Source: Gemmatimonadaceae bacterium (lineage in GTDB: Bacteria; Gemmatimonadota; Gemmatimonadetes; Gemmatimonadales; Gemmatimonadaceae). Taken from it: DNA of 64,000 nt. Under the pieces are notes generated by a model, which saw only the letters and a program-made list of their open reading frames with translations, searched no databases and was not told the origin of the DNA. Shown piece after piece: positions 1 through 64,000 of this stretch (positions are counted from its first letter, which is position 1; every line of letters begins with the position of its first letter). The translations under genes were made by a program, and so were the position numbers. The stretch spans positions 1 to 64,000 of the forward strand of contig DATNEW010000039.1 in NCBI GenBank assembly GCA_035606695.1. Reading direction: 5' to 3'.

Positions 1-191
1 CTCCGGTCGGAGTTCCGCTTGGTGAGCTCAGTTGCTCCTCCCTTCGGCGCTGCGCACCTCCGGTCGGAGTTCCGCTTGGTGAGCTCAGTTGCTCCTCCCT
101 TCGGCGCTGCGCACCTCCGGTCGGAGTTCCGCTTGGTGAGCTCAGTTGCTCCTCCCTTCGGCGCTGCGCACCTCCGGTCGGAGTTCCGCTT
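1..191 (-). repeat. Tandem 57-bp repeat, 3.3 copies
   Basis: Three identical 57-bp units begin at 1, 58 and 115, and a fourth breaks off after about 20 bp at 191. The array may continue beyond the left edge. On the minus strand each unit begins GCGGAACTCCGA and continues AGGTGCGCAGCGCCG then GGGAGGAG. This is the same family as the copies at 23705, 24546 and 51104. It lies directly downstream of the cystathionine beta-synthase gene. No CRISPR-like spacers are present because the units are contiguous. Confidence 0.9.
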
Positions 192-207
192 GTAAAGCTA
201 GTAAAGA

Positions 208-1611
208 TCATCTCGCCATCAGGTAGTTGAGCATGTCCGACCGCGTCACGATACCCTGCACCGCGCCATTCGAGCGCACGAGCACCGCGGGATTCGACTT
301 CGAGAGCAACTTGGCGACCGCGTCGACCGGCTGCCCAACTTCGACCACCGGGAAAGGCGCGTCCATGATCTGGCTCACCGTCGCGTCGAGCAGTTTCGTG
401 TCATCGAGACTCTTGGCCGACAACGACCAGTCGCTCACCGAGCCCACGCAATTCGTGCCGTCCATGACGGGCAGCTGCGACACATTGTGCAGCGACATCA
501 GTCGGAGCGCCTGACGGACGGTCGTCCCAGGCGCGACACTCACGATCACCGGCGTGTCACCGTCGCCGCGTGACTTGTGCTCGAGAAGCATCGACAACGT
601 CGTGCGATCGGCCTCGAGCAACTGATTTTCTCGCATCCACTCGTCGTTGTAGAGCTTCGAGAGATACCGCTCGCCCGTATCCGGCAGCGGCGCCACGACG
701 AGCGCGTTCGGATCGTCGAGCCGCCGCGCGACGTGCAGCGCCACGTGCACGATCAATCCGCTCGATCCGCCGACGAACAATCCTTCCTCGCGCGTCAGCC
801 GGCGCGCCATCGCGAACGACTCCTTGTCGCTCACCGTCATGAAGTCGTCGATCACGCCCATGTCGAGCGTCCCGGGAATCTTGTCCTGGCCAATCCCCTC
901 GACCTTGTAGGGGACGCCCTCCGGCTTTCCTTCGCCCTTCGTGCGCCACATCTCGGCCAGGATCGACCCGACCGGATCGCCGGCGATGATTTGAATTCTT
1001 GAATTCTTCTCTTTTAAATACCGTCCGACGCCGGTGATGGTACCCCCGGTGCCCGCCGCGTAGACGAAGTGCGTCACTTTGCCCTTGGTCTGCTCCCAGA
1101 TTTCGGGACCGGTCGTCTCGTAGTGCGCGCGCGGATTCGCGTCGTTGTAAAACTGGTTGGCGAGAATCGCGTTCGGCGTCTCGTGCGCGATGCGCTTCGC
1201 CATCATCACGTAGTTGTCGGGATGATCCGGCGGTACCGCCGTCGGCGTCACGATCACCTCGGCGCCGAACGCCTTGAGCAGCCGCACTTTCTCCTGCGAC
1301 ATCTTGTCGGGCATCGTGAAGATGCACTTGTAGCCCTTCGCGCGCGCCGCGAGCGCGAGCCCGATGCCCGTGTTGCCGCTCGTGCCTTCGACAATCGTAC
1401 CGCCCGGCTTGAGCCGCCCCTCGACCTCCGCCTGCGCGATGATCGGCGCGCCGATGCGATCCTTGATCGAGCCGCCGGGATTGAAGATCTCCGCCTTCGC
1501 ATAGACAGGCGTGCGAATGCCGCGTGTAACGCGCGTCAATCGAATGAGCGGCGTCCAGCCAATCAGGTCGTTGACGTCGTCAAAGGGCGTGAGATTGCGG
1601 GGTGGTGTCAT
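208..1611 (-). CDS. Cystathionine beta-synthase (PLP domain plus CBS pair)
   Basis: Type II PLP enzyme of 467 aa that should condense serine (or O-acetylserine) with homocysteine or sulfide. The PLP lysine is K50 in GGSIKDR, and the cofactor-phosphate loop is EGTSGNTGIG near residue 80. The C-terminal 130 residues form two CBS motifs (VSVAPGTTVRQALRLM and VGQPVDAVAKLL), matching full-length CBS rather than a simple CysK. The start at 1611 was chosen because its ATG overlaps the upstream TonB-lipoprotein stop in an ATGA (1608-1611). The in-frame extension to 2013 is only antisense-like low-complexity sequence. Whether it works in cysteine synthesis or reverse transsulfuration cannot be decided from sequence. 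Confidence 0.9.
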   Translation of the reverse strand: MTPPRNLTPFDDVNDLIGWTPLIRLTRVTRGIRTPVYAKAEIFNPGGSIKDRIGAPIIAQAEVEGRLKPGGTIVEGTSGNTGIGLALAARAKGYKCIFTMPDKMSQEKVRLLKAFGAEVIVTPTAVPPDHPDNYVMMAKRIAHETPNAILANQFYNDANPRAHYETTGPEIWEQTKGKVTHFVYAAGTGGTITGVGRYLKEKNSRIQIIAGDPVGSILAEMWRTKGEGKPEGVPYKVEGIGQDKIPGTLDMGVIDDFMTVSDKESFAMARRLTREEGLFVGGSSGLIVHVALHVARRLDDPNALVVAPLPDTGERYLSKLYNDEWMRENQLLEADRTTLSMLLEHKSRGDGDTPVIVSVAPGTTVRQALRLMSLHNVSQLPVMDGTNCVGSVSDWSLSAKSLDDTKLLDATVSQIMDAPFPVVEVGQPVDAVAKLLSKSNPAVLVRSNGAVQGIVTRSDMLNYLMAR

Positions 1612-2021
1612 TGGTTTAGGATCGTGTCGCCCGGCAATGGCCGCGCCTCGGGATGGCGGAAAAACACCGGAAAGAGCACCGTGACCGGCACCGCCTCTCC
1701 GTGCAGCTTGGCCGGCACGAATCGCAACTCGCTCGCTCCGCGCAACGCCGCGCTGTCGAGCGCCGGAAATCCACTCGGCTCCTCGACGCGCGTCGAGTCG
1801 GCGGACACACGACCGTCGCGATCGATGAACAGCTTGAGCGTCACATTGCCCTGCACCTTTCGCGCGTAGAGCGCCGCCGGATACTTGAACGGCAGCCCGG
1901 ACGCAACGAGGGCGGGAAGCTCGTCGGGCGCTGGGCGTTGCGTGCTGGGCGATGGGCGATGTTGGTCGCGCTTGCATGCCATCGTCACGCTCAGCAGGGA
2001 GAGAACGGCCCATCGCATCAT
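1608..2021 (-). CDS. TonB C-terminal-domain lipoprotein
   Basis: A 137-aa protein with a short lipoprotein-type signal (LLSVTMAC, Cys16) followed by a TonB C-terminal fold (GNVTLKLFIDRDGRVSADS and later LRFVPAKL). It lacks the long Pro/Lys periplasmic spacer and N-terminal helix of a true energy-transducing TonB, so it is more likely a stand-alone TonB_C lipoprotein of unknown role. Residues 20-32 (HRPSPSTQRPAP) are encoded by GATGGGCG-type repeat DNA at 1935-1966, so that linker probably comes from the repeat. It is translationally coupled to the downstream CBS gene by an ATGA overlap and follows mutS by 28 nt. Confidence 0.75.
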   Translation of the reverse strand: MMRWAVLSLLSVTMACKRDQHRPSPSTQRPAPDELPALVASGLPFKYPAALYARKVQGNVTLKLFIDRDGRVSADSTRVEEPSGFPALDSAALRGASELRFVPAKLHGEAVPVTVLFPVFFRHPEARPLPGDTILNQ

Positions 2022-2049
2022 AGCGGGAAATCTATCCCGCCCCCGACGC

Positions 2050-4656
2050 TCAGCGCGAACGCTTCGCCTCGTCCGCCAGGCGCGCGAGAATCGTCAGCGC
2101 GTCGATTGGCGTGATCATATTGACGTCGAGCGATGCCAGCCGTTCGACAACAGGATGCGGTGCCGCGAACAGGCCGAGTTGGTCCGAGGGCGCCGGCGGG
2201 TTTGCGCGGTTCCGAATGCCCGTTTCGCGTTTCCCCACCAGATGCTCGCCCTCCAGCACCGCCAGAATCTCTCGCGCCCGCTCGATGACGCCGCGCGGGA
2301 GTCCGGCAAGGCGGCCCACCTCGATTCCGTACGATCGGTCGGCCCCGCCCGCCTGCAATCGATGCAGAAACAGAATCTGATCTCCGACTTCGCGAACCGC
2401 GACGTTATAGTTACGAAGTGATACTAATTCGTCGGAGAGTTGGGTAAGCTCATGATAGTGCGTCGCGAACACGGTTTTGCAGCCGACGCCGTCGTGCAGG
2501 TGTTCCGTCACCGCCCAGGCGATCGACACACCGTCGTACGTCGCCGTGCCGCGGCCGATCTCGTCGAGCAACACTAGACTGCGCTTCGTCGCCGTGTGCA
2601 GGATCGCGCTCGTCTCGCTCATCTCGACCATGAACGTCGATTGGCCGCGTACGAGATTGTCGCTCGCGCCGACGCGCGTGAAGATGCGGTCGCACACGCC
2701 GATCGTGGCCGCGCTCGCCGGCACGAAGCTGCCGATCTGCGCCATCAGCACGATCAATCCGATCTGTCGCAGCACGGTGGACTTGCCGGCCATGTTCGGG
2801 CCGGTGAGGATGATCATCCGCGCGTCGTCGGTGAGCGAAAGATCATTCGGGATGAACTTGTCGCGCGGCATCATGCGCTCGACCACGGGATGCCGCCCCG
2901 CCGTGATCTCGAGCGCAAATTCATCGCTGATCACCGGGCGCACGTAGCCTTCACGCGCCGCCACATCCGCCAACGTGCTCAACACGTCGAGCTCGGCGAT
3001 CGCGCGCGCGATCTGCTGGAGCCGAGCAATCTCCTTCCCCGCCGCGGATCGCACGGCGTCGAAGAGCTCGCGCTCGCGCGATTCGATCCGCTCCGCCGCG
3101 GTCAGCACGCGCTCCTCGTACTCCTTGAGCGCCGGCGTCACGAATCGCTCGCCTGACGTGATCGTCTGCCGCCGCTGAAAGTCCGGCGGCACGAGATGCA
3201 GGTTCGAGTTCGTGACTTCGATGTAGTAGCCGAACACTTTGTTGAAGCCGACTTTGAGCGATGCGATACCGGTGCGTGTGCGCTCATCGGCCTGAATGCG
3301 TGCGATCGCATCCTTCCCGCCGTCGCGCAAGTCGCACAATGCGTCGAGGTCGGCGTCGAAGCCGCGGGCGATCACTGCATCCTCGCCAATCGCGATCGGC
3401 GGGCGCTCGACGAGCGTCGAACAAATACGCGACGCCAATTCTGCCGCATCGTCCCATCGCTCGAGAATGTCGGCGAGACGTCCGCTTGCCGCGACGCGAT
3501 GCAGCGTATCGGCCACCGCGGGTAACGCACACAGCGAGTCGCCCAGCGCGCGGAGCTCGCGCGGCGTGCTGCGTCCGGCGGCCGCCTTCGCGCCAAGTCG
3601 CTCGATGTCGCGCACGTCGTCGATGGCGTCGCGCAGCGCCTGGCACGCGATGACGGTGCCGGCGAACGTCGAGACGGCATCCAGACGCGACTCGATCGAG
3701 GTACGCTCGGTGAGCGGCGCGAGAATCCATTGCCGCAGCAAACGCGCTCCCATCGGCGTCGCGGTGCGATCGAGCACCGACAGGAGCGTTCCTTCCGTTC
3801 CGCCGCCGCGCAGGGATTCCACCAGCTCGAGATTGCGCCGTGTCATTTCATCGAGCGGCATCACGCCGCCAGGCCGCTCGACGATCGGGCGCGCGAGTTG
3901 CGGCACCCCGCTCGGCTGCAGCTCGCGCAGGTAGCGCAGCAACGCACCTGCCGCCCCCACGACGAGCGTGTCGTCCGCGGCGAGACCGAGTCCGTCGAGC
4001 GACAGCACGCCGTATTGGCGCGTGAGATCTTCGCGCGCGAGAGGTTCGTCGAATTCCCACGCGTCTCGTTCCGTGACGAGAGCGTCTTGCCGGTAATCGG
4101 GAATCGGGAGTCGCGAGTCGGTTGAGACGAGGATTTCGCGCGGCGAGAGGCGCGCCATCAGTGCATCCATGTCGATCGCGCGAGCGAGGATCAACCGCAG
4201 CTCGCCCGTCGAGATGTCGGCTGCGGCAACGCCGACGAAATCACCGATCGCCGACTTCAACGCCACCACGAAGTTGTTCCGCGCCCCATCCAGCAAATCA
4301 TCCGAGAACGCCGCGCCCGGGGTCACCGTCTCGATGACTTCTCGTCTCACCACGCCTTTCGCGACTTTCGGATCTTCGACCTGCTCGCAGATGGCGACAC
4401 GAAAGCCTTGCTGCACGAGCCGGCGGACGTAGTCGCCCGCTGCCTTCACCGGCACGCCCGCGAGCGGCACGTCGGATGCGCCGCCGTTGTTCCGCGACGT
4501 CAGCGTGAGACCGAGGACGCGGGAGGCTGTTTCAGCATCCTCATAAAACATCTCATAAAACTCGCCCATGCGGAAAAACAGGATCGCGTTTTGGTGGCGG
4601 CCCTTGATCTCGCGATACTGCTGCATGAGCGGCGTCGGCGACGTCATCGTCGTCAC
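2050..4656 (-). CDS. mutS: DNA mismatch repair protein MutS
   Basis: An 868-aa MutS, normal for the family, which recognises mismatches and recruits MutL. The N-terminal mismatch-binding motif is GEFYEMF (Phe33-Tyr-Glu35). Then come the connector, core/lever and clamp regions, and a C-terminal ABC-type ATPase with Walker A GPNMAGKST, a DEIGRGTATYDG Walker B region and THYHEL. The start overlaps the stop of the upstream SPOR gene by 4 nt (4653-4656). Around 4096-4122 a short stretch of G-A-T-C heptamer-like repeats encodes TDSRLPIPDYR in the connector region, which is variable in the family. Confidence 0.97.
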   Translation of the reverse strand: MTTMTSPTPLMQQYREIKGRHQNAILFFRMGEFYEMFYEDAETASRVLGLTLTSRNNGGASDVPLAGVPVKAAGDYVRRLVQQGFRVAICEQVEDPKVAKGVVRREVIETVTPGAAFSDDLLDGARNNFVVALKSAIGDFVGVAAADISTGELRLILARAIDMDALMARLSPREILVSTDSRLPIPDYRQDALVTERDAWEFDEPLAREDLTRQYGVLSLDGLGLAADDTLVVGAAGALLRYLRELQPSGVPQLARPIVERPGGVMPLDEMTRRNLELVESLRGGGTEGTLLSVLDRTATPMGARLLRQWILAPLTERTSIESRLDAVSTFAGTVIACQALRDAIDDVRDIERLGAKAAAGRSTPRELRALGDSLCALPAVADTLHRVAASGRLADILERWDDAAELASRICSTLVERPPIAIGEDAVIARGFDADLDALCDLRDGGKDAIARIQADERTRTGIASLKVGFNKVFGYYIEVTNSNLHLVPPDFQRRQTITSGERFVTPALKEYEERVLTAAERIESRERELFDAVRSAAGKEIARLQQIARAIAELDVLSTLADVAAREGYVRPVISDEFALEITAGRHPVVERMMPRDKFIPNDLSLTDDARMIILTGPNMAGKSTVLRQIGLIVLMAQIGSFVPASAATIGVCDRIFTRVGASDNLVRGQSTFMVEMSETSAILHTATKRSLVLLDEIGRGTATYDGVSIAWAVTEHLHDGVGCKTVFATHYHELTQLSDELVSLRNYNVAVREVGDQILFLHRLQAGGADRSYGIEVGRLAGLPRGVIERAREILAVLEGEHLVGKRETGIRNRANPPAPSDQLGLFAAPHPVVERLASLDVNMITPIDALTILARLADEAKRSR

Positions 4657-5522
4657 TTGTCGTCGCGGCCGATGTCGGTGACGAACGTCGTGATCTTTTT
4701 CTCTTTGAGCACTTTCTGCTCGGTGGCCGCGGCCGCGCGCGTCGGATATCGGCCAATGCGCACGCGATACAACTTCCCGCTCGGCACCACGCGCGCGTCG
4801 AGCTTGCGTGCCTTGAGCCGCTTCGCGAGCGCCTCGGCATCCGCGCGCGACGTGTAGGCGGCCACCTGGAGCGTGAACTTCGCTGTCGCGTCCGACCGCT
4901 CTCGCCGCCCGGTATCTCGCGACGGAGAAGAGACCGACGGCGGCGCGATCGGCACCGCGCCCCGCGGACTCACGTCGTTTGCGATGCAGCGCGGTGAGTA
5001 GTACTCGAGCTTGTTTCGATTTTCAACGTCCGACCGTGGTACTTCGCTCAACGCATTTCGCAGCGCCGAACACGCGCTCGGCAACCGATTCAGATCGAAC
5101 AGCATCGGCACCAGCTGCATGTGCGCGCGCTGTCGATCCGCGGCCTTCGGATTGTCGAGGAGATACTCCTGCAGATGTTCGGAGGCTGAGATCCGATCGC
5201 CGCGCGCGGTCTCGAGCTGCGCCAGCTGGAACAGCGCATCCCCCGTCTTCGATGCCAACGGATACTCGACGACGAGCCGGCGATAGTCGCGCTCCGCGTC
5301 CTGCGGCGTCGCGGCGAGCGCGGCCCGCCAGTACAGCGCGTCCGCGTACACGGGGCTGTCCGAATTGTTCGCGGCCAGTACCGAGTCGATGAGCACGCGG
5401 CCGGCGGCGCCGTTGCCGCTTACCACGAGCTGTTTGGCGCGCGCGAACACCGCGTCCGCGCCGGAGGATGTTTGCGCGCCGGCGATCGACGCGGCTGCAC
5501 ACAGGAGGACGACGAAACGCAT
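4653..5522 (-). CDS. SPOR-domain secreted protein with TPR-like region
   Basis: The 289-aa product begins with a clear signal peptide (MRFVVLLCAAASIAGAQ). Residues of about 20-170 are alanine-rich repeated helices (ADALYWRAALAATPQDAERDYRRL, split over neighbouring repeats) of the TPR/tol-pal YbgF type. The C-terminal 75 residues form a SPOR domain (KFTLQVAAYTSRADAEALA ... YRVRIGRYPTRAAA), which in known families binds denuded septal peptidoglycan. The start at 5522 is placed at the signal peptide; the longer frame to 5708 reads through antisense holA sequence. It lies 16 nt after holA and overlaps mutS by 4 nt. A periplasmic envelope role is inferred. Confidence 0.8.
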   Translation of the reverse strand: MRFVVLLCAAASIAGAQTSSGADAVFARAKQLVVSGNGAAGRVLIDSVLAANNSDSPVYADALYWRAALAATPQDAERDYRRLVVEYPLASKTGDALFQLAQLETARGDRISASEHLQEYLLDNPKAADRQRAHMQLVPMLFDLNRLPSACSALRNALSEVPRSDVENRNKLEYYSPRCIANDVSPRGAVPIAPPSVSSPSRDTGRRERSDATAKFTLQVAAYTSRADAEALAKRLKARKLDARVVPSGKLYRVRIGRYPTRAAAATEQKVLKEKKITTFVTDIGRDDK

Positions 5523-5538
5523 GCGTCTGTTCAGGTGT

Positions 5539-6600
5539 TCAGGCGGCGCGGCGACGCGATGGCGCGCCGCACAATGAGAGCACGAGATTGGAGAGGAGCT
5601 GTTCTTCCGACGACAGGCGCGTCTCCTTGAGCATCGCGTCCGCGTTGAGGAGGGCGTCCAGCGCGTCGTCGATCGCGCGCGGCGACCAGCGCTCTGATTC
5701 CCGCGCACACGTCGACACGAACTCGGACCATGATCGGCCCGTGTATACCGATCCGGATTGTTTCAAGAGCTCGAATAGCTCACTGCTCAGCCGCGCGGGA
5801 TGCGTGCCGCGATCTCGTGCCGCCTGCGCCCAACCCATGACGAGCGTTTGCGCGGCGAGCGCCATCACCGTCGTGACGCCGCTCGCTTTCGGTTGCTGCA
5901 ACACGACGGGTAACATCGTCAACGCCGACTTCGCGTCACGCCGCGCGACCGCGTCGAGGAAGTCGCCCATCGTTTCACCCGGGCGCACGCCGACGACCGC
6001 CGTCACCGCCGCTTCGTTGATCGGACCGCCGCCGGTGTAGCTGATCAACTTGTCGAGCTCCACCTTGAGCTGCGCCAGGTCCGTGCCCGCGGCTTCCTGC
6101 AACAGCGTGACGGCGCCTTCGGTGATCGTCGCGCCGAGATCGTGCTCGACGTAGTATGCGATCCACTTCGGAATGCGTGCGCCGCTCAACGGTGCGTACT
6201 CGATCGCGACCGACATGTCGGCGAGCTTCTTGTCCACTTTCACGCCGGCCGGCGCGACCATCAGCAGCAGGAGGTCGGGCGCGGGCCGCTTGAGATACCC
6301 GTCCAGCATGGCGCGCGCGTCCTTCTTCAGCGCGGTGACGTCGCGAAGCCACACCACGCGGCGGTCCGCCATCATCGGCGGAGTGCTCAGCACGGAGCCC
6401 AGCGTTTCGGCATCGACGTCGCTGCCGCGAAGCGTCTCGAAGTTGAAGTCGCGCGTCGCGGCATCGACCGCGACGGCGAGCACGCGCTTCACTTCTTCGT
6501 CTTTCAGGTAATCGTCTTCGCCAAAGAAGTAGTACGCCGGCGCGAAGGCGCGCTCCTTGATTGCGGTGCGCAGAACCTTGGCGTCGGAGACGGGCGACAT
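5539..6600 (-). CDS. holA: DNA polymerase III subunit delta
   Basis: A 353-aa HolA-family clamp-loader subunit. It opens with the typical PAYYFFGEDDYLKDEEVKRV segment corresponding to the degenerate AAA+ P-loop region. The middle contains LRGSDVDAETLGSVLSTPPMM and RRVVWLRDV, and the C-terminal collar region has helical MALAAQTLVMGWAQAARD. The delta subunit opens the DnaN ring during loading; dnaN itself is at 22556. It appears to be the first gene of the block holA-SPOR-mutS-TonB-CBS, because the next upstream gene (anti-sigma) ends 81 nt away. Confidence 0.92.
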   Translation of the reverse strand: MSPVSDAKVLRTAIKERAFAPAYYFFGEDDYLKDEEVKRVLAVAVDAATRDFNFETLRGSDVDAETLGSVLSTPPMMADRRVVWLRDVTALKKDARAMLDGYLKRPAPDLLLLMVAPAGVKVDKKLADMSVAIEYAPLSGARIPKWIAYYVEHDLGATITEGAVTLLQEAAGTDLAQLKVELDKLISYTGGGPINEAAVTAVVGVRPGETMGDFLDAVARRDAKSALTMLPVVLQQPKASGVTTVMALAAQTLVMGWAQAARDRGTHPARLSSELFELLKQSGSVYTGRSWSEFVSTCARESERWSPRAIDDALDALLNADAMLKETRLSSEEQLLSNLVLSLCGAPSRRRAA

Positions 6601-6681
6601 GGCGCTGAATATAGGCTTTCGCGCGTCGATTCACACAAAAAAGCCGGCTCGCGGCCGGCGGTCTTTCGCCCTATGGACGCT

Positions 6682-7224
6682 CTAGCGTCCCAACTCCGTG
6701 TCGCGCGTCTCCATGCTCGCAAAGCGCATCGGCGCCTGACCAACCATCCAGACCGCGGGCCAGACGGGAATGCCAGTCGGCACGGATGCGAGCGCGGCAT
6801 TGGCCATCGACGCCGTGCCCGGCATCGGATCCTGCGCACCCGTAAACGCCGTCGCAATGCCTACGCTATCGCTCGGCGCGAAGTAGCGCGTCGTCTCGAC
6901 CGTCATGTACGCAACCGCAACCAAGCTCGCGGCAAGCGCGGCGACCGCGGCGATCGATGTGTAACTGGGCCGCGATTGCACGACGTCGGTCCGCGAAATC
7001 GGTCCGAGCTCCGCGAGGCGCGCGTTCAACCGCGCCATGAAATCGGGCGACGTCTCGATCGGCGGAAGATTGTGCACCAGCAGCAAGCTGCGCCGAACCC
7101 GCACGTCCTGTCGCGAACAACCGGAACAAACCATCACGTGTCGCCGCATGGCTTCCATCTCGACCACAGGCAGCAGGTCGTCCACGAATGCAACGTGTTT
7201 GTTCCGAAACTCACGACAGTCCAT
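6682..7224 (-). CDS. Anti-sigma factor with zf-HC2 zinc finger
   Basis: A 180-aa membrane anti-sigma factor. The N-terminus carries the zinc-binding signature H-x3-C-x2-C (RRHVMVCSGC) typical of ZAS-domain anti-sigma factors. One transmembrane segment follows at about residues 92-110 (IAAVAALAASLVAVAYM), and the C-terminal 65 residues would be outside the cytoplasm. It lies downstream of an ECF sigma gene on the same strand, so the pair is inferred to be partners. The 216-nt gap contains a predicted terminator, which is unusual for such pairs. The signal that releases the sigma factor is unknown. Confidence 0.85.
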   Translation of the reverse strand: MDCREFRNKHVAFVDDLLPVVEMEAMRRHVMVCSGCSRQDVRVRRSLLLVHNLPPIETSPDFMARLNARLAELGPISRTDVVQSRPSYTSIAAVAALAASLVAVAYMTVETTRYFAPSDSVGIATAFTGAQDPMPGTASMANAALASVPTGIPVWPAVWMVGQAPMRFASMETRDTELGR

Positions 7225-7365
7225 CAGTCAGCTCACAACGGTGGGTGATTCGTTCGCCCTTCCGTACCCGGTGTCGTAGATGCGGTTCCAGAATATGCGT
7301 TAGGGCCGCGTGGCGGGAGGGGTTGGAGGGGTTGCGTGGGAATCGGCGACCGGGACCCGACAACG

Positions 7366-7402
7366 AAAAGGGGGAGCTGCCGGCGTCAGCCGCAGCCCCC
7401 CC
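7366..7402 (-). terminator. Rho-independent terminator after the ECF sigma gene
   Basis: Read on the minus strand, a GC-rich stem (GGGGGGCTGCGGC paired with GCCGGCAGCTCCCCC, small bulges) is followed directly by TTTT. It lies 39 nt past the sigma-factor stop and 142 nt before the anti-sigma start. Confidence 0.7.
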
Positions 7403-7440
7403 TCGCTACCCCCTCGCTACCCCCGACGATGACTACCGAT

Positions 7441-8076
7441 TCAGTCGATCTTCGGCTCGATGATCGAGGCAAATGCGTTCCGCGCCCGGTTCAACCGCGA
7501 CTTCACCGTGCCGAGGTTGCAGTCCGTGATCTCGGCGATCTCTTCGTATGACTTGCCCTCGAGCTCACGCAGCACGAAAACCTGGCGATGATGCTCCGGC
7601 AGCTTGGCCACCGTGTCTTCGACGAGCTCGCGGAGATGACGCTTGCGGTACATGTCATCCGGTCGCGACGACGAATCCTCGAACTGCAGAGGACGGTCCT
7701 CGTCGTCCCAGTTCGCCCTGATCGTCTGGAACAAAACGAGCGGATTGCGCGAGCGATTGCGCAGCTCGTTCTTCGCAAGGTTGGATGCGATCGTGTAGAC
7801 CCACGTCGAGAATTTCTTCGTCCGATCGAATCGGTGAATATGCCGGTAGACGCGAATGAAGACTTCCTGCACGAGATCCTCGGCCTTTTCGCGATCGCCG
7901 ATCGTGCGGTATATGAAGTTCACGAGGCGCGTTTGATAGCGCTCTACGAGTTCCTGAAATGCGCGCTCTTCACCGCCGAGGAAGGCAGCGACCACCGTCG
8001 CGTCATCCTGCGAACGGAGCCTCTCTCGCGTCGCCGAACCAGGCAACGCTGCGCGCTTCATTGCGAGCTCAGCCAT
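7441..8076 (-). CDS. ECF RNA polymerase sigma factor (RpoE-like)
   Basis: A 211-aa group 4 sigma factor. Region 2 holds LVERYQTRLVNFIYRTIGD and the conserved AEDLVQEVFIRVYRH with FSTWVYTIASNLAKNELR. Region 4 holds LPEHHRQVFVLRELEGKSYEEIAE and TVKSRLNRARN. Start 8076 (MAELAMKRAA) was preferred to the upstream 8244 because an AAGGGGG ribosome-binding site sits about 12 nt before it and the length then matches the family. The anti-sigma gene follows after a terminator. The genomic target promoters are unknown. Confidence 0.92.
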   Translation of the reverse strand: MAELAMKRAALPGSATRERLRSQDDATVVAAFLGGEERAFQELVERYQTRLVNFIYRTIGDREKAEDLVQEVFIRVYRHIHRFDRTKKFSTWVYTIASNLAKNELRNRSRNPLVLFQTIRANWDDEDRPLQFEDSSSRPDDMYRKRHLRELVEDTVAKLPEHHRQVFVLRELEGKSYEEIAEITDCNLGTVKSRLNRARNAFASIIEPKID

Positions 8077-8363
8077 GATAGCCGGTGCCCCCTTGGCACT
8101 ACAAAAAGGAAAACGCTGGGACGAGTCAGAAGGATTCGGCGTGCCGCCTTCCAGTCCCCGGGCCGTGAAAAAGCAGATCGTATGCCCTATTAGACGCCGG
8201 CGATCCAATAGCGTTAAGTGCTTGTTGGTGAATGTTTTAGGCACTCTCTAGCATTCGGCGCGACAGGGGCGGGTGTCTCAAAATGGCGACACCGGCGGGA
8301 GACAACTGTCTACCGCTGTCTCCAGTTCGACACGCCGTCCAATGCTCGAGGTTGCTAGTGCTT
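8077..8363. other. Intergenic region upstream of the sigma gene with inverted repeat
   Basis: 287 nt without a convincing gene. A 7-bp inverted repeat GGAGACA/TGTCTCC with a 12-nt spacer lies at 8298-8323, just past the NUDIX gene; no T-run follows on the minus strand, so it is a weak terminator or an operator. A TTGGAT...TAATAG-containing stretch near 8180-8215 could carry a minus-strand promoter for the sigma gene, but no element is close to consensus. Confidence 0.4.
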
Positions 8364-8924
8364 CTACCGGCCGGCGCGGAACCCGGCGGCGAACAGGATG
8401 CCCAATGCCGTCTTCGCGTCCTTGATCTGGCCTTCCTTGATCAACTGGAGCGCGCGCGAAAGGGTCATCGTCTCCATCGTCATGAACTCGTCGGCTTCAT
8501 GACTGGTCTCGCCATGCTGGAGCCCGCTGGCGAGGAAGAGGTGGATCTTCTCATCGGTAAAGCCCGGCGTCGTAAAGATGGTCGTGAGGAACTCGACCGT
8601 CTGCGCCGTACAGCCCGTTTCTTCCTTGAGCTCGCGAACGGCGCACGCCTTCGGATCTTCTCCCGGATCCAACCGTCCGGCGGGAATCTCGTAGACGTAC
8701 CCATCCGCGGCGTAGCGGTACTGCTTGATCAACAGGATTTGCGGATCATCCCCGGCAGCGTCGCTCAGAAACGGGACGACCGCGCTCGCGCCTGGATGCC
8801 TCACCATGTCCAGCTCGCCGATCGTGCCGTTCGGGAATCGAACGGTGTCGCGGTCGAGCGTGATGATCTTTCCCGTGTGTAGCCGCACGCTGCTGATCTT
8901 GCCGGGCTCGATTTCGTCGGTCAT
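8364..8924 (-). CDS. NUDIX hydrolase, ADP-ribose pyrophosphatase type
   Basis: A 186-aa NUDIX protein with a complete box: G-x5-E-x7-REL-x-EE-x-G (AGRLDPGEDPKACAVREL then KEETG). The N-terminal beta region and the ILLIKQYRYAADGYVYEIP segment before the box match ADP-ribose/nucleoside-diphosphate-sugar pyrophosphatases. These enzymes hydrolyse ADP-ribose to AMP and ribose 5-phosphate. The start at 8924 overlaps the M16 stop by 4 nt (ATGA), so it is the last gene of an M16-M16-NUDIX operon. Exact substrate is not deducible. Confidence 0.9.
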   Translation of the reverse strand: MTDEIEPGKISSVRLHTGKIITLDRDTVRFPNGTIGELDMVRHPGASAVVPFLSDAAGDDPQILLIKQYRYAADGYVYEIPAGRLDPGEDPKACAVRELKEETGCTAQTVEFLTTIFTTPGFTDEKIHLFLASGLQHGETSHEADEFMTMETMTLSRALQLIKEGQIKDAKTALGILFAAGFRAGR

Positions 8925-10303
8925 GCGACGGGCTGTCCCGATGCGTCGTACACCGTCAGCGGTCCGAACTGCATTTTTTCGAGCGATAGACGCACGCTCG
9001 ATGGATCGCCGACCACGACCATTTGCAGTGCGTCGGGATGCAGATACGTCTGTGCCGCGCGGAGGATCTGGTCGGTTGTCATCGATCGCACGCGTTCGCG
9101 ATAGCGGTCGTAGTAGTCTTCCGGCAATCCGTGAATGACGAGCACCGACAGCGCGGCCGCGATCGCGGCGGTCGTTTCGAAGCGAATGGGAAAAACGCCT
9201 TCGAGATAGCTGGTTGCCAATGACAGTTCGTCGTCGCTCACCGGCGCCGCGCGAATGCGGTTGATCTCGAGCAGAATCTCCTTCGCCGCTTCGTGTGTGA
9301 TGTCGGACTTCACAGCGGTGTGCACCACAAACGGACCTGCTTGGCGACGCCAGTCGAACCCCGAGAACGCGCCGTATGTGTATCCGTGCGCTTCGCGCAG
9401 ATTCAGGTTGATGCGCGAGTTGAACAAGCCGCCAAGCACGGCGTTCATCACGTTCGTCGGAAAGAAGTCCGGGTGATTGCGAGGAATACCGACGTGACCG
9501 ATTCGCAGCTCGGATTGCGGCGCATCGCTTTTGGCGATGAGATGCACCGCGCGCTCGCGATGCCCCGGAAGATCGTCCGCCACGATTCGCACGCGCTCGC
9601 CACCGCTCCAGTCGCCGAGCGCGCGTCGCGTGAGCTCTTCGGCGCGGTCCACCGTGATGTCGCCCGTGACGATGACCGTCGTTGCCGCCGGAACGAATCG
9701 CGACTCGTAAAACGCGACGATGTGCTCGCGCTCGACGGCATCCACGCTTTTTTCGTCGCCGCCATCGGGTCGTGCGTAGCGAGAAGTCGGCACGTACAGA
9801 AAGCGTGAGAATAATTCGTCGGCGAGTCCGCGCGGCTCCGCGCGCAACTGCAGCAGCTCCGCCAACCGCTCGGCCTTGAGTCGCTCGACTTCGCGCACAC
9901 GAAACGCGGGCGTTCGCACGACCTCGCCGAGTAAGTCGAACGCGGCGGGCAGGTGCTCGGCAAGCGCCGTCATGGTGACGGCGGCGGCGTCCCAATCAGC
10001 CGACGCATCGACCGACGCGCCGAGCGACTCGAAGCGCTCGATGAGCTCCGCGCCTTCGCTGCGCTCGGTTCCCTCGAGCAGGAGTTTGGCGGTGAGTTGC
10101 GCCGTGCCTTCGCGTCCAGCGGGATCGCAGACGGAGCCGGCGTCGACGAGCACCACGACCGTCGCGAGCGGCAGCTTCGTTACGGGCGCGACGACGAGAT
10201 CGAGTCCGTTCGCGAGTTTCCGCCGATGAAAGCGAGGGAAGTGATATTCGCCGGGCGGTCCCGGAACCGGTCGCGGCGACTTACTCGTTGCCGGCGCGGT
10301 CAT
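8921..10303 (-). CDS. M16 family peptidase-like protein, non-catalytic subunit
   Basis: A 460-aa M16 (insulinase/processing peptidase) fold protein. It has the two repeated M16 domains (LANGLDLVVAPVTKLP start; LREAHGYTYGAFSGFDWR substrate-binding region). The zinc site HxxEH is replaced by a segment reading GTAQLTAKLLLEG, so it cannot bind zinc. Known M16B enzymes work as heterodimers of one catalytic and one inactive partner, and the catalytic partner is the next gene upstream, overlapping by 4 nt. No signal peptide is visible, so the pair is probably cytoplasmic. Confidence 0.88.
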   Translation of the reverse strand: MTAPATSKSPRPVPGPPGEYHFPRFHRRKLANGLDLVVAPVTKLPLATVVVLVDAGSVCDPAGREGTAQLTAKLLLEGTERSEGAELIERFESLGASVDASADWDAAAVTMTALAEHLPAAFDLLGEVVRTPAFRVREVERLKAERLAELLQLRAEPRGLADELFSRFLYVPTSRYARPDGGDEKSVDAVEREHIVAFYESRFVPAATTVIVTGDITVDRAEELTRRALGDWSGGERVRIVADDLPGHRERAVHLIAKSDAPQSELRIGHVGIPRNHPDFFPTNVMNAVLGGLFNSRINLNLREAHGYTYGAFSGFDWRRQAGPFVVHTAVKSDITHEAAKEILLEINRIRAAPVSDDELSLATSYLEGVFPIRFETTAAIAAALSVLVIHGLPEDYYDRYRERVRSMTTDQILRAAQTYLHPDALQMVVVGDPSSVRLSLEKMQFGPLTVYDASGQPVA

Positions 10304-11613
10304 TTGGCCTCGCTTGCGGCGCCGCTGCCGACGAGCTCACCCGGTCGTTCTTCGCGCGGGACATAGAGCAGGCTCGCGCGGTTGTTCTCGTCGAGCCGCG
10401 CACGCACGAATTCGTTGACACCGTCGGTCGTGACCGCGCGATACAATCCCACCTCGGTGTTGATGCGCTCCGGATCGCCGAAATAGGTCGCGAACATCGA
10501 CAACCGGTCGGCGCGCTCCGAGGCCTCTTGAATACCGGCAACGAACATCGTTTGAATGACCGCGATCGCCCGCTGGACTTCGTCGTCCGTCACGCCGTCT
10601 CGCACGAGTGTGTCGATCTCGTACGCAACTTCCTGCTCGAGCTGCTCCGCGCTGATGTTGGGGCGCGCGGTGACGTCGACGACGAAGAGATCGGCGCCCT
10701 TCGACAGATCATACGTGAACGCAGACGCGTCGGCGGCGACTTGTCGTTCGCGCACCAGCCGGCGGCGTAGACGACTGCCGTTGCGAAGACCGAGCACGGC
10801 ACCGGCAACGCTGGCTGCATAGTAGTCGTCGCTGCCGAACACCGGCGAGCGGAAGGCCATGAACAGACGCGGCAGCATCACATCGTCGGGGACGACTTCG
10901 CGCTTCCACTGTCCGAACACGGGCGGCAGCGACATGTCCGGCAGCGGCGGCCGATTCGTGCCGGCGGGGATGTCGCCGAAGTGCTTTTCGATCAGTCGCC
11001 GCGCTTCGCGGGGATCGAAATCGCCGGCGATCGACAGCACTGCATTGTCGGGCGTGTAGTACGTCGCGAAGAACTGCGCGACGTCGGTAAGGCTCGCCGC
11101 GGTGAGATCCTCCATCGATCCCATCAGCGAGTGATGGAACGGATGCTCGGAAGGAAATGCGAGCGCCGGCAATTTTTCCATCCAACTGCCGTACGGCTGA
11201 TTGTCCATCGTCCAACGCCGTTCGTTCATCACGACGTCGCGCTGGGTATCGAGCTTTTGCTGCGTCATCGCCGGCAGGAGCTTGCCCATGCGATTCGCCT
11301 CGAGCCACAGCGCCAGCTCCAGTTGATTCGACGGCAGCGTCTCATAGTAGTTCGTGCGCTCGAGCCACGTCGATCCGTTCAGCGTGCCGCCGGCGCGCTG
11401 TACGAGCTCGAAGTGTTCGTTCGCCTCGACGTCCGCCGATCCTTGAAACAGCATGTGCTCGAAGAGATGCGCAAAGCCGGTGCGGCCTTCGGGCTCGTTC
11501 GCCGAGCCGACATGGTACCACAGATTTACCGCCACGAGCGGGGCGGTGTGGTCCTCCGACAGCGTGACGAAGAGCCCGTTCGACAATCGGAATGTTTCGA
11601 TCGGAATGCGCAT
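10300..11613 (-). CDS. M16 family zinc peptidase, catalytic subunit
   Basis: A 437-aa M16 metallopeptidase with inverted zinc motif H49-LFE-H53 and a downstream glutamate in RDVVMNERRW. The N-terminal strand RLSNGLFVTLSEDHTAPLV is characteristic. It should degrade oligopeptides or process a protein together with the inactive partner encoded next. Start 11613 (MRIPIETF) was chosen because the longer frame to 11805 reads antisense to the divergent hydrolase. Only 24 bp separate this start from the divergent start at 11638. No signal peptide is apparent. Confidence 0.9.
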   Translation of the reverse strand: MRIPIETFRLSNGLFVTLSEDHTAPLVAVNLWYHVGSANEPEGRTGFAHLFEHMLFQGSADVEANEHFELVQRAGGTLNGSTWLERTNYYETLPSNQLELALWLEANRMGKLLPAMTQQKLDTQRDVVMNERRWTMDNQPYGSWMEKLPALAFPSEHPFHHSLMGSMEDLTAASLTDVAQFFATYYTPDNAVLSIAGDFDPREARRLIEKHFGDIPAGTNRPPLPDMSLPPVFGQWKREVVPDDVMLPRLFMAFRSPVFGSDDYYAASVAGAVLGLRNGSRLRRRLVRERQVAADASAFTYDLSKGADLFVVDVTARPNISAEQLEQEVAYEIDTLVRDGVTDDEVQRAIAVIQTMFVAGIQEASERADRLSMFATYFGDPERINTEVGLYRAVTTDGVNEFVRARLDENNRASLLYVPREERPGELVGSGAASEAK

Positions 11614-11637
11614 CGCTCTAAATTGCACTCGCCCGGA

Positions 11638-12594
11638 ATGCACTGGAACCCTGTCGCCAGGACATCGGCTCGAACACGCGTGACCTCCGTTCTCGTTCTC
11701 GTCGCCTGCGGCTTGATGCTGCTGTACGTTGGACTGCTCGCGATGCTCTGGCGAATCCAGGAGCGCATCGTGTTTCAGCCGCCGGCGCACCCGCCTGAAA
11801 CACATGTCGACGCGACGCGCGTGGACTACCGCGCGTCGGACGGCGTTTCCTTATTCGCCTACGTCGTCGGTGATTGTCGTTCCGCGCGCACCGTACTACT
11901 CGCGTTTCACGGCAATGCCGATCTCGCGCGCTGGTTCGTGCCGTGGGCGACCGAGGTCGCCCGCCGCACCGGCGCGTGCGTCATTCTTCCCGAGTACCGT
12001 GGATACGACGGCCTCCGGCCATTTCCCTCGTACGCCACGTCCGCCGTCGATGCACGCGCCGCATTCGACTACGCCCGCGAGACGCTCGGCGTTCCCCCGT
12101 CCCGCATGGTTTTCTTCGGCCACTCGCTCGGCAGCGCGATCGCGGCAGAGCTTGCCGCGGTCGAGATGCCGCATTCCCTCGTGTTGCAGAGCCCATTCTC
12201 GACGGCGCGCGACATGGCGGCACGCATGTTTCTTCCTGGATTGACGCTGTTTTGGGGTGCCGTATCTCGCGTACACTTCGATACAATTGCGCGCGTCCGC
12301 GGTCTTTGCGCGCCGGTGTACGTCGCGCACGGCGACGCCGACCTCATCATCCCCGTGCGCATGGGCCGCGAAGTGTTTGCCGCGGCCGCGTGCCCGGGCG
12401 AGTTGTTGATCGTGCACGGCGCTGGACACAACGATGTCGCCGGTGTTGGTGGAGGGGCCTACTGGGAATGGCTGGCTCGTGCGATACGCGGCGAGGTCGC
12501 CGGCGCTACGGGTCCCGGCGCTACGGGTCCCGGCGCTACGGGTCCCGGCGCTACGGCTCCCGACGCTGCAGCAGAAACGCGATCGGCACCTTGA
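11638..12594 (+). CDS. Membrane-anchored alpha/beta hydrolase
   Basis: A 318-aa serine hydrolase with one N-terminal transmembrane helix (about residues 17-38). The oxyanion region is FHGNAD (91-95), the nucleophile elbow is GHSLGS with Ser163, the acid is probably in HGDADLIIP, and the His in GAGHNDV. This arrangement resembles the BEM46/ABHD13-like family, whose bacterial substrates are unknown. The C-terminal tail (GATGP repeated) is produced by a 15-bp minisatellite at 12501-12560 and is likely disordered. The 3' end overlaps the convergent YdcF gene by 44 nt. Confidence 0.85.
   Translation: MHWNPVARTSARTRVTSVLVLVACGLMLLYVGLLAMLWRIQERIVFQPPAHPPETHVDATRVDYRASDGVSLFAYVVGDCRSARTVLLAFHGNADLARWFVPWATEVARRTGACVILPEYRGYDGLRPFPSYATSAVDARAAFDYARETLGVPPSRMVFFGHSLGSAIAAELAAVEMPHSLVLQSPFSTARDMAARMFLPGLTLFWGAVSRVHFDTIARVRGLCAPVYVAHGDADLIIPVRMGREVFAAAACPGELLIVHGAGHNDVAGVGGGAYWEWLARAIRGEVAGATGPGATGPGATGPGATAPDAAAETRSAP
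12501..12560 (+). repeat. 15-bp minisatellite, 4 copies, in coding sequence
   Basis: Four contiguous 15-bp units (CGGCGCTACGGGTCC; the last has one change) encode GATGP repeats at the end of the hydrolase. The last unit also lies in the antisense end of the convergent ydcF-like gene. Copy number may vary between strains. Confidence 0.9.
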
Positions 12595-13162
12595 TCGATT
12601 CGGCCAGCGTGTACTTCCACGCTTCGCGGCGATTCATCGAGATGGGGCTGGTTCGCGTCGGCGATGTGTGCGGAATGAGTCCCAACCGGCGCGCGAGAAT
12701 CGATAGGCGCAGCATGTGGAACGGATCACTCACGAGGATGACGTCGCGCGTGGGCTCGGCGTCCATGAGTGACGCGACATGTTCGAGCGATGCCGACGTC
12801 GTTCGGCCGGAATTCTCGATCATGATCGCGCGCGCCGGCACACCATGCTCTATCGCGTAGCGCTGGCCGACCGCCGCCTCACTCGTCGTATCGCGATCGC
12901 CGAAGCCGCCGGTGAAGATGATCTTCGGTGCCAGGCCGCGACGCCACAAATCGATCGCGTGATCCAGCCGCGCACGCAACACCGGCGACGGCCGGCCAAC
13001 ATACTGCGCCGCGCCGAGGACGACGATCGCCGACGAAGGCTGCGCGGCGTCGCGGCGCTCCCAGACGATGACGCCGGCCAGCGATACGACCCACGCGCCC
13101 ACCATGAGCGCGCCCAGCAACCAGCCAAGCTGCCACCAGTTCGCTCGTCGTCGTGGACGCAT
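12551..13162 (-). CDS. YdcF/ElyC-type DUF218 membrane protein
   Basis: A 203-aa protein with an N-terminal transmembrane helix ([20 protein letters not shown]) and a DUF218 domain: [53 protein letters not shown] and [12 protein letters not shown]. Relatives such as SanA and ElyC affect envelope integrity and peptidoglycan precursor handling, but the biochemical activity of the family is poorly defined. The C-terminus overlaps the convergent hydrolase by 44 nt. Confidence 0.82.
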
Positions 13163-13256
13163 CCGCGCGGCGCGGCGCCTACACCGGCGCCAGCGACATC
13201 GTACCGCCGGATGCGTGGGATTCTGTCATGGTCGCGAAATTAGTAGTTTGCGCGCC

Positions 13257-13904
13257 ATGGACACCACCCCCGCATTTCCGACCCTGCGCATCGTCTCGCA
13301 CCCGCTCGTGCAGCACAAGCTGAGCATTCTGCGCGATCGCGAGACGCCGACCAAGATCTTCAAGGAGCTCGTCGACGAGATCGCGATGCTCATGGCGTAC
13401 GAGGCGACGAGCGATCTCGCGGTCGAAGACGCGGTGGTCGAGACGCCGCTCGAGCGAACGGTTGGACATCGCGTCAGCGGCAAGAAGCTCACGCTCGTTC
13501 CCATTCTTCGCGCCGGTCTCGGGATGGTCGAAGGCGTGTATCGCATCATGCCTGGTGCGCGCGTGGGGCACATTGGTCTCTATCGAGATCATGACACGCT
13601 CGAGCCGGTGGACTACTACTTCAAGGTGCCGAGCGATGCATCCGAGCGCGATTTCTTTGTGCTCGACCCGATGCTGGCGACTGGCGGCAGCGCCGCCGCC
13701 GCGGTGAGCTCACTCAAGCGCGCGGGCGCGACGCGCATTCGCTTCATGTGTCTGGTCGCGGCACCCGAAGGAGTGAAGCGGCTGGCCGGTGTGCATCCCG
13801 ACGTGATGATCTACTGCGCGGCGTTGGACCGCGAGTTGAACGAGCATGGGTACATACTGCCGGGACTCGGCGACGCGGGAGACCGGTTGTTCGGAACGCG
13901 GTGA
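13257..13904 (+). CDS. upp: Uracil phosphoribosyltransferase
   Basis: A 215-aa Upp that makes UMP from uracil and PRPP in pyrimidine salvage. It shows the typical N-terminus [18 protein letters not shown], the [14 protein letters not shown] loop, the PRPP motif [14 protein letters not shown] and the uracil-binding C-terminal region [17 protein letters not shown]. Start 13257 fits the family length; the longer frame to 13068 is antisense to the YdcF gene. A strong bidirectional terminator follows at 13937. Pyrimidine synthesis also appears in the window as pyrE (26750). Confidence 0.96.
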
Positions 13905-14003
13905 GCGATGGGCGCTGGGCGGTGGGCGTGAAATCAAAAGGCGACGGAATCTTCTCCGTCGCCTTTGCCGTTTCGCCCAACGCCCAGCGCCCACCGCCCA
14001 GCC
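13905..14003. repeat. REPIN-like inverted pair of GATGGGCG arrays
   Basis: A left array (13905-13930, GATGGGCGCTGGGCGGTG type) and a right array in opposite orientation (13974-14003, CGCCCAACGCCCAGCGCC type) flank the terminator between upp and the DUF2225 gene. The arms can pair over about 20 bp. The same layout recurs at 20642-20759 and 29797-29907. Confidence 0.75.
13937..13966. terminator. Bidirectional rho-independent terminator
   Basis: A 9-bp perfect stem GGCGACGGA/TCCGTCGCC with a 6-nt loop, extended by AAA/TTT, giving T-rich tails on both strands. It can end both upp (plus) and the convergent DUF2225 gene (minus). Confidence 0.85.
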
Positions 14004-14657
14004 CTACCCGAACCACTCCCGCGGACAATCCCGCTGCTGTCGCGCCGCGTCGATGACCCACTGCTGCGTCTGCGGATCCACGATTTCGGAGACCACCCGA
14101 TTGAACCAGGCGCTTGCGAGCTTCGTGTCCCCCACTCGCCTCCACAGTTCGCCGACGAGATACGTCAGCACCGCTCGCTCGTCGCGCGCCACCCCGTCGA
14201 AGCTTCCGAGCGCCTCTTCGAATTTCCAGCCGGCCTTCCGCCGGAAGAACCGCTCCGCTTCGATGTCCCCTTCATCCACACAGCACCACGCGGCGCGCAG
14301 CAGCAGATCCGCGACATGTCGCGCTTCCATCCCCTGCCACTCCGCGACCTTCGCGGCGGCTTCGTACTTCTCGGAGCCCGTGAGTGTGCCGCACGTCACA
14401 CACGGCGCGAGCTCATTCCACACGCGCTCCTTCAGCCCCGTGGAGACTTCAGTCTCATCCGTGAAGTCGCGATCGGAGCCCGAATAGCCGCAGCGATTGC
14501 ACGTGTGAATGAGATAGGGCAGCGGCTGCGTGCCGGCCGCGCGCTCATGAAAGTCGGTGCGCTTACCACCGAACGAATTCGTCGACACCACCGTCTGCGA
14601 GCGGAATCGCGTCTCGCAAATGGGGCACTGGAGTTCAACTTGCTGTAGCGTCGTCAT
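14004..14657 (-). CDS. DUF2225 zinc-ribbon protein
   Basis: A 217-aa DUF2225 protein. Three Cys pairs are visible: CPICETRF near the N-terminus, CNRCGYSG around residue 54, and CVTCGTL around residue 86, suggesting bound zinc. The C-terminal half is helical with TPR-like features (LLLRAAWCCVDEGDIEAERFFRRKA; split by the reader at the Cys pair). The family is widespread in Firmicutes and spirochaetes with unknown function. It is convergent with upp across a shared terminator. Confidence 0.8.
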   Translation of the reverse strand: MTTLQQVELQCPICETRFRSQTVVSTNSFGGKRTDFHERAAGTQPLPYLIHTCNRCGYSGSDRDFTDETEVSTGLKERVWNELAPCVTCGTLTGSEKYEAAAKVAEWQGMEARHVADLLLRAAWCCVDEGDIEAERFFRRKAGWKFEEALGSFDGVARDERAVLTYLVGELWRRVGDTKLASAWFNRVVSEIVDPQTQQWVIDAARQQRDCPREWFG

Positions 14658-14851
14658 CGGTGCATCTCCTCTTCCACTTCCGCTATCCCCGCCTCCCGGA
14701 ATGACGTAGAAGGGAAAAACTGTGCCATTTGCCGAATGAGTCGTCGTTTGGTCGCATGTTCTACTTGTTGGGGTATCAGCCGCTTACTATCATTCGCGCG
14801 TCCGAGTAACACGGAATTCGTGTCGCGACGCCCTCCCCGCGCCCGGTCGAG

Positions 14852-15790
14852 ATGCTGATCAACCTGCTGCCAGACTTCTTCACCGTTCTCGATAGCACCG
14901 ACCGACTCGCCGCCTACCAGCGCTACTTCGCCAGCCACCGCAAGCTCCTCGAGTCGTACTGGCACAACTACGTCATCGATCCCGACAGTCCGCATTTCAC
15001 GGACATCGCGCGCTCGACTGTCAACGCGAATCGCGCGGATCTGCGTACCATGCTCGAGCGCACGGACATCGTATCGCTCGCGCGCAACACCGAGCAGCAG
15101 TGCCGGGAATTGCTTGCGATGGATTGTGACGTCGACGTCGTGATCATGGTCGGCGTCGGCGCCGCGAACGCGGGTGAGCTCGTCGTCGACGGCCGCGGCA
15201 TCGCGTTCGTCTGCCTCGAGCACTTCACCGGACAAACCAATCCACAGACCGAAGGCTTGGGCCTCGATCCGGAGCTCGTTCCTCTGTGGCTCGCGCACGA
15301 GATTGCGCACGTCGTGCGCTACACGTCGCCGACGAGCCGCAGCGAGATGAAGGAGATCATCGAGCAGGCTGCCGGTTACTACTCGTACTGGGACACCGGC
15401 CGGCGGGCCACGCTACGCGAGCTGCTGGTCAACGAAGGGCTCGCGGTGAACGTCGCGCGCACGATCAGCCCCGGACACGCGGCGTGGGAATACTTCGGGT
15501 ACGAGCGTCGGCAGTACGCCGACGTCAGGCAGCTCGAGTCGGTGATGTCGAAAGCGATCTCGCCGGATCTCGATCAGTCAGGCTTGGGCCTGCGCCTTCG
15601 CTATCTGTCGGGCGGCATGAGCGACGAGGCGCGCACCGTCGATCATTACGTCTTGCCCGAACGCGCCGGGTATTACCTGGGCGCGCGCATGTGTGAGCCG
15701 GCGATCGCGGCGAACGGACTGGCCTGGGCTCTCCGCGCCAACGCGCGCGAAATCACCGCACTCGGCCACATGGCGGCAATGACCGCCTAG
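14852..15790 (+). CDS. Predicted zinc metalloprotease (HExxH, DUF2268-like)
   Basis: A 312-aa protein with a gluzincin-type zinc motif H149-E-I-A-H153 in LWLAHEIAHVVRY, and a downstream glutamate candidate in LLVNEGLAVNVAR. This layout matches DUF2268-type predicted Zn-dependent proteases. There is no obvious signal peptide or membrane segment, so it is probably cytoplasmic. The ATG at 14852 is the first good start; the 194 nt upstream separate it from the divergent DUF2225 gene. Its substrate is unknown. Confidence 0.75.
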   Translation: MLINLLPDFFTVLDSTDRLAAYQRYFASHRKLLESYWHNYVIDPDSPHFTDIARSTVNANRADLRTMLERTDIVSLARNTEQQCRELLAMDCDVDVVIMVGVGAANAGELVVDGRGIAFVCLEHFTGQTNPQTEGLGLDPELVPLWLAHEIAHVVRYTSPTSRSEMKEIIEQAAGYYSYWDTGRRATLRELLVNEGLAVNVARTISPGHAAWEYFGYERRQYADVRQLESVMSKAISPDLDQSGLGLRLRYLSGGMSDEARTVDHYVLPERAGYYLGARMCEPAIAANGLAWALRANAREITALGHMAAMTA

Positions 15791-15802
15791 CGCGGCCTCG
15801 CG

Positions 15803-17206
15803 TCATTTCCCGACACAGAACCTCCGAAAGACTTCGTCGAGCACGTCCTCGACGTCGACGACGCCAATCAAATCTTCTAACGCACCGACCGCCGCGCGCA
15901 GGTGAACCGCCGCAACCGGCGCGGGCACGTCATCGTTCGTCCACCGATCGCGAAACGCGCGTACTTCGTCGAGCGCCGCACGAATCGCAAACGCGTGACG
16001 TTCGTTCGTCAGGATCGGTGCATCCGGCGTAGCGGTCTCTGCCCCGTGCGCGGCAAGCGACGCGGCGACGTCGATCAGCTCGGTCAAACCTTCGCCGGTT
16101 TCGGCGCTAACCGCGACCAACGGGCGCTCGCCGATTTCGTATCCGCCGCCGATCGTCTCGCCCGGGCGCAAGAGATCGCTTTTCGTGCGAACCATCACGA
16201 CCGGCGTATCGTCGCGCTCAGTTCGCTCGGCAAGCGCTCGTTGGATGTCGCGCAGCGACTGCTCGTCGTCTCCGCAAGCCAGCACCACCGCCGCGCGCGC
16301 GATGTATGAGGTGCTGACTTCGACGCCGAGACGCTCCACCGGATCCACCGCCTCGCGCATGCCTGCCGTATCGACGAGCCGCAGCGGCAAGCGCGGCGTG
16401 TCGATGACCGCCTCGATCGCATCGCGCGTCGTGCCGGGAACATCGGTCACGATCGCCCGCCGTTCGCCGAGGAGTGCGTTGAACAGCGAGGACTTGCCGA
16501 CGTTCGGCGCGCCGGCGAGAACCACGAGCGCTCCCTCGCGCACGAGCTCACCGGTGTGCACGGTCGCGGCCAAGCGGGTCAATGCGTCGACGACGCGATC
16601 GGTTGCCGCGATTATGCGCGCCGGCGCAATAGGACCGTCGTCTTCCTCAGGAAAATCGATGTCGTACGCGATCAGCGCCTCGAGCCCGACCAGCTCGTCG
16701 CGCAGCGCCAGAATGCGCCGGCTCAAACCACCATCGAGTTGCGTGAGCGCCACCTGCTGCGCCGCGCGCGACGTCGCCGAGATCAGATCACCAACCGCTT
16801 CCGCCTGCAGCAAGTCGAGCTTGCCGTTCAACAACGCGCGGCGCGTGAATTCACCGGCTCGCGCGAGTCGAGCGCCGCGTGCGATCAGCGCTCCCGTGAT
16901 CGTCACGGGCACGAGCAATCCGCCGTGGGTGATGATTTCCACAGCATCTTCGCCGGTGAACGAGGCCGGTGCGTCGTAGCGAATGACGATCGACTCGTCG
17001 AGGAGAACGCCGTCGGCGCCGTGAACTCGCGAGAGCGTCGCGATGCGTGGCAGGTTCGGCCACCGCTCGACGGCGTTGCGCGCGATGTCGTGCGCACGCC
17101 TTCCGGAAACGCGAATCACCGCGAGTGCGCCGCGGCCGCTCGCCGTCGCGTTGGCGACGATCGTGTCGGAGAGATCGAACGGGTTGTCGGTGACGATGGC
17201 GGACAT
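15803..17206 (-). CDS. mnmE: tRNA modification GTPase MnmE
   Basis: A 467-aa MnmE that works with MnmG (gene at 46966) to install the 5-carboxymethylaminomethyl group on wobble U34 of tRNAs. It has the N-terminal folate-binding domain (TIVANATASGRGALAVIRVSG region), GTPase G1 GAPNVGKSS, DTAG (G3), and TKSD (G4). The C-terminus ends FCVGK, carrying the essential Cys of the C-x-G-K motif. It lies downstream of yidC and the MBL gene, the classical origin-proximal order. Confidence 0.97.
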   Translation of the reverse strand: MSAIVTDNPFDLSDTIVANATASGRGALAVIRVSGRRAHDIARNAVERWPNLPRIATLSRVHGADGVLLDESIVIRYDAPASFTGEDAVEIITHGGLLVPVTITGALIARGARLARAGEFTRRALLNGKLDLLQAEAVGDLISATSRAAQQVALTQLDGGLSRRILALRDELVGLEALIAYDIDFPEEDDGPIAPARIIAATDRVVDALTRLAATVHTGELVREGALVVLAGAPNVGKSSLFNALLGERRAIVTDVPGTTRDAIEAVIDTPRLPLRLVDTAGMREAVDPVERLGVEVSTSYIARAAVVLACGDDEQSLRDIQRALAERTERDDTPVVMVRTKSDLLRPGETIGGGYEIGERPLVAVSAETGEGLTELIDVAASLAAHGAETATPDAPILTNERHAFAIRAALDEVRAFRDRWTNDDVPAPVAAVHLRAAVGALEDLIGVVDVEDVLDEVFRRFCVGK

Positions 17207-17217
17207 GCGCGGGCCGT

Positions 17218-17994
17218 TCAGGCGGCGCCGATGCTCAGCGATTCACCCGGCTCGATGATCTTGACCGCGGTCGCAAGGTGGTGCGTCGCCAATCGCGCGC
17301 GCAGGCGGCGAATGGCGTCGTGCGCGGTCGCCGTCACGTGGCGGAAGGTGCCCCAGTGGTAGGGCACGAGCGTTTTCGCACGAAGACGCTCGAAGAGTGT
17401 GAGCGCGTCTTCGTGCGTCAGATGACCCTTTCGAAATCCCGGCTTCCACCAAGGCGCGTACCCGATCGGCAGGAGCGCGAGATCGAGCTCGCGCCCGTTC
17501 TTCCACAGCACGCGCTCGACCAGATGATGTGTATCTTCGACCAACGCCGTGTCGCCGGCGAAGAAGATCGTTTCGCCGGCGTCGAGCAAATACATGTTCG
17601 CGTCGCTGCGCCAGCGGTCGAAGCCGTAACGATTGCCGCGATGTGTGGCGCTCGCCGCGTGAATTTCGACGTCCTTCACGCGCACCGAGCCACCCGGCGC
17701 GATATCGACGGCGTGATCGAACCCCAGACGGCGAAGCCATTTCGCGATCACCGGCGGCGCGAAGAGCGGAATCTTTCGCGACAATCGCTCGAGCGACTCG
17801 AACGACAGGTGATCAGCGTGCGCGTGCGTGAGCAGCAGCGCGTCGAGCGACGGCAACTTGTCGAGCGCGATACCGGGCGCCGAGACTCGCGGAAGCAGCC
17901 GGCCCAGCTTCGGATCGAAGTTGGGATCGGTGAGAATGGTGGCGCCCCCCAGCTCCAGGAGCAGGGTGGCGTGGCCGATGTAGGTGACTTTCAC
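17218..17994 (-). CDS. Metallo-beta-lactamase-fold hydrolase
   Basis: A 258-aa MBL-fold protein of the UlaG/NAPE-PLD-like group. Metal ligands are in LLLTHAHADHLS, with further ligands in THRGNRYGF, FFAGDTAL and the late VPYHWGTF. The GTG start at 17994 (VKVTYIGHATLLLE) is preferred because it is 10 nt after the yidC stop and begins the first beta strand; the ATG at 18054 would overlap yidC by 50 nt. Substrate unknown; a phosphodiesterase or lactonase role is possible. It sits between yidC and mnmE. Confidence 0.85.
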   Translation of the reverse strand: MKVTYIGHATLLLELGGATILTDPNFDPKLGRLLPRVSAPGIALDKLPSLDALLLTHAHADHLSFESLERLSRKIPLFAPPVIAKWLRRLGFDHAVDIAPGGSVRVKDVEIHAASATHRGNRYGFDRWRSDANMYLLDAGETIFFAGDTALVEDTHHLVERVLWKNGRELDLALLPIGYAPWWKPGFRKGHLTHEDALTLFERLRAKTLVPYHWGTFRHVTATAHDAIRRLRARLATHHLATAVKIIEPGESLSIGAA

Positions 17995-18004
17995 CCGGCC
18001 GATC

Positions 18005-19714
18005 TCATTTTTTTCCGCGTCCGGGATCGGGCGCTTTGACGCCCGACTTCGCACGCTCGCGCGACAGCACGATCTGCTGCGGCAGCGCCGCGATGTTCTG
18101 CACCGCGTAATACAGATTCAACCCCGATGCGAAATTCAGGAACATCATCGTAAACATCGCCGGCATCATGTAGCTCATGACCTTCGCCTGCGGATTCGGC
18201 GGCGCAGCCTTCATGCCGATCCACGAGAGCAGGAACATCGATGCGCCCATGACGAGCGGAATGATGTAGTACGGATCACGCAGCGAGATGTCCGGCAGCC
18301 ACAGGAACGACACGCCGCGGAATTCAATCGTGTTCTGAAAGACGAAGTACAGCGCGAAGAGCACGGGCATCGGCAACAACATCGGCAGACAGCCGAGCAT
18401 TGGGCTGAGCGGGCTCATGCCGTGCGATGCGTACAGCTTGACGAGCGCTTCGCGCTGCTTCTCGGGCTCGTTCTTGTACTTCTTCTGAATCTCCGTGAGC
18501 TCGGGCTGCAGGCGCTGCATGCCGATGCTCGTGCGCATCGCCTTTTGATTGAGCGGCCACAGGATGAGCCGAATGCCCACGCCGAACAGCACGAGCACCC
18601 AGCCGTAGTTCACGTGGAAGTTGGCCTTCATCCAAAGGAGCACGCGCATCACGATCGTCGCGAACGGCTGCACGATGCCGTGGAGCCAGCCGGCGTACGG
18701 ATTCACATTCACGAGATCGTTGTCGAGCGCACGCAGCTCCTGAAACGACTGCGGCCCGATGTACATGTCGAATGCGATCTGGGCAGTGCCCGCGGCGAGC
18801 GGATAGCTCGTCGTCGCATAGGCCGTCGGCGCCACTCGACCAACGCGTACACCGCCGCGCATCACGAGGCCGCGAAAAACGCCCACGGGTTTTTGCGCGC
18901 CGACGGGCTGCATCAGCGCCACGAGCCAATACTTGTCGCGCGCATTCACCCACTGGAACGACCCGGTGTCGGTGCGCACGGTGTTCACGTCGAGCTTGCT
19001 GAACGGAACGCTCGTCGGATCGCGAAGCGGCAGCTTGTAACCGAAGGCGAAGTGCCGCTGATCGTCGAGCGTGTCCGCTTCGTTCGACCGAAAGGTCGAA
19101 GGAAGATCGATCAGCAGCGCGGATCCCGGCGGCGCATTCGTCACTGTGCCGCGCACCTCGGTGCGCAACCCGTCGCCGACCGGCGTGTACGCGAGCGTGA
19201 TCGCCGGCGAGCTCGAGGTAAATGTCGTCGTCGCGCCGCTCGTCGCCGAAGTGAACGACACCGTATCGAGCGCGATCGTATCGGCGCCGAGTGCGAGGCG
19301 ATAGTGCAGCAGTGCGGAGCGCAGTGGTGCGATGATCAGCGTCCCGCCTTTGCTTCCGGGCCTCAAGCTGTGGAACCCCGTGACCTCGACGCGCGCCGGT
19401 GCGGCGCCGGGATTGGCGTAGACCTGCTGCGTGCGCGCGCCCTGGACAGTGACGCTGTCGACGGGGCGCTGCGGCCGCGGTTCGCTCATCGAGGGTCCGA
19501 CCGTCGCCGTCGTTGTCGCCGTCGTGGCCGACGCAGGTGTCGAGGCGGCTGCCGCGGTGCTCGGCGCATTTGTTGGGGCCGGCGGTTCCGCGGCTGTCGA
19601 CGGCTGCGCCGACGTATCCGGCTTGACCGGACGTCGTGCGGACGGGAAGAGAATCGGCGTCACGACGATGACGATCGCCATCAACGCGAGTGCGAGCAGA
19701 GTGCGTCTATCCAT
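18005..19714 (-). CDS. yidC: Membrane protein insertase YidC
   Basis: A 569-aa Gram-negative-type YidC. It has an N-terminal helix (LLALALMAIVIVVTPILF), a large periplasmic beta domain (about residues 60-340) and the conserved five-helix insertase core (HVNYGWVLVLFGVGIRL onward; MSPLSPMLGCLPMLLPMPVL; MSYMMPAMFTMMFLNFASGL). The large periplasmic domain indicates an organism with an outer membrane. It follows yidD by 56 nt in the rpmH-rnpA-yidD-yidC cluster and inserts membrane proteins with or without Sec. Confidence 0.96.
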   Translation of the reverse strand: MDRRTLLALALMAIVIVVTPILFPSARRPVKPDTSAQPSTAAEPPAPTNAPSTAAAASTPASATTATTTATVGPSMSEPRPQRPVDSVTVQGARTQQVYANPGAAPARVEVTGFHSLRPGSKGGTLIIAPLRSALLHYRLALGADTIALDTVSFTSATSGATTTFTSSSPAITLAYTPVGDGLRTEVRGTVTNAPPGSALLIDLPSTFRSNEADTLDDQRHFAFGYKLPLRDPTSVPFSKLDVNTVRTDTGSFQWVNARDKYWLVALMQPVGAQKPVGVFRGLVMRGGVRVGRVAPTAYATTSYPLAAGTAQIAFDMYIGPQSFQELRALDNDLVNVNPYAGWLHGIVQPFATIVMRVLLWMKANFHVNYGWVLVLFGVGIRLILWPLNQKAMRTSIGMQRLQPELTEIQKKYKNEPEKQREALVKLYASHGMSPLSPMLGCLPMLLPMPVLFALYFVFQNTIEFRGVSFLWLPDISLRDPYYIIPLVMGASMFLLSWIGMKAAPPNPQAKVMSYMMPAMFTMMFLNFASGLNLYYAVQNIAALPQQIVLSRERAKSGVKAPDPGRGKK

Positions 19715-19770
19715 TTATCGAGATGCGATTGGTGCTAGGCGTGCTAGGCGTGCGATGCATGCGATGCGTG

Positions 19771-19983
19771 CTACGGCACTGGGTCGTATCCACCCGGGCG
19801 AAACGGATGGCAACGCGCGAGACGACGAATGGCGAGCCAGCCGCCGCGCATCGCGCCATGCTTTTCCAGCGCTTCGATGGCGTAGGCGGAGCAGCTTGGA
19901 TAATAGCGGCACGATGGCGGCAACATCGGACCCAGCGTCACTTGATATCCGCGCACGATCGCCACGAGAATCGTACGCATCAT
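19771..19983 (-). CDS. yidD: Membrane protein insertion efficiency factor YidD
   Basis: A 70-aa YidD with the diagnostic segment [23 protein letters not shown] and the [14 protein letters not shown] tail (each shorter than family average but complete). The start at 19983 (MMRTIL) overlaps the rnpA stop by 4 nt (ATGA). The family assists YidC-dependent membrane insertion. The frame extending to 20172 is antisense or out-of-frame rnpA sequence. Confidence 0.93.
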
Positions 19984-20366
19984 GAGGGGCCGCCAGTTTC
20001 GTTCGCATGCTCCGCCGACGGTGCGAATCGTGTCGCGACTGTAGCAACGTCGGTCCCGAGTTGTTCCATGGTGGCGGCGTAAGCCTCGCGTCGCGCACGG
20101 ATGGCGACGTCGGTAGACACACCGGTCGCGCTCGCCGATCGAAGCGCGGGCAGCAGCGCGAGGCGCGCCCATTCGCGCAGGCGGCGCTTGAGCCGATTCC
20201 GATCGACCGCGCTGTGTTGGTGTCGAGGGACCACGATGCCAATGCGAGAAATGCCGAGAGGGGAAGCGAGGACTCGAACGTCGAGATGTTCGGTCCGAAT
20301 TCGCTTCCCCTCTCGAATGACGGTCTGAATATCCGGACCCCGCGTGAGCCGGTGCTGACGCGGAAA
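19980..20366 (-). CDS. rnpA: Ribonuclease P protein component; start codon unresolved
   Basis: The frame encodes a recognisable RnpA. It begins with [14 protein letters not shown] at 20366, continues [18 protein letters not shown], and holds the RNA-binding signature [11 protein letters not shown]. It binds the P RNA encoded at 24498-24955. Between the in-frame stop at 20415-20417 and codon 20366 there is no ATG, GTG, TTG or CTG, so translation must begin at a rare codon (ACG at 20393 is one option), by another mechanism, or at the internal GTG at 20234, which would lose the conserved N-terminus. The coordinates give the first conserved residue, not a proven start. A large inverted repeat lies inside the gene. 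Confidence 0.85.
20255..20315 (-). other. Perfect 15-bp inverted repeat enclosing two hairpins, inside rnpA
   Basis: CGAGAGGGGAAGCGA at 20255-20269 is the exact reverse complement of 20301-20315. The 31-nt loop itself holds two smaller inverted repeats, CTCGA/TCGAG and TTCGG/CCGAA. In the rnpA mRNA this can fold into a long stem closing two side hairpins. Confidence 0.85.
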
Positions 20367-20379
20367 GTCGAAGCCGTCG

Positions 20380-20544
20380 TTATGCGCCTGCGTACTTGTC
20401 TGGCAGTTTGACGGTCAGGCGCTTGCGCCCCTTCTTGCGGCGGCGGCTGAGCACTTCACGTCCCCACTTGGTTTCCATGCGTGTGCGGAATCCATGCGTC
20501 TTGATGCGGCGCTTGTTCCGGGGACGATATGTCGGCTTACCCAT
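20380..20544 (-). CDS. rpmH: 50S ribosomal protein bL34
   Basis: A 54-aa bL34 with the typical start [19 protein letters not shown] and RTRM, then basic C-terminal residues ([13 protein letters not shown]). Start 20544 was chosen over 20598 because this is the conserved family N-terminus. The 10 C-terminal residues are a short extension relative to the usual 44-46 aa form. The gene precedes rnpA, whose conserved frame begins only 13 nt after the rpmH stop, as in other bacteria. Confidence 0.96.
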
Positions 20545-20641
20545 GAGCGACTCCAAAAACGGTGCGTGCGAGCGACGGCGAACAATTTCGAACTGCAATG
20601 CAGTCGATAAAGCTATCTAGGGAAGGGAGATAGGGCAACCG

Positions 20642-20759
20642 GCGATGGGCGTTGGCGGTGGGCGTTGGGCTCGAGCCTGGCATGGCCGTCAGATTTGTGA
20701 TTCCGCCGCTCGCCAAGCCGCGTTGTTGCGCCCAGCACCCATCGCCCTCCGCCCATCGC
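20642..20759. repeat. REPIN-like inverted pair of GATGGGCG arrays upstream of dnaA
   Basis: Left array 20642-20672 (CGATGGGCGTTGGCGGTG type) and right array 20729-20759 in the opposite orientation, separated by about 56 nt. They lie between the divergent rpmH and dnaA genes, so a fold-back or bound protein here could affect either promoter. Confidence 0.75.
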
Positions 20760-20766
20760 AATTGCT

Positions 20767-20814
20767 TTTTCCACATTGCATCTCTAGCTTCGCTCCCCCG
20801 CCTCGTTTTCCACA
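20767..20814 (+). promoter_or_regulatory. Two DnaA-box-like sites in the dnaA leader
   Basis: TTTTCCACA occurs at 20767-20775 and 20806-20814, one mismatch from the TTATCCACA consensus and 12 nt before the dnaA start at the nearer site. Spacing and location suit DnaA autoregulation. Confidence 0.6.
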
Positions 20815-20826
20815 GTACTACGCGAG

Positions 20827-22212
20827 ATGACGCTGACCGCCCACGACGCCTGGAGCCGCCTGCTCGACCGCGCTCGCCACGAGCTGCCCGAGCAGACTTT
20901 CAAGACCTGGCTCGAGCCGACCGAGGCGCTGTCGCTGGAAGGGACGACGATCCTCGTTGGCTGCCCCGACCAATTCGCCGCGGACTGGAACGAGTCGAAG
21001 CACGCGGAGCTCTTGTCGGGCCTGGCGCCGATTGCGTTGGGTCACCCGCTGTCGGTGATTTTTCGTGTGACGGAAGAGCGGCGTGCTCGCCCGCAGATGG
21101 ATCTTTTCGTCGCACCCCCGCCGCAAAAGCAAAACTCGGCGCAGAGTGGCGCCACCATCTCGCCACCACTAAGTGATCGATACACGTTCGACTACTTCGT
21201 TATCGGCAAGTCGAACGAACTCGCCGCCGCCGCCGCTCACGCCTGCGCCCAAGCCCCCGGAAAAGTCTACAACCCCCTCTTCATCTACGGCGACACCGGA
21301 CTCGGCAAAACTCACCTGATGCAGGCCATCGCCCACGAGATCGTCCAGCGAAAGCCCGAAACCCGCATCACCTTCATCGGCACCGAGCAGTTCACCAACG
21401 AGCTCGTCGCCGCCATCCAGAGCCGAACCACCGCCGACTTCCGCCGCCGCTTCCGCGAAACCGACCTCCTCCTCGTCGACGACGTCCACTTCCTCAAAGG
21501 CAAGGAAGCAATGCAGGAAGAGTTCTTCCACACCTTCAACGCGTTGTACGAAGGCGGCCGTCAGATCGTGCTCACGAGCGATCGCCCACCATCCGAAATC
21601 CCAGGCCTCGAAGCCCGCCTCGTCTCCCGCTTCCAATGGGGCATGGTCGCGGACATCGAGCTCCCCGACCTCGAGCATCGCATTGCCATCCTGCGCCAGA
21701 AGGCACATCTGGACCACCTCGAGCTCACGATCCCCGAGGAAGTCATCCGCTTCATCGCCGAAAATGTTCGATCGAGCGTGCGCGAGCTCGAGGGCTCGAT
21801 GATCAAGCTGCTCGCATACGCATCGCTCAAACACCGCGAAATAACGGTCGACGTTGCCCGCGACGCGCTGCGCGACAAGCTCAAATCCGCCGATGGAACT
21901 CCCGCTGGCGGTCCGGCCCTCAACACCTACGCCATTCAAACCGCCGTGGCGAAGGAGTGGGGCGTGACCACCGAAGGCCTTCGCTCCAAAACCCGCACCA
22001 AGAACCTCACCATCCCGCGCCAGGTCGCCATGCACTTCATGCGCGAGCTCCTCAGCATGCAACTCGTGGAGATCGGCGCCTCCTTCGGCGGACGCGATCA
22101 TTCGACCGTCATTCACAGTCTCGAGCGCGTCAACGCGATGATGAAAGAAGATCCGGCGTTCGCGCAGCGCATGGGAAAGATTCAGGCGGCGTTGGAAAGC
22201 CTGCGCGATTGA
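20827..22212 (+). CDS. dnaA: Chromosomal replication initiator protein DnaA
   Basis: A 461-aa DnaA. Domain I (about 1-80) begins AWSRLLDRARHELPEQTFKT. A short linker (about 90-110) precedes the AAA+ domain: YTFDYFVIGKSNELA, Walker A GDTGLGKTH, Walker B LLLVDDVHFL, box with SRFQWGMVADIELPDLEHR. Domain IV ends with the DNA-binding signature SFGGRDHSTVIHS. It initiates replication by binding DnaA boxes; candidate boxes flank it on both sides. Confidence 0.98.
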   Translation: MTLTAHDAWSRLLDRARHELPEQTFKTWLEPTEALSLEGTTILVGCPDQFAADWNESKHAELLSGLAPIALGHPLSVIFRVTEERRARPQMDLFVAPPPQKQNSAQSGATISPPLSDRYTFDYFVIGKSNELAAAAAHACAQAPGKVYNPLFIYGDTGLGKTHLMQAIAHEIVQRKPETRITFIGTEQFTNELVAAIQSRTTADFRRRFRETDLLLVDDVHFLKGKEAMQEEFFHTFNALYEGGRQIVLTSDRPPSEIPGLEARLVSRFQWGMVADIELPDLEHRIAILRQKAHLDHLELTIPEEVIRFIAENVRSSVRELEGSMIKLLAYASLKHREITVDVARDALRDKLKSADGTPAGGPALNTYAIQTAVAKEWGVTTEGLRSKTRTKNLTIPRQVAMHFMRELLSMQLVEIGASFGGRDHSTVIHSLERVNAMMKEDPAFAQRMGKIQAALESLRD

Positions 22213-22555
22213 GCGACATCGCCTCTTTTTTCCACACCGTCAACCGAGTTGTACAGAGTTGTACAGAGTTGTTGCGGAGTTTTCCTGAGATTTTCTCATC
22301 GACTCCACCCGCACGAGGCACGGCATCTGGACAACGTTGCTTCCCCACATGAGATCCACAGCCGGACCTATAGGCGAACTGATTGATCTGGTGTAAGTTC
22401 CAGCGGTTTTCCACGCCTCCACAGTCTCTACTACGACTACTAGTTAATAGCTCTTATTTAGGGTACTACTAGGGCCCGCCGTTTTTGCACAATTGGACGA
22501 AAGTCCAATGCTCGACTCGCCGACGCACCACGCACAGGACGTTAGAGGAGCCGCG
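22213..22555 (+). other. Candidate chromosomal origin of replication (oriC)
   Basis: 343-nt non-coding gap between dnaA and dnaN. It contains a DnaA-box-like TTTTCCACA at 22228-22236, tandem 10-bp repeats AGTTGTACAG at 22247-22266 with a degenerate third copy, TTTTCCACG at 22407-22415, a CTA-CTA-CGA-CTA-CTA trio run at 22428-22442 and an AT-rich stretch TTAATAGCTCTTATTTA. An adjacent dnaA gene, co-directional dnaN and gene orientations diverging from this point support origin function. The dnaN ribosome-binding site GAGGAG is at 22545-22550. Confidence 0.8.
22407..22470 (+). promoter_or_regulatory. DnaA box, DnaA-trio run and unwinding element
   Basis: TTTTCCACG and the neighbouring CCTCCACAG are followed at 22428 by CTA CTA CGA CTA CTA, then GTTAATAGCTCTTATTTA. 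The order box-trio-AT tract matches the basal unwinding module described in Bacillus subtilis, where DnaA extends from the box along the trios onto one strand. Confidence 0.6.
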
Positions 22556-23668
22556 ATGCGGTTTACGATCTCCCGGGAAAAGTTGCAGGAAGGTCTGGCC
22601 GCGGTCACCGCGAGCATTCCAGCCAAGACGACGCTACCGGTGCTCGCCAATATCATGGTCGAAGCGACGGAAAAAGGAATCCGTCTCTCCGGCACCGATC
22701 TCGATATCGCCGTCACGACAGAAGTCGCGGCTGATGTCGAATCAGCCGGCGCCATCACCATCCCCGCAAAAAAATTGAGCGAGATCGCCCGCGAGCTGCC
22801 GCCCGCGCCGGTACGCATTGCGGCGGCAGGTGAGCAGCGTGTCACCCTCGACTGCGGCCGCTCACATTTCAAGATTCTCGGACTTCCGCGCGACGAATTT
22901 CCCGCGTTTCCGAACGTGCGCTTCAACGAAAGCTGGCGCATTCGCTCCGGTGACCTGCAGAAGCTGATTCAGCACACCTCGTTCGCCGTCTCCACCGAAG
23001 AAAGCCGCCCGATTCTTAACGGCGTCCTCTGGGAGCTCGAGCCCGAAGTGATGCGCATGGTCGCCACCAACGGCCATCGTCTCGCGAAGATGGACATGCC
23101 CGTGAAGTCCAGCGGCGCTCCATCGGGCAACTTCATTGTGCCGCCAAAGGCGCTCGAACAAATCCGCCGGCTGTTTCCCGAAGACGAAGAGCTCGAAATC
23201 GCCAGAGGCGAAAATCATCTTGGCTTCCGCTCGCCGTTCACCGCGGTGTACACGCGATTGATCGAAGGACCCTACCCGCCGTACCCGCAAGTCATTCCGA
23301 AGGACAACAATCGAGTGGCGATCGCGGACCGCACTGCGCTGACCAGTGCGCTGCGCCGCATGTCGATCATCGCGTCCGATCAGACCCATCGCATCCGGTT
23401 GTCGTTCAATGCCGGCATGCTCAAGCTGAGCGTGCAAACTCCGGATTTGGGCGAGGCGAACGACGAGCTCGCAATCCGCTACACCGGCGACCCGCTCGAT
23501 ATCGGCTTCAATGCCAACTACCTGCTCGAGGTTCTGCGCTACATTCCAACAGAAGAGGTTCGAATGAGCTTCAAGGCGCCCGAGCGCGCCGCGATGCTCG
23601 AGCCGGAAGGCTGGGCCGATCCGGCGTCGTACCTCTGCATCGTCATGCCGCTACGGCTGCTCGACTGA
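22556..23668 (+). CDS. dnaN: DNA polymerase III beta subunit (sliding clamp)
   Basis: A 370-aa beta clamp with three repeated domains. The N-terminus is MRFTISREKLQEGLAAVTAS, followed by TLPVLANIMVEA and, in domain 2, SFAVSTEESRPILNGVLWEL. The typical C-terminus YLCIVMPLRLLD (P-M-R-L) is complete. Start 22556 is supported by GAGGAG five nt upstream and family length; 22493 would add an atypical extension. It tethers DNA polymerase III and is loaded by a complex including HolA (5539). Confidence 0.97.
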   Translation: MRFTISREKLQEGLAAVTASIPAKTTLPVLANIMVEATEKGIRLSGTDLDIAVTTEVAADVESAGAITIPAKKLSEIARELPPAPVRIAAAGEQRVTLDCGRSHFKILGLPRDEFPAFPNVRFNESWRIRSGDLQKLIQHTSFAVSTEESRPILNGVLWELEPEVMRMVATNGHRLAKMDMPVKSSGAPSGNFIVPPKALEQIRRLFPEDEELEIARGENHLGFRSPFTAVYTRLIEGPYPPYPQVIPKDNNRVAIADRTALTSALRRMSIIASDQTHRIRLSFNAGMLKLSVQTPDLGEANDELAIRYTGDPLDIGFNANYLLEVLRYIPTEEVRMSFKAPERAAMLEPEGWADPASYLCIVMPLRLLD

Positions 23669-23678
23669 GCTCGGCGAC

Positions 23679-23697
23679 GCTCCCGCCGAAAGGGAGC
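23679..23697. other. Stem-loop after dnaN
   Basis: GCTCCC/GGGAGC with a 7-nt loop, directly downstream of dnaN; no T-run follows on the plus strand, so it is at best a weak terminator. Confidence 0.35.
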
Positions 23698-23704
23698 TAG
23701 CTAC

Positions 23705-23749
23705 GCGGAATTCCGAGTAGAAGCGCGAAGCGCCGAAACGAGGAAGACC
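23705..23749 (+). repeat. Single diverged copy of the GCGGAATTCC repeat
   Basis: GCGGAATTCCGAG followed by GCGAAGCGCCG and GAGGAA, the same order as in the arrays at 51104 and 1-191, with the middle diverged. It lies between dnaN and the DUF4126 gene. Confidence 0.75.
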
Positions 23750-23775
23750 CGGCGTAGCAAGGGAGACCGGTCGAA

Positions 23776-24438
23776 GTGTTGAGTCTGATCACGCTCGTAC
23801 AGGGCCTCGGACTAGCGTACGCGGCCGGTCTCAACCTATACGCCGCCGTTGCCATCACAGGCTTGGCCGTGCGATTCGGGTGGGTGCACAACGTTCCAAG
23901 CACGATCGACGCATTCGGCAATGTCGGCGTCATCGGCGTTGCGCTCGCGCTGTACGTCATCGAGTTCGTCGCGACGCTCATCCCCGGCGTCGCCTCCGCG
24001 TGGGAAACGCTGCACAGCCTCATTCGGCCGCCCGCAGCCGCAGTGCTTGCCGCCGCCACCGCGTGGCACGCCGACCCCATCATCGTCCTCATCGCCGCGC
24101 TCCTCGGCGGCGGCCTCGCGATCACGACGCACACCACCAAGCTCGGCCTCCGCTACGCGATCGACGCGTCGCCGGAGCCCGTAACCAACGGCGTCGCGAA
24201 CATCACCGAGCTCGCGCTCGTGAGCACCGTCGCCATCGCAATCTGGTCGCATCCGATCATCACGCTCGCCGTCGCCGTCGTGTTGCTCGCGTGCCTGGTG
24301 ATGATGGTGCGCCTCATTTGGCGCGCGCTTCGCCAGGTGTTCTCCGGCCGCTGGATGCCAGCGCCGGGTCTCATGCAGGCCCCGCGCGTGATGGAGCAGC
24401 GAGGCCGCGGCGCCGCTTCGCCCGACGATCTGGATTGA
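23776..24438 (+). CDS. DUF4126 integral membrane protein
   Basis: A 220-aa DUF4126 protein with about five hydrophobic segments: an N-terminal helix with the family-like LGLAYAAGLNLYAAVAITGL, then VGVIGVALALYVIEFVATL, AAAVLAAATAW..., IIVLIAALLGGGLAI and IITLAVAVVLLACLVMMVRL. Function of the family is unknown. The start is GTG at 23776 (TTG at 23779 is an alternative). A repeat copy occupies the short gap after dnaN. Confidence 0.75.
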   Translation: MLSLITLVQGLGLAYAAGLNLYAAVAITGLAVRFGWVHNVPSTIDAFGNVGVIGVALALYVIEFVATLIPGVASAWETLHSLIRPPAAAVLAAATAWHADPIIVLIAALLGGGLAITTHTTKLGLRYAIDASPEPVTNGVANITELALVSTVAIAIWSHPIITLAVAVVLLACLVMMVRLIWRALRQVFSGRWMPAPGLMQAPRVMEQRGRGAASPDDLD

Positions 24439-24461
24439 CCACGGACAACGCCTGAGACGTG

Positions 24462-24498
24462 CAAAGAGACGGCGCGCCCCCGAGAGAGCGCGCCGTCG
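24462..24498 (-). terminator. Terminator of the RNase P RNA gene
   Basis: On the minus strand, a 10-bp perfect stem GACGGCGCGC/GCGCGCCGTC (24489-24498 and 24468-24477) is followed by TCTTTG, immediately after the mature 3' end of rnpB. Confidence 0.7.
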
Positions 24499-24955
24499 AT
24501 CGCGAACCTGTAAGCCGGGTTCTGTGCGGCGAATGTGCGTTACGCTGATCGTTCCTCGCTCCGGCGCGTTGCACCATCGCTCGGAATTCCGCATACCACC
24601 TTCCGCCCGGTAGTCATTCCTCTCGGAGCGCGGTCGCCCGCGCCCTCTAGCAGCCTACCCGGAGTGTCTTGGTCGAGGTGGGCACCTCTCACTCCCTATT
24701 TGGCCTTGCTCCCGCTGGGGTTTACCCTGCCGCGTCTGTTACCAGCCGCGCGGTGAGCTCTTACCTCACCTTTTCACCCTTGCCGTCACCGAAGCGTACC
24801 AGTGAGTAGGCGGTGTCTTTTCTGTGGCACTGTCCGTCGCCGCTCGGCCGAAACCGCTCGACGCCCAGGCGTTACCTGGCAGCGCGCCCAATGGAGCCCG
24901 GACTTTCCTCGATCAGCGTTCAAGAACGCTAATCGCGACTACCCGGTAGGCGATC
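24498..24955 (-). ncRNA. rnpB: RNase P RNA, bacterial type A
   Basis: Catalytic RNA of RNase P. On the minus strand the 5' region has the hallmark GAGGAAAGTCCGGGCTCC then GCCAGGTAACGCCTGGGCG, and the 3' region has CACAGAACCCGGCTTACAGG. The hairpin AGCGTTC/GAACGCT before the CRI motif fits P3, and GATCGC at 24950-24955 can pair with GCGATC at 24498-24503 as the base of P1. The ends are estimates from that pairing. A TATATT-like -10 lies just upstream (near 24964). The segment between GAATGAC and CACAGAACCC is about 70 nt longer than in Escherichia coli and contains a dispersed repeat copy. Confidence 0.93.
24546..24592 (-). repeat. GCGGAATTCC repeat copy inside RNase P RNA
   Basis: 47 nt reading GCGGAATTCCGAGCG, then GGTGC, GCGCCGGAG and GAGGAACGAT on the rnpB sense strand. 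By eye 41 of 47 positions match the copy at 51216. It occupies the variable 3' region (P19 position) of the RNA. Confidence 0.85.
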
Positions 24956-25099
24956 TCAGCGAAATATAATCGTTCCGCCGCATCCGGCATCGCATTGCTT
25001 CGACGCATGACGAACGCATGACGCCGCGTCGCTACTCTCGCCACAGTCGCGACCGCCGCAGGTCCCACCTTGTCGTCTCCATGCTGACCGAGGCTCGTC

Positions 25100-26005
25100 A
25101 TGCACACCACCCACCCACACTCGCCGGCGACGCACTGTGCCGTCTCCGTCGCCACCATGCTCACACCTGCCGAGCGCATTCGCGTCGACGCCGCAGGGGA
25201 AGGATCGTATCGCACCCTGCACCGCGACACCGTCGCCGAGCTCGTGCAGGATCTCAAGAGCAATCGCGCGAACGCGGTCGTGGTCTCCGTCACGCGATGC
25301 GACCAACAGTCGCGAGCGGCCGTCGCCGCGCTGGTGCGTGAGTTTCCGCGCATTCCGACGGTCGCGCTCCTCACCCAGCTCGATCGCGGGACGCCGCATG
25401 CCATGCTGTCGCTCGGCACGACGGGTGTTCGCCAAATCGTGGACGTGCGCGAGGCCGAAGGGTGGCGCGAGCTTCGTGGCTATCTGCTCGGCAGTCGCAG
25501 CGACGACATTCAGCGCGAGGCGATCGGCCAGCTCGCGATCGATCTCAACAACGTGCCGTCCGACTGCTGGCAGTTTTTCGAAGCGCTGTTCATGCTGCCG
25601 GCGCGCGTTACGACGGTGCGCATGCTGGCGCGGCGCCTCGACGTCCTGCCCAGTACCCTCATGAGCCGGTTCTTCCGAGCGAAGCTGCCGCCGCCGAAAC
25701 GCTATCTCGCAACGTCGCGACTGGTTCGCGCGGCCCGCTTGTTCGAGAACCCGGGCTTTTCCATCGCGAACGTGTCGAACCATCTCGACTATTCATCGCC
25801 ACAAAGCTTTGGCCGTCATGTGCGCACGTTGATGCAGCTGACCGCGGTGCAGTTTCGCGCACGCTATGACGGCGAGTCGATGCTGCGAGAGTTCCGCGAG
25901 GTTCTCGTCGTTCCGTACATCGACAAGCTGCGACAGCTGCATCCGCTTGCACCGACCTGGGGTGCGTGGCCCACACGCCTCGATTCGCATCGAGTCGACT
26001 GCTGA
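25100..26005 (+). CDS. AraC-family regulator with degenerate receiver-like N-terminus
   Basis: A 301-aa protein. The C-terminal part (about 165-270) is an AraC-type double helix-turn-helix: ARRLDVLPSTLMSRFFRA, SRLVRAARLFENPGFSIANV and LDYSSPQSFGRHVRT. The N-terminal 130 residues look like a receiver fold (NAVVVSVTRCDQQSR, IPTVALLTQL, GVRQIVDVREAEGW) but I see no convincing phospho-acceptor aspartate set. The ATG at 25100 has GAGG about 9 nt upstream. It precedes a histidine-box protein by 39 nt, suggesting an operon and a possible functional pair. Target genes are unknown. Confidence 0.75.
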   Translation: MHTTHPHSPATHCAVSVATMLTPAERIRVDAAGEGSYRTLHRDTVAELVQDLKSNRANAVVVSVTRCDQQSRAAVAALVREFPRIPTVALLTQLDRGTPHAMLSLGTTGVRQIVDVREAEGWRELRGYLLGSRSDDIQREAIGQLAIDLNNVPSDCWQFFEALFMLPARVTTVRMLARRLDVLPSTLMSRFFRAKLPPPKRYLATSRLVRAARLFENPGFSIANVSNHLDYSSPQSFGRHVRTLMQLTAVQFRARYDGESMLREFREVLVVPYIDKLRQLHPLAPTWGAWPTRLDSHRVDC

Positions 26006-26044
26006 AGAAACGTTTGGCAGAGTTGGTGCATTTACGCGGTAGAC

Positions 26045-26821
26045 ATGACGGACAACGATGCACGGTTCGAACGGGCGGTGGTGCTGGCGGCGCTGTGGGC
26101 GGCGACTCGTGGATCGCAGAACGAACGCGTTCGGTTGTCGGTGTTGGCTGCAGCCGCCGGCTCACGACAGGCCGAGGCCGAAGGGTCCCTGGCCGCGCTG
26201 CTGCAGGAATACGATGCGATCGAAGGGATAGTGCTCGAGAAATTGGCAGACACCGCGGAGAGTATCGCGAGCACGACGATCCGCTCGGCCGTGTCTGATG
26301 CACGGCTCATTCACGACTGTTGCGCTCGCATGCGTGCGGCGGCGACGGCGGGTTTCGCGCACGCCGCCGCGAGTGCCGCGCGCAAGCGGGCTCGCGCCGC
26401 GCGTCACGACATTGTGAACAACATCGGTACCGTGCGAAACGCGATTCTCTTGATGGACGATGAGCCCGATGATGCCGCGCGCGAACATTTCCGCGCGATC
26501 GCGAAGCGCAACTCCGTCGCGTCGGAGCAGCTCGTGCGCACGCATCTCTCGGACGAGTCGGCCTGCAACGGCGCGCGAGCGGCGTCGCCAGGCGATGCTG
26601 AATTCCTCATTGCATCGGAATTGACGACGTGCGCCGACCGCGGCATAGGCGCCGATGCGGCGGATGCGCTGCGTGAGTTGGCCGCGCTGACCGGCGTCGC
26701 GCTTCAACGCGACGAGGCCAGCGGTCAGTTTACGATCGCGGGCGCGGGGTCACGCCGGGATCAACGGCACGATGTCGGACGCGCGCGCCAGGGCGATGAC
26801 GCCGACACCCTCAGCCTCTAG
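26045..26821 (+). CDS. Histidine-kinase-like dimerisation protein without ATPase domain
   Basis: A 258-aa protein. Residues 118-145 (AARHDIVNNIGTVRNAILL with His121) resemble the DHp H-box of sensor kinases, where the pattern is HD or HE followed by two helical turns ending in hydrophobic residues. The remaining C-terminal region lacks any N, G1 or G2 ATP-binding box. The N-terminal half is alanine-rich and helical (DAIEGIVLEKLADTAESIAS). It could be a phosphotransfer or dimerisation protein acting with the upstream receiver-like AraC protein; this is inference. Its last 72 nt overlap the convergent pyrE. Confidence 0.55.
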   Translation: MTDNDARFERAVVLAALWAATRGSQNERVRLSVLAAAAGSRQAEAEGSLAALLQEYDAIEGIVLEKLADTAESIASTTIRSAVSDARLIHDCCARMRAAATAGFAHAAASAARKRARAARHDIVNNIGTVRNAILLMDDEPDDAAREHFRAIAKRNSVASEQLVRTHLSDESACNGARAASPGDAEFLIASELTTCADRGIGADAADALRELAALTGVALQRDEASGQFTIAGAGSRRDQRHDVGRARQGDDADTLSL

Positions 26822-27307
26822 CGCCTCGCGACCACCTTCTTCGCGATCGACCAAGGCTAGTACGCCGATGACCTTGCCGCCCGCGGCACGGACCGCGTCG
26901 ATGGCCTTCTTTGCGGATCCGCCGGTGGTGATTGTGTCCTCGACGACGACAACGCGGTCGCCTTCGCGGAATGGCCCTTCGATCAGCCTTCCGGTGCCGT
27001 GTGTCTTCGGTTCTTTCCGCACCGAAAAAGCGCGCAGCGGCGCGGAGCTCGACGCGCTGGCGTAGCTCACCGCGCACGCGATCGGGTCTGCCCCCATCGT
27101 GAGGCCGCCGATCGAATCGGCGCGCCACCCGGCATCATGCAGCGCGGTAAATCCGAGCGGCCCGATCAACGCGAGGCCGTCGGGGCTCATGGTGGTGATT
27201 CGCGCGTCGATGTATAGCGAGGACTGTCGTCCGGATGCTAACGTGAACGTCCCGCGTATGGCGGAGCGTGTGGCGAGGAGTTGAGCGAGTTCGTCTCTTC
27301 GTGACAT
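26750..27307 (-). CDS. pyrE: Orotate phosphoribosyltransferase
   Basis: A 185-aa PyrE that makes orotidine 5'-phosphate from orotate and PRPP in pyrimidine synthesis. It has FTLASGRQSSLYIDAR near the N-terminus, the GGLTMGADPIA loop, the catalytic-loop residues RKEPKTHGTGRLIEG and the PRPP motif VVVVEDTITTGGS. Start 27307 (MSRRDELAQLL) fits family length; the longer frame to 27625 is antisense to the divergent sensor kinase. The 3' end overlaps the convergent histidine-box gene by 72 nt. Confidence 0.94.
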   Translation of the reverse strand: MSRRDELAQLLATRSAIRGTFTLASGRQSSLYIDARITTMSPDGLALIGPLGFTALHDAGWRADSIGGLTMGADPIACAVSYASASSSAPLRAFSVRKEPKTHGTGRLIEGPFREGDRVVVVEDTITTGGSAKKAIDAVRAAGGKVIGVLALVDREEGGREALEAEGVGVIALARASDIVPLIPA

Positions 27308-27377
27308 GGCGAATGCGTGCGATGGCGATGAAGTCGTCGCGAGGAAATAACTGCCAACAGCCCCGGCACGAAAGGCG

Positions 27378-28388
27378 ATGCGCGAATTCCCGCCACAATT
27401 GATCGTCAGCAACGGCGTGTCGCCGGCGGTGCTCGGCGTCGTGTTGCTCGTCGTCGCGGGGTTCGTGGGTTTCTTGCTCGCGCGCGAGCGCCGGCGTCGC
27501 CTGCGCGCTTCCGAACGTTCGGCCGAGCTCGAGCGCTTGTACCACGAAGTGGCGCGGGCCAATACCGCGAAGAGCGAGTTCCTCGCGAATATCTCGCACG
27601 AGCTTCGCACACCGCTCAACGCCATCGTCGGCTTCGTCGAATTGCTGAAGGACGGTGTTTACGGCGAGCTCTCACCGCGACAAGTGCCGCCGGTCGATCG
27701 CATCGCCGCGTCGGCGACGCATTTGCGACATCTCGTCGATCAAGTCCTCGACATCGCCAAGATCGCCGCCGGCCGCCTGGAAGTGCATTCGGAGACGCTC
27801 GTGCTGCGGCCGTTCGTGCTCAACGTCGCGAGCGAGCTCGAATCGCTCGTCAACGAGCGCGGGCTGAGTTTTTCGATCGCGGTCGGCGCCTCGTTACCGC
27901 GTATCCGCACCGATCCAACGCATCTGCGGCAGATTCTCGTGAACCTGATCGGCAATGCCGTGAAGTACACACCGTCGGGTGGCGTGGCGGTTCGCGCGCG
28001 TCTCGTCGGTGCTACGGTGGCGAGGTCGTCACATCGGCCGACGCCCGACGATCCCGTGCTTGCGCGCCAATCTCCCGACATGCGACAAGTGTGGATCGCG
28101 CTGCAGGTCGTCGACACAGGCGTCGGCATCGCACCGGCGGATCAGGTGCGTATCTTCGACGAATTCGAGCAGGTCAATGCGGGCCCGCGCAGCGAATCCA
28201 TGCAGCGCGGTACCGGGCTCGGGCTCTCCATCTCGCGGCGGCTCGCCCAGCTCCTCGGCGGCGATATCGGCGTGGACAGCCAGCTTGGAAAAGGATCGAC
28301 GTTCACGCTGTGGCTGCCGGTGCACCCGACGGACCTGGAACCTTCGGGCACGGATGCGGCCGCGCCGGCGGCCGTCAACGACGCCTAG
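27378..28388 (+). CDS. Membrane sensor histidine kinase
   Basis: A 336-aa kinase with one N-terminal transmembrane helix (about 17-34) and no periplasmic domain, a short coiled-coil (ASERSAELERLYHEVARANT), then HisKA with His74 in NISHELRTPLNAIVGF. The HATPase domain has N-box QILVNLIGNAVKYT, G1 DTGVGIAP, F-box FDEFEQV and G2 GTGLGLSIS. The lack of a sensor domain suggests it detects a membrane or intracellular cue, or works with a partner. No response regulator is adjacent. AAGG lies upstream of the ATG. It is divergent from pyrE and tail-to-tail with the Ser/Thr kinase gene (4-nt overlap). Confidence 0.93.
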   Translation: MREFPPQLIVSNGVSPAVLGVVLLVVAGFVGFLLARERRRRLRASERSAELERLYHEVARANTAKSEFLANISHELRTPLNAIVGFVELLKDGVYGELSPRQVPPVDRIAASATHLRHLVDQVLDIAKIAAGRLEVHSETLVLRPFVLNVASELESLVNERGLSFSIAVGASLPRIRTDPTHLRQILVNLIGNAVKYTPSGGVAVRARLVGATVARSSHRPTPDDPVLARQSPDMRQVWIALQVVDTGVGIAPADQVRIFDEFEQVNAGPRSESMQRGTGLGLSISRRLAQLLGGDIGVDSQLGKGSTFTLWLPVHPTDLEPSGTDAAAPAAVNDA

Positions 28389-29296
28389 TCTTTCTTCTTG
28401 AACATCGACGCGAGCTTCGAGACGAAACCCGTTTGCTCCTTCGCGGCCGGGGCGGACGCCGATTCACAAAACTCTGATGCGAATGCGATCACGTCGGCAT
28501 AGCGCTTGGATGGTTCCTTGCTCAAGCCGCGCATCACGACCCCCTCGACCGCCGCGGGAAAACGCAGACCGGGTTTCGCGACGTTGAGCGCGATCGGCGG
28601 CTGCGACAAGAGTTGCGAGAACATTTCGCGCGGGGTCTTGGCTGGGAAGGGAAGACATCCCGTGAGCAGGAAGTACGCGATCGTCGCCAGGCTGTACTGA
28701 TCGGCGAGCGGCCCGACCAATTCACCCGACAGCGCCTCGGGCGCCACGTACATCAACGTGCCGACGAAGAAGCCGGCGCGCGTCAGCCGTTGCTCGGGTG
28801 CGATGTCCGTATCCGTCGCGATGCCGAAGTCCAGCAGCTTCACGAGACGTGTCGCCGGATCGTACATGACGTTGTCCGGCTTGAGATCGCGGTGGACGAT
28901 ACCAACCGCATGCGCGGCATGCACCGCGTCGGCGATCTGCTTGACGATGGCACACACTTCGTCGATCGGCAGCGGCCCTTGCCGCTTCGCATACTTCTCG
29001 AGGATCTCGCCCGTCGCCCATTCGATCGCCAGGAAGTGCATTCCCGGTCCGGCTTCGCCGATCTCGATTGTCTGCACGACGTTCGGGTGCTGCACGCGTT
29101 CGCCGTAGCGCGCTTCGCGAAGAAAACGCGCGACGGCCGTGCGATCCTGACGCAGTTTCTCGCGCAACACTTTCACGGCAACCGTCCCGTGTTCCGCATG
29201 TTGCGCGCGAAACACGGCGGAGGTTCCGCCTTCTCCCACTTCACTCTGCAGCGAATATCCGGCGATCGTCTGTCCGACGAGATTTTCCCGAGGCAC
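28385..29296 (-). CDS. Serine/threonine protein kinase (PknB-like)
   Basis: A 303-aa Hanks-type kinase. P-loop GEGGTSAVF, lysine in VAVKVL, catalytic HRDLKPDNVMYD, metal-binding DFGIATD and the APE-like VAPEALSG are all present, so it should be active. It stops about 40 residues after the kinase domain with a lysine-rich tail and has no transmembrane helix or PASTA domains, hence is cytoplasmic. Substrates are unknown. Confidence 0.94.
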   Translation of the reverse strand: MPRENLVGQTIAGYSLQSEVGEGGTSAVFRAQHAEHGTVAVKVLREKLRQDRTAVARFLREARYGERVQHPNVVQTIEIGEAGPGMHFLAIEWATGEILEKYAKRQGPLPIDEVCAIVKQIADAVHAAHAVGIVHRDLKPDNVMYDPATRLVKLLDFGIATDTDIAPEQRLTRAGFFVGTLMYVAPEALSGELVGPLADQYSLATIAYFLLTGCLPFPAKTPREMFSQLLSQPPIALNVAKPGLRFPAAVEGVVMRGLSKEPSKRYADVIAFASEFCESASAPAAKEQTGFVSKLASMFKKKD

Positions 29297-29427
29297 GCGG
29301 CGAACCTAACCCGAAGGGCCGGGGGCGGGAAGAGGCACGGTCCCGCGCGACGCATCGGTGCGGTGCACCATGAGCACTTCTCATCGATTACCGCGCACGG
29401 CGCATGCGCTCCCGAGCTTCGGTTTTC

Positions 29428-29456
29428 TTGACAAATTGACAAACTGTTCCTATATA
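29428..29456 (+). promoter_or_regulatory. Strong sigma-70 type promoter of the cold-shock gene
   Basis: TTGACA at 29428-29433 is followed after exactly 17 bp by TATATA at 29451-29456. A second TTGACA lies 8 bp downstream (29436-29441) but is too close to the -10. The leader of about 65 nt contains two small hairpins (GCAAG/CTTGC and GCAC/GTGC) and ends with a GTAGGAGGC ribosome-binding site. Confidence 0.75.
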
Positions 29457-29529
29457 GGGCCCCGCAAGTCGGGTCGGCTTGCCCAGCACCGCAGTGCAGG
29501 ATCGATTCACCCCGTAGGAGGCAGCTCGA

Positions 29530-29730
29530 ATGGCCAGAGGGAAGGTGAAGTGGTTCAATGATGCCAAGGGGTACGGCTTCATTGAGCAAGACAGCGGTGA
29601 GGACGTGTTCGTTCACTTCTCCGCGATCAGTATGGAAGGCTTCAAGACGCTCGCCGAAGGTCAGGAAGTCGAATTCGAAATCCGTACTGGCGAGAAGGGG
29701 CTTCACGCCGCGAACGTGACCCGGGTCTAA
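29530..29730 (+). CDS. Cold-shock protein (CspA family)
   Basis: A 66-aa single cold-shock domain protein with RNP1 KGYGFIEQ and RNP2 VFVHFSAI. The family binds single-stranded RNA and DNA and melts mRNA structure. It has its own promoter, a structured leader, the ribosome-binding site GGAGG nine nt before ATG and a strong terminator, so it is monocistronic. Confidence 0.96.
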
Positions 29731-29762
29731 CCGCCCGCCTCCACGCACGAGTCCCCCTGCAT

Positions 29763-29795
29763 CCGCCCGCCCGCAATGGCGGGCGGTGCTGTTTT
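29763..29795 (+). terminator. Terminator of the cold-shock gene
   Basis: Perfect 9-bp stem CCGCCCGCC/GGCGGGCGG with a 6-nt loop, then TGCTGTTTTA. Confidence 0.85.
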
Positions 29796-29796
29796 A

Positions 29797-29907
29797 GCGA
29801 TGGACGTTGGACGGTGAGCGATGGCGCGAGCAGTTGAATGCGACTCGACATTGCCTGACCTTACTAACAATGACCACGCCCATCGCCCAACGCCCATCGC
29901 CCAGCGC
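29797..29907. repeat. REPIN-like inverted pair of arrays entering polA
   Basis: Left array 29797-29826 (GCGATGGACGTTGGACGG type) and right array 29875-29907 in opposite orientation (CGCCCATCGCCCAACGCC type). The right array lies inside polA and encodes its residues 3-13. Confidence 0.7.
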
Positions 29908-32845
29908 GATCGAGCCGCCTCCACCCCCAAGACTGTTCCTCGTGGACGGTTACGCGCTGATCTATCGCGCGTTCTTCGCCCTCATCTCGCGCCCCCTGAC
30001 AACCAGCCGCGGCGAAAACACCTCCGCGGCATGGGGCATCGTCAATTTTCTGCAACGATTGTTGCAGACCCATAAACCTGACTACCTGGGCTGGGTACAC
30101 GATTCCGGCCTGTCGTTCCGCCACGAGCGGTATCCTGCATACAAAGCCACCCGCGAGAAGCTCACCGAAGAGCTGCAGTCCGACTTCGATCGCGGCATGG
30201 AACGCATCTGCGACATCCTCGATGCGTACCATATTCCAATTCTGGCATTAAAGGGCTATGAAGCCGACGACGTCATCGGCACCCTCGCGCGTCAGGGCGT
30301 CGAAGCGGGCATGAACGTCGTCGTCGTCTCCGGCGATAAGGATTTTCAGCAACTCGTGCGGCCGGGCCTCTGGCTCCTCAATCCGGGCCGAGGCGGACCG
30401 GCGAGCGTCGAGGAACAATGGGTCGGCGTCGAGAACGGCAGCGAACGCCTCGGCGTTCCACCCGCGCTCGTCACGGATTACCTCGCGCTGCTCGGCGACG
30501 CCTCGGACAACGTTCCCGGCGTGAAGGGCATCGGCGAAAAGACGGCGCAGGAGCTCGTCAACTCCTTCGGCAGCGTCGAGAACATTCTCGCGCACGCGTC
30601 GGAGATCACGAAGAAGCGTCCGCGCGAAGCGCTGCTCGAGCAGGGTGACATGGCGCTGCTCTCGAAGGAGCTCGTCACCATTCGCCAGGACCTGGCCGTC
30701 GATCTCGACCTCGATTCCATGCGCCTGTCGCCGCCCGACCTCGCGCGCCTCCGCGCGATGTACGTCGAGCTCGAGTTTCACACCCTCGCCAAGAACATCG
30801 CGGCGGTCGAAGCCGCGGCGCCGGTGGCTACCGACGATGCGTCGTCCGCGCCGCCCGAGCCGGCGATCAAGACGAACTATGTCACGGTGGACACCGTCGC
30901 CGCGCTCGAGAAAGCCGTCGCGCGCGCGCGGCGGGCGCCGTACATCGCGGTCGATACAGAAACTGTAATCGATCCAACCGCCCCGCAGGACGTCGACCCG
31001 CTGCGAAGCTCACTTGTTGGCGTCACGATCGCTGTGGCGCCAGGCGAAGCCTACTACTTCCCGCTCGCGCATCGGCACCGCGCCGACACGCAGGTCGGTC
31101 TCGACCTGGGCGACGAACCGCCGTCCTCCGACGATGCACCGCCCAAGAAGAAGGCGCGCGCGAAGAAGGCAAGCGAGCCGGCCAGCGTTGCCGCACGCTT
31201 CTTCGCGGCGGGTACGGAACAACGCGTCAAGAATCTTCCGCCGATCGACAGCGCCGAAACCGTACCGCTCAAGGCATTGCTCGAGGACCCGGCCGTGAAG
31301 AAAACCGCGCAGAACGCGAAGTACGACATCCTCGCGCTGCGCGGCGCCGGCGTCACTGTGCGCGGACTCGATTTCGACACGATGATCGCCAGCTACGTGC
31401 TCGATCCCGGCCGGCGCACGCACGGCCTCGATCTGCTTGCCCTCGAGTTCCTCAACCACAAGATGACGAGCTTCGAGGAACTGTGCGGCAAGGGCAAAGA
31501 GCTGATTCCCTTCGATCAGGTGCCGATCGAGTGCGCGCGCGATTACTCATGCGAAGACGCCGACATGACGTGGCGGCTCCGCGAGATGTTCGAGCCGCAG
31601 CTCGAAGCCCTGCAGCTCGCGCGGCTCTTTCACGACGTCGAAATGCCGCTCGTCGAAGTGCTCGCCGAAATGGAATGGCAGGGCATCACGATCGACGTGC
31701 CGTGGTTCGCCACGCTCAAGGAACGCTTCGAGCGCGAACGTAAACGCGTCGAGCAGGAGATCTACGTGTCAGCCGGCGAGGAGTTCAACATCAACTCCAA
31801 CCCGAAGCTCCGCGAGATCTTGTTCGAGAAGCTGCAGTTGCCGGTGCTCAAGCGCACGCCGACCGGCCCCTCGACCGACGCGAGCGTGTTGCAACAACTC
31901 GCCGACGAGGGACACCAGCTTCCCGTGTTACTCATGGAATACCGCGAGCTGTCCAAGCTCGAGAGCACGTACATCGACGCCCTCCCGACGTACGTGCATC
32001 CCCGCACCGGCCGCGTGCACACGTCGTTCAGCCAGACGACGGCGGCGACCGGCCGTCTATCGTCCAACGAACCGAATCTTCAGAACATTCCAATTCGCCG
32101 AGAGCTCGGGCGCGACGTGCGCCGCGGCTTCGTGCCGCGCAAAGGCTGGACGCTGCTCGCGGCCGACTACTCGCAGATCGAGCTGCGACTGCTCGCGCAT
32201 CTGTCGAGCGACCCCGCGTTCGTTCAGGCCTTCCAGTCAGGCGGCGACATTCATCGCCAGACGGCCTCGGTGATCTTCGGCGTGCCGGTCGAAGACGTCA
32301 CCAAGGACATGCGCGCGCGGGCGAAGACGATCAACTTCGCGACGATTTACGGACAGGGGGCGCACGCACTCTCGCGCCAGCTCAAGATCGCGCACGCCGA
32401 AGCGAAGCAGTTCATCGAGTTGTATTTTCAGCGCTTCAGCCGCGTACGCGAGTATCTCGACTCGATGGTCGAGTTCGCCCGCGAGCACGGCTACGTGCAA
32501 ACGATCTTCAACCGCCGCCGGTACATCCCTGAGTTGCGCGAACGCAACTTTAACATCCGCGCGTTCGGCGAGCGCGTTGCCTCGAACGCGCCCATTCAGG
32601 GCTCCGCGGCCGATCTGATCAAGATTGCGATGATTCGGATTCATAACGCGCTCATCTCGCGCGGACTGAGCACGAAGATGCTGCTGCAAGTCCACGACGA
32701 GCTCGTGTTCGAGGTACCGGGGCCCGAGCTCGACGAGATTAAACAACTGGTGAAGACCGAAATGGAACATGCGGCGCAGCTCTCGGTCCCCCTTGTGGTC
32801 GACATGGGCCAGGGCAACGATTGGCTGGCTACGAAGATGGATTGA
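29870..32845 (+). CDS. polA: DNA polymerase I
   Basis: A 991-aa PolA. Residues about 20-300 form the 5'-3' exonuclease (RLFLVDGYALIYRAFFAL; VVVSGDKDFQQLV; GVKGIGEKTA). The 3'-5' proofreading domain keeps ExoI DTET, ExoII NAKYD and ExoIII YSCED, so it should be active, but a Lys-rich insertion (KKKARAKKASE) separates ExoI and ExoII. The polymerase domain has TAATGRLSSNEPNLQNIP, DYSQIELR, the O-helix RAKTINFATIYGQG and QVHDELVFE. ATG 29870 is the only good start; its first residues (PIAQRPSPSA) come from repeat DNA. Confidence 0.96.
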   Translation: MTTPIAQRPSPSAIEPPPPPRLFLVDGYALIYRAFFALISRPLTTSRGENTSAAWGIVNFLQRLLQTHKPDYLGWVHDSGLSFRHERYPAYKATREKLTEELQSDFDRGMERICDILDAYHIPILALKGYEADDVIGTLARQGVEAGMNVVVVSGDKDFQQLVRPGLWLLNPGRGGPASVEEQWVGVENGSERLGVPPALVTDYLALLGDASDNVPGVKGIGEKTAQELVNSFGSVENILAHASEITKKRPREALLEQGDMALLSKELVTIRQDLAVDLDLDSMRLSPPDLARLRAMYVELEFHTLAKNIAAVEAAAPVATDDASSAPPEPAIKTNYVTVDTVAALEKAVARARRAPYIAVDTETVIDPTAPQDVDPLRSSLVGVTIAVAPGEAYYFPLAHRHRADTQVGLDLGDEPPSSDDAPPKKKARAKKASEPASVAARFFAAGTEQRVKNLPPIDSAETVPLKALLEDPAVKKTAQNAKYDILALRGAGVTVRGLDFDTMIASYVLDPGRRTHGLDLLALEFLNHKMTSFEELCGKGKELIPFDQVPIECARDYSCEDADMTWRLREMFEPQLEALQLARLFHDVEMPLVEVLAEMEWQGITIDVPWFATLKERFERERKRVEQEIYVSAGEEFNINSNPKLREILFEKLQLPVLKRTPTGPSTDASVLQQLADEGHQLPVLLMEYRELSKLESTYIDALPTYVHPRTGRVHTSFSQTTAATGRLSSNEPNLQNIPIRRELGRDVRRGFVPRKGWTLLAADYSQIELRLLAHLSSDPAFVQAFQSGGDIHRQTASVIFGVPVEDVTKDMRARAKTINFATIYGQGAHALSRQLKIAHAEAKQFIELYFQRFSRVREYLDSMVEFAREHGYVQTIFNRRRYIPELRERNFNIRAFGERVASNAPIQGSAADLIKIAMIRIHNALISRGLSTKMLLQVHDELVFEVPGPELDEIKQLVKTEMEHAAQLSVPLVVDMGQGNDWLATKMD

Positions 32846-33131
32846 CCGCGAAACCGGACGTGACCAGGGTCACGCTCGGTCAGTTCGTCGGAGTCGCAGC
32901 TTGCGAGACTCGCCGCAATTCGTCGCTCTACGACGCTGGAAATTTGTGATAATTGGTGTACATATACATCGATAAGTCATTGTAAATCTTCGTGTTCGGC
33001 GTTTCAGGCAAACCCGGCACCGCCCTTGCTTTTTCTCGGCGGTCGGCGACGCAGCCGGGCAAGCACTTTGACCGATGTCGACTGGCCCCTCGTCGTTTCA
33101 GCACGACCGACCCCCCACCCGGTTGATTGCG
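32846..33131. other. Intergenic region between polA and pilin gene
   Basis: 286 nt without a convincing gene. A palindrome CGTGACC-AG-GGTCACG lies at 32859-32874, just after polA, with no T-run. An AT-rich patch at 32941-32990 includes TGTACATATACA and is the likely promoter region of the pilin gene, but no consensus pair is clear. Confidence 0.4.
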
Positions 33132-33521
33132 ATGGCGCGTACAAGACTCCGCCAAGGATTCACGCTGATCGAACTGTTGATCGTCGTCGTGATCATCGGC
33201 ATCCTCGCCGCAATGGCGATCCCGAAATATCAGAGCACCAAGGGCAAGGCATATTTCGCCGGCATGCGCAGCGATCTGCACAACCTGACGACCGCGCAGG
33301 AGTCGTACTTCTACGATGCCTCGAAGTATTCGACCGATCTCGACTCACTGCACTTCACGCCGTCAAAGGGCGACGTTGTGACCGTGACCGAAGCCACCAA
33401 GACTGGGTGGTCGGCGACATCGTCCAATCCCGACTCCTATCCGCACTTCTGCGCCATGTTTCTCGGCGACGCCTCGGCCGTCGCACCCGCCACCGCCGCG
33501 GGGGTCGTCGCCTGCCAGTAA
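33132..33521 (+). CDS. Type IV pilin-like protein
   Basis: A 129-aa prepilin with a short basic leader (MARTRLRQG) and the cleavage/methylation site G-FTLIELLIVVVIIGILA, with Glu5 of the mature protein present. The C-terminal part has two Cys residues (FCAMF and VVACQ) that could form the pilin disulfide loop. It is shorter than major PilA proteins, so it may be a major or minor pilin or pseudopilin. No pilus assembly genes are in the window. The long frame start at 33075 was rejected because the leader begins at 33132. Confidence 0.88.
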   Translation: MARTRLRQGFTLIELLIVVVIIGILAAMAIPKYQSTKGKAYFAGMRSDLHNLTTAQESYFYDASKYSTDLDSLHFTPSKGDVVTVTEATKTGWSATSSNPDSYPHFCAMFLGDASAVAPATAAGVVACQ

Positions 33522-33603
33522 GCGGCGCTCTCGCAGACGCGCTCACGTGAGTCCGTCGCGAGAAGTGCCGCTCTTTCGTGAATTCGCCAAACGCCGCGAC
33601 GGA

Positions 33604-33846
33604 ATGATCTACGCCATGGACGGCGGCCTCTGGTTGCACCGCCACGTGTGGAAGGGTCGACGAATGGCGCACCTCGTTTCGACCGACAAGCCCAAATTGC
33701 TGGCGTACGGCGCCGCCGCTGGATTACCTGCCGAGCGGCTGCAATTCAAACCGCTGAAGGATCCGCGCACCGGTGTGCGCCGTGACGCATGGCATTGGGA
33801 TCTCGGCGGACCGGTGCTGCCGCCACCGTCCGATTCCATCTACTGA
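33604..33846 (+). CDS. DUF4031-like small protein
   Basis: About 80 aa. The pattern W-x-G-R-x3-AHLVSTD ... LLAYGAAAGLP ... LQFK ... AWHWDL matches DUF4031, a small cytoplasmic family of unknown function. The ATG at 33604 matches the usual family N-terminus; an in-frame GTG at 33547 would add 19 residues and has no clear ribosome-binding site. It follows the pilin gene on the same strand. Confidence 0.6.
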   Translation: MIYAMDGGLWLHRHVWKGRRMAHLVSTDKPKLLAYGAAAGLPAERLQFKPLKDPRTGVRRDAWHWDLGGPVLPPPSDSIY

Positions 33847-33861
33847 GCGCGGGATTCGAAA

Positions 33862-35244
33862 CTACACTGCCGTCAGCGTCGCACTCGAACGTAATTCGCG
33901 ATCGATTTCGACCACCTCGTTGCGTAGGAACGCCAATTCATCCAGCAATTGCTGACGCAGCTGGGGATCGCGACGGAACAGCAAGAACGCGCGCGCGCGA
34001 CACACCGCGCGTCGAAGGCGATCGCCGAAATAGAGACTTGTTTCCGCGGCGATTGGAAGACCGATGAGATACACGCCGCCGGCGATTCCTCCCCACAGCG
34101 CGGCAACGACCAGCGTCTGTACGAGATACGCGAGTAGCACGAACGCGGTCCCGCTCACGAGCGTGCGCATGGCGGGATCCGCGGCACTGTCGACGTTGCG
34201 CAGAGCAACTGCGCGCGCGGCGCGAAATGGAATCCAATGGTTCAGGCGTCCCCACAGCGCGACCGGTCCGGCGGTGAGCAATAGCAAACCTTCGCGCCCC
34301 ACGAACCGCGCGCCAGACCGCGCAGTGAGCGAAATGCGCGCATCCTCGAGCAGCACGCCATGGTTCGTCGCGGTGCGCTCCGTTGCTTCCAATCTCAGAA
34401 CGACGTCGTCGATGCGAGTGCGCAGCGCAGCGTCGGAGCGCGCGAGTGACGTCGACAACGCATCGATGCGGCGTGCGATTGCAATCTCGGCGCCGAGGGC
34501 GCGATCGACGACGCCGATTTCCGGGACTGGCTCGAATAGCGCGGCGATAACACGCGCGAGACGAATCGCACGCGCGGCGTCGTCTGGGGTCGCATAGTTC
34601 GAGGTCACCGCGCGGAGTCGTGCATCGATCTCGTGCGTGAGCGCCTCCGCCGCGGGCGCATTCTGCGGTGCTCGCCATTCATCCATGAAAATCGGTTCGC
34701 CCACTTGCACGAGCGCGCGCGAACGCGGCGCATCCTTGCGCTCGAAGGTCAACCCGATCGGAACGACGGCGGGGCCGGGTACGTCACCCGCGTCGCGCGC
34801 GTGCAGCGCCATGCGGGCCGCACCAGTCTTGAGCGGCGCGAGCGATGGTTCGTCGTGCGTCTTCCCCTCCGGGAAAATCAGAACGCAGCCGCCATCCCGC
34901 AGCGCGTCGTGCACGGCACGAAACGTCCCGAGGTTGCGCGCCGGATCCAGGCGTTGAGGCGCACCGCTCGCCGATTCGTCGCTCGCCCGGCGCAGAGGCA
35001 CGACTCCCAACCATCGCAACGCGCGATCGGCGATCGGATTCGCGAAGAGCGTGGACTTCGCGGTGATCAGGACGCGCCGCGGGACGACCCATCCCACGAG
35101 CAGCGCATCGACCAGCGCGTTCGGATGATTGACGACGAGCAGCAGCGCGCGATCGCGAGGGATGCGTTCGAGGCCGTCGACCTGGATGTCGCGGTAGAAC
35201 CATCGCAGCGCCATGCCGGCGATCGCGCGAATGAGCGCGTACAT
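33862..35244 (-). CDS. 1-acylglycerol-3-phosphate acyltransferase-like protein
   Basis: A 460-aa protein with an N-terminal PlsC domain: acyltransferase motif I NHPNALVD, motif III FPEGKTHDEPSLAP and GPAVVPIGL. The second half has two or three hydrophobic segments (TLVSGTAFVLLAYLVQTLVV; GGIAGGVYLIGLPIA), so it is membrane-bound. It should acylate a lysophospholipid or similar glycerol phosphate. It lies 4 nt after the MFS gene, likely in one operon with it. Confidence 0.85.
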   Translation of the reverse strand: MYALIRAIAGMALRWFYRDIQVDGLERIPRDRALLLVVNHPNALVDALLVGWVVPRRVLITAKSTLFANPIADRALRWLGVVPLRRASDESASGAPQRLDPARNLGTFRAVHDALRDGGCVLIFPEGKTHDEPSLAPLKTGAARMALHARDAGDVPGPAVVPIGLTFERKDAPRSRALVQVGEPIFMDEWRAPQNAPAAEALTHEIDARLRAVTSNYATPDDAARAIRLARVIAALFEPVPEIGVVDRALGAEIAIARRIDALSTSLARSDAALRTRIDDVVLRLEATERTATNHGVLLEDARISLTARSGARFVGREGLLLLTAGPVALWGRLNHWIPFRAARAVALRNVDSAADPAMRTLVSGTAFVLLAYLVQTLVVAALWGGIAGGVYLIGLPIAAETSLYFGDRLRRAVCRARAFLLFRRDPQLRQQLLDELAFLRNEVVEIDRELRSSATLTAV

Positions 35245-35248
35245 CGTT

Positions 35249-36697
35249 TCACGCCGCGGCGCGCATCGCTCGCGCCGAACGATCCGGCACGCCGCGCAGA
35301 ATGAGCGCCGCGATCACGAACATCAACGCCACGGTCATCACCGCCGCACGATATGCGATCGCGGTTCCCATCCTCGACTCGAGACCGTCCACAGTGAGTC
35401 CCCAGATGAGCGGGCCCGCAATCGCCGCGGCTCGCGACGACAGAAGCATGAGGCTGAAGTAGCGCCCCGCCTCGACGTCGGGGACGAGCCCGAGCAACAC
35501 CGGTCGCTCCGCTGTCGGCACCCCTCCAAAATTCAGTCCAATCGCCAGACCAACGAGCCAGAACGCTTGCTTGCCCGGCACCGCGATCATGAGCGCCAGC
35601 AGCGCGATCCACAGCAGCAACGTCGTCATGAGGCTGCGCTTCGCGCCAAACCGATCCACGAGGTGACCGTAGATGTAACTGCCGAAGATCGACGGAATCG
35701 TGAGCACAAGAAACAGCGTGACCTCGGACCCCTTCTCGAATCCGACGGCCTTGACTGCGTAGAGCGTCATGAATCCCACGATCGTTCCGATCGCATCCTG
35801 ATACACGAACGACGCGATGATGAACCGCAGCGTACCGGGATGTTGTCGCGCGTCGCGAATGGTGTGGAACACTTCGCGAACCGCACGCCGCCAATCGACG
35901 GGCGTGCCCTTCGGCGCCGGGTTGTGGTCGCGGCAGAAAATGAATAGCGGCAATGAGAAGATCAGAAACAACACGCCCGTCGGCAAAAACGCGGAGACAC
36001 GTCCGCCGTGCGAGGTGAACGGCATGACTGAATGGAGCGCAGCGAGCGTTCCGCTGCTCAACTTGCCCAACCCTGGCAGCTCACCGTTGAAGAACGGCTT
36101 GACGAGCATGACACCAACGATCGAGCCCACGTAGCCAATCGCGGTGCCGACCCCCGAGAGACGTCCTTGCTCCTCGGGCGGCGCGAGCTCTGGAAGCATT
36201 GCGTTGTAGAACGGCTGCGCTGCCTGATAGGCGAAGTTCGCGAGCACGAACGCGGCGAGCACCCAGAACAGCGGCGCCCCTGACGCATGCCAGCCCGCTG
36301 GAACGGGCGCCTGAACGTCGACGGCTTCGCCGCGCAGCGGCAGCATGGTCTGGCCGAATATCCCCATGAGGGCACAGCCGAGACAAGACAGCAGGGTGAA
36401 GCCCACGACCCATGGCTTACGACGGCGTCGAACGTCCGACAGCGCGCCGAGAAACGGAATCGCGACGACGACCAACAAGGACGCAACCGCTCCCGCCGCG
36501 GCGTCGAGCGTGTTGGATACTCCCAAGTCGTCGACCAGCCACACCGTGAAATACAACGTGGCGATGTTCATTGAGAAAATGGTATTGGAGAAATCATATA
36601 ACGCCCAGCTCGAGCGCTCGAGCGTTGGCGCACGCTCGACGGCGCGGATCTCGCCGTCAGCCAATACCAGGGGAATCGCGTGTTGTGGATGTGCCAT
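35249..36697 (-). CDS. MFS transporter, UMF1/Atg22-like family
   Basis: A 482-aa transporter with about 12 transmembrane segments. The N-terminal SSWALYDFSNTIFSMNIATLYF is the hallmark of the UMF1 (Atg22-like) group, and the loop SDVRRRRKPW is the MFS A-motif. Substrate unknown. The start at 36697 (MAHPQHAIP) has GGAG about 10 nt upstream; 36724 is an alternative. It overlaps nothing on the opposite strand except the 5' region of the divergent lipoprotein gene. Confidence 0.87.
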   Translation of the reverse strand: MAHPQHAIPLVLADGEIRAVERAPTLERSSWALYDFSNTIFSMNIATLYFTVWLVDDLGVSNTLDAAAGAVASLLVVVAIPFLGALSDVRRRRKPWVVGFTLLSCLGCALMGIFGQTMLPLRGEAVDVQAPVPAGWHASGAPLFWVLAAFVLANFAYQAAQPFYNAMLPELAPPEEQGRLSGVGTAIGYVGSIVGVMLVKPFFNGELPGLGKLSSGTLAALHSVMPFTSHGGRVSAFLPTGVLFLIFSLPLFIFCRDHNPAPKGTPVDWRRAVREVFHTIRDARQHPGTLRFIIASFVYQDAIGTIVGFMTLYAVKAVGFEKGSEVTLFLVLTIPSIFGSYIYGHLVDRFGAKRSLMTTLLLWIALLALMIAVPGKQAFWLVGLAIGLNFGGVPTAERPVLLGLVPDVEAGRYFSLMLLSSRAAAIAGPLIWGLTVDGLESRMGTAIAYRAAVMTVALMFVIAALILRGVPDRSARAMRAAA

Positions 36698-36837
36698 GAA
36701 GCGAGCTCCGGAGGTGCGTGTCACGAGCGTCTGCGCAACATCCTACCCGAATCGTTGTCGAACGGGGATACGTCGCCTTACGTAGTTGGCGGCCCGTAGC
36801 CGTTGACGCGTGGGCCTGGCCGTCCAAATTACGACAG

Positions 36838-37734
36838 ATGAACGCCTTCCGCCGCGCCGCTTGGGGCTTTGCCTTGGGTCTCTGCATGACCGCATGCGAA
36901 CGGGCCAAGGCGCCGCCGCCGATCGATTCGGCGAGCGTAAAGCCGGCGGCCGCCGTGGACTCGTCTGCCGCCACCGCCGCGCGTGGTTGGAATCCTGACG
37001 TCGGGCCGGTCATTCTCGTTGCCGCGGGCTCGCCCATTCAGGCATACGTCCTTCTTCCGGGCGACTCGGCCAGCCGCGCGACCTTGTCCGGCCTTCCCAG
37101 CCCCGCCTCCGCCACGCTCCTCGGACGAACGGGGACCGTGCAAACGGGCGAGGTACCATCGATCGCGGACTCCGGTTCGTGCGTGACCGCAACCATCGGC
37201 GGAGCGCCGCCGCCGCGCGCCTGGAACGTCGGTTTCATCGGTGGTGTCGTTGCACCGCTCGCGGTCGACTCCACCGAGTCGTTCACTTCCGCTGACTCTA
37301 TCTCCGCCGTCACGTGGCTGAATCGATTGGCCTCGGCGCTCCCCAACGACTCCGCGGGCCGCTTTGCCGGATTGCCGTTCGTCGTCAGCGGCATGTGGCG
37401 ATTCAACCTGCCCGACGGCGCTCAGGTTCTGGCGGCGAATCTGACGCGACAGATCAACCAGGAAGCGACGCCGCTTCAGGAGCACACGTTCCTGATCGCC
37501 GAACGTCGAGCGAGCGACACGACGTTCGCGACGGCCTACTCAGACCGATCGTACGGCGACGAAGAGACGATCGAGAACCATGATCTCCTCGCCGCGATGC
37601 TGCTCGGCGGAGCTCGTCAACCGGCCATCGTCGTCGCGCGCGACTTCGGCGATGCGACGTCGTTCGGCATCATCGAGCGGGCGACGCCAGGACATTGGCG
37701 GATCGGTTGGTTCAGCCCCAAGCGGCACTGCTGA
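36838..37734 (+). CDS. Secreted lipoprotein, unknown function
   Basis: A 298-aa protein with a signal peptide and lipobox (ALGLCMTAC, Cys20). Long acidic/serine-rich repeats of coil follow (SASVKPAAAVDSSAAT). The C-terminal part has IIERATPGHWRIGWFSPKRHC, suggesting a globular domain, but I recognise no family. The frame from 36718 includes antisense sequence, so the ATG at 36838 is preferred. Probably attached to the inner leaflet of the outer membrane. Confidence 0.65.
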   Translation: MNAFRRAAWGFALGLCMTACERAKAPPPIDSASVKPAAAVDSSAATAARGWNPDVGPVILVAAGSPIQAYVLLPGDSASRATLSGLPSPASATLLGRTGTVQTGEVPSIADSGSCVTATIGGAPPPRAWNVGFIGGVVAPLAVDSTESFTSADSISAVTWLNRLASALPNDSAGRFAGLPFVVSGMWRFNLPDGAQVLAANLTRQINQEATPLQEHTFLIAERRASDTTFATAYSDRSYGDEETIENHDLLAAMLLGGARQPAIVVARDFGDATSFGIIERATPGHWRIGWFSPKRHC

Positions 37735-37745
37735 GGTAATCGCAA

Positions 37746-38660
37746 TCAGTTGACCTCGTCCTCGCGCGCCAACTCGGCCGGCGCACGCACACGCCCGGCC
37801 ATGCCGGCCAGCGCGGCGAGCGTGAGGACATAGGGAATCGAAAGAAAGAGCTGATACGGCAGCGCGAGCCCGAGCGACTGCAGCAGAAACTGTAGCGCGC
37901 TCGCCGCGCCGAAGAGCAGCGAAGCGAGGCCGACACCGACCGGATGCCAGCGTGCCAGCACCACGATCGCGATCGCGATGAAGCCGCGGCCGGCCGACAT
38001 GTTTTCAGCGAACGTGCCCGTTTGCGCCAGTACGAGAGTCGCGCCGGCGACGCCGCCCATCACGCCACCGAATAACACGGCAGCGAAGCGCGCGCGATCG
38101 ACCCGCAGCCCCGCCGCCGCGGCAGCCTGTCGAGACTCACCGATCGCCCGCAGGCCCAAACCGGCGTGGGTGCGGTACATCCAGAACCACAGCAGCGGAA
38201 TGGCAGCGTACGCCACGTATGTGACGATTGGCTGATTAAAAAATCCTATCCCGAGAACTGGAATCGACGCGAAGCCGGGCACTCGGATCGGCCCGGTGGT
38301 CGGCAGCGAGAGCGCCGCCCCCGCCGCGCCGTAGAGCGACCGGTAGAGCGCGCCCGTTCCGCCGACGGCGAGCAGCGTGATTGCCGTGCCGGTGATGATC
38401 TGATCCGTGCGCAGAAACACCACGAACCAGCCGAAGATCGCCGCGATGAACACGCCGCTCAGTATCGCGACGATGTACCCGCCCGCGGCTCCAAAATGCG
38501 TCGCTCCGACGAGCGCACCGAATGCACCGCCGAGGATGATTCCCTCGAGGCTGATGTTGATGATGCCCACGCGTTCCACCACGACCTCGCCGAGTGCGGC
38601 GAGCGCCAAGGGCGTCGCGGTGCGCACGGTAGCCTCGACGAATGCGCTCGCGACGCTCAT
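37746..38660 (-). CDS. Nucleoside-type ABC transporter permease 2
   Basis: A 304-aa permease of the BPD_transp_2 family (NupQ/YufQ-like), with about nine membrane segments. Family features are ALGEVVVERVGIINISLEG near the N-terminus and FRGFIAIAIVVLARW-like AGRGFIAIAIVVLARWHP. Start 38660 overlaps the stop of the other permease by 4 nt. Last gene of the six-gene operon BMP-Nif3-ATPase-MFS-permease-permease. Substrate is probably a nucleoside. Confidence 0.88.
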   Translation of the reverse strand: MSVASAFVEATVRTATPLALAALGEVVVERVGIINISLEGIILGGAFGALVGATHFGAAGGYIVAILSGVFIAAIFGWFVVFLRTDQIITGTAITLLAVGGTGALYRSLYGAAGAALSLPTTGPIRVPGFASIPVLGIGFFNQPIVTYVAYAAIPLLWFWMYRTHAGLGLRAIGESRQAAAAAGLRVDRARFAAVLFGGVMGGVAGATLVLAQTGTFAENMSAGRGFIAIAIVVLARWHPVGVGLASLLFGAASALQFLLQSLGLALPYQLFLSIPYVLTLAALAGMAGRVRAPAELAREDEVN

Positions 38661-39601
38661 GCCGGCGACGCCACGATGCGCGCGCGCCGAATGCGCTCGA
38701 ACGCGAGCACCGCGAGAATGATCGCGGCTTCGACGACCGAGACCACGACCGAGGGGACACCCGCGTCGCGCTGCATCGCCGACGCCCCCGCCTCCAGCGC
38801 GCCGAACAGAATGCCCGTCGCGATAACTCCGAGCGCGTTCAACCGCGCGAGCAGAGCGACGGCGATCGCGGTAAAACCATACCCTGGCGAGAGATTCTCG
38901 TACAACGCGTAGGTCACGCCGGCTACCTCCACAGCGCCGGCGAGGCCGGCAAGCGCGCCGCTTGCCACGAATGCACGCACCGTCACCCGGTCGACGTCGA
39001 TCATTCCGGCCGAGCGTGCGGCAAATGGATTTGCGCCCGCGGCTCGGAGTCGGAATCCGGCAGCCGTGTAGCGCATGATCCACCACGTCACGACACACGC
39101 AACCACCGCTATCGCGAATCCGAGGTGCAGCCGGCTCGCGTCCGAAATTCGCGGTAGCTGCGCCGCGTTCGTGATGGTCGACGTTTGCGGATATACGTGC
39201 GTCGGCTCTTGCAGCGGCCCGCGAACGAGATAGGACACGAAGTACTCCGCCACGAAATTCAACATCAGCGTGCTGATGACCTCGAGCACGCGAAAGCGCT
39301 GCTTCAAGAGCGCGGCGATGCCCGCCCAAACGGCGCCGGCGATCGCGCCGGACGTAAGCACGGCGGGAATCATCACCACGGCCGGCAGCCCGGGCACGAG
39401 CAGCGCGAACGCGGCAGCGGCGGCGGCGCCCATCAGGAGTTGGCCCTCAGCGCCGATGTTGAACACGCCGGCGCGGAACGCGATAGCGACCGCAAGCCCG
39501 GTGAGGATGAGCGGAGTCGCTCGGACGAGCGTGCCGGAGCCAAACGCATACCACGAACCAAACGCGCCATTGAACAACGCGCGCAACGCGTCGCCGATCA
39601 T
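38657..39601 (-). CDS. Nucleoside-type ABC transporter permease 1
   Basis: A 314-aa permease of the same family (NupP/YufP-like), with about eight to nine membrane segments. It shows VFNIGAEGQLLMGA, ISTLMLNFVAEYFVSYLV and SPGYGFTAIAVALLARLN. It starts 1 nt after the MFS stop and overlaps permease 2 by 4 nt. Together the two permeases form the membrane channel for the ATPase at 40832 and the lipoprotein at 43075. Confidence 0.88.
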   Translation of the reverse strand: MIGDALRALFNGAFGSWYAFGSGTLVRATPLILTGLAVAIAFRAGVFNIGAEGQLLMGAAAAAAFALLVPGLPAVVMIPAVLTSGAIAGAVWAGIAALLKQRFRVLEVISTLMLNFVAEYFVSYLVRGPLQEPTHVYPQTSTITNAAQLPRISDASRLHLGFAIAVVACVVTWWIMRYTAAGFRLRAAGANPFAARSAGMIDVDRVTVRAFVASGALAGLAGAVEVAGVTYALYENLSPGYGFTAIAVALLARLNALGVIATGILFGALEAGASAMQRDAGVPSVVVSVVEAAIILAVLAFERIRRARIVASPA

Positions 39602-39602
39602 G

Positions 39603-40835
39603 TCACACCGTCAGGAGATCGCGACGCCGCAAATTCAGCAAACGCTTCGTCATCGCGATGCCAAAGACCGGTCCAAACGCCAATACGGGAAACAGCCACT
39701 TCCAGCCGACGAGACTCACCACGGGATTCACCAGCAGAATCGACACCGACGTGAGCAAAAACCCGAGCGACGTCTGTATCGTCAGCGCCGTGCCGACGGC
39801 ATGCGGCGGCACCGATTCCGTCACGAGCGCGCTGAATTGCGCTGAGTCGGCGATGACGAAGAATCCCCAGGTCCAGGCGAGAGGCCCGAGAATCCACAAC
39901 GAGCGCGCGAAGACGAGCGGCATGAGCAACGCACAACTCCCGCTCACAATCAACGCGAGAATGACGAGCCGCTCGCGGCCCCAGCGATCTGCCGCGAGTC
40001 CACCCCATACGCACCCAATTCCACCGACGGCGATCGTTCCAAACGCCGATATCGAAGCGAGCGACGTTGTCGCGGGCCCTCGCGCCATTCCACCGGCGAC
40101 CAGGCTTTCAGTGAGGAACAACGGAATCCAGGTCCAGAACGAATACAGCTCGAACATGTGCCCCAGATATCCCCCCGTCGCGAGCCGCCACTCTTTGCGG
40201 TCGAAAACGGTGCGAATCAATCCCCACGAAAACGGTCGCGGCGGAAACGGATATGGACCGTCGTGGTACGCCACCGCGATCAACACGGCCGCGATCAACG
40301 CACAGACCGAGGCGGTCAGAATCACGGCGTTGGGTGTTGCGTCCGGCAGCGCGTGAACCAGATACGGCGTCGCCTTTCCCACCGTCAGCGCGCCGACGAC
40401 CGTGCCAATCGCGAATCCGCGCCGCGCGCGGAACCACGTCGCCGCCATCTTCATCGCCGGCGGGTACACACCCGCGAGCGAGAACCCCGTCGCGAATCGC
40501 AGCGCGAGCGCGATTCCGAACGAGTTCGTGAAAACGAGTGATGCATTGGCCGCCGAGCCGACGATCGCCGCGACGGCAAAATACCGACGCGCGGGAATCA
40601 GGTCGGCAAGGTTCAGCACCGCGGCGATCGCGGTGCCTACGACGAAGCCGAGCTGCACGACCGGCGTCAACCACACCGCTTGCTGGGCCGTGATCGAGAA
40701 TCGAGGTGCGAGCTGCAACGCGACGGCGCTCGCCGCGAACCAGAGCGACATGCCCAGTAGTTCCGAGACCGCGAGCAGTCCAAGCATTCGCCAACGTCCT
40801 GGATCTACATCGGCCGTGGGGTTCGGAGTGCTCAC
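39603..40835 (-). CDS. MFS transporter inside the nucleoside ABC operon
   Basis: A 410-aa major facilitator with 12 predicted segments. Features are WFAASAVALQLAPRFSIT, RFATGFSLAGVYPPAMKMAATWF and the A-motif GGLAADRWGRERLV. Substrate unknown; CynX/NarK-like resemblance is general. The start is GTG (40835), overlapping the ATPase stop in a GTGA. A carrier embedded between an ABC ATPase and its permeases is unusual. Confidence 0.88.
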   Translation of the reverse strand: MSTPNPTADVDPGRWRMLGLLAVSELLGMSLWFAASAVALQLAPRFSITAQQAVWLTPVVQLGFVVGTAIAAVLNLADLIPARRYFAVAAIVGSAANASLVFTNSFGIALALRFATGFSLAGVYPPAMKMAATWFRARRGFAIGTVVGALTVGKATPYLVHALPDATPNAVILTASVCALIAAVLIAVAYHDGPYPFPPRPFSWGLIRTVFDRKEWRLATGGYLGHMFELYSFWTWIPLFLTESLVAGGMARGPATTSLASISAFGTIAVGGIGCVWGGLAADRWGRERLVILALIVSGSCALLMPLVFARSLWILGPLAWTWGFFVIADSAQFSALVTESVPPHAVGTALTIQTSLGFLLTSVSILLVNPVVSLVGWKWLFPVLAFGPVFGIAMTKRLLNLRRRDLLTV

Positions 40836-42301
40836 GCCAGCCCCAGCATCGCGCGACCAACTGCGTCCCGTGTTCCCGACGTCGCGATCACCTTCCCCGA
40901 GTGAACCGCCACGACGCGCGTCGACAGCGACAGCACTTCGTCCAGATCGGTCGAATAGACGATCACGCCGCCGCCGCGTCGCGCGACACCGCGAAGCAAG
41001 TCATGTACAGATCGCGTCGCTCGAATGTCGAGGCCCCGCGTCGGGTTCTCGGCCACGAGTAACGACGGGTCGCCGTCAAGCTCGCGCGCGACCACCAGCT
41101 TTTGTTGATTGCCGCCCGAGAGCGCACCCGCTCGTCGATCGGGCGCGCCGCCGCGAACATCGAACGCCTCGATCAGCCGTGTGGCGCGCGCGCGCTCCGC
41201 ACGCCACCGCATCACACCACGTCGAGGTCCCGCGTCGCGCAACGCGACATTCTCCGTCGCGTCGAACTCGAGCACGAGTGCGTCGCGATGGCGATCCTCC
41301 GGCACGAAGCCGATGACCGGTGGCAATTCGGCCGTACCACGTGTGATCTCAACGCGGCCGGCAAGGGCACGCAACAACTCGTGTTGGCCCGCGCCTTCCA
41401 CCGCGGCCACGCCAACGATTTCGCCGCCATGCACGTCCAGAGAAACATCGTACAACTTCGTCGCGCCACGAGAATCATCGACTCGTACGCCGCGCAAACT
41501 CGCAATGATGTTGCCGCGAGTCCGCTCGCCGGGACCGACCGATTCACCGGCGATTTCCCCACCCAACATCGCTCTAGCGAGTTCGTGCTCCGTTGCGCCG
41601 CGCGCATCTCGTTGCAGTACTACACGCCCGTGTCGAAGGACCGTCACGTCGTGTGCGACCGCGAGGGCCTCGCGCAGTTTGTGCGTGATGATGACGACGG
41701 CGTTGCCCTCGTCCGCGAACCGGTGCAACCAGCGCAGCAGTTCCTCCGACTCGGCGGGTGCGAGCACCGCGGTCGGCTCGTCGAGAATGAGAATGCTCGC
41801 GTCGTGCGCCAGTGCTTTCACGATCTCTAAACGCTGTTGACCGCCAACCGACAATTCATCGGCGCGCGCCGACGGATCCAGCGGCAGCCCGGCGCGCATC
41901 GAGATGTCGGAGACACGCTCGCGTGCGCGCGCGGCATCGTAACGCCCCGTGCGTCCGAGCGCGACGTTCTCGGCGACACTCATCGCCGGCACGTTTGTGA
42001 AATGCTGATGCACCATTCCGATGCCCGACGCGATCGCATCCGCGGTCGACGTGATCACCCGCGAACGCTCGCCGGCCCGCACCACGCCGCTGTCGGACCG
42101 CAACAGGCCGAATGCCACACGCATCAGCGTCGTCTTGCCGGCCCCATTCTCGCCGAGAAGGGCGTGTACGGTGCCACGACGCAGATCGAGCGACACGTCG
42201 TCGAGCGCAACCGTCGAGCGAAAGCGCTTCGTGATGTGCTCCAGCGACAGCACCGTGTTGCCTCGCGCGCGCGCGTCGGCCGCGATCGCCGCGCCGGTCA
42301 C
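40832..42301 (-). CDS. Nucleoside-type ABC transporter ATP-binding protein
   Basis: A 489-aa tandem ATPase of the RbsA/NupO type. The first domain has Walker A GENGAGKTT, signature LSVGGQQ and ILDEPTAVL. The second has signature LSGGNQQKLVVAREL and ENPTRGLD; its Walker A is degenerate (AVEGAGQHE), as usual for sugar/nucleoside importers of this class. The start is GTG at 42301, overlapping the Nif3-like stop in a GTGA. Confidence 0.93.
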   Translation of the reverse strand: MTGAAIAADARARGNTVLSLEHITKRFRSTVALDDVSLDLRRGTVHALLGENGAGKTTLMRVAFGLLRSDSGVVRAGERSRVITSTADAIASGIGMVHQHFTNVPAMSVAENVALGRTGRYDAARARERVSDISMRAGLPLDPSARADELSVGGQQRLEIVKALAHDASILILDEPTAVLAPAESEELLRWLHRFADEGNAVVIITHKLREALAVAHDVTVLRHGRVVLQRDARGATEHELARAMLGGEIAGESVGPGERTRGNIIASLRGVRVDDSRGATKLYDVSLDVHGGEIVGVAAVEGAGQHELLRALAGRVEITRGTAELPPVIGFVPEDRHRDALVLEFDATENVALRDAGPRRGVMRWRAERARATRLIEAFDVRGGAPDRRAGALSGGNQQKLVVARELDGDPSLLVAENPTRGLDIRATRSVHDLLRGVARRGGGVIVYSTDLDEVLSLSTRVVAVHSGKVIATSGTRDAVGRAMLGLA

Positions 42302-43071
42302 AGGCCGGTCGGCGCGTCGACGAAGGTCGACGTCACGCCGAATCGTTCGGCGAGGAGGTCGCCCAACGCACGAACGCCGAGCGTTTCAGTGGCATAGTGA
42401 CCGGCATACATCACGACGATGCCGAGCTCCCGCGCCTCGACGCCGGTATGATGCGGCCCCTCACCAACGATCAACGTGTCGATGCCGCGCTCCGCAGCTT
42501 CGGCGAGTGAAGCGGAGTCGGCGCCGGCCCCAGTGCAAACGGCCCATCGCCGTGTAAGGCGGTTCGCATCGAACGCCGTGGTTACCAGCGATCCCCCAAA
42601 CTCGCGCGACAATTCGCTTGCTCGCTCCGCGAGCGTGCGCGTCGGCAGATCACAGTCTCCACTCAGTCCAACGTCGATCGTCTTGTAGCGCGCGAAACCG
42701 GCGCTCGGTGAAAGTCCGAGCCGCTTTGCCAGCAGCGCGTTGTTGCCAAGTGTGGGGTGCACGTCTAGCGGAAGGTGCGACGAGTATACGGCGACGTCGT
42801 GCCCCATCAGTCGCGCCAACCGGTGGTATCGATGCCCCGTGATTGGCTGCGCGCCGTTCCAGAACATTCCGTGATGCACGATCAGCAATCGCGCATCAGC
42901 GGCGATCGCGCCTTCGATCGAGGCCGTCGAAAAATCGACCGCCGTTGCAACTCGCGCGATGTCGCCGGTGTTCGCGAGTTGCACGCCGTTCACCGCGCCC
43001 CCGTAGTCAGGAACGTTCGCGACGTCGAGTGTCGCGTCGAGGAATCCGGCGAGCGTCTCGAGAGACGGCAT
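42298..43071 (-). CDS. Nif3-like dinuclear metal protein (DUF34/YbgI)
   Basis: A 257-aa Nif3 family protein. Metal ligands are in LLIVHHGMFW, ITGHRYHRL, SSHLPLDVH and the late GEGPHHTGVEARE. Members are often annotated as GTP cyclohydrolase I type 2 and bind two metal ions, but the true reaction is unsettled. It sits between the substrate-binding lipoprotein and the ATPase of a nucleoside importer, with a 3-nt gap and a 4-nt overlap. Confidence 0.88.
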   Translation of the reverse strand: MPSLETLAGFLDATLDVANVPDYGGAVNGVQLANTGDIARVATAVDFSTASIEGAIAADARLLIVHHGMFWNGAQPITGHRYHRLARLMGHDVAVYSSHLPLDVHPTLGNNALLAKRLGLSPSAGFARYKTIDVGLSGDCDLPTRTLAERASELSREFGGSLVTTAFDANRLTRRWAVCTGAGADSASLAEAAERGIDTLIVGEGPHHTGVEARELGIVVMYAGHYATETLGVRALGDLLAERFGVTSTFVDAPTGL

Positions 43072-43074
43072 TCG

Positions 43075-44094
43075 TCAGGATTTTGTCGCGCGTGCGCTGT
43101 CCGTCGCGGGAACGGTGAAGCGTCCCGCGACCATCTCGTTCTGCAGCGAGTCGAGCTTCGTTCGCATCGCGGCCGGCACAACCGACTCGAGGGCGGGATT
43201 GCGCACGAGCATCACCACACGCGTTCCGGTTCCCAGCTCGACGATGCCCGGCTTGAACGTTCCGTCCTTCACCTCTTTCGCGACGATGTAGAACGCCAGT
43301 GGGAGATCGATGACGACGCTCGCCAGCGTGACGTCGGGCGCAACGGTGTTCTGATTGGAGTTCGAGCCGATGACATACGCGTTCTTGTGTTCGCGCGCGG
43401 CTTGAAAAACTCCGAGGCCCGCGGCGTCGGCATTTTGAAAGATGACGTCGACGCCGTGCGCGAGTTGTGCGAGTGCCTGCTCCTTTCCTGCGCTGACGTC
43501 ATCCCAATTGCCGATGTACGACACGATGACGTTGATCTTCGGATTGACGGCGCGCGCGCCCTCGGTGTACGCCCGAAAGCTCTCGGCGACCGGTGGAATC
43601 TCTTGCCCGGCGATCGCGCCGATCTTTCCAGTTTTTGAAACAGAGGCCGCGAGCATGCCGGCGAAGTACGACGGCGCGGCGAATCCGAACGAGATGCCCG
43701 CGAGATTCGGCCCGGTGGTCGCGCCCGACGTCGTCAGATACATCGTATGCGGGAATTGAGGGGCGACGCGCTTCGCCGCATCCTGGAATTCCGAACCGTG
43801 CCCGATGACGAGCGTGTAGCCCTCCGCGCCGTACTGGCGAAAATTCTCTTCGAATTCCGCCGGTGTCTTCGTCTGGATGTGGCTGATCTGGGCGCCGAGG
43901 CTGTCGCGGATCCGAAGGAGGCCCTGGTAGGCGCCGCCGTTCCAGGATTGGTCGGAGATCGGCCCCGGCGTCAGAAGGGCGACTTTGAAGGCGGATGGTT
44001 TCGCGGAGTCGGTGGCTGACTTCCCGGTCGAGCACGCGGCGAGCGTGGAGGCGAGCAGGGCGAACGTTGTGGTGCGAAGCCGTCGGCGGTGCAT
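43075..44094 (-). CDS. BMP-family substrate-binding lipoprotein
   Basis: A 339-aa basic-membrane-protein family lipoprotein (TmpC/NupN/BmpA type). Signal peptide and lipobox LAACS end at Cys21. Typical features are VALLTPGPISDQSWNGGAYQG, SYIGNWDDVSAGKEQALAQL and DVIFQNADAAGLGVFQAA. Known members bind purine nucleosides. It is the first gene of the operon that supplies the ATPase and permeases. Confidence 0.9.
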   Translation of the reverse strand: MHRRRLRTTTFALLASTLAACSTGKSATDSAKPSAFKVALLTPGPISDQSWNGGAYQGLLRIRDSLGAQISHIQTKTPAEFEENFRQYGAEGYTLVIGHGSEFQDAAKRVAPQFPHTMYLTTSGATTGPNLAGISFGFAAPSYFAGMLAASVSKTGKIGAIAGQEIPPVAESFRAYTEGARAVNPKINVIVSYIGNWDDVSAGKEQALAQLAHGVDVIFQNADAAGLGVFQAAREHKNAYVIGSNSNQNTVAPDVTLASVVIDLPLAFYIVAKEVKDGTFKPGIVELGTGTRVVMLVRNPALESVVPAAMRTKLDSLQNEMVAGRFTVPATDSARATKS

Positions 44095-44213
44095 GGGCGT
44101 GATGGTCAGATCCGTGAAGTCGGTCAGTGGCAGTGGTTGGATGACATTGCTTCCCGTCGCTGTCGTCCTGGTAAATGGTGGGTCAAAGAACGTTATGGTG
44201 TCGTTATTCTGGC

Positions 44214-45158
44214 TTAGAAATCCGCCCTGCGTTCGCGAAGGATGAGTTCGAGAACACGCTCGAGGTCATCGCCGGAATAGAACGCGACCTCGATCTTCCC
44301 TCTGCTTTCACTGCTGAGCTGGATCCGAACATCCGTCTGAAGATACTTCCGCAAATCATCTTCGAGACGCCGAACCGCAGGGTCCGCCGCGCGGCTGGGC
44401 TCTACACGCCTGGGCCCGCCAAGCGCTGGCGAGCTCTTCGTCGCGTCGGCAGCTGTGCTCTGACGCGTGACGCTCACTTCGCGAACCAGCTGCTCGAGCT
44501 CGCGCACGCTCATACCGCGCTCAACAGCGGTTTTGGCGAGCTCCTCCGCTGACCGACCGGCCGCAAGCGCGAGAAGCGCCTTGGCGTGCCCGGCTGACAA
44601 CGTCCCGGTCTCGACCATACGCTGCACCGTCGCAGGAAGCGACAGCACGCGCAGCAGGTTCGTGACCGTCGTTCGATCCTTCGCGACGACGTCCGCCACC
44701 TGCTGCTGCGTCAGGCCGAACTCATCGATGAGACGCCTGTATCCGCGCGCTTCATCGATCGCGTTGAGGTTCGCTCGCTGCAGATTTTCGACGAGCGCGA
44801 GCACGAGCATTGTCTGATCGTCGAATTCGCGCACGATCGCGGAAATCTCAGTCCAGCCCAGATTCGTCGCGGCGCGGACCCGTCGCTCGCCGGCGATGAG
44901 CTCATAGGCGTCGCCGCGGCGGCGCACGCTGATCGGCTGCAACAGGCCGCTCGCTTTCAGCGACGCTTCCAGCTCACCGAGCTCGACGGGGTCGAACTCG
45001 CGGCGTGGCTGAAACGGGTTCGGACGAATCCGCGACAGCGGCACCCGCTGCATGTCGTTTGACGGCGCGGTTGTGATGGGCGCAATGGTTGGACTCGCCG
45101 CCCCCGGAATCAGCGCCTCCAGCCCCCTCCCCAACCGCCTCGGCTTCTCGGCACTCAT
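44214..45158 (-). CDS. parB: Chromosome partitioning protein ParB
   Basis: A 314-aa ParB. The N-terminus LGRGLEALIPG is typical. It has the CTPase/parS-spreading motif GERRVRAATNLGW and the helix-turn-helix DEFGLTQQQVADVVAKDRTTVTNLLR. The C-terminal dimer domain is present (RLEDDLRKYLQTDVRIQL). It binds parS sites at 46020 and 46058 upstream of parA and loads onto DNA as a clamp; it overlaps parA by 4 nt. Confidence 0.96.
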   Translation of the reverse strand: MSAEKPRRLGRGLEALIPGAASPTIAPITTAPSNDMQRVPLSRIRPNPFQPRREFDPVELGELEASLKASGLLQPISVRRRGDAYELIAGERRVRAATNLGWTEISAIVREFDDQTMLVLALVENLQRANLNAIDEARGYRRLIDEFGLTQQQVADVVAKDRTTVTNLLRVLSLPATVQRMVETGTLSAGHAKALLALAAGRSAEELAKTAVERGMSVRELEQLVREVSVTRQSTAADATKSSPALGGPRRVEPSRAADPAVRRLEDDLRKYLQTDVRIQLSSESRGKIEVAFYSGDDLERVLELILRERRADF

Positions 45159-45922
45159 TTGCGCCTCGCCATAAGTTCTTTGGCCACATTCATATACGCT
45201 TGCGCACCCACCGACGCCACGTCGTACAAAATGATGGGTTTCCCGAAACTCGGCGCCTCGGCTAAACGAACGTTTCTTGGAATGACCGTTTCGAAGACCT
45301 GATTGCCGAAGTACTCGCGCGCCTCGTCAGCGACTTGTCGGGATAGGTTCAGTCGAGCGTCGTACATGGTGAGAAGGACCCCGTCGATCGCGAGGCTCGG
45401 ATTCACGCTATGCTGGATCAGGTGTACCGTGTTGAGCAGCTGTGAGAGTCCTTCGAGCGCGTAGTACTCGCATTGAAGCGGGATCAACAGTGCGTCGGCT
45501 GCGGCCAGCATGTTGAGCGTGATCAAGCCCAGCGAAGGCGGACAGTCGATCAACACCCAGTCGTAGCTGTCTCGAACGCCGTCCACGGCATTCCGCATCA
45601 GTCGTTCGCGATCTTGGCGCTCTACGAGTTCGACTTCCGCTCCGGCGAGGTCTGGCGTCGTGGGAATTACGTCCAGGTGCTTGAACTGGACACTGTGAAT
45701 GGTTGCGTCGGCCGCGGAACGACCGCCGATGAGGACATCGTAGACCGTGGCGTTGAGTTGGTCTTTTGAGACGCCGATGCCGCTCGTCGCATTCCCTTGC
45801 GGATCGCCGTCGATCAGGAGCGTGCGTTGCTCTGCAGCCGCGAGACTCGAGGCGAGATTGACTGCGGTCGTCGTCTTGCCGACACCGCCCTTTTGATTCG
45901 CGATCGCGATTACGCGGGCCAC
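45155..45922 (-). CDS. parA: Chromosome partitioning ATPase ParA
   Basis: A 255-aa Walker ATPase (Soj type) with the deviant Walker A KGGVGKTTTAVN, Walker A' DGDPQGNAT and Walker B YDWVLIDCPPSLG. The GTG start at 45922 (VARVIAIANQKGG) is preferred to 46087 because it lies right before the P-loop as in family members and avoids the parS sites. It segregates the origin with ParB. Confidence 0.96.
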   Translation of the reverse strand: MARVIAIANQKGGVGKTTTAVNLASSLAAAEQRTLLIDGDPQGNATSGIGVSKDQLNATVYDVLIGGRSAADATIHSVQFKHLDVIPTTPDLAGAEVELVERQDRERLMRNAVDGVRDSYDWVLIDCPPSLGLITLNMLAAADALLIPLQCEYYALEGLSQLLNTVHLIQHSVNPSLAIDGVLLTMYDARLNLSRQVADEAREYFGNQVFETVIPRNVRLAEAPSFGKPIILYDVASVGAQAYMNVAKELMARRK

Positions 45923-46019
45923 GGCAGAAGCGCTGGGGAATGGCGAGTTAGGACTGGAGGCGGCCAATCTACCCCGCCTGGTTCTACGAGACAACGCTTC
46001 GTGGCATTGGCGAACGACT

Positions 46020-46033
46020 GTGCCACGTGGCAC
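46020..46033. promoter_or_regulatory. parS-like site 1
   Basis: GTGCCACGTGGCAC is a perfect 14-bp palindrome with the CCACGTGG core seen in some bacterial parS sites. It lies about 100 nt upstream of the parA start. Confidence 0.6.
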
Positions 46034-46056
46034 GTCGTGGGATCTTCTCCGCTCAA

Positions 46057-46072
46057 GGTGCCACGTGGAACC
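46057..46072. promoter_or_regulatory. parS-like site 2
   Basis: GGTGCCACGTGGAACC, one mismatch from palindromic GTTCCACGTGGAAC, sits 24 nt from site 1. Two adjacent sites just outside parA fit the parA-parB layout. Confidence 0.6.
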
Positions 46073-46155
46073 TCGCCCAAACTTCACTCACTGACCCCCC
46101 GACACGCTCGGCGCGCAGCGAAGTATCGACGAACTATCGACGAACTCTCGGCGAA

Positions 46156-46878
46156 CTATCTCGGAATGAACGACCAGCGCGCGGTCACGCTCGCGGACAC
46201 GCTCTGCTCCCCCGGCTCCACAGGCGTCGGAGACGCAGCCTTGGCCATCATCGGTGCTGACACCTGCATGACCGGGCGAATGGAGGCATTTGCGGTCGAG
46301 ATCTCAATCAGCGATCCCAAAGACCCTCCAGCAGCCCTCGCGAGCGCCTCTGCGTCACTCCGCGCATTGGTGACAGCTTCCGCGAGTGCAGCGCGACGAA
46401 CGGAATCTGCCTTCGAGGATGTGAACTCGAGGCTCGAAATCTCATTCGCGCCCTTCGCGAGCGCCGCGTCGATGGCGCGGCCGACATCGTCAATCCGCCG
46501 CAATTGCGCTCGCACGGTGTTGTTCACCACGTATCCCGTGACGCGCGGTGATCCGCCGTTCGGATTGTACTGCATTTCGGGCGACACACTGTAGTTGATC
46601 GTCGAAAGCTGGTCGCTCCCAAGCCCGAGAGTGCGCAGCGTGTCCAGAATGGCCTTCTGGCGGCGAGCATTGTCAGCCCCGGCCGCCGCCGCGGTCGCAG
46701 CGCGGCTCTGAACGCCCAGATAGATCGTCGCGCGGTCCGGAACAACATGAGCTTCCCCGGTCCCGGTGGTGATGATCTGCGAAACGTTTGGCGGTGCGGC
46801 GGTCGTCGCGACCTGCGACCGCGCCGGCGCGGAAGCAAACAGCACGACCGCGATCGAAACAAACAATGATTTGTGCAT
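46156..46878 (-). CDS. SIMPL-domain periplasmic protein
   Basis: A 240-aa secreted protein with a signal peptide (MHKSLFVSIAVVLFASAPARSQ). The SIMPL (DUF541) domain follows: ITTGTGEAHVVPDRATIYLGV, then YSVSPEMQY and VTGYVVNNTVRAQLRRID. Function of the family is unclear. Start 46878 matches the signal peptide; the frame to 46923 adds 15 residues. It is transcribed towards parA, with the parS sites between them. Confidence 0.85.
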   Translation of the reverse strand: MHKSLFVSIAVVLFASAPARSQVATTAAPPNVSQIITTGTGEAHVVPDRATIYLGVQSRAATAAAAGADNARRQKAILDTLRTLGLGSDQLSTINYSVSPEMQYNPNGGSPRVTGYVVNNTVRAQLRRIDDVGRAIDAALAKGANEISSLEFTSSKADSVRRAALAEAVTNARSDAEALARAAGGSLGSLIEISTANASIRPVMQVSAPMMAKAASPTPVEPGEQSVSASVTARWSFIPR

Positions 46879-46965
46879 AGGACGTGGGTTGGGTTGAGGA
46901 GTTCTACCCCACACACGCCGCAAACGCCGTGCTTAGCATTAGTAGCAATACGCTACTATATAAGT

Positions 46966-48906
<1,941 letters not shown>

Positions 48907-48957
48907 GGCGGAAAGCTAGGGTATATTCCACGCCCAACCAACGAACCGGGGCGATTC

Positions 48958-49248
48958 GTGGCTCTCTCCATAGCGGGCGGTGCGCCGACGCTCTTCATTC
49001 GGCGCGCGGCGTATGAGAAGAGTGGGCTCACCAGAGCAGGATTGGACGAACGGCTTGGGCTGACACCGGACGAATTTCGCGTCGAGGGCGATCTCGTGGC
49101 GATCGGTCCCATTTACGGCAGCGACGGCGACTCGCTAGGCGAGCTGATCACTGAGCTCGAAGGGCTGGGCCTCGCCTATTTCGATGACTTCTTCGAGCTG
49201 ACCGGCAACTGGCCCGATTGGATCAAGCTGCTCGCCGCGGCGTCCTGA
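48958..49248 (+). CDS. Small hypothetical protein
   Basis: A 96-aa protein starting GTG at 48958. The sequence FIRRAAYEKSGLTRAGLDERLGLTPDEFRVEGDLVAIGPI is followed by an acidic helix and aromatic residues (FDDFFELTGNWPDW). No signal peptide or membrane helix. I recognise no family, but the sequence is well balanced and the codon-like GC pattern fits a real gene. Its 3' end overlaps the convergent zinc-ribbon gene by 73 nt. Confidence 0.6.
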   Translation: MALSIAGGAPTLFIRRAAYEKSGLTRAGLDERLGLTPDEFRVEGDLVAIGPIYGSDGDSLGELITELEGLGLAYFDDFFELTGNWPDWIKLLAAAS

Positions 49249-49475
49249 GGAACTTCGCGCAACATGCCGTGCCACCCGCATTCGAAGCACCAACTCGTGC
49301 GAAATCGCGGCATCAGGAAGTTCAATTTCTTTGACTGAACGCGGAGCGTGATTGCATCACAGTTCGGGCAACGCACGCCTTCGGGCAACAGATAAAAGAA
49401 GAAGATCGTCGCGAGAACTGCGCGAAGGATGAAGAATCCGCCGATGATCAGAATCCACAGGACGACGTCCCACAC
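49176..49475 (-). CDS. Membrane-anchored zinc-ribbon protein
   Basis: A 99-aa protein starting at a GTG with AAGGAG eight nt upstream. One N-terminal transmembrane segment (VVLWILIIGGFFILRAVLATIFFFYLL, split) precedes two Cys pairs, RCPNCDA and CFECGWHG, forming a zinc ribbon. Function unknown. It follows the NfeD-like gene by 25 nt. Confidence 0.6.
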   Translation of the reverse strand: MWDVVLWILIIGGFFILRAVLATIFFFYLLPEGVRCPNCDAITLRVQSKKLNFLMPRFRTSWCFECGWHGMLREVPQDAAASSLIQSGQLPVSSKKSSK

Positions 49476-49500
49476 CGCGCCTTCTCCTTCGCGCCCCGGC

Positions 49501-50031
49501 TTACAGACGCTTTTCGACTTCCGCCCACGACTCGACGTACGCGACATCGTTCTCGATGCGTTCGATGACGACGTCTGCGCCGGCGTCGAGGATGGCGTCA
49601 TCGATGGTGCGGGCCGGCAAGACCCGCCGCTGCTCACCGACCTCGAATGCTACCTCTCCGTCAACACCCGCGCCTATGGATTTCGTCACCCGGGCCAAGT
49701 GTCCCTGGAGGACGTACCGCTCGTCATCCACTTCGTGTTCTGGTGTGACGGCCCACCACTTCCGCACGAGATGCGCCGTGACGGCGGCGGCGATGACGGC
49801 GAGCCCCGCGGCCCATATGATCCCTGTCACGACGCTGCCGGGTTGGCGCCGCGTCATCAGGTAGCCGACGAGGCCAAAGACGGTCCCAAATGCCGCGATC
49901 ACCGCGGGCGACAGCTTGAACGTGCGCTCGCCGCGTGGATCGTCTTCACGGGGTCGCTCGACGCCCGCGATCATGATTCGGACGCCGAGCAGCAGTCCCG
50001 CGATGAAGCAAACCAGGTAAACAACAGTCAT
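49501..50031 (-). CDS. NfeD-like membrane protein
   Basis: A 176-aa protein with two or three hydrophobic segments in the first 100 residues (MTVVYLVCFIAGLLLGVRIMI; AAFGTVFGLVGYLMTR; GIIWAAGLAVIAAAVTAHLV) and a beta-rich C-terminal domain (GVDGEVAFEVGEQRRVLPAR). This layout matches NfeD-type OB-fold proteins, but similarity is moderate. It is downstream of the hydrolase gene in a minus-strand group. Confidence 0.55.
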   Translation of the reverse strand: MTVVYLVCFIAGLLLGVRIMIAGVERPREDDPRGERTFKLSPAVIAAFGTVFGLVGYLMTRRQPGSVVTGIIWAAGLAVIAAAVTAHLVRKWWAVTPEHEVDDERYVLQGHLARVTKSIGAGVDGEVAFEVGEQRRVLPARTIDDAILDAGADVVIERIENDVAYVESWAEVEKRL

Positions 50032-50081
50032 TGAACGCTTGATTCGAGAAAAAACCCGGCCATGGCGACCGAGGGCGAAGT

Positions 50082-51077
50082 CTAGTTTGGAAGCGCGTCT
50101 GCAAGAAATTCACACACTCGCCATTCGGCGTAATAGAACGGTCGCCACGGCAGTTTGCCTGATACAAAGCCGACGTGCCCGCCGTGCGCCGGGAAATCGA
50201 GTGTCAGATATACGTTCGACGAGGCGATGGCGCGAACCTCGTCCAACACTTCGGGTGGCAGAAATGGGTCGTCGATCGCGGCCAACAACAGGGTCGGAAT
50301 GCGAAGGCGACCAAGGAAACCGAGTGAGCTCGAGCGTGAGTAGTAGTCGTGCGCATCGGCAAAACCGTGGACAGGTGCGGTCACCGTGTCGTCGAAATCG
50401 TAGATTGATTGCGCGCGTTCGAGCTCGGATCGGTCAAATAACTCCGGATATCGCTCGAGCTTGGCGAGCGCCTTGGCGCGCAGGGTTCGCAAGAAGTGGC
50501 GGTCGTACACTTTCGAGAAGCCACGCGAAATGAAGCGGCAACTGCGCTCGAGATCGAAGGGTACCGAGATCGCTCCGGCTGCGACGACGTTTCTCGGCAG
50601 CGATGAGCCCGATTCTCCGAGGAACTTCAGTAAGACGTTGCCCCCGAGAGAAACTCCGGCAAGAACGATTGAGGCATCCGGGTTCTCGGCCCGGATTCGA
50701 TCCAGGACGAAGGCCAAGTCGCCCGTTTCTCCGGAATGATAGAACCGAGGAGCTCGGTTCGGTTCGTCGCCGCAGCCGCGAAAGATTAGAAGGTCGGCGG
50801 CCCAACCACGGCGCTTGGCTTCGGCGAAGAAACCGGCGACATAATGTGAGCGAATCGTTCCTTCGAGTCCGTGCAGAAAGAGAAGTCGCGGCGCACCCGG
50901 TGGGGCTGCGAGACGATGCACGTCGATGAAGTCGCCGTCCGGCGTGTCCCAGCGTTCGACGCGCGTCGGCGGCGCCGAGCGCTGGCGAAAAAACTTTCCC
51001 CAGAGCGTTTGCGCGTGGCCGCCCCGTACCCACCATGCGGGTCGGTAGATATACTCGCTCTTTCGATTCACTGACAC
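50082..51077 (-). CDS. YheT-family alpha/beta hydrolase
   Basis: About 331 aa of the YheT group: early signature YRPAWWVRGGHAQTLWGKFF, the HGLEGTIRSHYVAGF segment and the nucleophile elbow LAGVSLGGNVLLKFLGE; the acid and His are likely in IDDPFLPPE and PAHGGHVGF. Known homologues hydrolyse short esters. The proposed GTG start at 51077 is not supported by a clear ribosome-binding site; 51071 is an alternative. The repeat array at 51104-51263 lies just upstream. Confidence 0.83.
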   Translation of the reverse strand: MSVNRKSEYIYRPAWWVRGGHAQTLWGKFFRQRSAPPTRVERWDTPDGDFIDVHRLAAPPGAPRLLFLHGLEGTIRSHYVAGFFAEAKRRGWAADLLIFRGCGDEPNRAPRFYHSGETGDLAFVLDRIRAENPDASIVLAGVSLGGNVLLKFLGESGSSLPRNVVAAGAISVPFDLERSCRFISRGFSKVYDRHFLRTLRAKALAKLERYPELFDRSELERAQSIYDFDDTVTAPVHGFADAHDYYSRSSSLGFLGRLRIPTLLLAAIDDPFLPPEVLDEVRAIASSNVYLTLDFPAHGGHVGFVSGKLPWRPFYYAEWRVCEFLADALPN

Positions 51078-51103
51078 GAGAAGAACATACAGGGGCGTTC
51101 CAG

Positions 51104-51263
51104 GCGGAATTCCGAGCGCAGGTGCGAAGCGCCGGAGTGAGGAACGATGATCTTTGAGAGCGGAATTCCGAGCGCAGGTGCGAAGCGCCGGAGTGAGGAA
51201 CGATGATCTTGAAGAGCGGAATTCCGAGCGCAGGTGCGAAGCGCCGGAGTGAGGAACGATGAT
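51104..51263 (+). repeat. Tandem 56-bp GCGGAATTCC repeat, three copies
   Basis: Units begin at 51104, 51160 and 51216 and are nearly identical: GCGGAATTCCGAGCGCAGGT, then GCGAAGCGCCGGAGTGAGGA and ACGATGAT. The last copy runs into the start codon of the following gene. Confidence 0.93.
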
Positions 51264-51612
51264 AACAGAAGTCCAAATCTTCGGCGTGAAAAAAAGCTCG
51301 GAAACCCGCAAGGCCCTGCGATTCTTCGCGGAGCGGCGAATCAAAACGCACTTCGTCGACTTGAACGAACGCGCTGCCTCGCTCGGCGAACTGCGGCGTT
51401 TCGTGCAGAAGTTCGGGCTCGACCGGCTCATCGACAAGGACTCGAAACGGTACGAGGAGCTTGGGCTTCGCCACGCGCGGTACTCGGACGACACCTGGCT
51501 GGACAAGCTCATGGATGAGCCGCTGCTTCTTCGCATGCCGCTCGTGCGGAACGGCAATGCGCTGACGGTGGGCCTGGCCGAGCAAGAGTGGAAGAGCTGG
51601 ACGACGAAGTGA
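51259..51612 (+). CDS. ArsC/Spx-like protein lacking the active Cys
   Basis: A 117-aa thioredoxin-fold protein of the ArsC/Spx/YffB family. The pattern FGVKKSSETRKALRFFAERR aligns with the family's GIKNCDTVRKA, but the Cys that carries out redox or arsenate chemistry is Ser. The C-terminal part (SKRYEELGL; PLLLRMPLVRNGNALTVGL) also matches the family, including the R-x-P-L-V-R arrangement. Without Cys it cannot be an arsenate reductase and may be a regulatory or structural homologue. The GAGGA-ATG start lies in a repeat unit. Confidence 0.72.
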   Translation: MITEVQIFGVKKSSETRKALRFFAERRIKTHFVDLNERAASLGELRRFVQKFGLDRLIDKDSKRYEELGLRHARYSDDTWLDKLMDEPLLLRMPLVRNGNALTVGLAEQEWKSWTTK

Positions 51613-53555
51613 CACAGGTCTCCGCATCCAGCGTCGCCGTGGAGTTCGGCGCGATGACGCTGTTCAAGGACATCACGTTCTCCGTCGGCGCCGGCGACCG
51701 ATGGGGCATCGTCGGACGAAACGGCACGGGGAAGACGACGCTGTTTCGCTTGCTCACCGGCGAAATGCCGCCGACCCGCGGCCAGATCTCGCGCCAACCT
51801 GGCCTGCGCGTGTCGCTGCTGGAGCAGCATCGCGACTTCGGGGACGCCGCGACGATGTGGGAAGCGGCCGCCGGCCAGTTCGCCGAGCTGCTTGCGCTCG
51901 AGAAGTCGCTCGTGGAACAGGCGGAGCGCTTGCAGCACGACGCGAGTAACACTGCGCTCGAAAACTACGGCAAAAATCTCGAGCGCTTCGAGCGTGAAGG
52001 CGGCTATACGATCGCGCCGCGCGTCGACGCGGTGTTGCACGGGCTGGGATTCGATCCCGCCGAGGCGCGAACGAAGTTGGTGGCGCACTTGAGCGGCGGC
52101 GAGCGCGGGCGCTTGGGACTCGCGCGACAACTTGTGAGTCCAGCGGACGTCCTCCTGCTCGACGAGCCGACAAATCATCTCGATCTCGAGACGACTCGAT
52201 GGCTCGAGGAATATCTGGCCAGCGTCGCCACCACTGTGTTGCTCATCAGCCACGACCGCGCGTTTCTCTCCGCGGTGGTCGATCACGTACTCCACTTCGA
52301 GGGAGACAGCGCGACGGCGTACGCGGGGCGATACGAAGCGTTCGTCGAACAGCGGACGCTTCGCCGACTCACGCAGCAGCGCCAGTTCGAGCAGCAGCAG
52401 AGAAAAATCTCGAGCGAGCAAGACTACATCGCGCGTAACCTCGCGGGGCAGAACAGCAAGCAGGCGAAAGGACGCCGCAAGCGGCTCGCGCGTATGCCAC
52501 GACTCAGCGCGCCAGTGGGCGACGACGGCGTGATGGCTGTTCGCTTCGAGGTATCGGAACGCGGCGGCGATCGCGTCGTGTCCGCGGAACACGCGACGAT
52601 CGCGATTGGTGAGCGCGTGCTCGTGAACGATTTCACCGGAACGCTCATGCGCGGTGATACGCTGGGGCTCATCGGTCCAAATGGCTCAGGCAAGTCGACG
52701 CTGATTCGCTCACTGCTTGGCGAGCATCCGATTGCGGGCGGCGAGCTCCGCCTCGGCGGTGGCGTCACGGCGGGGTACTATCGGCAGGATCTTGCACAGG
52801 TGCCGCTCGACAAGACGTTGTTCGACGTCATCAACGATCTGCGACCGACGTGGGATCGACGCATGGTTCAAGGGCACCTGGGGCGGTTCGGTTTTTCGGG
52901 CGATGAGGTGCAGCGACGCGCCGACACGCTGTCGGGTGGTGAGCGCGCGCGCGTCGCGCTCGCGATGCTCATGTTGAGCGGTGCGAACTTTCTCATTCTC
53001 GACGAGCCGACGAATCACCTCGACGTGGAATCGATCGAGGTGCTCGAGGACGCGATCGAGCAATACGACGGCACCGTATTGCTCGTGAGTCACGACCGCG
53101 AGTTGTTGCGCACGTTGACGAGTCGTGTCTGGGTGCTGCACGAGCGACACATCACCGACTTCGACGCGAATTTCGCCGAGTGGGAAACGGCGTCCCTGGA
53201 ACGCCAGCATGCGGCGTCGGTGAAGGCCGCGGAGGACGAGGCACTCCGCCGCGTTCAGGAAAAGAAAAAAACGACACGTCGCGCCGACGGTGAACGCGAG
53301 TCACGAAACGCACTGCGCGCCGCACAGAAACGCGTGGCCGATCTCGAAGCCGCGATCCTAACGCTGGAAGCAACCATTGGCGATCTCACGAAGGAGTTGG
53401 AGGATCCTGAGCTCTACACGCGACCCAGCGGCGTCGATCGTGCGCGGTACCTTGGGGGCGAGCTCGAGCGGCGCAAGAAGGAATTGGAACGCGCGCTCGA
53501 GGATTGGGGTAGCGCCAGCGACGCCCTCGACACTTTCGGCGCCGGCAACGCGTAG
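51609..53555 (+). CDS. ABC-F family ATPase
   Basis: A 648-aa ABC-F protein with two ATPase domains and no membrane segments. Domain 1: VGRNGTGKTT, LSGGERGRLGLARQ, LLLDEPTNHLDLE. Domain 2: IGPNGSGKST, LSGGERARVALAM, FLILDEPTNHLDVE. A charged linker joins them, and the C-terminus is coiled (ALRAAQKRVADLEAAILTLE), as in Uup. Family members act on ribosomes or in DNA metabolism. The GTG start at 51609 forms a GTGA overlap with the ArsC-like gene stop; 51588 is an alternative. Confidence 0.92.
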   Translation: MTQVSASSVAVEFGAMTLFKDITFSVGAGDRWGIVGRNGTGKTTLFRLLTGEMPPTRGQISRQPGLRVSLLEQHRDFGDAATMWEAAAGQFAELLALEKSLVEQAERLQHDASNTALENYGKNLERFEREGGYTIAPRVDAVLHGLGFDPAEARTKLVAHLSGGERGRLGLARQLVSPADVLLLDEPTNHLDLETTRWLEEYLASVATTVLLISHDRAFLSAVVDHVLHFEGDSATAYAGRYEAFVEQRTLRRLTQQRQFEQQQRKISSEQDYIARNLAGQNSKQAKGRRKRLARMPRLSAPVGDDGVMAVRFEVSERGGDRVVSAEHATIAIGERVLVNDFTGTLMRGDTLGLIGPNGSGKSTLIRSLLGEHPIAGGELRLGGGVTAGYYRQDLAQVPLDKTLFDVINDLRPTWDRRMVQGHLGRFGFSGDEVQRRADTLSGGERARVALAMLMLSGANFLILDEPTNHLDVESIEVLEDAIEQYDGTVLLVSHDRELLRTLTSRVWVLHERHITDFDANFAEWETASLERQHAASVKAAEDEALRRVQEKKKTTRRADGERESRNALRAAQKRVADLEAAILTLEATIGDLTKELEDPELYTRPSGVDRARYLGGELERRKKELERALEDWGSASDALDTFGAGNA

Positions 53556-53578
53556 GTGAACGCACTCCTGCCGCTCGC

Positions 53579-55717
53579 ATGCTGCCCATTCTCTTCGCCG
53601 CGCAGATTGCCGTCGCCACGACCAGCGTCGATTCGACGTACGCATCGCCCGCGCTCCGTGACTTCGTAGCGGCTGCTGCGGCCGCGAATCGCGTCCCGCC
53701 GCCCGAGCTGCGCTCGTACAACAGCCGCATCGAAACGGAAGCCGCGCTCATTCTGCGCGACACGCTCGGGCGCGAGCACACCGGCGAAGTCGAGCAGCTC
53801 GCCACCACCGCGAAGTGGAATCGCGCCGGCCACTACGATCTACATGTCGTCGGCTACCGCTCTGAAAGCGTCGGCGTTCCGTATTCGACGTTGAGCATCG
53901 TGCGCGCGTGGACCGTGCCGTCGCTGTACGGCAATCGCCTCTCGCTTGGCGCGTACTTCACCGAATCGAATCGCCGCACGGATACACTCCTCGCCGTTCA
54001 CCCATTCGCCGCGGATCGCGACAAGTTCTACCGATTCAGCGGTGGAGACACCATCGCCGTGCTGCACGCCGGTGCGCGCGACATTCCGCTCGTTCGATTG
54101 CGCGTGCGTCCGCAGTTTCACGGCGCGACGCGTCTCGGGGCGTTCGACGGCGAGATCGATGTAGACGCCGTGAGACATCAGATCGTTCGCATGCGAGGCC
54201 AATTCGTCGTCCTGGGGGGAGCACCGAGCGCTCGGGAGAAGTTGGCGACGCGCGTGTTCGGCCTGGTCGCTGTCGCGTACGTAGAATTCGTGAATGCCGA
54301 GGTGTCCGGCAAGTACTGGCTCCCCGCATTTCAGCGCACCGAATTTCAGGCCAGCATTCCGCTCTTCACGCAAACGCGGCCGATCTTCAGGCTCGTGTCG
54401 ACCATCCACGACATCGCGGTCAACGACACGGTCGGCGCGCCCACGGATTCGGTTGGCCCGCTACGCGTGACCATTTCGTGGGCGCGCGGCGACAGCATCA
54501 GCCGATTCGACGATTGGCAGCGGCCGATCGGAGAACAGGCGGGATCGGTCCACTCCGACGACTTCGCGGACATGGCCCCGGACCAGTGGAAGGCGGACGG
54601 TCCGCCGCGTTTGAATCTCTTTCCGAATAACACCAGCCGAATCCTGCGGTTCAATCGTGTCGAAGGCGCGTTCGTTGGTCTCGCTCCGACCGTCGACTTC
54701 AGATCTTTCATGCCGGGCGTGTCCGCTGGGATTTACGGTGGCTGGGCGTTCAGTGAAAAAACTGCTCGCGGCGGCGGCTTCGTCTCGTATCATCGTGGCC
54801 AGTCGATAGTGGGCATTCGCGCCGAGCGTGAGCTGGCGTCGACGAACGATTTCGCGATCCCGCTCACCGACGATCCGGGCTTCGGTGCGTTGATCGGATC
54901 CGTCGACGACTACGACTACGTCGATCGGCGCATGGCTAGCCTTTCAGCGACACGAGTATTTCGATCCGTCGACGTCGGGTTGCTGACGACGCAGATCGGT
55001 GTCGGCGGAGATCGGCCAGAGCGCGCGCGGTTGGAGCATGGACTCTTTTCGGCGACATCGTTTCGCCCGAATCGCGGAGCGCGCGGCGGTGACTACGTCA
55101 TCGGCACCGCGGATCTCGAGATTCACCCCAATGTCACTGGCGACTATGTGCAGCCAGGTGTTGGCGCACACGCCCACTACGAAATTGCCAACGGTGGCTT
55201 GAGCTGGCAGCGGATCGAATTGCGCTTATCGGCTCGCCGCTATTGGGGGCCAGTGTCGTTCGCCGCGCACGCCGACGGCGGCCTTCTGCTCGGTGACAAT
55301 CCGCCGCCGCAGCAGCTGTTCGAGCTCGGCGGCGCCGACTTGCTTCCGGGCTACTCGTACAAACAGTTCGCGGGCGACCGTGCCGCACTCCTACGATCGT
55401 TCGCCAGCTATCGGTTTGGAATCTGGCAAAAGCCCGTACGCTTCATTCGAAATTACTATCTGCCGGGTCTGAGTCCCGGTGTCGCGGCGAGCGTCCAGGG
55501 TGGTTGGACCGAGATTTCGTCGACGGGCGCGGCGCTGGCCGTCCGCGACTTGGGCGTCGTGAACGGTCTGCCGATCTCGACGGCGACTGGTGGCGCACGG
55601 GCAACCGCCGGAGGCGGCTTCACGTTCTTTTCGGACTTGCTCCACGTGGGCGTGGCGCGGGCGATCGATCGGCCGGCTCCGTGGAGGTTCGTCGCGGGAT
55701 TCGGCGCGAGCTTCTAG
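53579..55717 (+). CDS. Outer membrane barrel protein, Omp85-like
   Basis: A 712-aa secreted protein with a signal peptide (MLPILFAAQIAVATTS). The C-terminal half (about 360-712) has alternating beta-strand pattern and a D15-like GADLLPGYSYKQFAGDRA, recalling the RGY motif of Omp85 proteins (here PGY), and it ends in an aromatic F as outer-membrane proteins do. The N-terminal 350 residues are a soluble beta-rich domain rather than recognised POTRA repeats. Possible DUF5686-type relative. Function unknown. Confidence 0.72.
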   Translation: MLPILFAAQIAVATTSVDSTYASPALRDFVAAAAAANRVPPPELRSYNSRIETEAALILRDTLGREHTGEVEQLATTAKWNRAGHYDLHVVGYRSESVGVPYSTLSIVRAWTVPSLYGNRLSLGAYFTESNRRTDTLLAVHPFAADRDKFYRFSGGDTIAVLHAGARDIPLVRLRVRPQFHGATRLGAFDGEIDVDAVRHQIVRMRGQFVVLGGAPSAREKLATRVFGLVAVAYVEFVNAEVSGKYWLPAFQRTEFQASIPLFTQTRPIFRLVSTIHDIAVNDTVGAPTDSVGPLRVTISWARGDSISRFDDWQRPIGEQAGSVHSDDFADMAPDQWKADGPPRLNLFPNNTSRILRFNRVEGAFVGLAPTVDFRSFMPGVSAGIYGGWAFSEKTARGGGFVSYHRGQSIVGIRAERELASTNDFAIPLTDDPGFGALIGSVDDYDYVDRRMASLSATRVFRSVDVGLLTTQIGVGGDRPERARLEHGLFSATSFRPNRGARGGDYVIGTADLEIHPNVTGDYVQPGVGAHAHYEIANGGLSWQRIELRLSARRYWGPVSFAAHADGGLLLGDNPPPQQLFELGGADLLPGYSYKQFAGDRAALLRSFASYRFGIWQKPVRFIRNYYLPGLSPGVAASVQGGWTEISSTGAALAVRDLGVVNGLPISTATGGARATAGGGFTFFSDLLHVGVARAIDRPAPWRFVAGFGASF

Positions 55718-55729
55718 TCTCGCGCGATT

Positions 55730-56686
55730 TTAGAATTCTCCAATGAACCCGATCTCGGGCTCGAGATGAACGTTGCAGTTCTTCTCGACCGCCTTCTGCG
55801 CCAGATCGATCAGCTCGCGCACGTCCTTCGCCGTGGCGCCGCCCAGATTCACCATGATGTTGGCGTGAATGTGCGAGATCTGTGCGCCGCCGTGGCGATA
55901 CCCTTTGAGCCCACACTGATCCACCAGCCGTCCGGCGCCTACCCCTTCGATCTTCTTGAAGATCGATCCGGCGCTCGGATGCCACTCGAGCCACGGATGC
56001 TTGCCGCCGCGCCAGCTCAAGTTCTCCTGCAGAATGCGATGAAGCACCGCTTGATCCGCGCGCGCCAACTTGAACGTCGCCGACAGCACGATGTCGCGGC
56101 GATGGTGAAATACCGTGTCGTCGTAGCCGAACTTCACGTAGTCGGCGCCGACCGTCTTGCGCTCGTTCTCCGCGGAAAGGATCTCGCAGGATTCGAACGC
56201 TTCGGCGATGAACATCGTGCGCTCACGCTCGGGCGCCGGCGACAGAAAGTGCAGGTTCTGCCAGATCGCGCCGCCAACCGTGCTCGGAATTCCGACGTAA
56301 TGCTCCAATCCCGACCAACCGCGGCTCACTGATTCCTGAATCAGATCCTTGATGATCGCTCCGCTTTCGGTCCACAGCCGGCAGACGTCACCCTCTTCCC
56401 GGAACTCGTGTGCCTTCGCGGTGTTCCGGATGATGAGTCCGCGAAAGCCGCGGTCGCCCATGAGGACATTGGCACCCAGTCCCAGAACGAAGTAGGGTAC
56501 TTCGTTGCGCCGAGCCGCGAGCACGGCATTCGCTAGGGCATCGGCAGACGTCGCCTCAAAAAAGAGATCGGCAGGTCCGCCGATCTTGAACGTCGTGTAG
56601 GGCGCCAGAGGCTCGGCGCGTCGCGTGTGCCGCGCATCGAGCTCAGCCGCTACTCTTTCGATTGCTTGGGAATTGGATCCGGACAT
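55730..56686 (-). CDS. murB: UDP-N-acetylenolpyruvoylglucosamine reductase
   Basis: A 318-aa MurB that reduces the enolpyruvyl group in UDP-MurNAc synthesis. FAD-binding PYTTFKIGGPADLFFE, FVLGLGANVLMGDRGF, GIPSTVGGAIWQN and the catalytic-serine region SAGSIFKK are present. The YVGIPST/GAQISHIHANIMVN pattern places it in the type I/II MurB group. The start ATG (56684-56686) overlaps the divergent M16 start by two bases in CATG. Last conserved part EIGFIGEF is complete. Confidence 0.93.
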   Translation of the reverse strand: MSGSNSQAIERVAAELDARHTRRAEPLAPYTTFKIGGPADLFFEATSADALANAVLAARRNEVPYFVLGLGANVLMGDRGFRGLIIRNTAKAHEFREEGDVCRLWTESGAIIKDLIQESVSRGWSGLEHYVGIPSTVGGAIWQNLHFLSPAPERERTMFIAEAFESCEILSAENERKTVGADYVKFGYDDTVFHHRRDIVLSATFKLARADQAVLHRILQENLSWRGGKHPWLEWHPSAGSIFKKIEGVGAGRLVDQCGLKGYRHGGAQISHIHANIMVNLGGATAKDVRELIDLAQKAVEKNCNVHLEPEIGFIGEF

Positions 56687-58136
56687 GATCAACGTGAAAG
56701 AAACAAGGAACAGTTCGGCGACGCTACGGCGCCGCGGGCGCTCGTTGCGCACGTTTCGAGCGAGCGCGCTGACCGCGACTCTGCTCGCCGGCGTCGCGGC
56801 ATCGCCGCTGGCCGCGCAACGAGCCGAGCTCGAGCGACACATTCAGCGCACGACGCTGCCAAACGGACTCGACGTCATCGTCGTCCCGAATCACGGGGTC
56901 CCGCTCGTCACGATCGAAGCCGACGTAAAGAACGGCTCGTTCACACAGGGCCCCGAGTACGAGGGGCTGTCGCATTTGTACGAGCACATGTTCTTCAAGG
57001 CGAACACGCTCTATCCAAACCCGGACGAATTCGTCGCGCGGGCATCGGAGCTCGGAGCCGTGTTCAATGGAACGACGAGCGAGGAGCGCGTCAATTATTA
57101 CCTGACCGTACCCGCCGACAGCATCGACGGCGGCATGCGGTTCCTGGCCGCCGCGCTCATTCATCCGTTATTCCGCGCCGACGAGCTGGCGCGCGAACGC
57201 GAAGTCGTGATCGGCGAATACGACCGCAACGAGTCGAGCCCAACGTTTCCGTTCACGACCGCGATGAACAAGGCGCTATGGACGACCGCCTGGAGCCGCA
57301 AGAATCCGCTCGGCGAGCGCGCCGTGATTCAGGCGACGACACCGGAAAAGATGCGGGTGATTCAACAACGGTATTACATCCCTAACAACACCGCCCTGAT
57401 CATCACCGGGGATGTGACGACCGAGAAGGCGTTCGCACTTGCGCGGCAGCTCTTCGGTGATTGGCAGCGGGGTCCCGATCCGTTCACCGCGGCACCCATT
57501 CCGCCGATCCCGCCGCTCGTGAAAGACACGGCCGTCATCGTCGAGCAACCGATCGGCTCGGTGATCGTGATGCTTCAATGGCAGGGACCGGGCGCGCACA
57601 AGGATCCCGCGGCGACCTATGCCGCCGATGTGTTCTCCGACGTGCTCAATCAACCCGGCTCGCGCTTTCAACAACGACTGGTCGACAGCGGATTGTTCGA
57701 GTCCATCGGCGTGAACTATTACACGTTGAACAACGTCGGTCCGATCACGATCGAAGGGGAGACGTCACCGCAAAAGCTGACGCAGGCCCTCGCCGCTCTG
57801 TACGAAGAGTTGCGGAAGCTCAATGACCCCGCGTACTACGGGGCCGCCGAGCTCGAGGCGACGAAGCAAAAACGCATCGTGGATACGGAGTTGAACATGG
57901 AGCGCTCTTCCGGCTTCGCGCAGCAGCTCGGCTTCTGGTGGGCGGTGACGGGCCTCGACTACTTCTACGGCTACGTCGATACGATGGCGAAGCAGACCGC
58001 GGGCGACCTGCAGTCGTACGCCGCCAAGTACATCATCGGAAAGCCGCACGTGACGGGCGTGCTCCTGTCGGCCGATGCGCGCAACGCGCTGCATCTCACA
58101 CCGCGCATGCTGCTCGATCTCGGAGTGCGGCCATGA
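56685..58136 (+). CDS. Secreted M16 zinc peptidase, catalytic subunit
   Basis: A 483-aa M16 peptidase with a basic N-terminal stretch followed by a signal-like helix (LTATLLAGVAASPLAAQ, residues about 29-45). The zinc motif is H97-LYE-H101 and the third ligand lies in EREVVIGEYDRNES. It is likely periplasmic, unlike the pair at 8921-11613. It is co-transcribed with the inactive subunit, overlapping in ATGA at 58133-58136. Start is the ATG at 56685; TTG at about 56746 is an alternative. Confidence 0.88.
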   Translation: MINVKETRNSSATLRRRGRSLRTFRASALTATLLAGVAASPLAAQRAELERHIQRTTLPNGLDVIVVPNHGVPLVTIEADVKNGSFTQGPEYEGLSHLYEHMFFKANTLYPNPDEFVARASELGAVFNGTTSEERVNYYLTVPADSIDGGMRFLAAALIHPLFRADELAREREVVIGEYDRNESSPTFPFTTAMNKALWTTAWSRKNPLGERAVIQATTPEKMRVIQQRYYIPNNTALIITGDVTTEKAFALARQLFGDWQRGPDPFTAAPIPPIPPLVKDTAVIVEQPIGSVIVMLQWQGPGAHKDPAATYAADVFSDVLNQPGSRFQQRLVDSGLFESIGVNYYTLNNVGPITIEGETSPQKLTQALAALYEELRKLNDPAYYGAAELEATKQKRIVDTELNMERSSGFAQQLGFWWAVTGLDYFYGYVDTMAKQTAGDLQSYAAKYIIGKPHVTGVLLSADARNALHLTPRMLLDLGVRP

Positions 58137-59449
58137 CGATTCGTGCACTGCTCGTCGCTGTCATCGCGTTTACGCCGGCCGCCGCAAAGGCGCAACCAAC
58201 TCAGCTCGCCACCGACACGGCGACGGTGACCTTCGACGTCAACGGTCTCAAGGTCATTCTTCGCCGCAACACCGCGAACGACGTCGTCGTCGCCAACATG
58301 TACTTGCTCGGCGGAACGCAGCAGCTGACGCCGGCGACACAGGGTATCGAAACGCTGTTGCTCAACGCATCCGAACGTGGAACGAAGCGCTTCCCCGGCG
58401 CCGCCGCGCGGCAAATTCCCGCCCGTCTCGGCAGCTACTTCACGATTTCCGGCTCGGAAGACTGGACGCTGTTCGGATTGAGGTCCGTGCGTTCGACCTT
58501 TGATTCGACGTTCGCGGTATTCGCCGATCGTATCGCCGCGCCGACGCTCGATTCATCGGAAGTCGAGCTGGTTCGCGCACGCATGACGACCGCCGAGCGG
58601 TTGGGAGCGAACGACCCCGACGACGTCGTGCAGCATCTGGCCGACAGTTTGACCTTCGTCGGACACCCGTATGGCTTCGATCCGAATGGGACGGAATCAT
58701 CGCTCTATTCCATCACGCTTGGGCAGCTTCGAGGCTATCAGGCGACGCAAATGGTGACGTCGCGCATGCTCCTAGTCGTCGTCGGAAATGTCGAGCGTGC
58801 ACGCGTCGAACAGCTCGTGCAACGCACCCTCGGCCAGCTGCCGCGCGGGAACTACACGTGGGCGCCGCCGCACCTCCCACCGCATTTGGGCAAGGCGGCC
58901 GTGGTGCGCAACGCTCCACTGCCCACGAACTATCTCCTGGGGTTCTACGTTGGACCCACAGCAAGAGACCCGGATTACGCCGCCTTGCGCGTCGCGACCG
59001 CCGTACTGTCCGGTCGCTTCTTCACTGAGATCCGCTCCCGGCGCAACCTCTCATACGAAGTCGACGCGCCGTTTCTGGAGCGCGCCATCTCGGCGGGTGG
59101 CGTGTACGTGACGACCGTCAGCCCGGACACGACGCTTCAGTTGATGCGCGCGGAAATCAATCGGCTGAAAACCGAACTGATCGATCCGCAGGGGCTCGAT
59201 CGCCTCGTTCAGCAATTCATCACAGAATATTTTCTGAAGAACGAGACCAATGGCGATCAAGCCACATTCCTGGCGCGCGCCCAGATCTATCAAGGCGACT
59301 ATCGCATGGCGCAACGGTTCGTCGCGGACCTCCGGCGCGTGACGCCTGAGGACGTGCAGCGTGTCGCGCGCGCCTATATGCACGACTTTCGATTCGTCTA
59401 CTTGGGAAATGCAAGCGCGCTCAACCAGGAACTCTTGTCGCAGTTCTGA
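58133..59449 (+). CDS. Secreted M16 peptidase-like protein, non-catalytic subunit
   Basis: A 438-aa protein with a signal peptide (MTIRALLVAVIAFTPAAAKAQ). The fold is M16 (VNGLKVILRRNTANDVVVANM; RRNLSYEVDAPF), but the HxxEH region reads ATQGIETLLLNASE, so no zinc site. Pairs with the upstream catalytic subunit. Substrate unknown. Confidence 0.87.
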   Translation: MTIRALLVAVIAFTPAAAKAQPTQLATDTATVTFDVNGLKVILRRNTANDVVVANMYLLGGTQQLTPATQGIETLLLNASERGTKRFPGAAARQIPARLGSYFTISGSEDWTLFGLRSVRSTFDSTFAVFADRIAAPTLDSSEVELVRARMTTAERLGANDPDDVVQHLADSLTFVGHPYGFDPNGTESSLYSITLGQLRGYQATQMVTSRMLLVVVGNVERARVEQLVQRTLGQLPRGNYTWAPPHLPPHLGKAAVVRNAPLPTNYLLGFYVGPTARDPDYAALRVATAVLSGRFFTEIRSRRNLSYEVDAPFLERAISAGGVYVTTVSPDTTLQLMRAEINRLKTELIDPQGLDRLVQQFITEYFLKNETNGDQATFLARAQIYQGDYRMAQRFVADLRRVTPEDVQRVARAYMHDFRFVYLGNASALNQELLSQF

Positions 59450-59457
59450 CATCCAGA

Positions 59458-59492
59458 CCCGTCACACGTGACGTCACACGTGACGTCACGGG
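59458..59492. repeat. Tandem 12-bp palindromes after the M16 operon
   Basis: Two copies of GTCACACGTGAC (59461-59472, 59473-59484) followed by GTCACGGG. Each copy is an inverted repeat GTCAC/GTGAC. Together they can form alternative hairpins, and could serve as a terminator for the M16 operon or as operator sites for the cupredoxin gene. Confidence 0.65.
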
Positions 59493-59647
59493 CGAATTGC
59501 GGGAAGTTTGTCGGGCCGGGGCGCGTCGTTTGCACCCGGCCCCTGCGCGTTGCATTCGGCCGACTTTGTGAATAGTTTCACATTCTTCGCGCGATAGCGG
59601 CGAAAATCTCAACGATCCTGGCTAGGCACTACTGGAGGCTCCAAGAA

Positions 59648-60160
59648 ATGCGGTTCTACGCAATGGCGCTCGTAGCGAGCGCGGCCGTCCTCGGCGCATG
59701 CGGCGGCGGCGACAAGAGTAAGGATACGACGGCAGCTGCCACGCCCGCCCCGGCGGCGTCGGCGACTCCGGCTCCCGGCGCTGCGGCTCCGGCCGGCACT
59801 GTAGCGAAGGTTCCTGCGACCGGCGCAACGGTCGATGTGAAAATGATCGGTGACGACAAGGGTTACCGGTTCGAGCCGAACGACATCAAGATCAAGTCCG
59901 GCGATGCCGTTCGTTTCACGATGGTGAGCGGCGGCCCGCACAACGTGTCGTTCGATCCCGCGACCATCACCGATGCGGCCTCGAAGGCTCAGCTCGACGC
60001 GAATATGGACTCGAAGATGTCCGAGCTCGCGAGCCCCATGCTCATGAATCCGAACGAGCAGTACACCATCTCGTTCGGCGGCGTGAAGCCTGGCGTTTAC
60101 CCCTTCCACTGCACGCCGCACCTCGCGATGGGCATGAAAGGAACGATCACGGTTCAGTAG
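59648..60160 (+). CDS. Cupredoxin lipoprotein (plastocyanin/azurin-like)
   Basis: A 170-aa lipoprotein. Signal and lipobox LGAC end at Cys18, then an Ala/Pro/Thr-rich linker to about residue 55. The blue-copper domain has a His ligand in GGPHNVSF and the Cys-His-Met cluster in FHCTPHLAMGM, a full type-1 copper site. Probable periplasmic electron carrier. A strong terminator follows, so it is transcribed alone. Confidence 0.92.
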   Translation: MRFYAMALVASAAVLGACGGGDKSKDTTAAATPAPAASATPAPGAAAPAGTVAKVPATGATVDVKMIGDDKGYRFEPNDIKIKSGDAVRFTMVSGGPHNVSFDPATITDAASKAQLDANMDSKMSELASPMLMNPNEQYTISFGGVKPGVYPFHCTPHLAMGMKGTITVQ

Positions 60161-60177
60161 GCTCGAACGATCGATCG

Positions 60178-60217
60178 GAAAATGGGCGGAGCTATCCGGC
60201 TTCGCCCATTTTCTTTT
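60178..60217 (+). terminator. Terminator of the cupredoxin gene
   Basis: An 11-bp perfect stem GAAAATGGGCG/CGCCCATTTTC with a 14-nt loop, followed by TTTT. Confidence 0.85.
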
Positions 60218-60255
60218 GTTGACGCCGTGGCCCAACGCGTGCCAGAGTCAATTGC

Positions 60256-61989
60256 ATGTCTTTCCTGACGGGTGAATTTCCCCGCTCGATTCCGCGCGCC
60301 GTCTGGCTTGGCGCGCGTGCTCGCAATGCGATGAACCGCCCGCTGTTCATCGGAGCGGTTGGATTCGGCGCCGCGGTTGCCGCGCTCGTGGCGCTCGTGC
60401 TCGCGCCCCAGGAAGTGCGGCACATTCGCCACGTCCCAGCGCCGCTCGATGTCGCGCGGCCTGACACGACACCACTCGTCGCGGCGCTCAGTCAGGCCTC
60501 ACAGCGGTTGAACGCAGCGGAATCGTCGCTCGCCTTCGCGCGCGCGCACGTCGCCAAGGCGCCCGCGCCCGTGGTCGACACATTGAGTCCGAGATTGCTC
60601 CGGACACGTGACTCGCTCGCCGCAGCGGTCAACGACCTCGATGCCTTGCTCACTCGCGTCGAGTCGGCGCCGGTTACCGCATCCTATCGGGCGCTGGCCG
60701 AGTCACCGCAACTGACGACAACGCCACGGGTGAAGCTGCTGATCGACTCGCTGAGCGACGTCGACAAAGATCGTGAAACCTACGGCACCGCAGGCGCGAC
60801 CGATCCCGTGTACCTGGCCCTGAACGCCCGTGCGACCGAGATCGGCCGCGCCATTCAGCTGGTCGCCCAGCAGCGGCGTGACGCGCTGCGTGACCAAATC
60901 ACGAAGGTCAACGCACCAGCACAGCAGCAAGCCATCACAGAGACACCATCGGCTGACACAGCTGGATGGGTGGCCGAGCGCGACTCAGCTCGCTCGATCG
61001 CGAGCGAAGCGTCGAAAGCTCTCGTGGACGCACGCGGACGCCTGAAAGAATACAATGACGCGGTCGAGCACGAACGCGAACAGGCCCAGTTGAACGCTCC
61101 GATGGTCGCGCTGCTCGCCGCGGCGCTCGTGTTCGGAATCGCCTTGGGCTTCGGCGTGTCCTTCTTCCAGGAGATGCGACATCCGCGGGTCAGCAGCGAC
61201 GAGCACGAAGTCGAGCGCCTGACGGGGAGCCGTGTGCTGGCGACCGTGGCGCCGAGGCCGAGGGATCCGAACCGGCATCGGCGTCAGGCTGACCGGACCG
61301 CGCCGCGCTATTTCGATCCGAGCGCCGACGGCTATCAGTTGACCTACTTGCACGTCGCGCGCGCCGGGGCGAGCCGCTTGATGCTTTCCGTTGCATCTTC
61401 GGACACCGGCATCGCCGCCGTCGTGGCGATGAACGTGGCGGCGATCGCGGCCGACGAAGCGCGCAGCACCATCCTGATCGACACCGACGCGCGCACCTCG
61501 CCGGCGGCGGCTGCACTTCGGACGCACGCCGAACCCGGTCTCGCCGACCTGTTGCAGCGCAATCTGAACTGGGCTGAGGTCACGACTCAGGCTGCGGCCG
61601 GCCGGGATCGCGTCATCGACGTACTGCCAAGCGGAATCGCCCCGGGGCCGCTCGATCCTGCACGCGTCACCGAATTGTTTCGCGGCGAAGCCGCTCGTCT
61701 CGCTCGGCATTACGAGGCGATCGTCGTGGTGAGCTCGATCGAACAGGCCAGCGCGGGCCTTCCCGCAGCGTTTCCGATTCCCGATGTCATCGTGTGCGCG
61801 CGCGTCGGCTACACTCGCATCGACGAGCTCAACGCGGCGGTCGACCGCATTCGCTCGGCCGGAAGCAATCCCCTCGGTATCGTGCTGTGGAACGCCGCGT
61901 CGCCCGCACTCCCGAAAGCCGACCGATTGGCGCGCAGTCCTCGGCCCATTCGTACGGCGGAGATGTCGGCGATGACCGCTGCCGAGTAG
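60256..61989 (+). CDS. Polysaccharide co-polymerase-like protein with degenerate kinase domain
   Basis: A 577-aa protein with two transmembrane segments, at about residues 30-50 (PLFIGAVGFGAAVAALVALV) and 280-300 (APMVALLAAALVFGIALGF). These flank a coiled-coil periplasmic region (ASQRLNAAESSLAFARAHV; EASKALVDARGRLKEYNDA). The C-terminal cytoplasmic domain (about 370-560) has the fold order of a BY-kinase (STILIDTDART for Walker A', YEAIVVVSS for Walker B), but the Walker A P-loop reads SVASSDTGIAAVV and lacks the GK. It resembles Wzz/Wzc proteins and would regulate chain length without kinase activity. No capsule genes are nearby. Confidence 0.6.
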   Translation: MSFLTGEFPRSIPRAVWLGARARNAMNRPLFIGAVGFGAAVAALVALVLAPQEVRHIRHVPAPLDVARPDTTPLVAALSQASQRLNAAESSLAFARAHVAKAPAPVVDTLSPRLLRTRDSLAAAVNDLDALLTRVESAPVTASYRALAESPQLTTTPRVKLLIDSLSDVDKDRETYGTAGATDPVYLALNARATEIGRAIQLVAQQRRDALRDQITKVNAPAQQQAITETPSADTAGWVAERDSARSIASEASKALVDARGRLKEYNDAVEHEREQAQLNAPMVALLAAALVFGIALGFGVSFFQEMRHPRVSSDEHEVERLTGSRVLATVAPRPRDPNRHRRQADRTAPRYFDPSADGYQLTYLHVARAGASRLMLSVASSDTGIAAVVAMNVAAIAADEARSTILIDTDARTSPAAAALRTHAEPGLADLLQRNLNWAEVTTQAAAGRDRVIDVLPSGIAPGPLDPARVTELFRGEAARLARHYEAIVVVSSIEQASAGLPAAFPIPDVIVCARVGYTRIDELNAAVDRIRSAGSNPLGIVLWNAASPALPKADRLARSPRPIRTAEMSAMTAAE

Positions 61990-62036
61990 GCCACGAGCAC
62001 TTCCTCGCATCGGATGGCGAGACTAGCATCCGACGC

Positions 62037-62465
62037 GTGTGGTCCGACTCTCTCCTTGCCGCCGAGCGCCAGCACCTGCTGCGCTTGCTGCTGTGGTCCG
62101 CGCTGTCGATCGTTGCAGCGACCAGCATTTTCGTAATTCTCGCCGCACGGCGCGCACGTTCGCCGCTGCTCGTGCATTTCGCGCTGCAGACTGCCGCGTG
62201 GGGCGCGGTGTTCGGCGCGATCGCCATCGTTCAGCTGGGGCACTTGCAGCTGCGTGATATTTCAGGAGCCGTACGCCTCGACCGTGTGTTGTGGATGAAC
62301 ATCGGGCTCGAGGTCGGGTACGTTCTCATGGGCGCCGCAATCGCGCTTCTCGGTCGCGCGTTGACGCGCAGCATGGCCGCCGTCGGCGCTGGAACCGCAA
62401 TCGTGGTGCAAGGCTTGGCGCTGCTCGTGATCGATTTGCAGTTTGCGGCGCTGGTGTCGAGGTAG
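62037..62465 (+). CDS. Small four-helix membrane protein
   Basis: About 142 aa, starting GTG at 62037. Four hydrophobic segments: LLLWSALSIVAATSIFVILA, ALQTAAWGAVFGAIAIVQL, IGLEVGYVLMGAAIALLG and GAGTAIVVQGLALLVIDLQF. No recognised catalytic motif; a DUF6992-type relationship is possible but not certain. It lies between the polysaccharide protein and msrC, 3 nt before msrC. Confidence 0.6.
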   Translation: MWSDSLLAAERQHLLRLLLWSALSIVAATSIFVILAARRARSPLLVHFALQTAAWGAVFGAIAIVQLGHLQLRDISGAVRLDRVLWMNIGLEVGYVLMGAAIALLGRALTRSMAAVGAGTAIVVQGLALLVIDLQFAALVSR

Positions 62466-62468
62466 CTG

Positions 62469-62963
62469 ATGGCCGAAGTGACGCTGGACCTAAGACGGAT
62501 GCCCAAGGAGCGCGCATATGCGCAGCTTCATGCGCATATCATCAACGTCCTGGCCGGCATCGACGACGATATCGCGGGCATGGCGACGATGAGTTCCCTC
62601 ATCCAGCATGCGTTTCGCCATTTGTGGACCGGTTTTTACCGTGTCGTGGCCCCCGATCTCCTTCGCGTCGGACCCTACCAGGGCACGGTGGGCTGCCTGG
62701 ACATCACTTTCGGCCGCGGAGTGTGCGGTACAGCGGCTGCCGAGCGTCGCACGTTACTAGTACCAGACGTGTCGAGGTTCCCCGGTCACATAGCGTGCGA
62801 CGACCGATCGCGTTCGGAGATCGTCGTACCCGTCTACGGCCGCGATCGACAGCTCATCGCGGTGCTCGACATCGACTCGGACCGACTCGCCGCCTTCGAT
62901 CAGGAAGATGCGAACGGGCTCGAGCGGATCATGCGATGGTTTGCCGGCGAAGCACGCGGTTGA
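62469..62963 (+). CDS. msrC: Free methionine-(R)-sulfoxide reductase
   Basis: A 164-aa GAF-domain fRMsr. Three characteristic cysteines are present: VGCLDI, GRGVCGTAA and HIACDDRS, matching the catalytic and resolving Cys set of the family (LVPDVSRFPGHIACD). It reduces free Met-(R)-sulfoxide and repairs oxidative damage. Follows the small membrane gene by 3 nt and precedes the HD gene by 37 nt. Confidence 0.92.
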   Translation: MAEVTLDLRRMPKERAYAQLHAHIINVLAGIDDDIAGMATMSSLIQHAFRHLWTGFYRVVAPDLLRVGPYQGTVGCLDITFGRGVCGTAAAERRTLLVPDVSRFPGHIACDDRSRSEIVVPVYGRDRQLIAVLDIDSDRLAAFDQEDANGLERIMRWFAGEARG

Positions 62964-63000
62964 CGCACAGCGGCCGCGACTGGAAGGTGGAGACCCTGCC

Positions 63001-63624
63001 ATGACGATCACCGGATACTCGGACCGCATCAACCACGCGTTGGCGTTCGCCGCGAAACATCACGACCAGCAAGTGCGGAAAGGCACGCGGTTGCCGTACA
63101 TCACGCATCCGGCCAACGTGGCCATCATCCTGACGCGGTATGGCCGCGACGATCAGACCGTGGTGGGCGGCATTCTGCACGACGTCATCGAAGACTGCGT
63201 GCGGCAGGCGTACACGCGTGAGATGCTGGAACAGCGCATCGGCGACAAGTTCGGCAACGAGGTTCTCGATATCGTCCTTGCGGTGACATTTCGCCGCGTG
63301 GACGACGACGGCATCGAGCTCTCGCACGATGAACGGCGCGACGATTATCTCGAGCGCCTTGCGCAGGCGAGCGAGTCCGCGCGCTGGGTATGCGCGGCGG
63401 ACAAGCTCCACAACTCGAGCACCGTGCTCGCGGATCTTCGCCGTACGATAGATCCGAACAGTGTCTGGAGCCGGTTCACCGGCGGACGCGAAGGAACCAT
63501 CCGCTGGTACCGCCGCGTCTTCGATCGCCTCACCGCGCTCGGCTTCAAAGCCGAGCTCATGGAAGAGTTGGAGCGGGCGGTCGTGGGTCTCGAGGAGTAC
63601 GAGCCCGAGCCCGCGTCACACTGA
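63001..63624 (+). CDS. HD-domain protein, (p)ppGpp hydrolase-like (MESH1 type)
   Basis: A 207-aa HD protein. Metal-binding motifs are in [23 protein letters not shown] and [10 protein letters not shown], the H...HD...D set of RelA/SpoT and MESH1 hydrolases. No synthetase or TGS domain is present, so it should only hydrolyse, probably (p)ppGpp or a related nucleotide; this is inference from family. Start 63001 ([10 protein letters not shown]). It overlaps the end of the convergent ispG by 9 nt. Confidence 0.82.
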
Positions 63625-64000
63625 CGCCGCCTCCGCCTTCGCACTCGTGGAATAGTGGCTCGCCACGTAGTCTTCGAGAATCTTTAGAAAATCGTGAACG
63701 ATAGTGTCGCCCTTGAGCGTCGTCATCAACTTGCCGTCGACGTACACCGGCGCTTTCGGTTCCTCGAAGGTGCCAGGCAGCGAGATGCCGATGTTCGCGT
63801 GCTTGGACTCGCCCGGGCCGTTCACGACGCAGCCCATGACGGCGACCTTCATTTCCTCGACACCGGGCCGCTCCTCCCGCCACGCCGGCATCTGCTCGCG
63901 AATGTACGTCTGAATATCCTCGGCCATATGCTGAAAGAATGTCGAGGTGGTGCGACCGCAGCCCGGGCACGCAGTCACCTGAGGTGAGAAGCTCCGAAGC
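63616..64000 (-). CDS. ispG: 4-hydroxy-3-methylbut-2-enyl diphosphate synthase, C-terminal part
   Basis: The last 128 codons of IspG (GcpE) of the non-mevalonate isoprenoid pathway; the gene continues past the right edge. The [4Fe-4S] ligands lie in TACPGCGRT, and the third Cys in [12 protein letters not shown]; the C-terminal Cys cluster supports a working enzyme. Reads [20 protein letters not shown] near its end. The 3' end overlaps the convergent HD gene. Confidence 0.92.

Follow-up and report, generated by a model that had tools for sequence, protein, structure and literature searches.

The window, a 64,000-nt stretch of a 5.9-Mb Gemmatimonadaceae genome, carries on its minus strand an rnpB gene with a copy of an interspersed repeat inside helix P19. 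We scored matches to the repeat with R1, a covariance model built from 30 copies. The features of the locus are as follows:

24495..24954, minus strand: complete, single-copy rnpB gene for class A RNase P RNA (Rfam RF00010, E 1.5e-87, 271.6 bits, model 1-367)
24601..24608, minus strand: 5' side of the basal P19 stem, GGGCGGAA (alignment with congeners, fold)
24534..24600, minus strand: full extent of the insert as judged against five congeners, each border to within +/- 3 nt (rnpB of G000-G005 aligned with MAFFT)
24547..24592, minus strand: 46-nt unit of the interspersed repeat, located within P19 and oriented as the rnpB sense strand (R1 64.6 bits, E 1.3e-16; leave-one-out nhmmer E 4.5e-12; BLASTN E 3.3e-10)
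24526..24533, minus strand: 3' side of the basal P19 stem, TTCGCCGC (alignment with congeners, fold)

The host gene is a class A RNase P RNA gene by its full-length match to the covariance model (271.6 bits, positions 1-367), and an Rfam model search of the whole 5.9-Mb genome returned this RNase P RNA gene alone. On the rnpB sense strand, positions 24592-24546 read GCGGAATTCCGAGCGATGGTGCAACGCGCCGGAGCGAGGAACGATCA. When compared with the repeat unit at 51216, this copy was identical at 41 of 47 positions, exactly the figure that an earlier, sequence-only reading had counted by eye. With a single array copy as the query, a genome-wide BLASTN search matched the rnpB copy at E 3.3e-10, and a profile built without the rnpB copy still recovered it in the window at E 4.5e-12 (nhmmer, leave-one-out). 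The similarity is thus far above chance.

Infernal placed the repeat as an insertion between GAATGACTACC, which closes P4, and ACAGAACCCGGCTTA; this is P19, where the sequence-only reading had put it. The alignment of rnpB from six genomes agreed, with a clean gap at the P19 apical loop and both basal P19 strands retained. That reading had also suggested aligning rnpB from relatives, and the segment from GAATG to ACAGAA proved to be 89 nt long in the window genome compared with 23-27 nt in all five congeners, close relatives without the insert. The 47 nt first proposed hold as the extent of the repeat copy but not of the whole insert, which against the relatives comprises about 67 nt: the 46-nt unit, about 8 nt on its left and about 13 nt on its right. 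An ordinary P19 helix had been expected to recur in all related rnpB genes, in genomes without other copies of the repeat; instead, P19 is plain and short in five out of five congeners, and the window genome contains at least 148 related elements. Overall, the interpretation as a repeat insertion is supported.

The rnpB insert is known from one genome of the species. When 395 genomes sampled from the phylum were searched by pattern, no further rnpB with the repeat emerged, and we discarded the remaining pattern matches in these genomes as chance or unrelated rnpB sequence. When full-length rnpB was folded, 97.7% of the insert's pairing probability was internal to the insert. The 83-nt P19 arm folded alone did no better than shuffled sequence (z -0.86), so the case for an independent arm is built on the conserved structure of the family and on the locality of pairing, not on unusual stability.

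The repeat folds on one strand

The repeat unit is 46 nt long, and members of the rnpB family start with GCGGAATTCC at the 5' end. The functional strand folds as TTCC / GA / GC / GNA / GGYGC - GNA loop - GCGCC / GNA / GY / GA / GGAA, a hairpin of 35 nt whose 11 canonical pairs fall into three segments and whose loop is 3 nt long. Among 30 aligned copies, 99.4% of cells were paired and three pairs showed two-sided changes; the covariation score was reached by none of 500 shuffles. Paired cells numbered 328 out of 330 in the sense strand versus 291 out of 330 in the complement, with RNA fold energies of -14.2 and -7.2 kcal/mol, respectively. The fold is specific to one strand because its G-U wobbles turn into A-C on the other.

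The GA positions are nearly invariant among copies; they alternate with the canonical pairs and, judging from the sequence, could be sheared G-A pairs. Folding of the repeat with DNA parameters showed no stable hairpin; standard parameters may assign no stability to sheared GA pairs and GNA loops. Outer-stem pairing in the repeat flanks was not above that of shuffled pairs (p 0.19), and we found no Rfam family for the repeat. In longer variants at C44:49189, C35:132718 and C9:83821 (L125, L124 and L116), a nested GAGCGGAGCGA module replaces the apical loop, as if the hairpin were growing by modules.

Copies are dispersed through the genome

R1 detected 148 matches in the window genome (G000), including typical 46-nt copies, a GCGGAACTCCGACCG subfamily and a TGTC-tagged sister type (TGTCATCCCGAGCGGAGGCGCGAAGCGCCGNAGTCGAGGGACCCCC). 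Apart from the rnpB copy, these lie in the window:

30..75, minus strand: repeat copy, GCGGAACTCCGACCG subfamily, in a period-57 array at the contig end (R1 66.2 bits)
87..132, minus strand: repeat copy, contig-end GCGGAACTCCGACCG array (R1 66.2 bits)
144..189, minus strand: repeat copy, contig-end GCGGAACTCCGACCG array (R1 66.2 bits)
23705..23750, plus strand: divergent copy of the repeat, flanked by dnaN and a DUF4126 gene (Pfam), 0.8 kb from rnpB (R1 56.2 bits)
51104..51149, plus strand: repeat copy, first of three in a head-to-tail array of period 56 (R1 72.1 bits)
51160..51205, plus strand: repeat copy, second of the 51104 array (R1 72.1 bits)
51216..51261, plus strand: repeat copy, third of the 51104 array, abutting an ArsC-family ORF (R1 72.1 bits; Pfam ArsC)

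The contig starts within the 57-bp array of the GCGGAACTCCGACCG subfamily (window 1-189), and contigs C27, C47 and C21 likewise end in repeat arrays. Because several contigs end inside arrays, the repeat probably breaks the assembly.

Our survey of neighbourhoods took in about 90 copies from 62 loci; genes were called by an ad hoc codon-usage finder. Most of these loci lie in short gaps between genes. Where the flanking genes are codirectional, 30 loci were in sense and 15 in antisense orientation (p 0.036), a modest sense-strand bias at loci other than rnpB. Head-to-tail arrays with periods of 45-62 occurred at 19 out of 62 loci. At C12:69044, the spacer repeats parts of the two outer flanks, which suggests that the arrays probably grew by local duplication. 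A copy with a longer hairpin (G000:C9:153286-153339, L129) lies in sense orientation between tRNA-Gly and tRNA-Val in a cluster of five tRNAs.

Repeat units also extend proteins in frame

Three head-to-tail units at G000:C26:167868-168027 (L142) encode 57 in-frame residues (VNAEFRAEVRSAEARNNQ-type) in the nucleotide-binding domain of an ABC transporter. This insertion is absent from all five congeners compared for rnpB, so insertion by the family is seen a second time. Three further in-frame units (G000:C41:59088-59253, L128) lie between the DinB_2 and FGE-sulfatase domains of one protein, and similar in-frame sequence is found at the end of a PRA isomerase. Among these three protein cases, the empty-site comparison with relatives covers the ABC transporter.

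Distribution among relatives

The presence of the repeat among relatives is patchy. R1 gave no matches in G001, G002, G003, G018, G020 and G026, eight in G004 and two in G078, which belongs to another genus; seven weaker matches in G005 resemble the TGTC-tagged sister type. We identified G020 as Gemmatirosa kalamazoonensis, its contig C3 matching plasmid NZ_CP007129.1 at 100%, and the window genome is in the same family, Gemmatimonadaceae, phylum Gemmatimonadota. The TGTC-tagged hairpin subfamily (L151-L169) is scattered through the window genome, and related hairpins occur in G005, G093, G156 and a Chloroflexi metagenome-assembled genome (MAG; L091). An exact-pattern search of reference genomes, in which the records nearest the window were possibly left out, returned a single genome, a Chloroflexi MAG whose hairpin is related but of the TGTC type. 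Plasmid records, phage records and viral contigs gave no match to the repeat.

The rnpB gene of Gemmatirosa kalamazoonensis (L077, minus strand, ~630-665) has an expansion in another peripheral helix, which contains the TGTC-REP-like GTGTCATTCCGGTGAAAGCCGGGAG. We considered the TGTCATTCCGGTGAAAGCCGG hairpin of this gene as a second case and dropped it, because that genome holds only about two further close copies.

Mobilisation and comparison with known repeats

The sequence-only reading had called the repeat mobile. This is correct in the sense that the rnpB copy was inserted since divergence from the relatives, but we found no Y1 transposase: the window genome, which is 99% complete, gave no matches to PF01797. 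Movement of the REP kind driven by RAYT is therefore unlikely, unless the enzyme was lost, and we dropped a Y1/RAYT transposase as the mobiliser. A MITE would be recognised by a target-site duplication together with a transposase's terminal inverted repeats. There was no consistent target-site duplication, and flanking direct repeats were overall not above shuffled pairs (p 0.18). One copy (C21:3237; G000, L148) has a shared AAATCAAAATG on both sides, which could be a target duplication or a local duplication.

The closest points of comparison are CGTC-tagged REPs, Rickettsia palindromic elements, GTAG REPs and cyanobacterial STRR repeats. CGTC-tagged REPs, which include Neisseria dRS3 and Rickettsia RPE-4 and RPE-6, have no dedicated transposase (Di Nocera et al. 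2013, PMC3733652), and we found no Y1_Tnp match here, the Y1 type being the one checked. Like them, the present repeat is short, palindromic, mostly intergenic and sometimes within ORFs, and its hairpins are likely transcribed. However, the terminal tag (CGTC, TGTC or CCTC followed by AT) occurs in the sister subfamily only, whereas the rnpB family begins at its 5' end with GCGGAA, and instead of a stem of 8-9 bp with a loop of 4-5 nt it has the 35-nt three-segment hairpin. In CGTC repeats, paired copies are head-to-head and head-to-tail pairs were called negligible (PMC3733652), unlike the head-to-tail arrays found here.

Rickettsia palindromic elements are about 150 bp long (PMC10969869). 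The present unit is also palindromic and also occurs in frame within protein genes, as in the 57 residues of the ABC transporter, but it is 46 nt long and comes from a different phylum, and we claim no sequence relation. GTAG REPs and REPINs are likewise high-copy extragenic hairpins beside genes; in contrast to these, the aligned copies have no GTAG at a fixed position, and the genome lacks PF01797 matches to a RAYT (Y1) enzyme. As a precedent for genomic repeats within an RNase P RNA gene, Vioque reportedly described STRR repeats in cyanobacterial rnpB in 1997. STRRs are short tandem direct repeats, whereas the present repeat is a dispersed, structured hairpin unit. In the part of the literature that our search covered, we found no description of this repeat family or of a REP-like element in Gemmatimonadota rnpB.

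Interpretation of the rnpB insertion

The analysis shows that the repeat copy is real, that the family is dispersed, that relatives have empty sites, that the strand-specific fold is conserved and that the only rnpB carries the insertion. We conclude that the 47 nt are very probably a copy of a new REP-like miniature repeat family that entered the P19 loop after the split from the congeners and folds as an independent arm. A segment of about 67 nt containing the unit would have entered the P19 apical loop after the split from the known congeners, copied in by a trans-acting enzyme or by another DNA-level mechanism. Since the repeat is in sense orientation, its copy in the rnpB transcript would fold independently, as an arm that extends P19 at a distance from the catalytic core. 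In our best reading, the insertion is tolerated because it lengthens P19, and the best-supported account of this tolerance combines a length-tolerant loop with self-folding of the sense strand. The enlarged RNase P RNA presumably still works; the repeat would be transcribed within the mature RNA and be functionally neutral there. For the family as a whole, the best reading is a miniature repeat without a transposase (no Y1 found) that behaves like Rickettsia palindromic elements.

We think it unlikely that the repeat is instead a selected regulatory RNA element acting at many loci, as an mRNA stabiliser or in processing or translation, with a functional copy in rnpB, for example for RNA stability. 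The covarying, strand-specific fold would suit such an element, as would the preference for sense orientation within strings of genes and the closeness of copies to their neighbouring genes. However, the sense bias is weak, and selfish or neutral spread fits better with the patchy presence among congeners, the locus-specific head-to-tail arrays and the in-frame ABC transporter insertion. The two readings are compatible, since a spreading element can acquire local functions.

Clearly less probable is that the insert is an intervening sequence, cut from the RNase P RNA after transcription like some rRNA helix insertions. RNase III can cut long hairpins that have inserted into the loops of stable RNAs, but here GA and GNA internal loops break up the hairpin, which is not a long perfect duplex.

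Ordinary lineage-specific growth of P19, resembling the repeat because both are GC-rich hairpins, is scarcely credible: although P19 segments in the other family genomes measured range from 20 to 51 nt and other rnpB genes carry unrelated expansions, the similarity statistics (41/47 identity; leave-one-out E 4.5e-12) already contradict it, the unpaired bases match as well (GCGGAA and the GA positions), and the congeners are all short. An assembly or binning artefact that joined a repeat copy to rnpB is just as improbable, even in a draft genome of 50 contigs, several of which end in arrays of the repeat, as the insert is far below the length of a typical read, occupies a loop between two intact P19 strands, is followed by an intact conserved 3' end and has private changes.

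Our preferred reading remains the insertion of a dispersed repeat. On this reading, rnpB is a clear example of an essential ribozyme that a repeat of the selfish type has enlarged, the sites being empty in five congeners. Within one genome, one repeat has enlarged a ribozyme and extended a protein in frame, each time at a place where the host molecule can probably accommodate another folded arm. The case offers a direct route into two questions: how RNase P RNA comes to have longer peripheral helices, and whether miniature repeats persist within genes by virtue of folding on one strand. It also places behaviour like that of Rickettsia palindromic elements outside Rickettsia, in a little-studied phylum and with no mobilising enzyme found in the search for Y1. 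More speculatively, and with considerable doubt, an undescribed class of RNA hairpins might spread in Gemmatimonadota without a dedicated transposase, its autonomous folding on one strand letting elements enter structured RNAs, tRNA clusters and protein loops and so build new ribozyme arms and protein loops.

The last unit of the 51104 array (51216-51262) ends in GAGGAACGATG, which may give the adjoining ArsC-family gene its ribosome-binding site and start codon.
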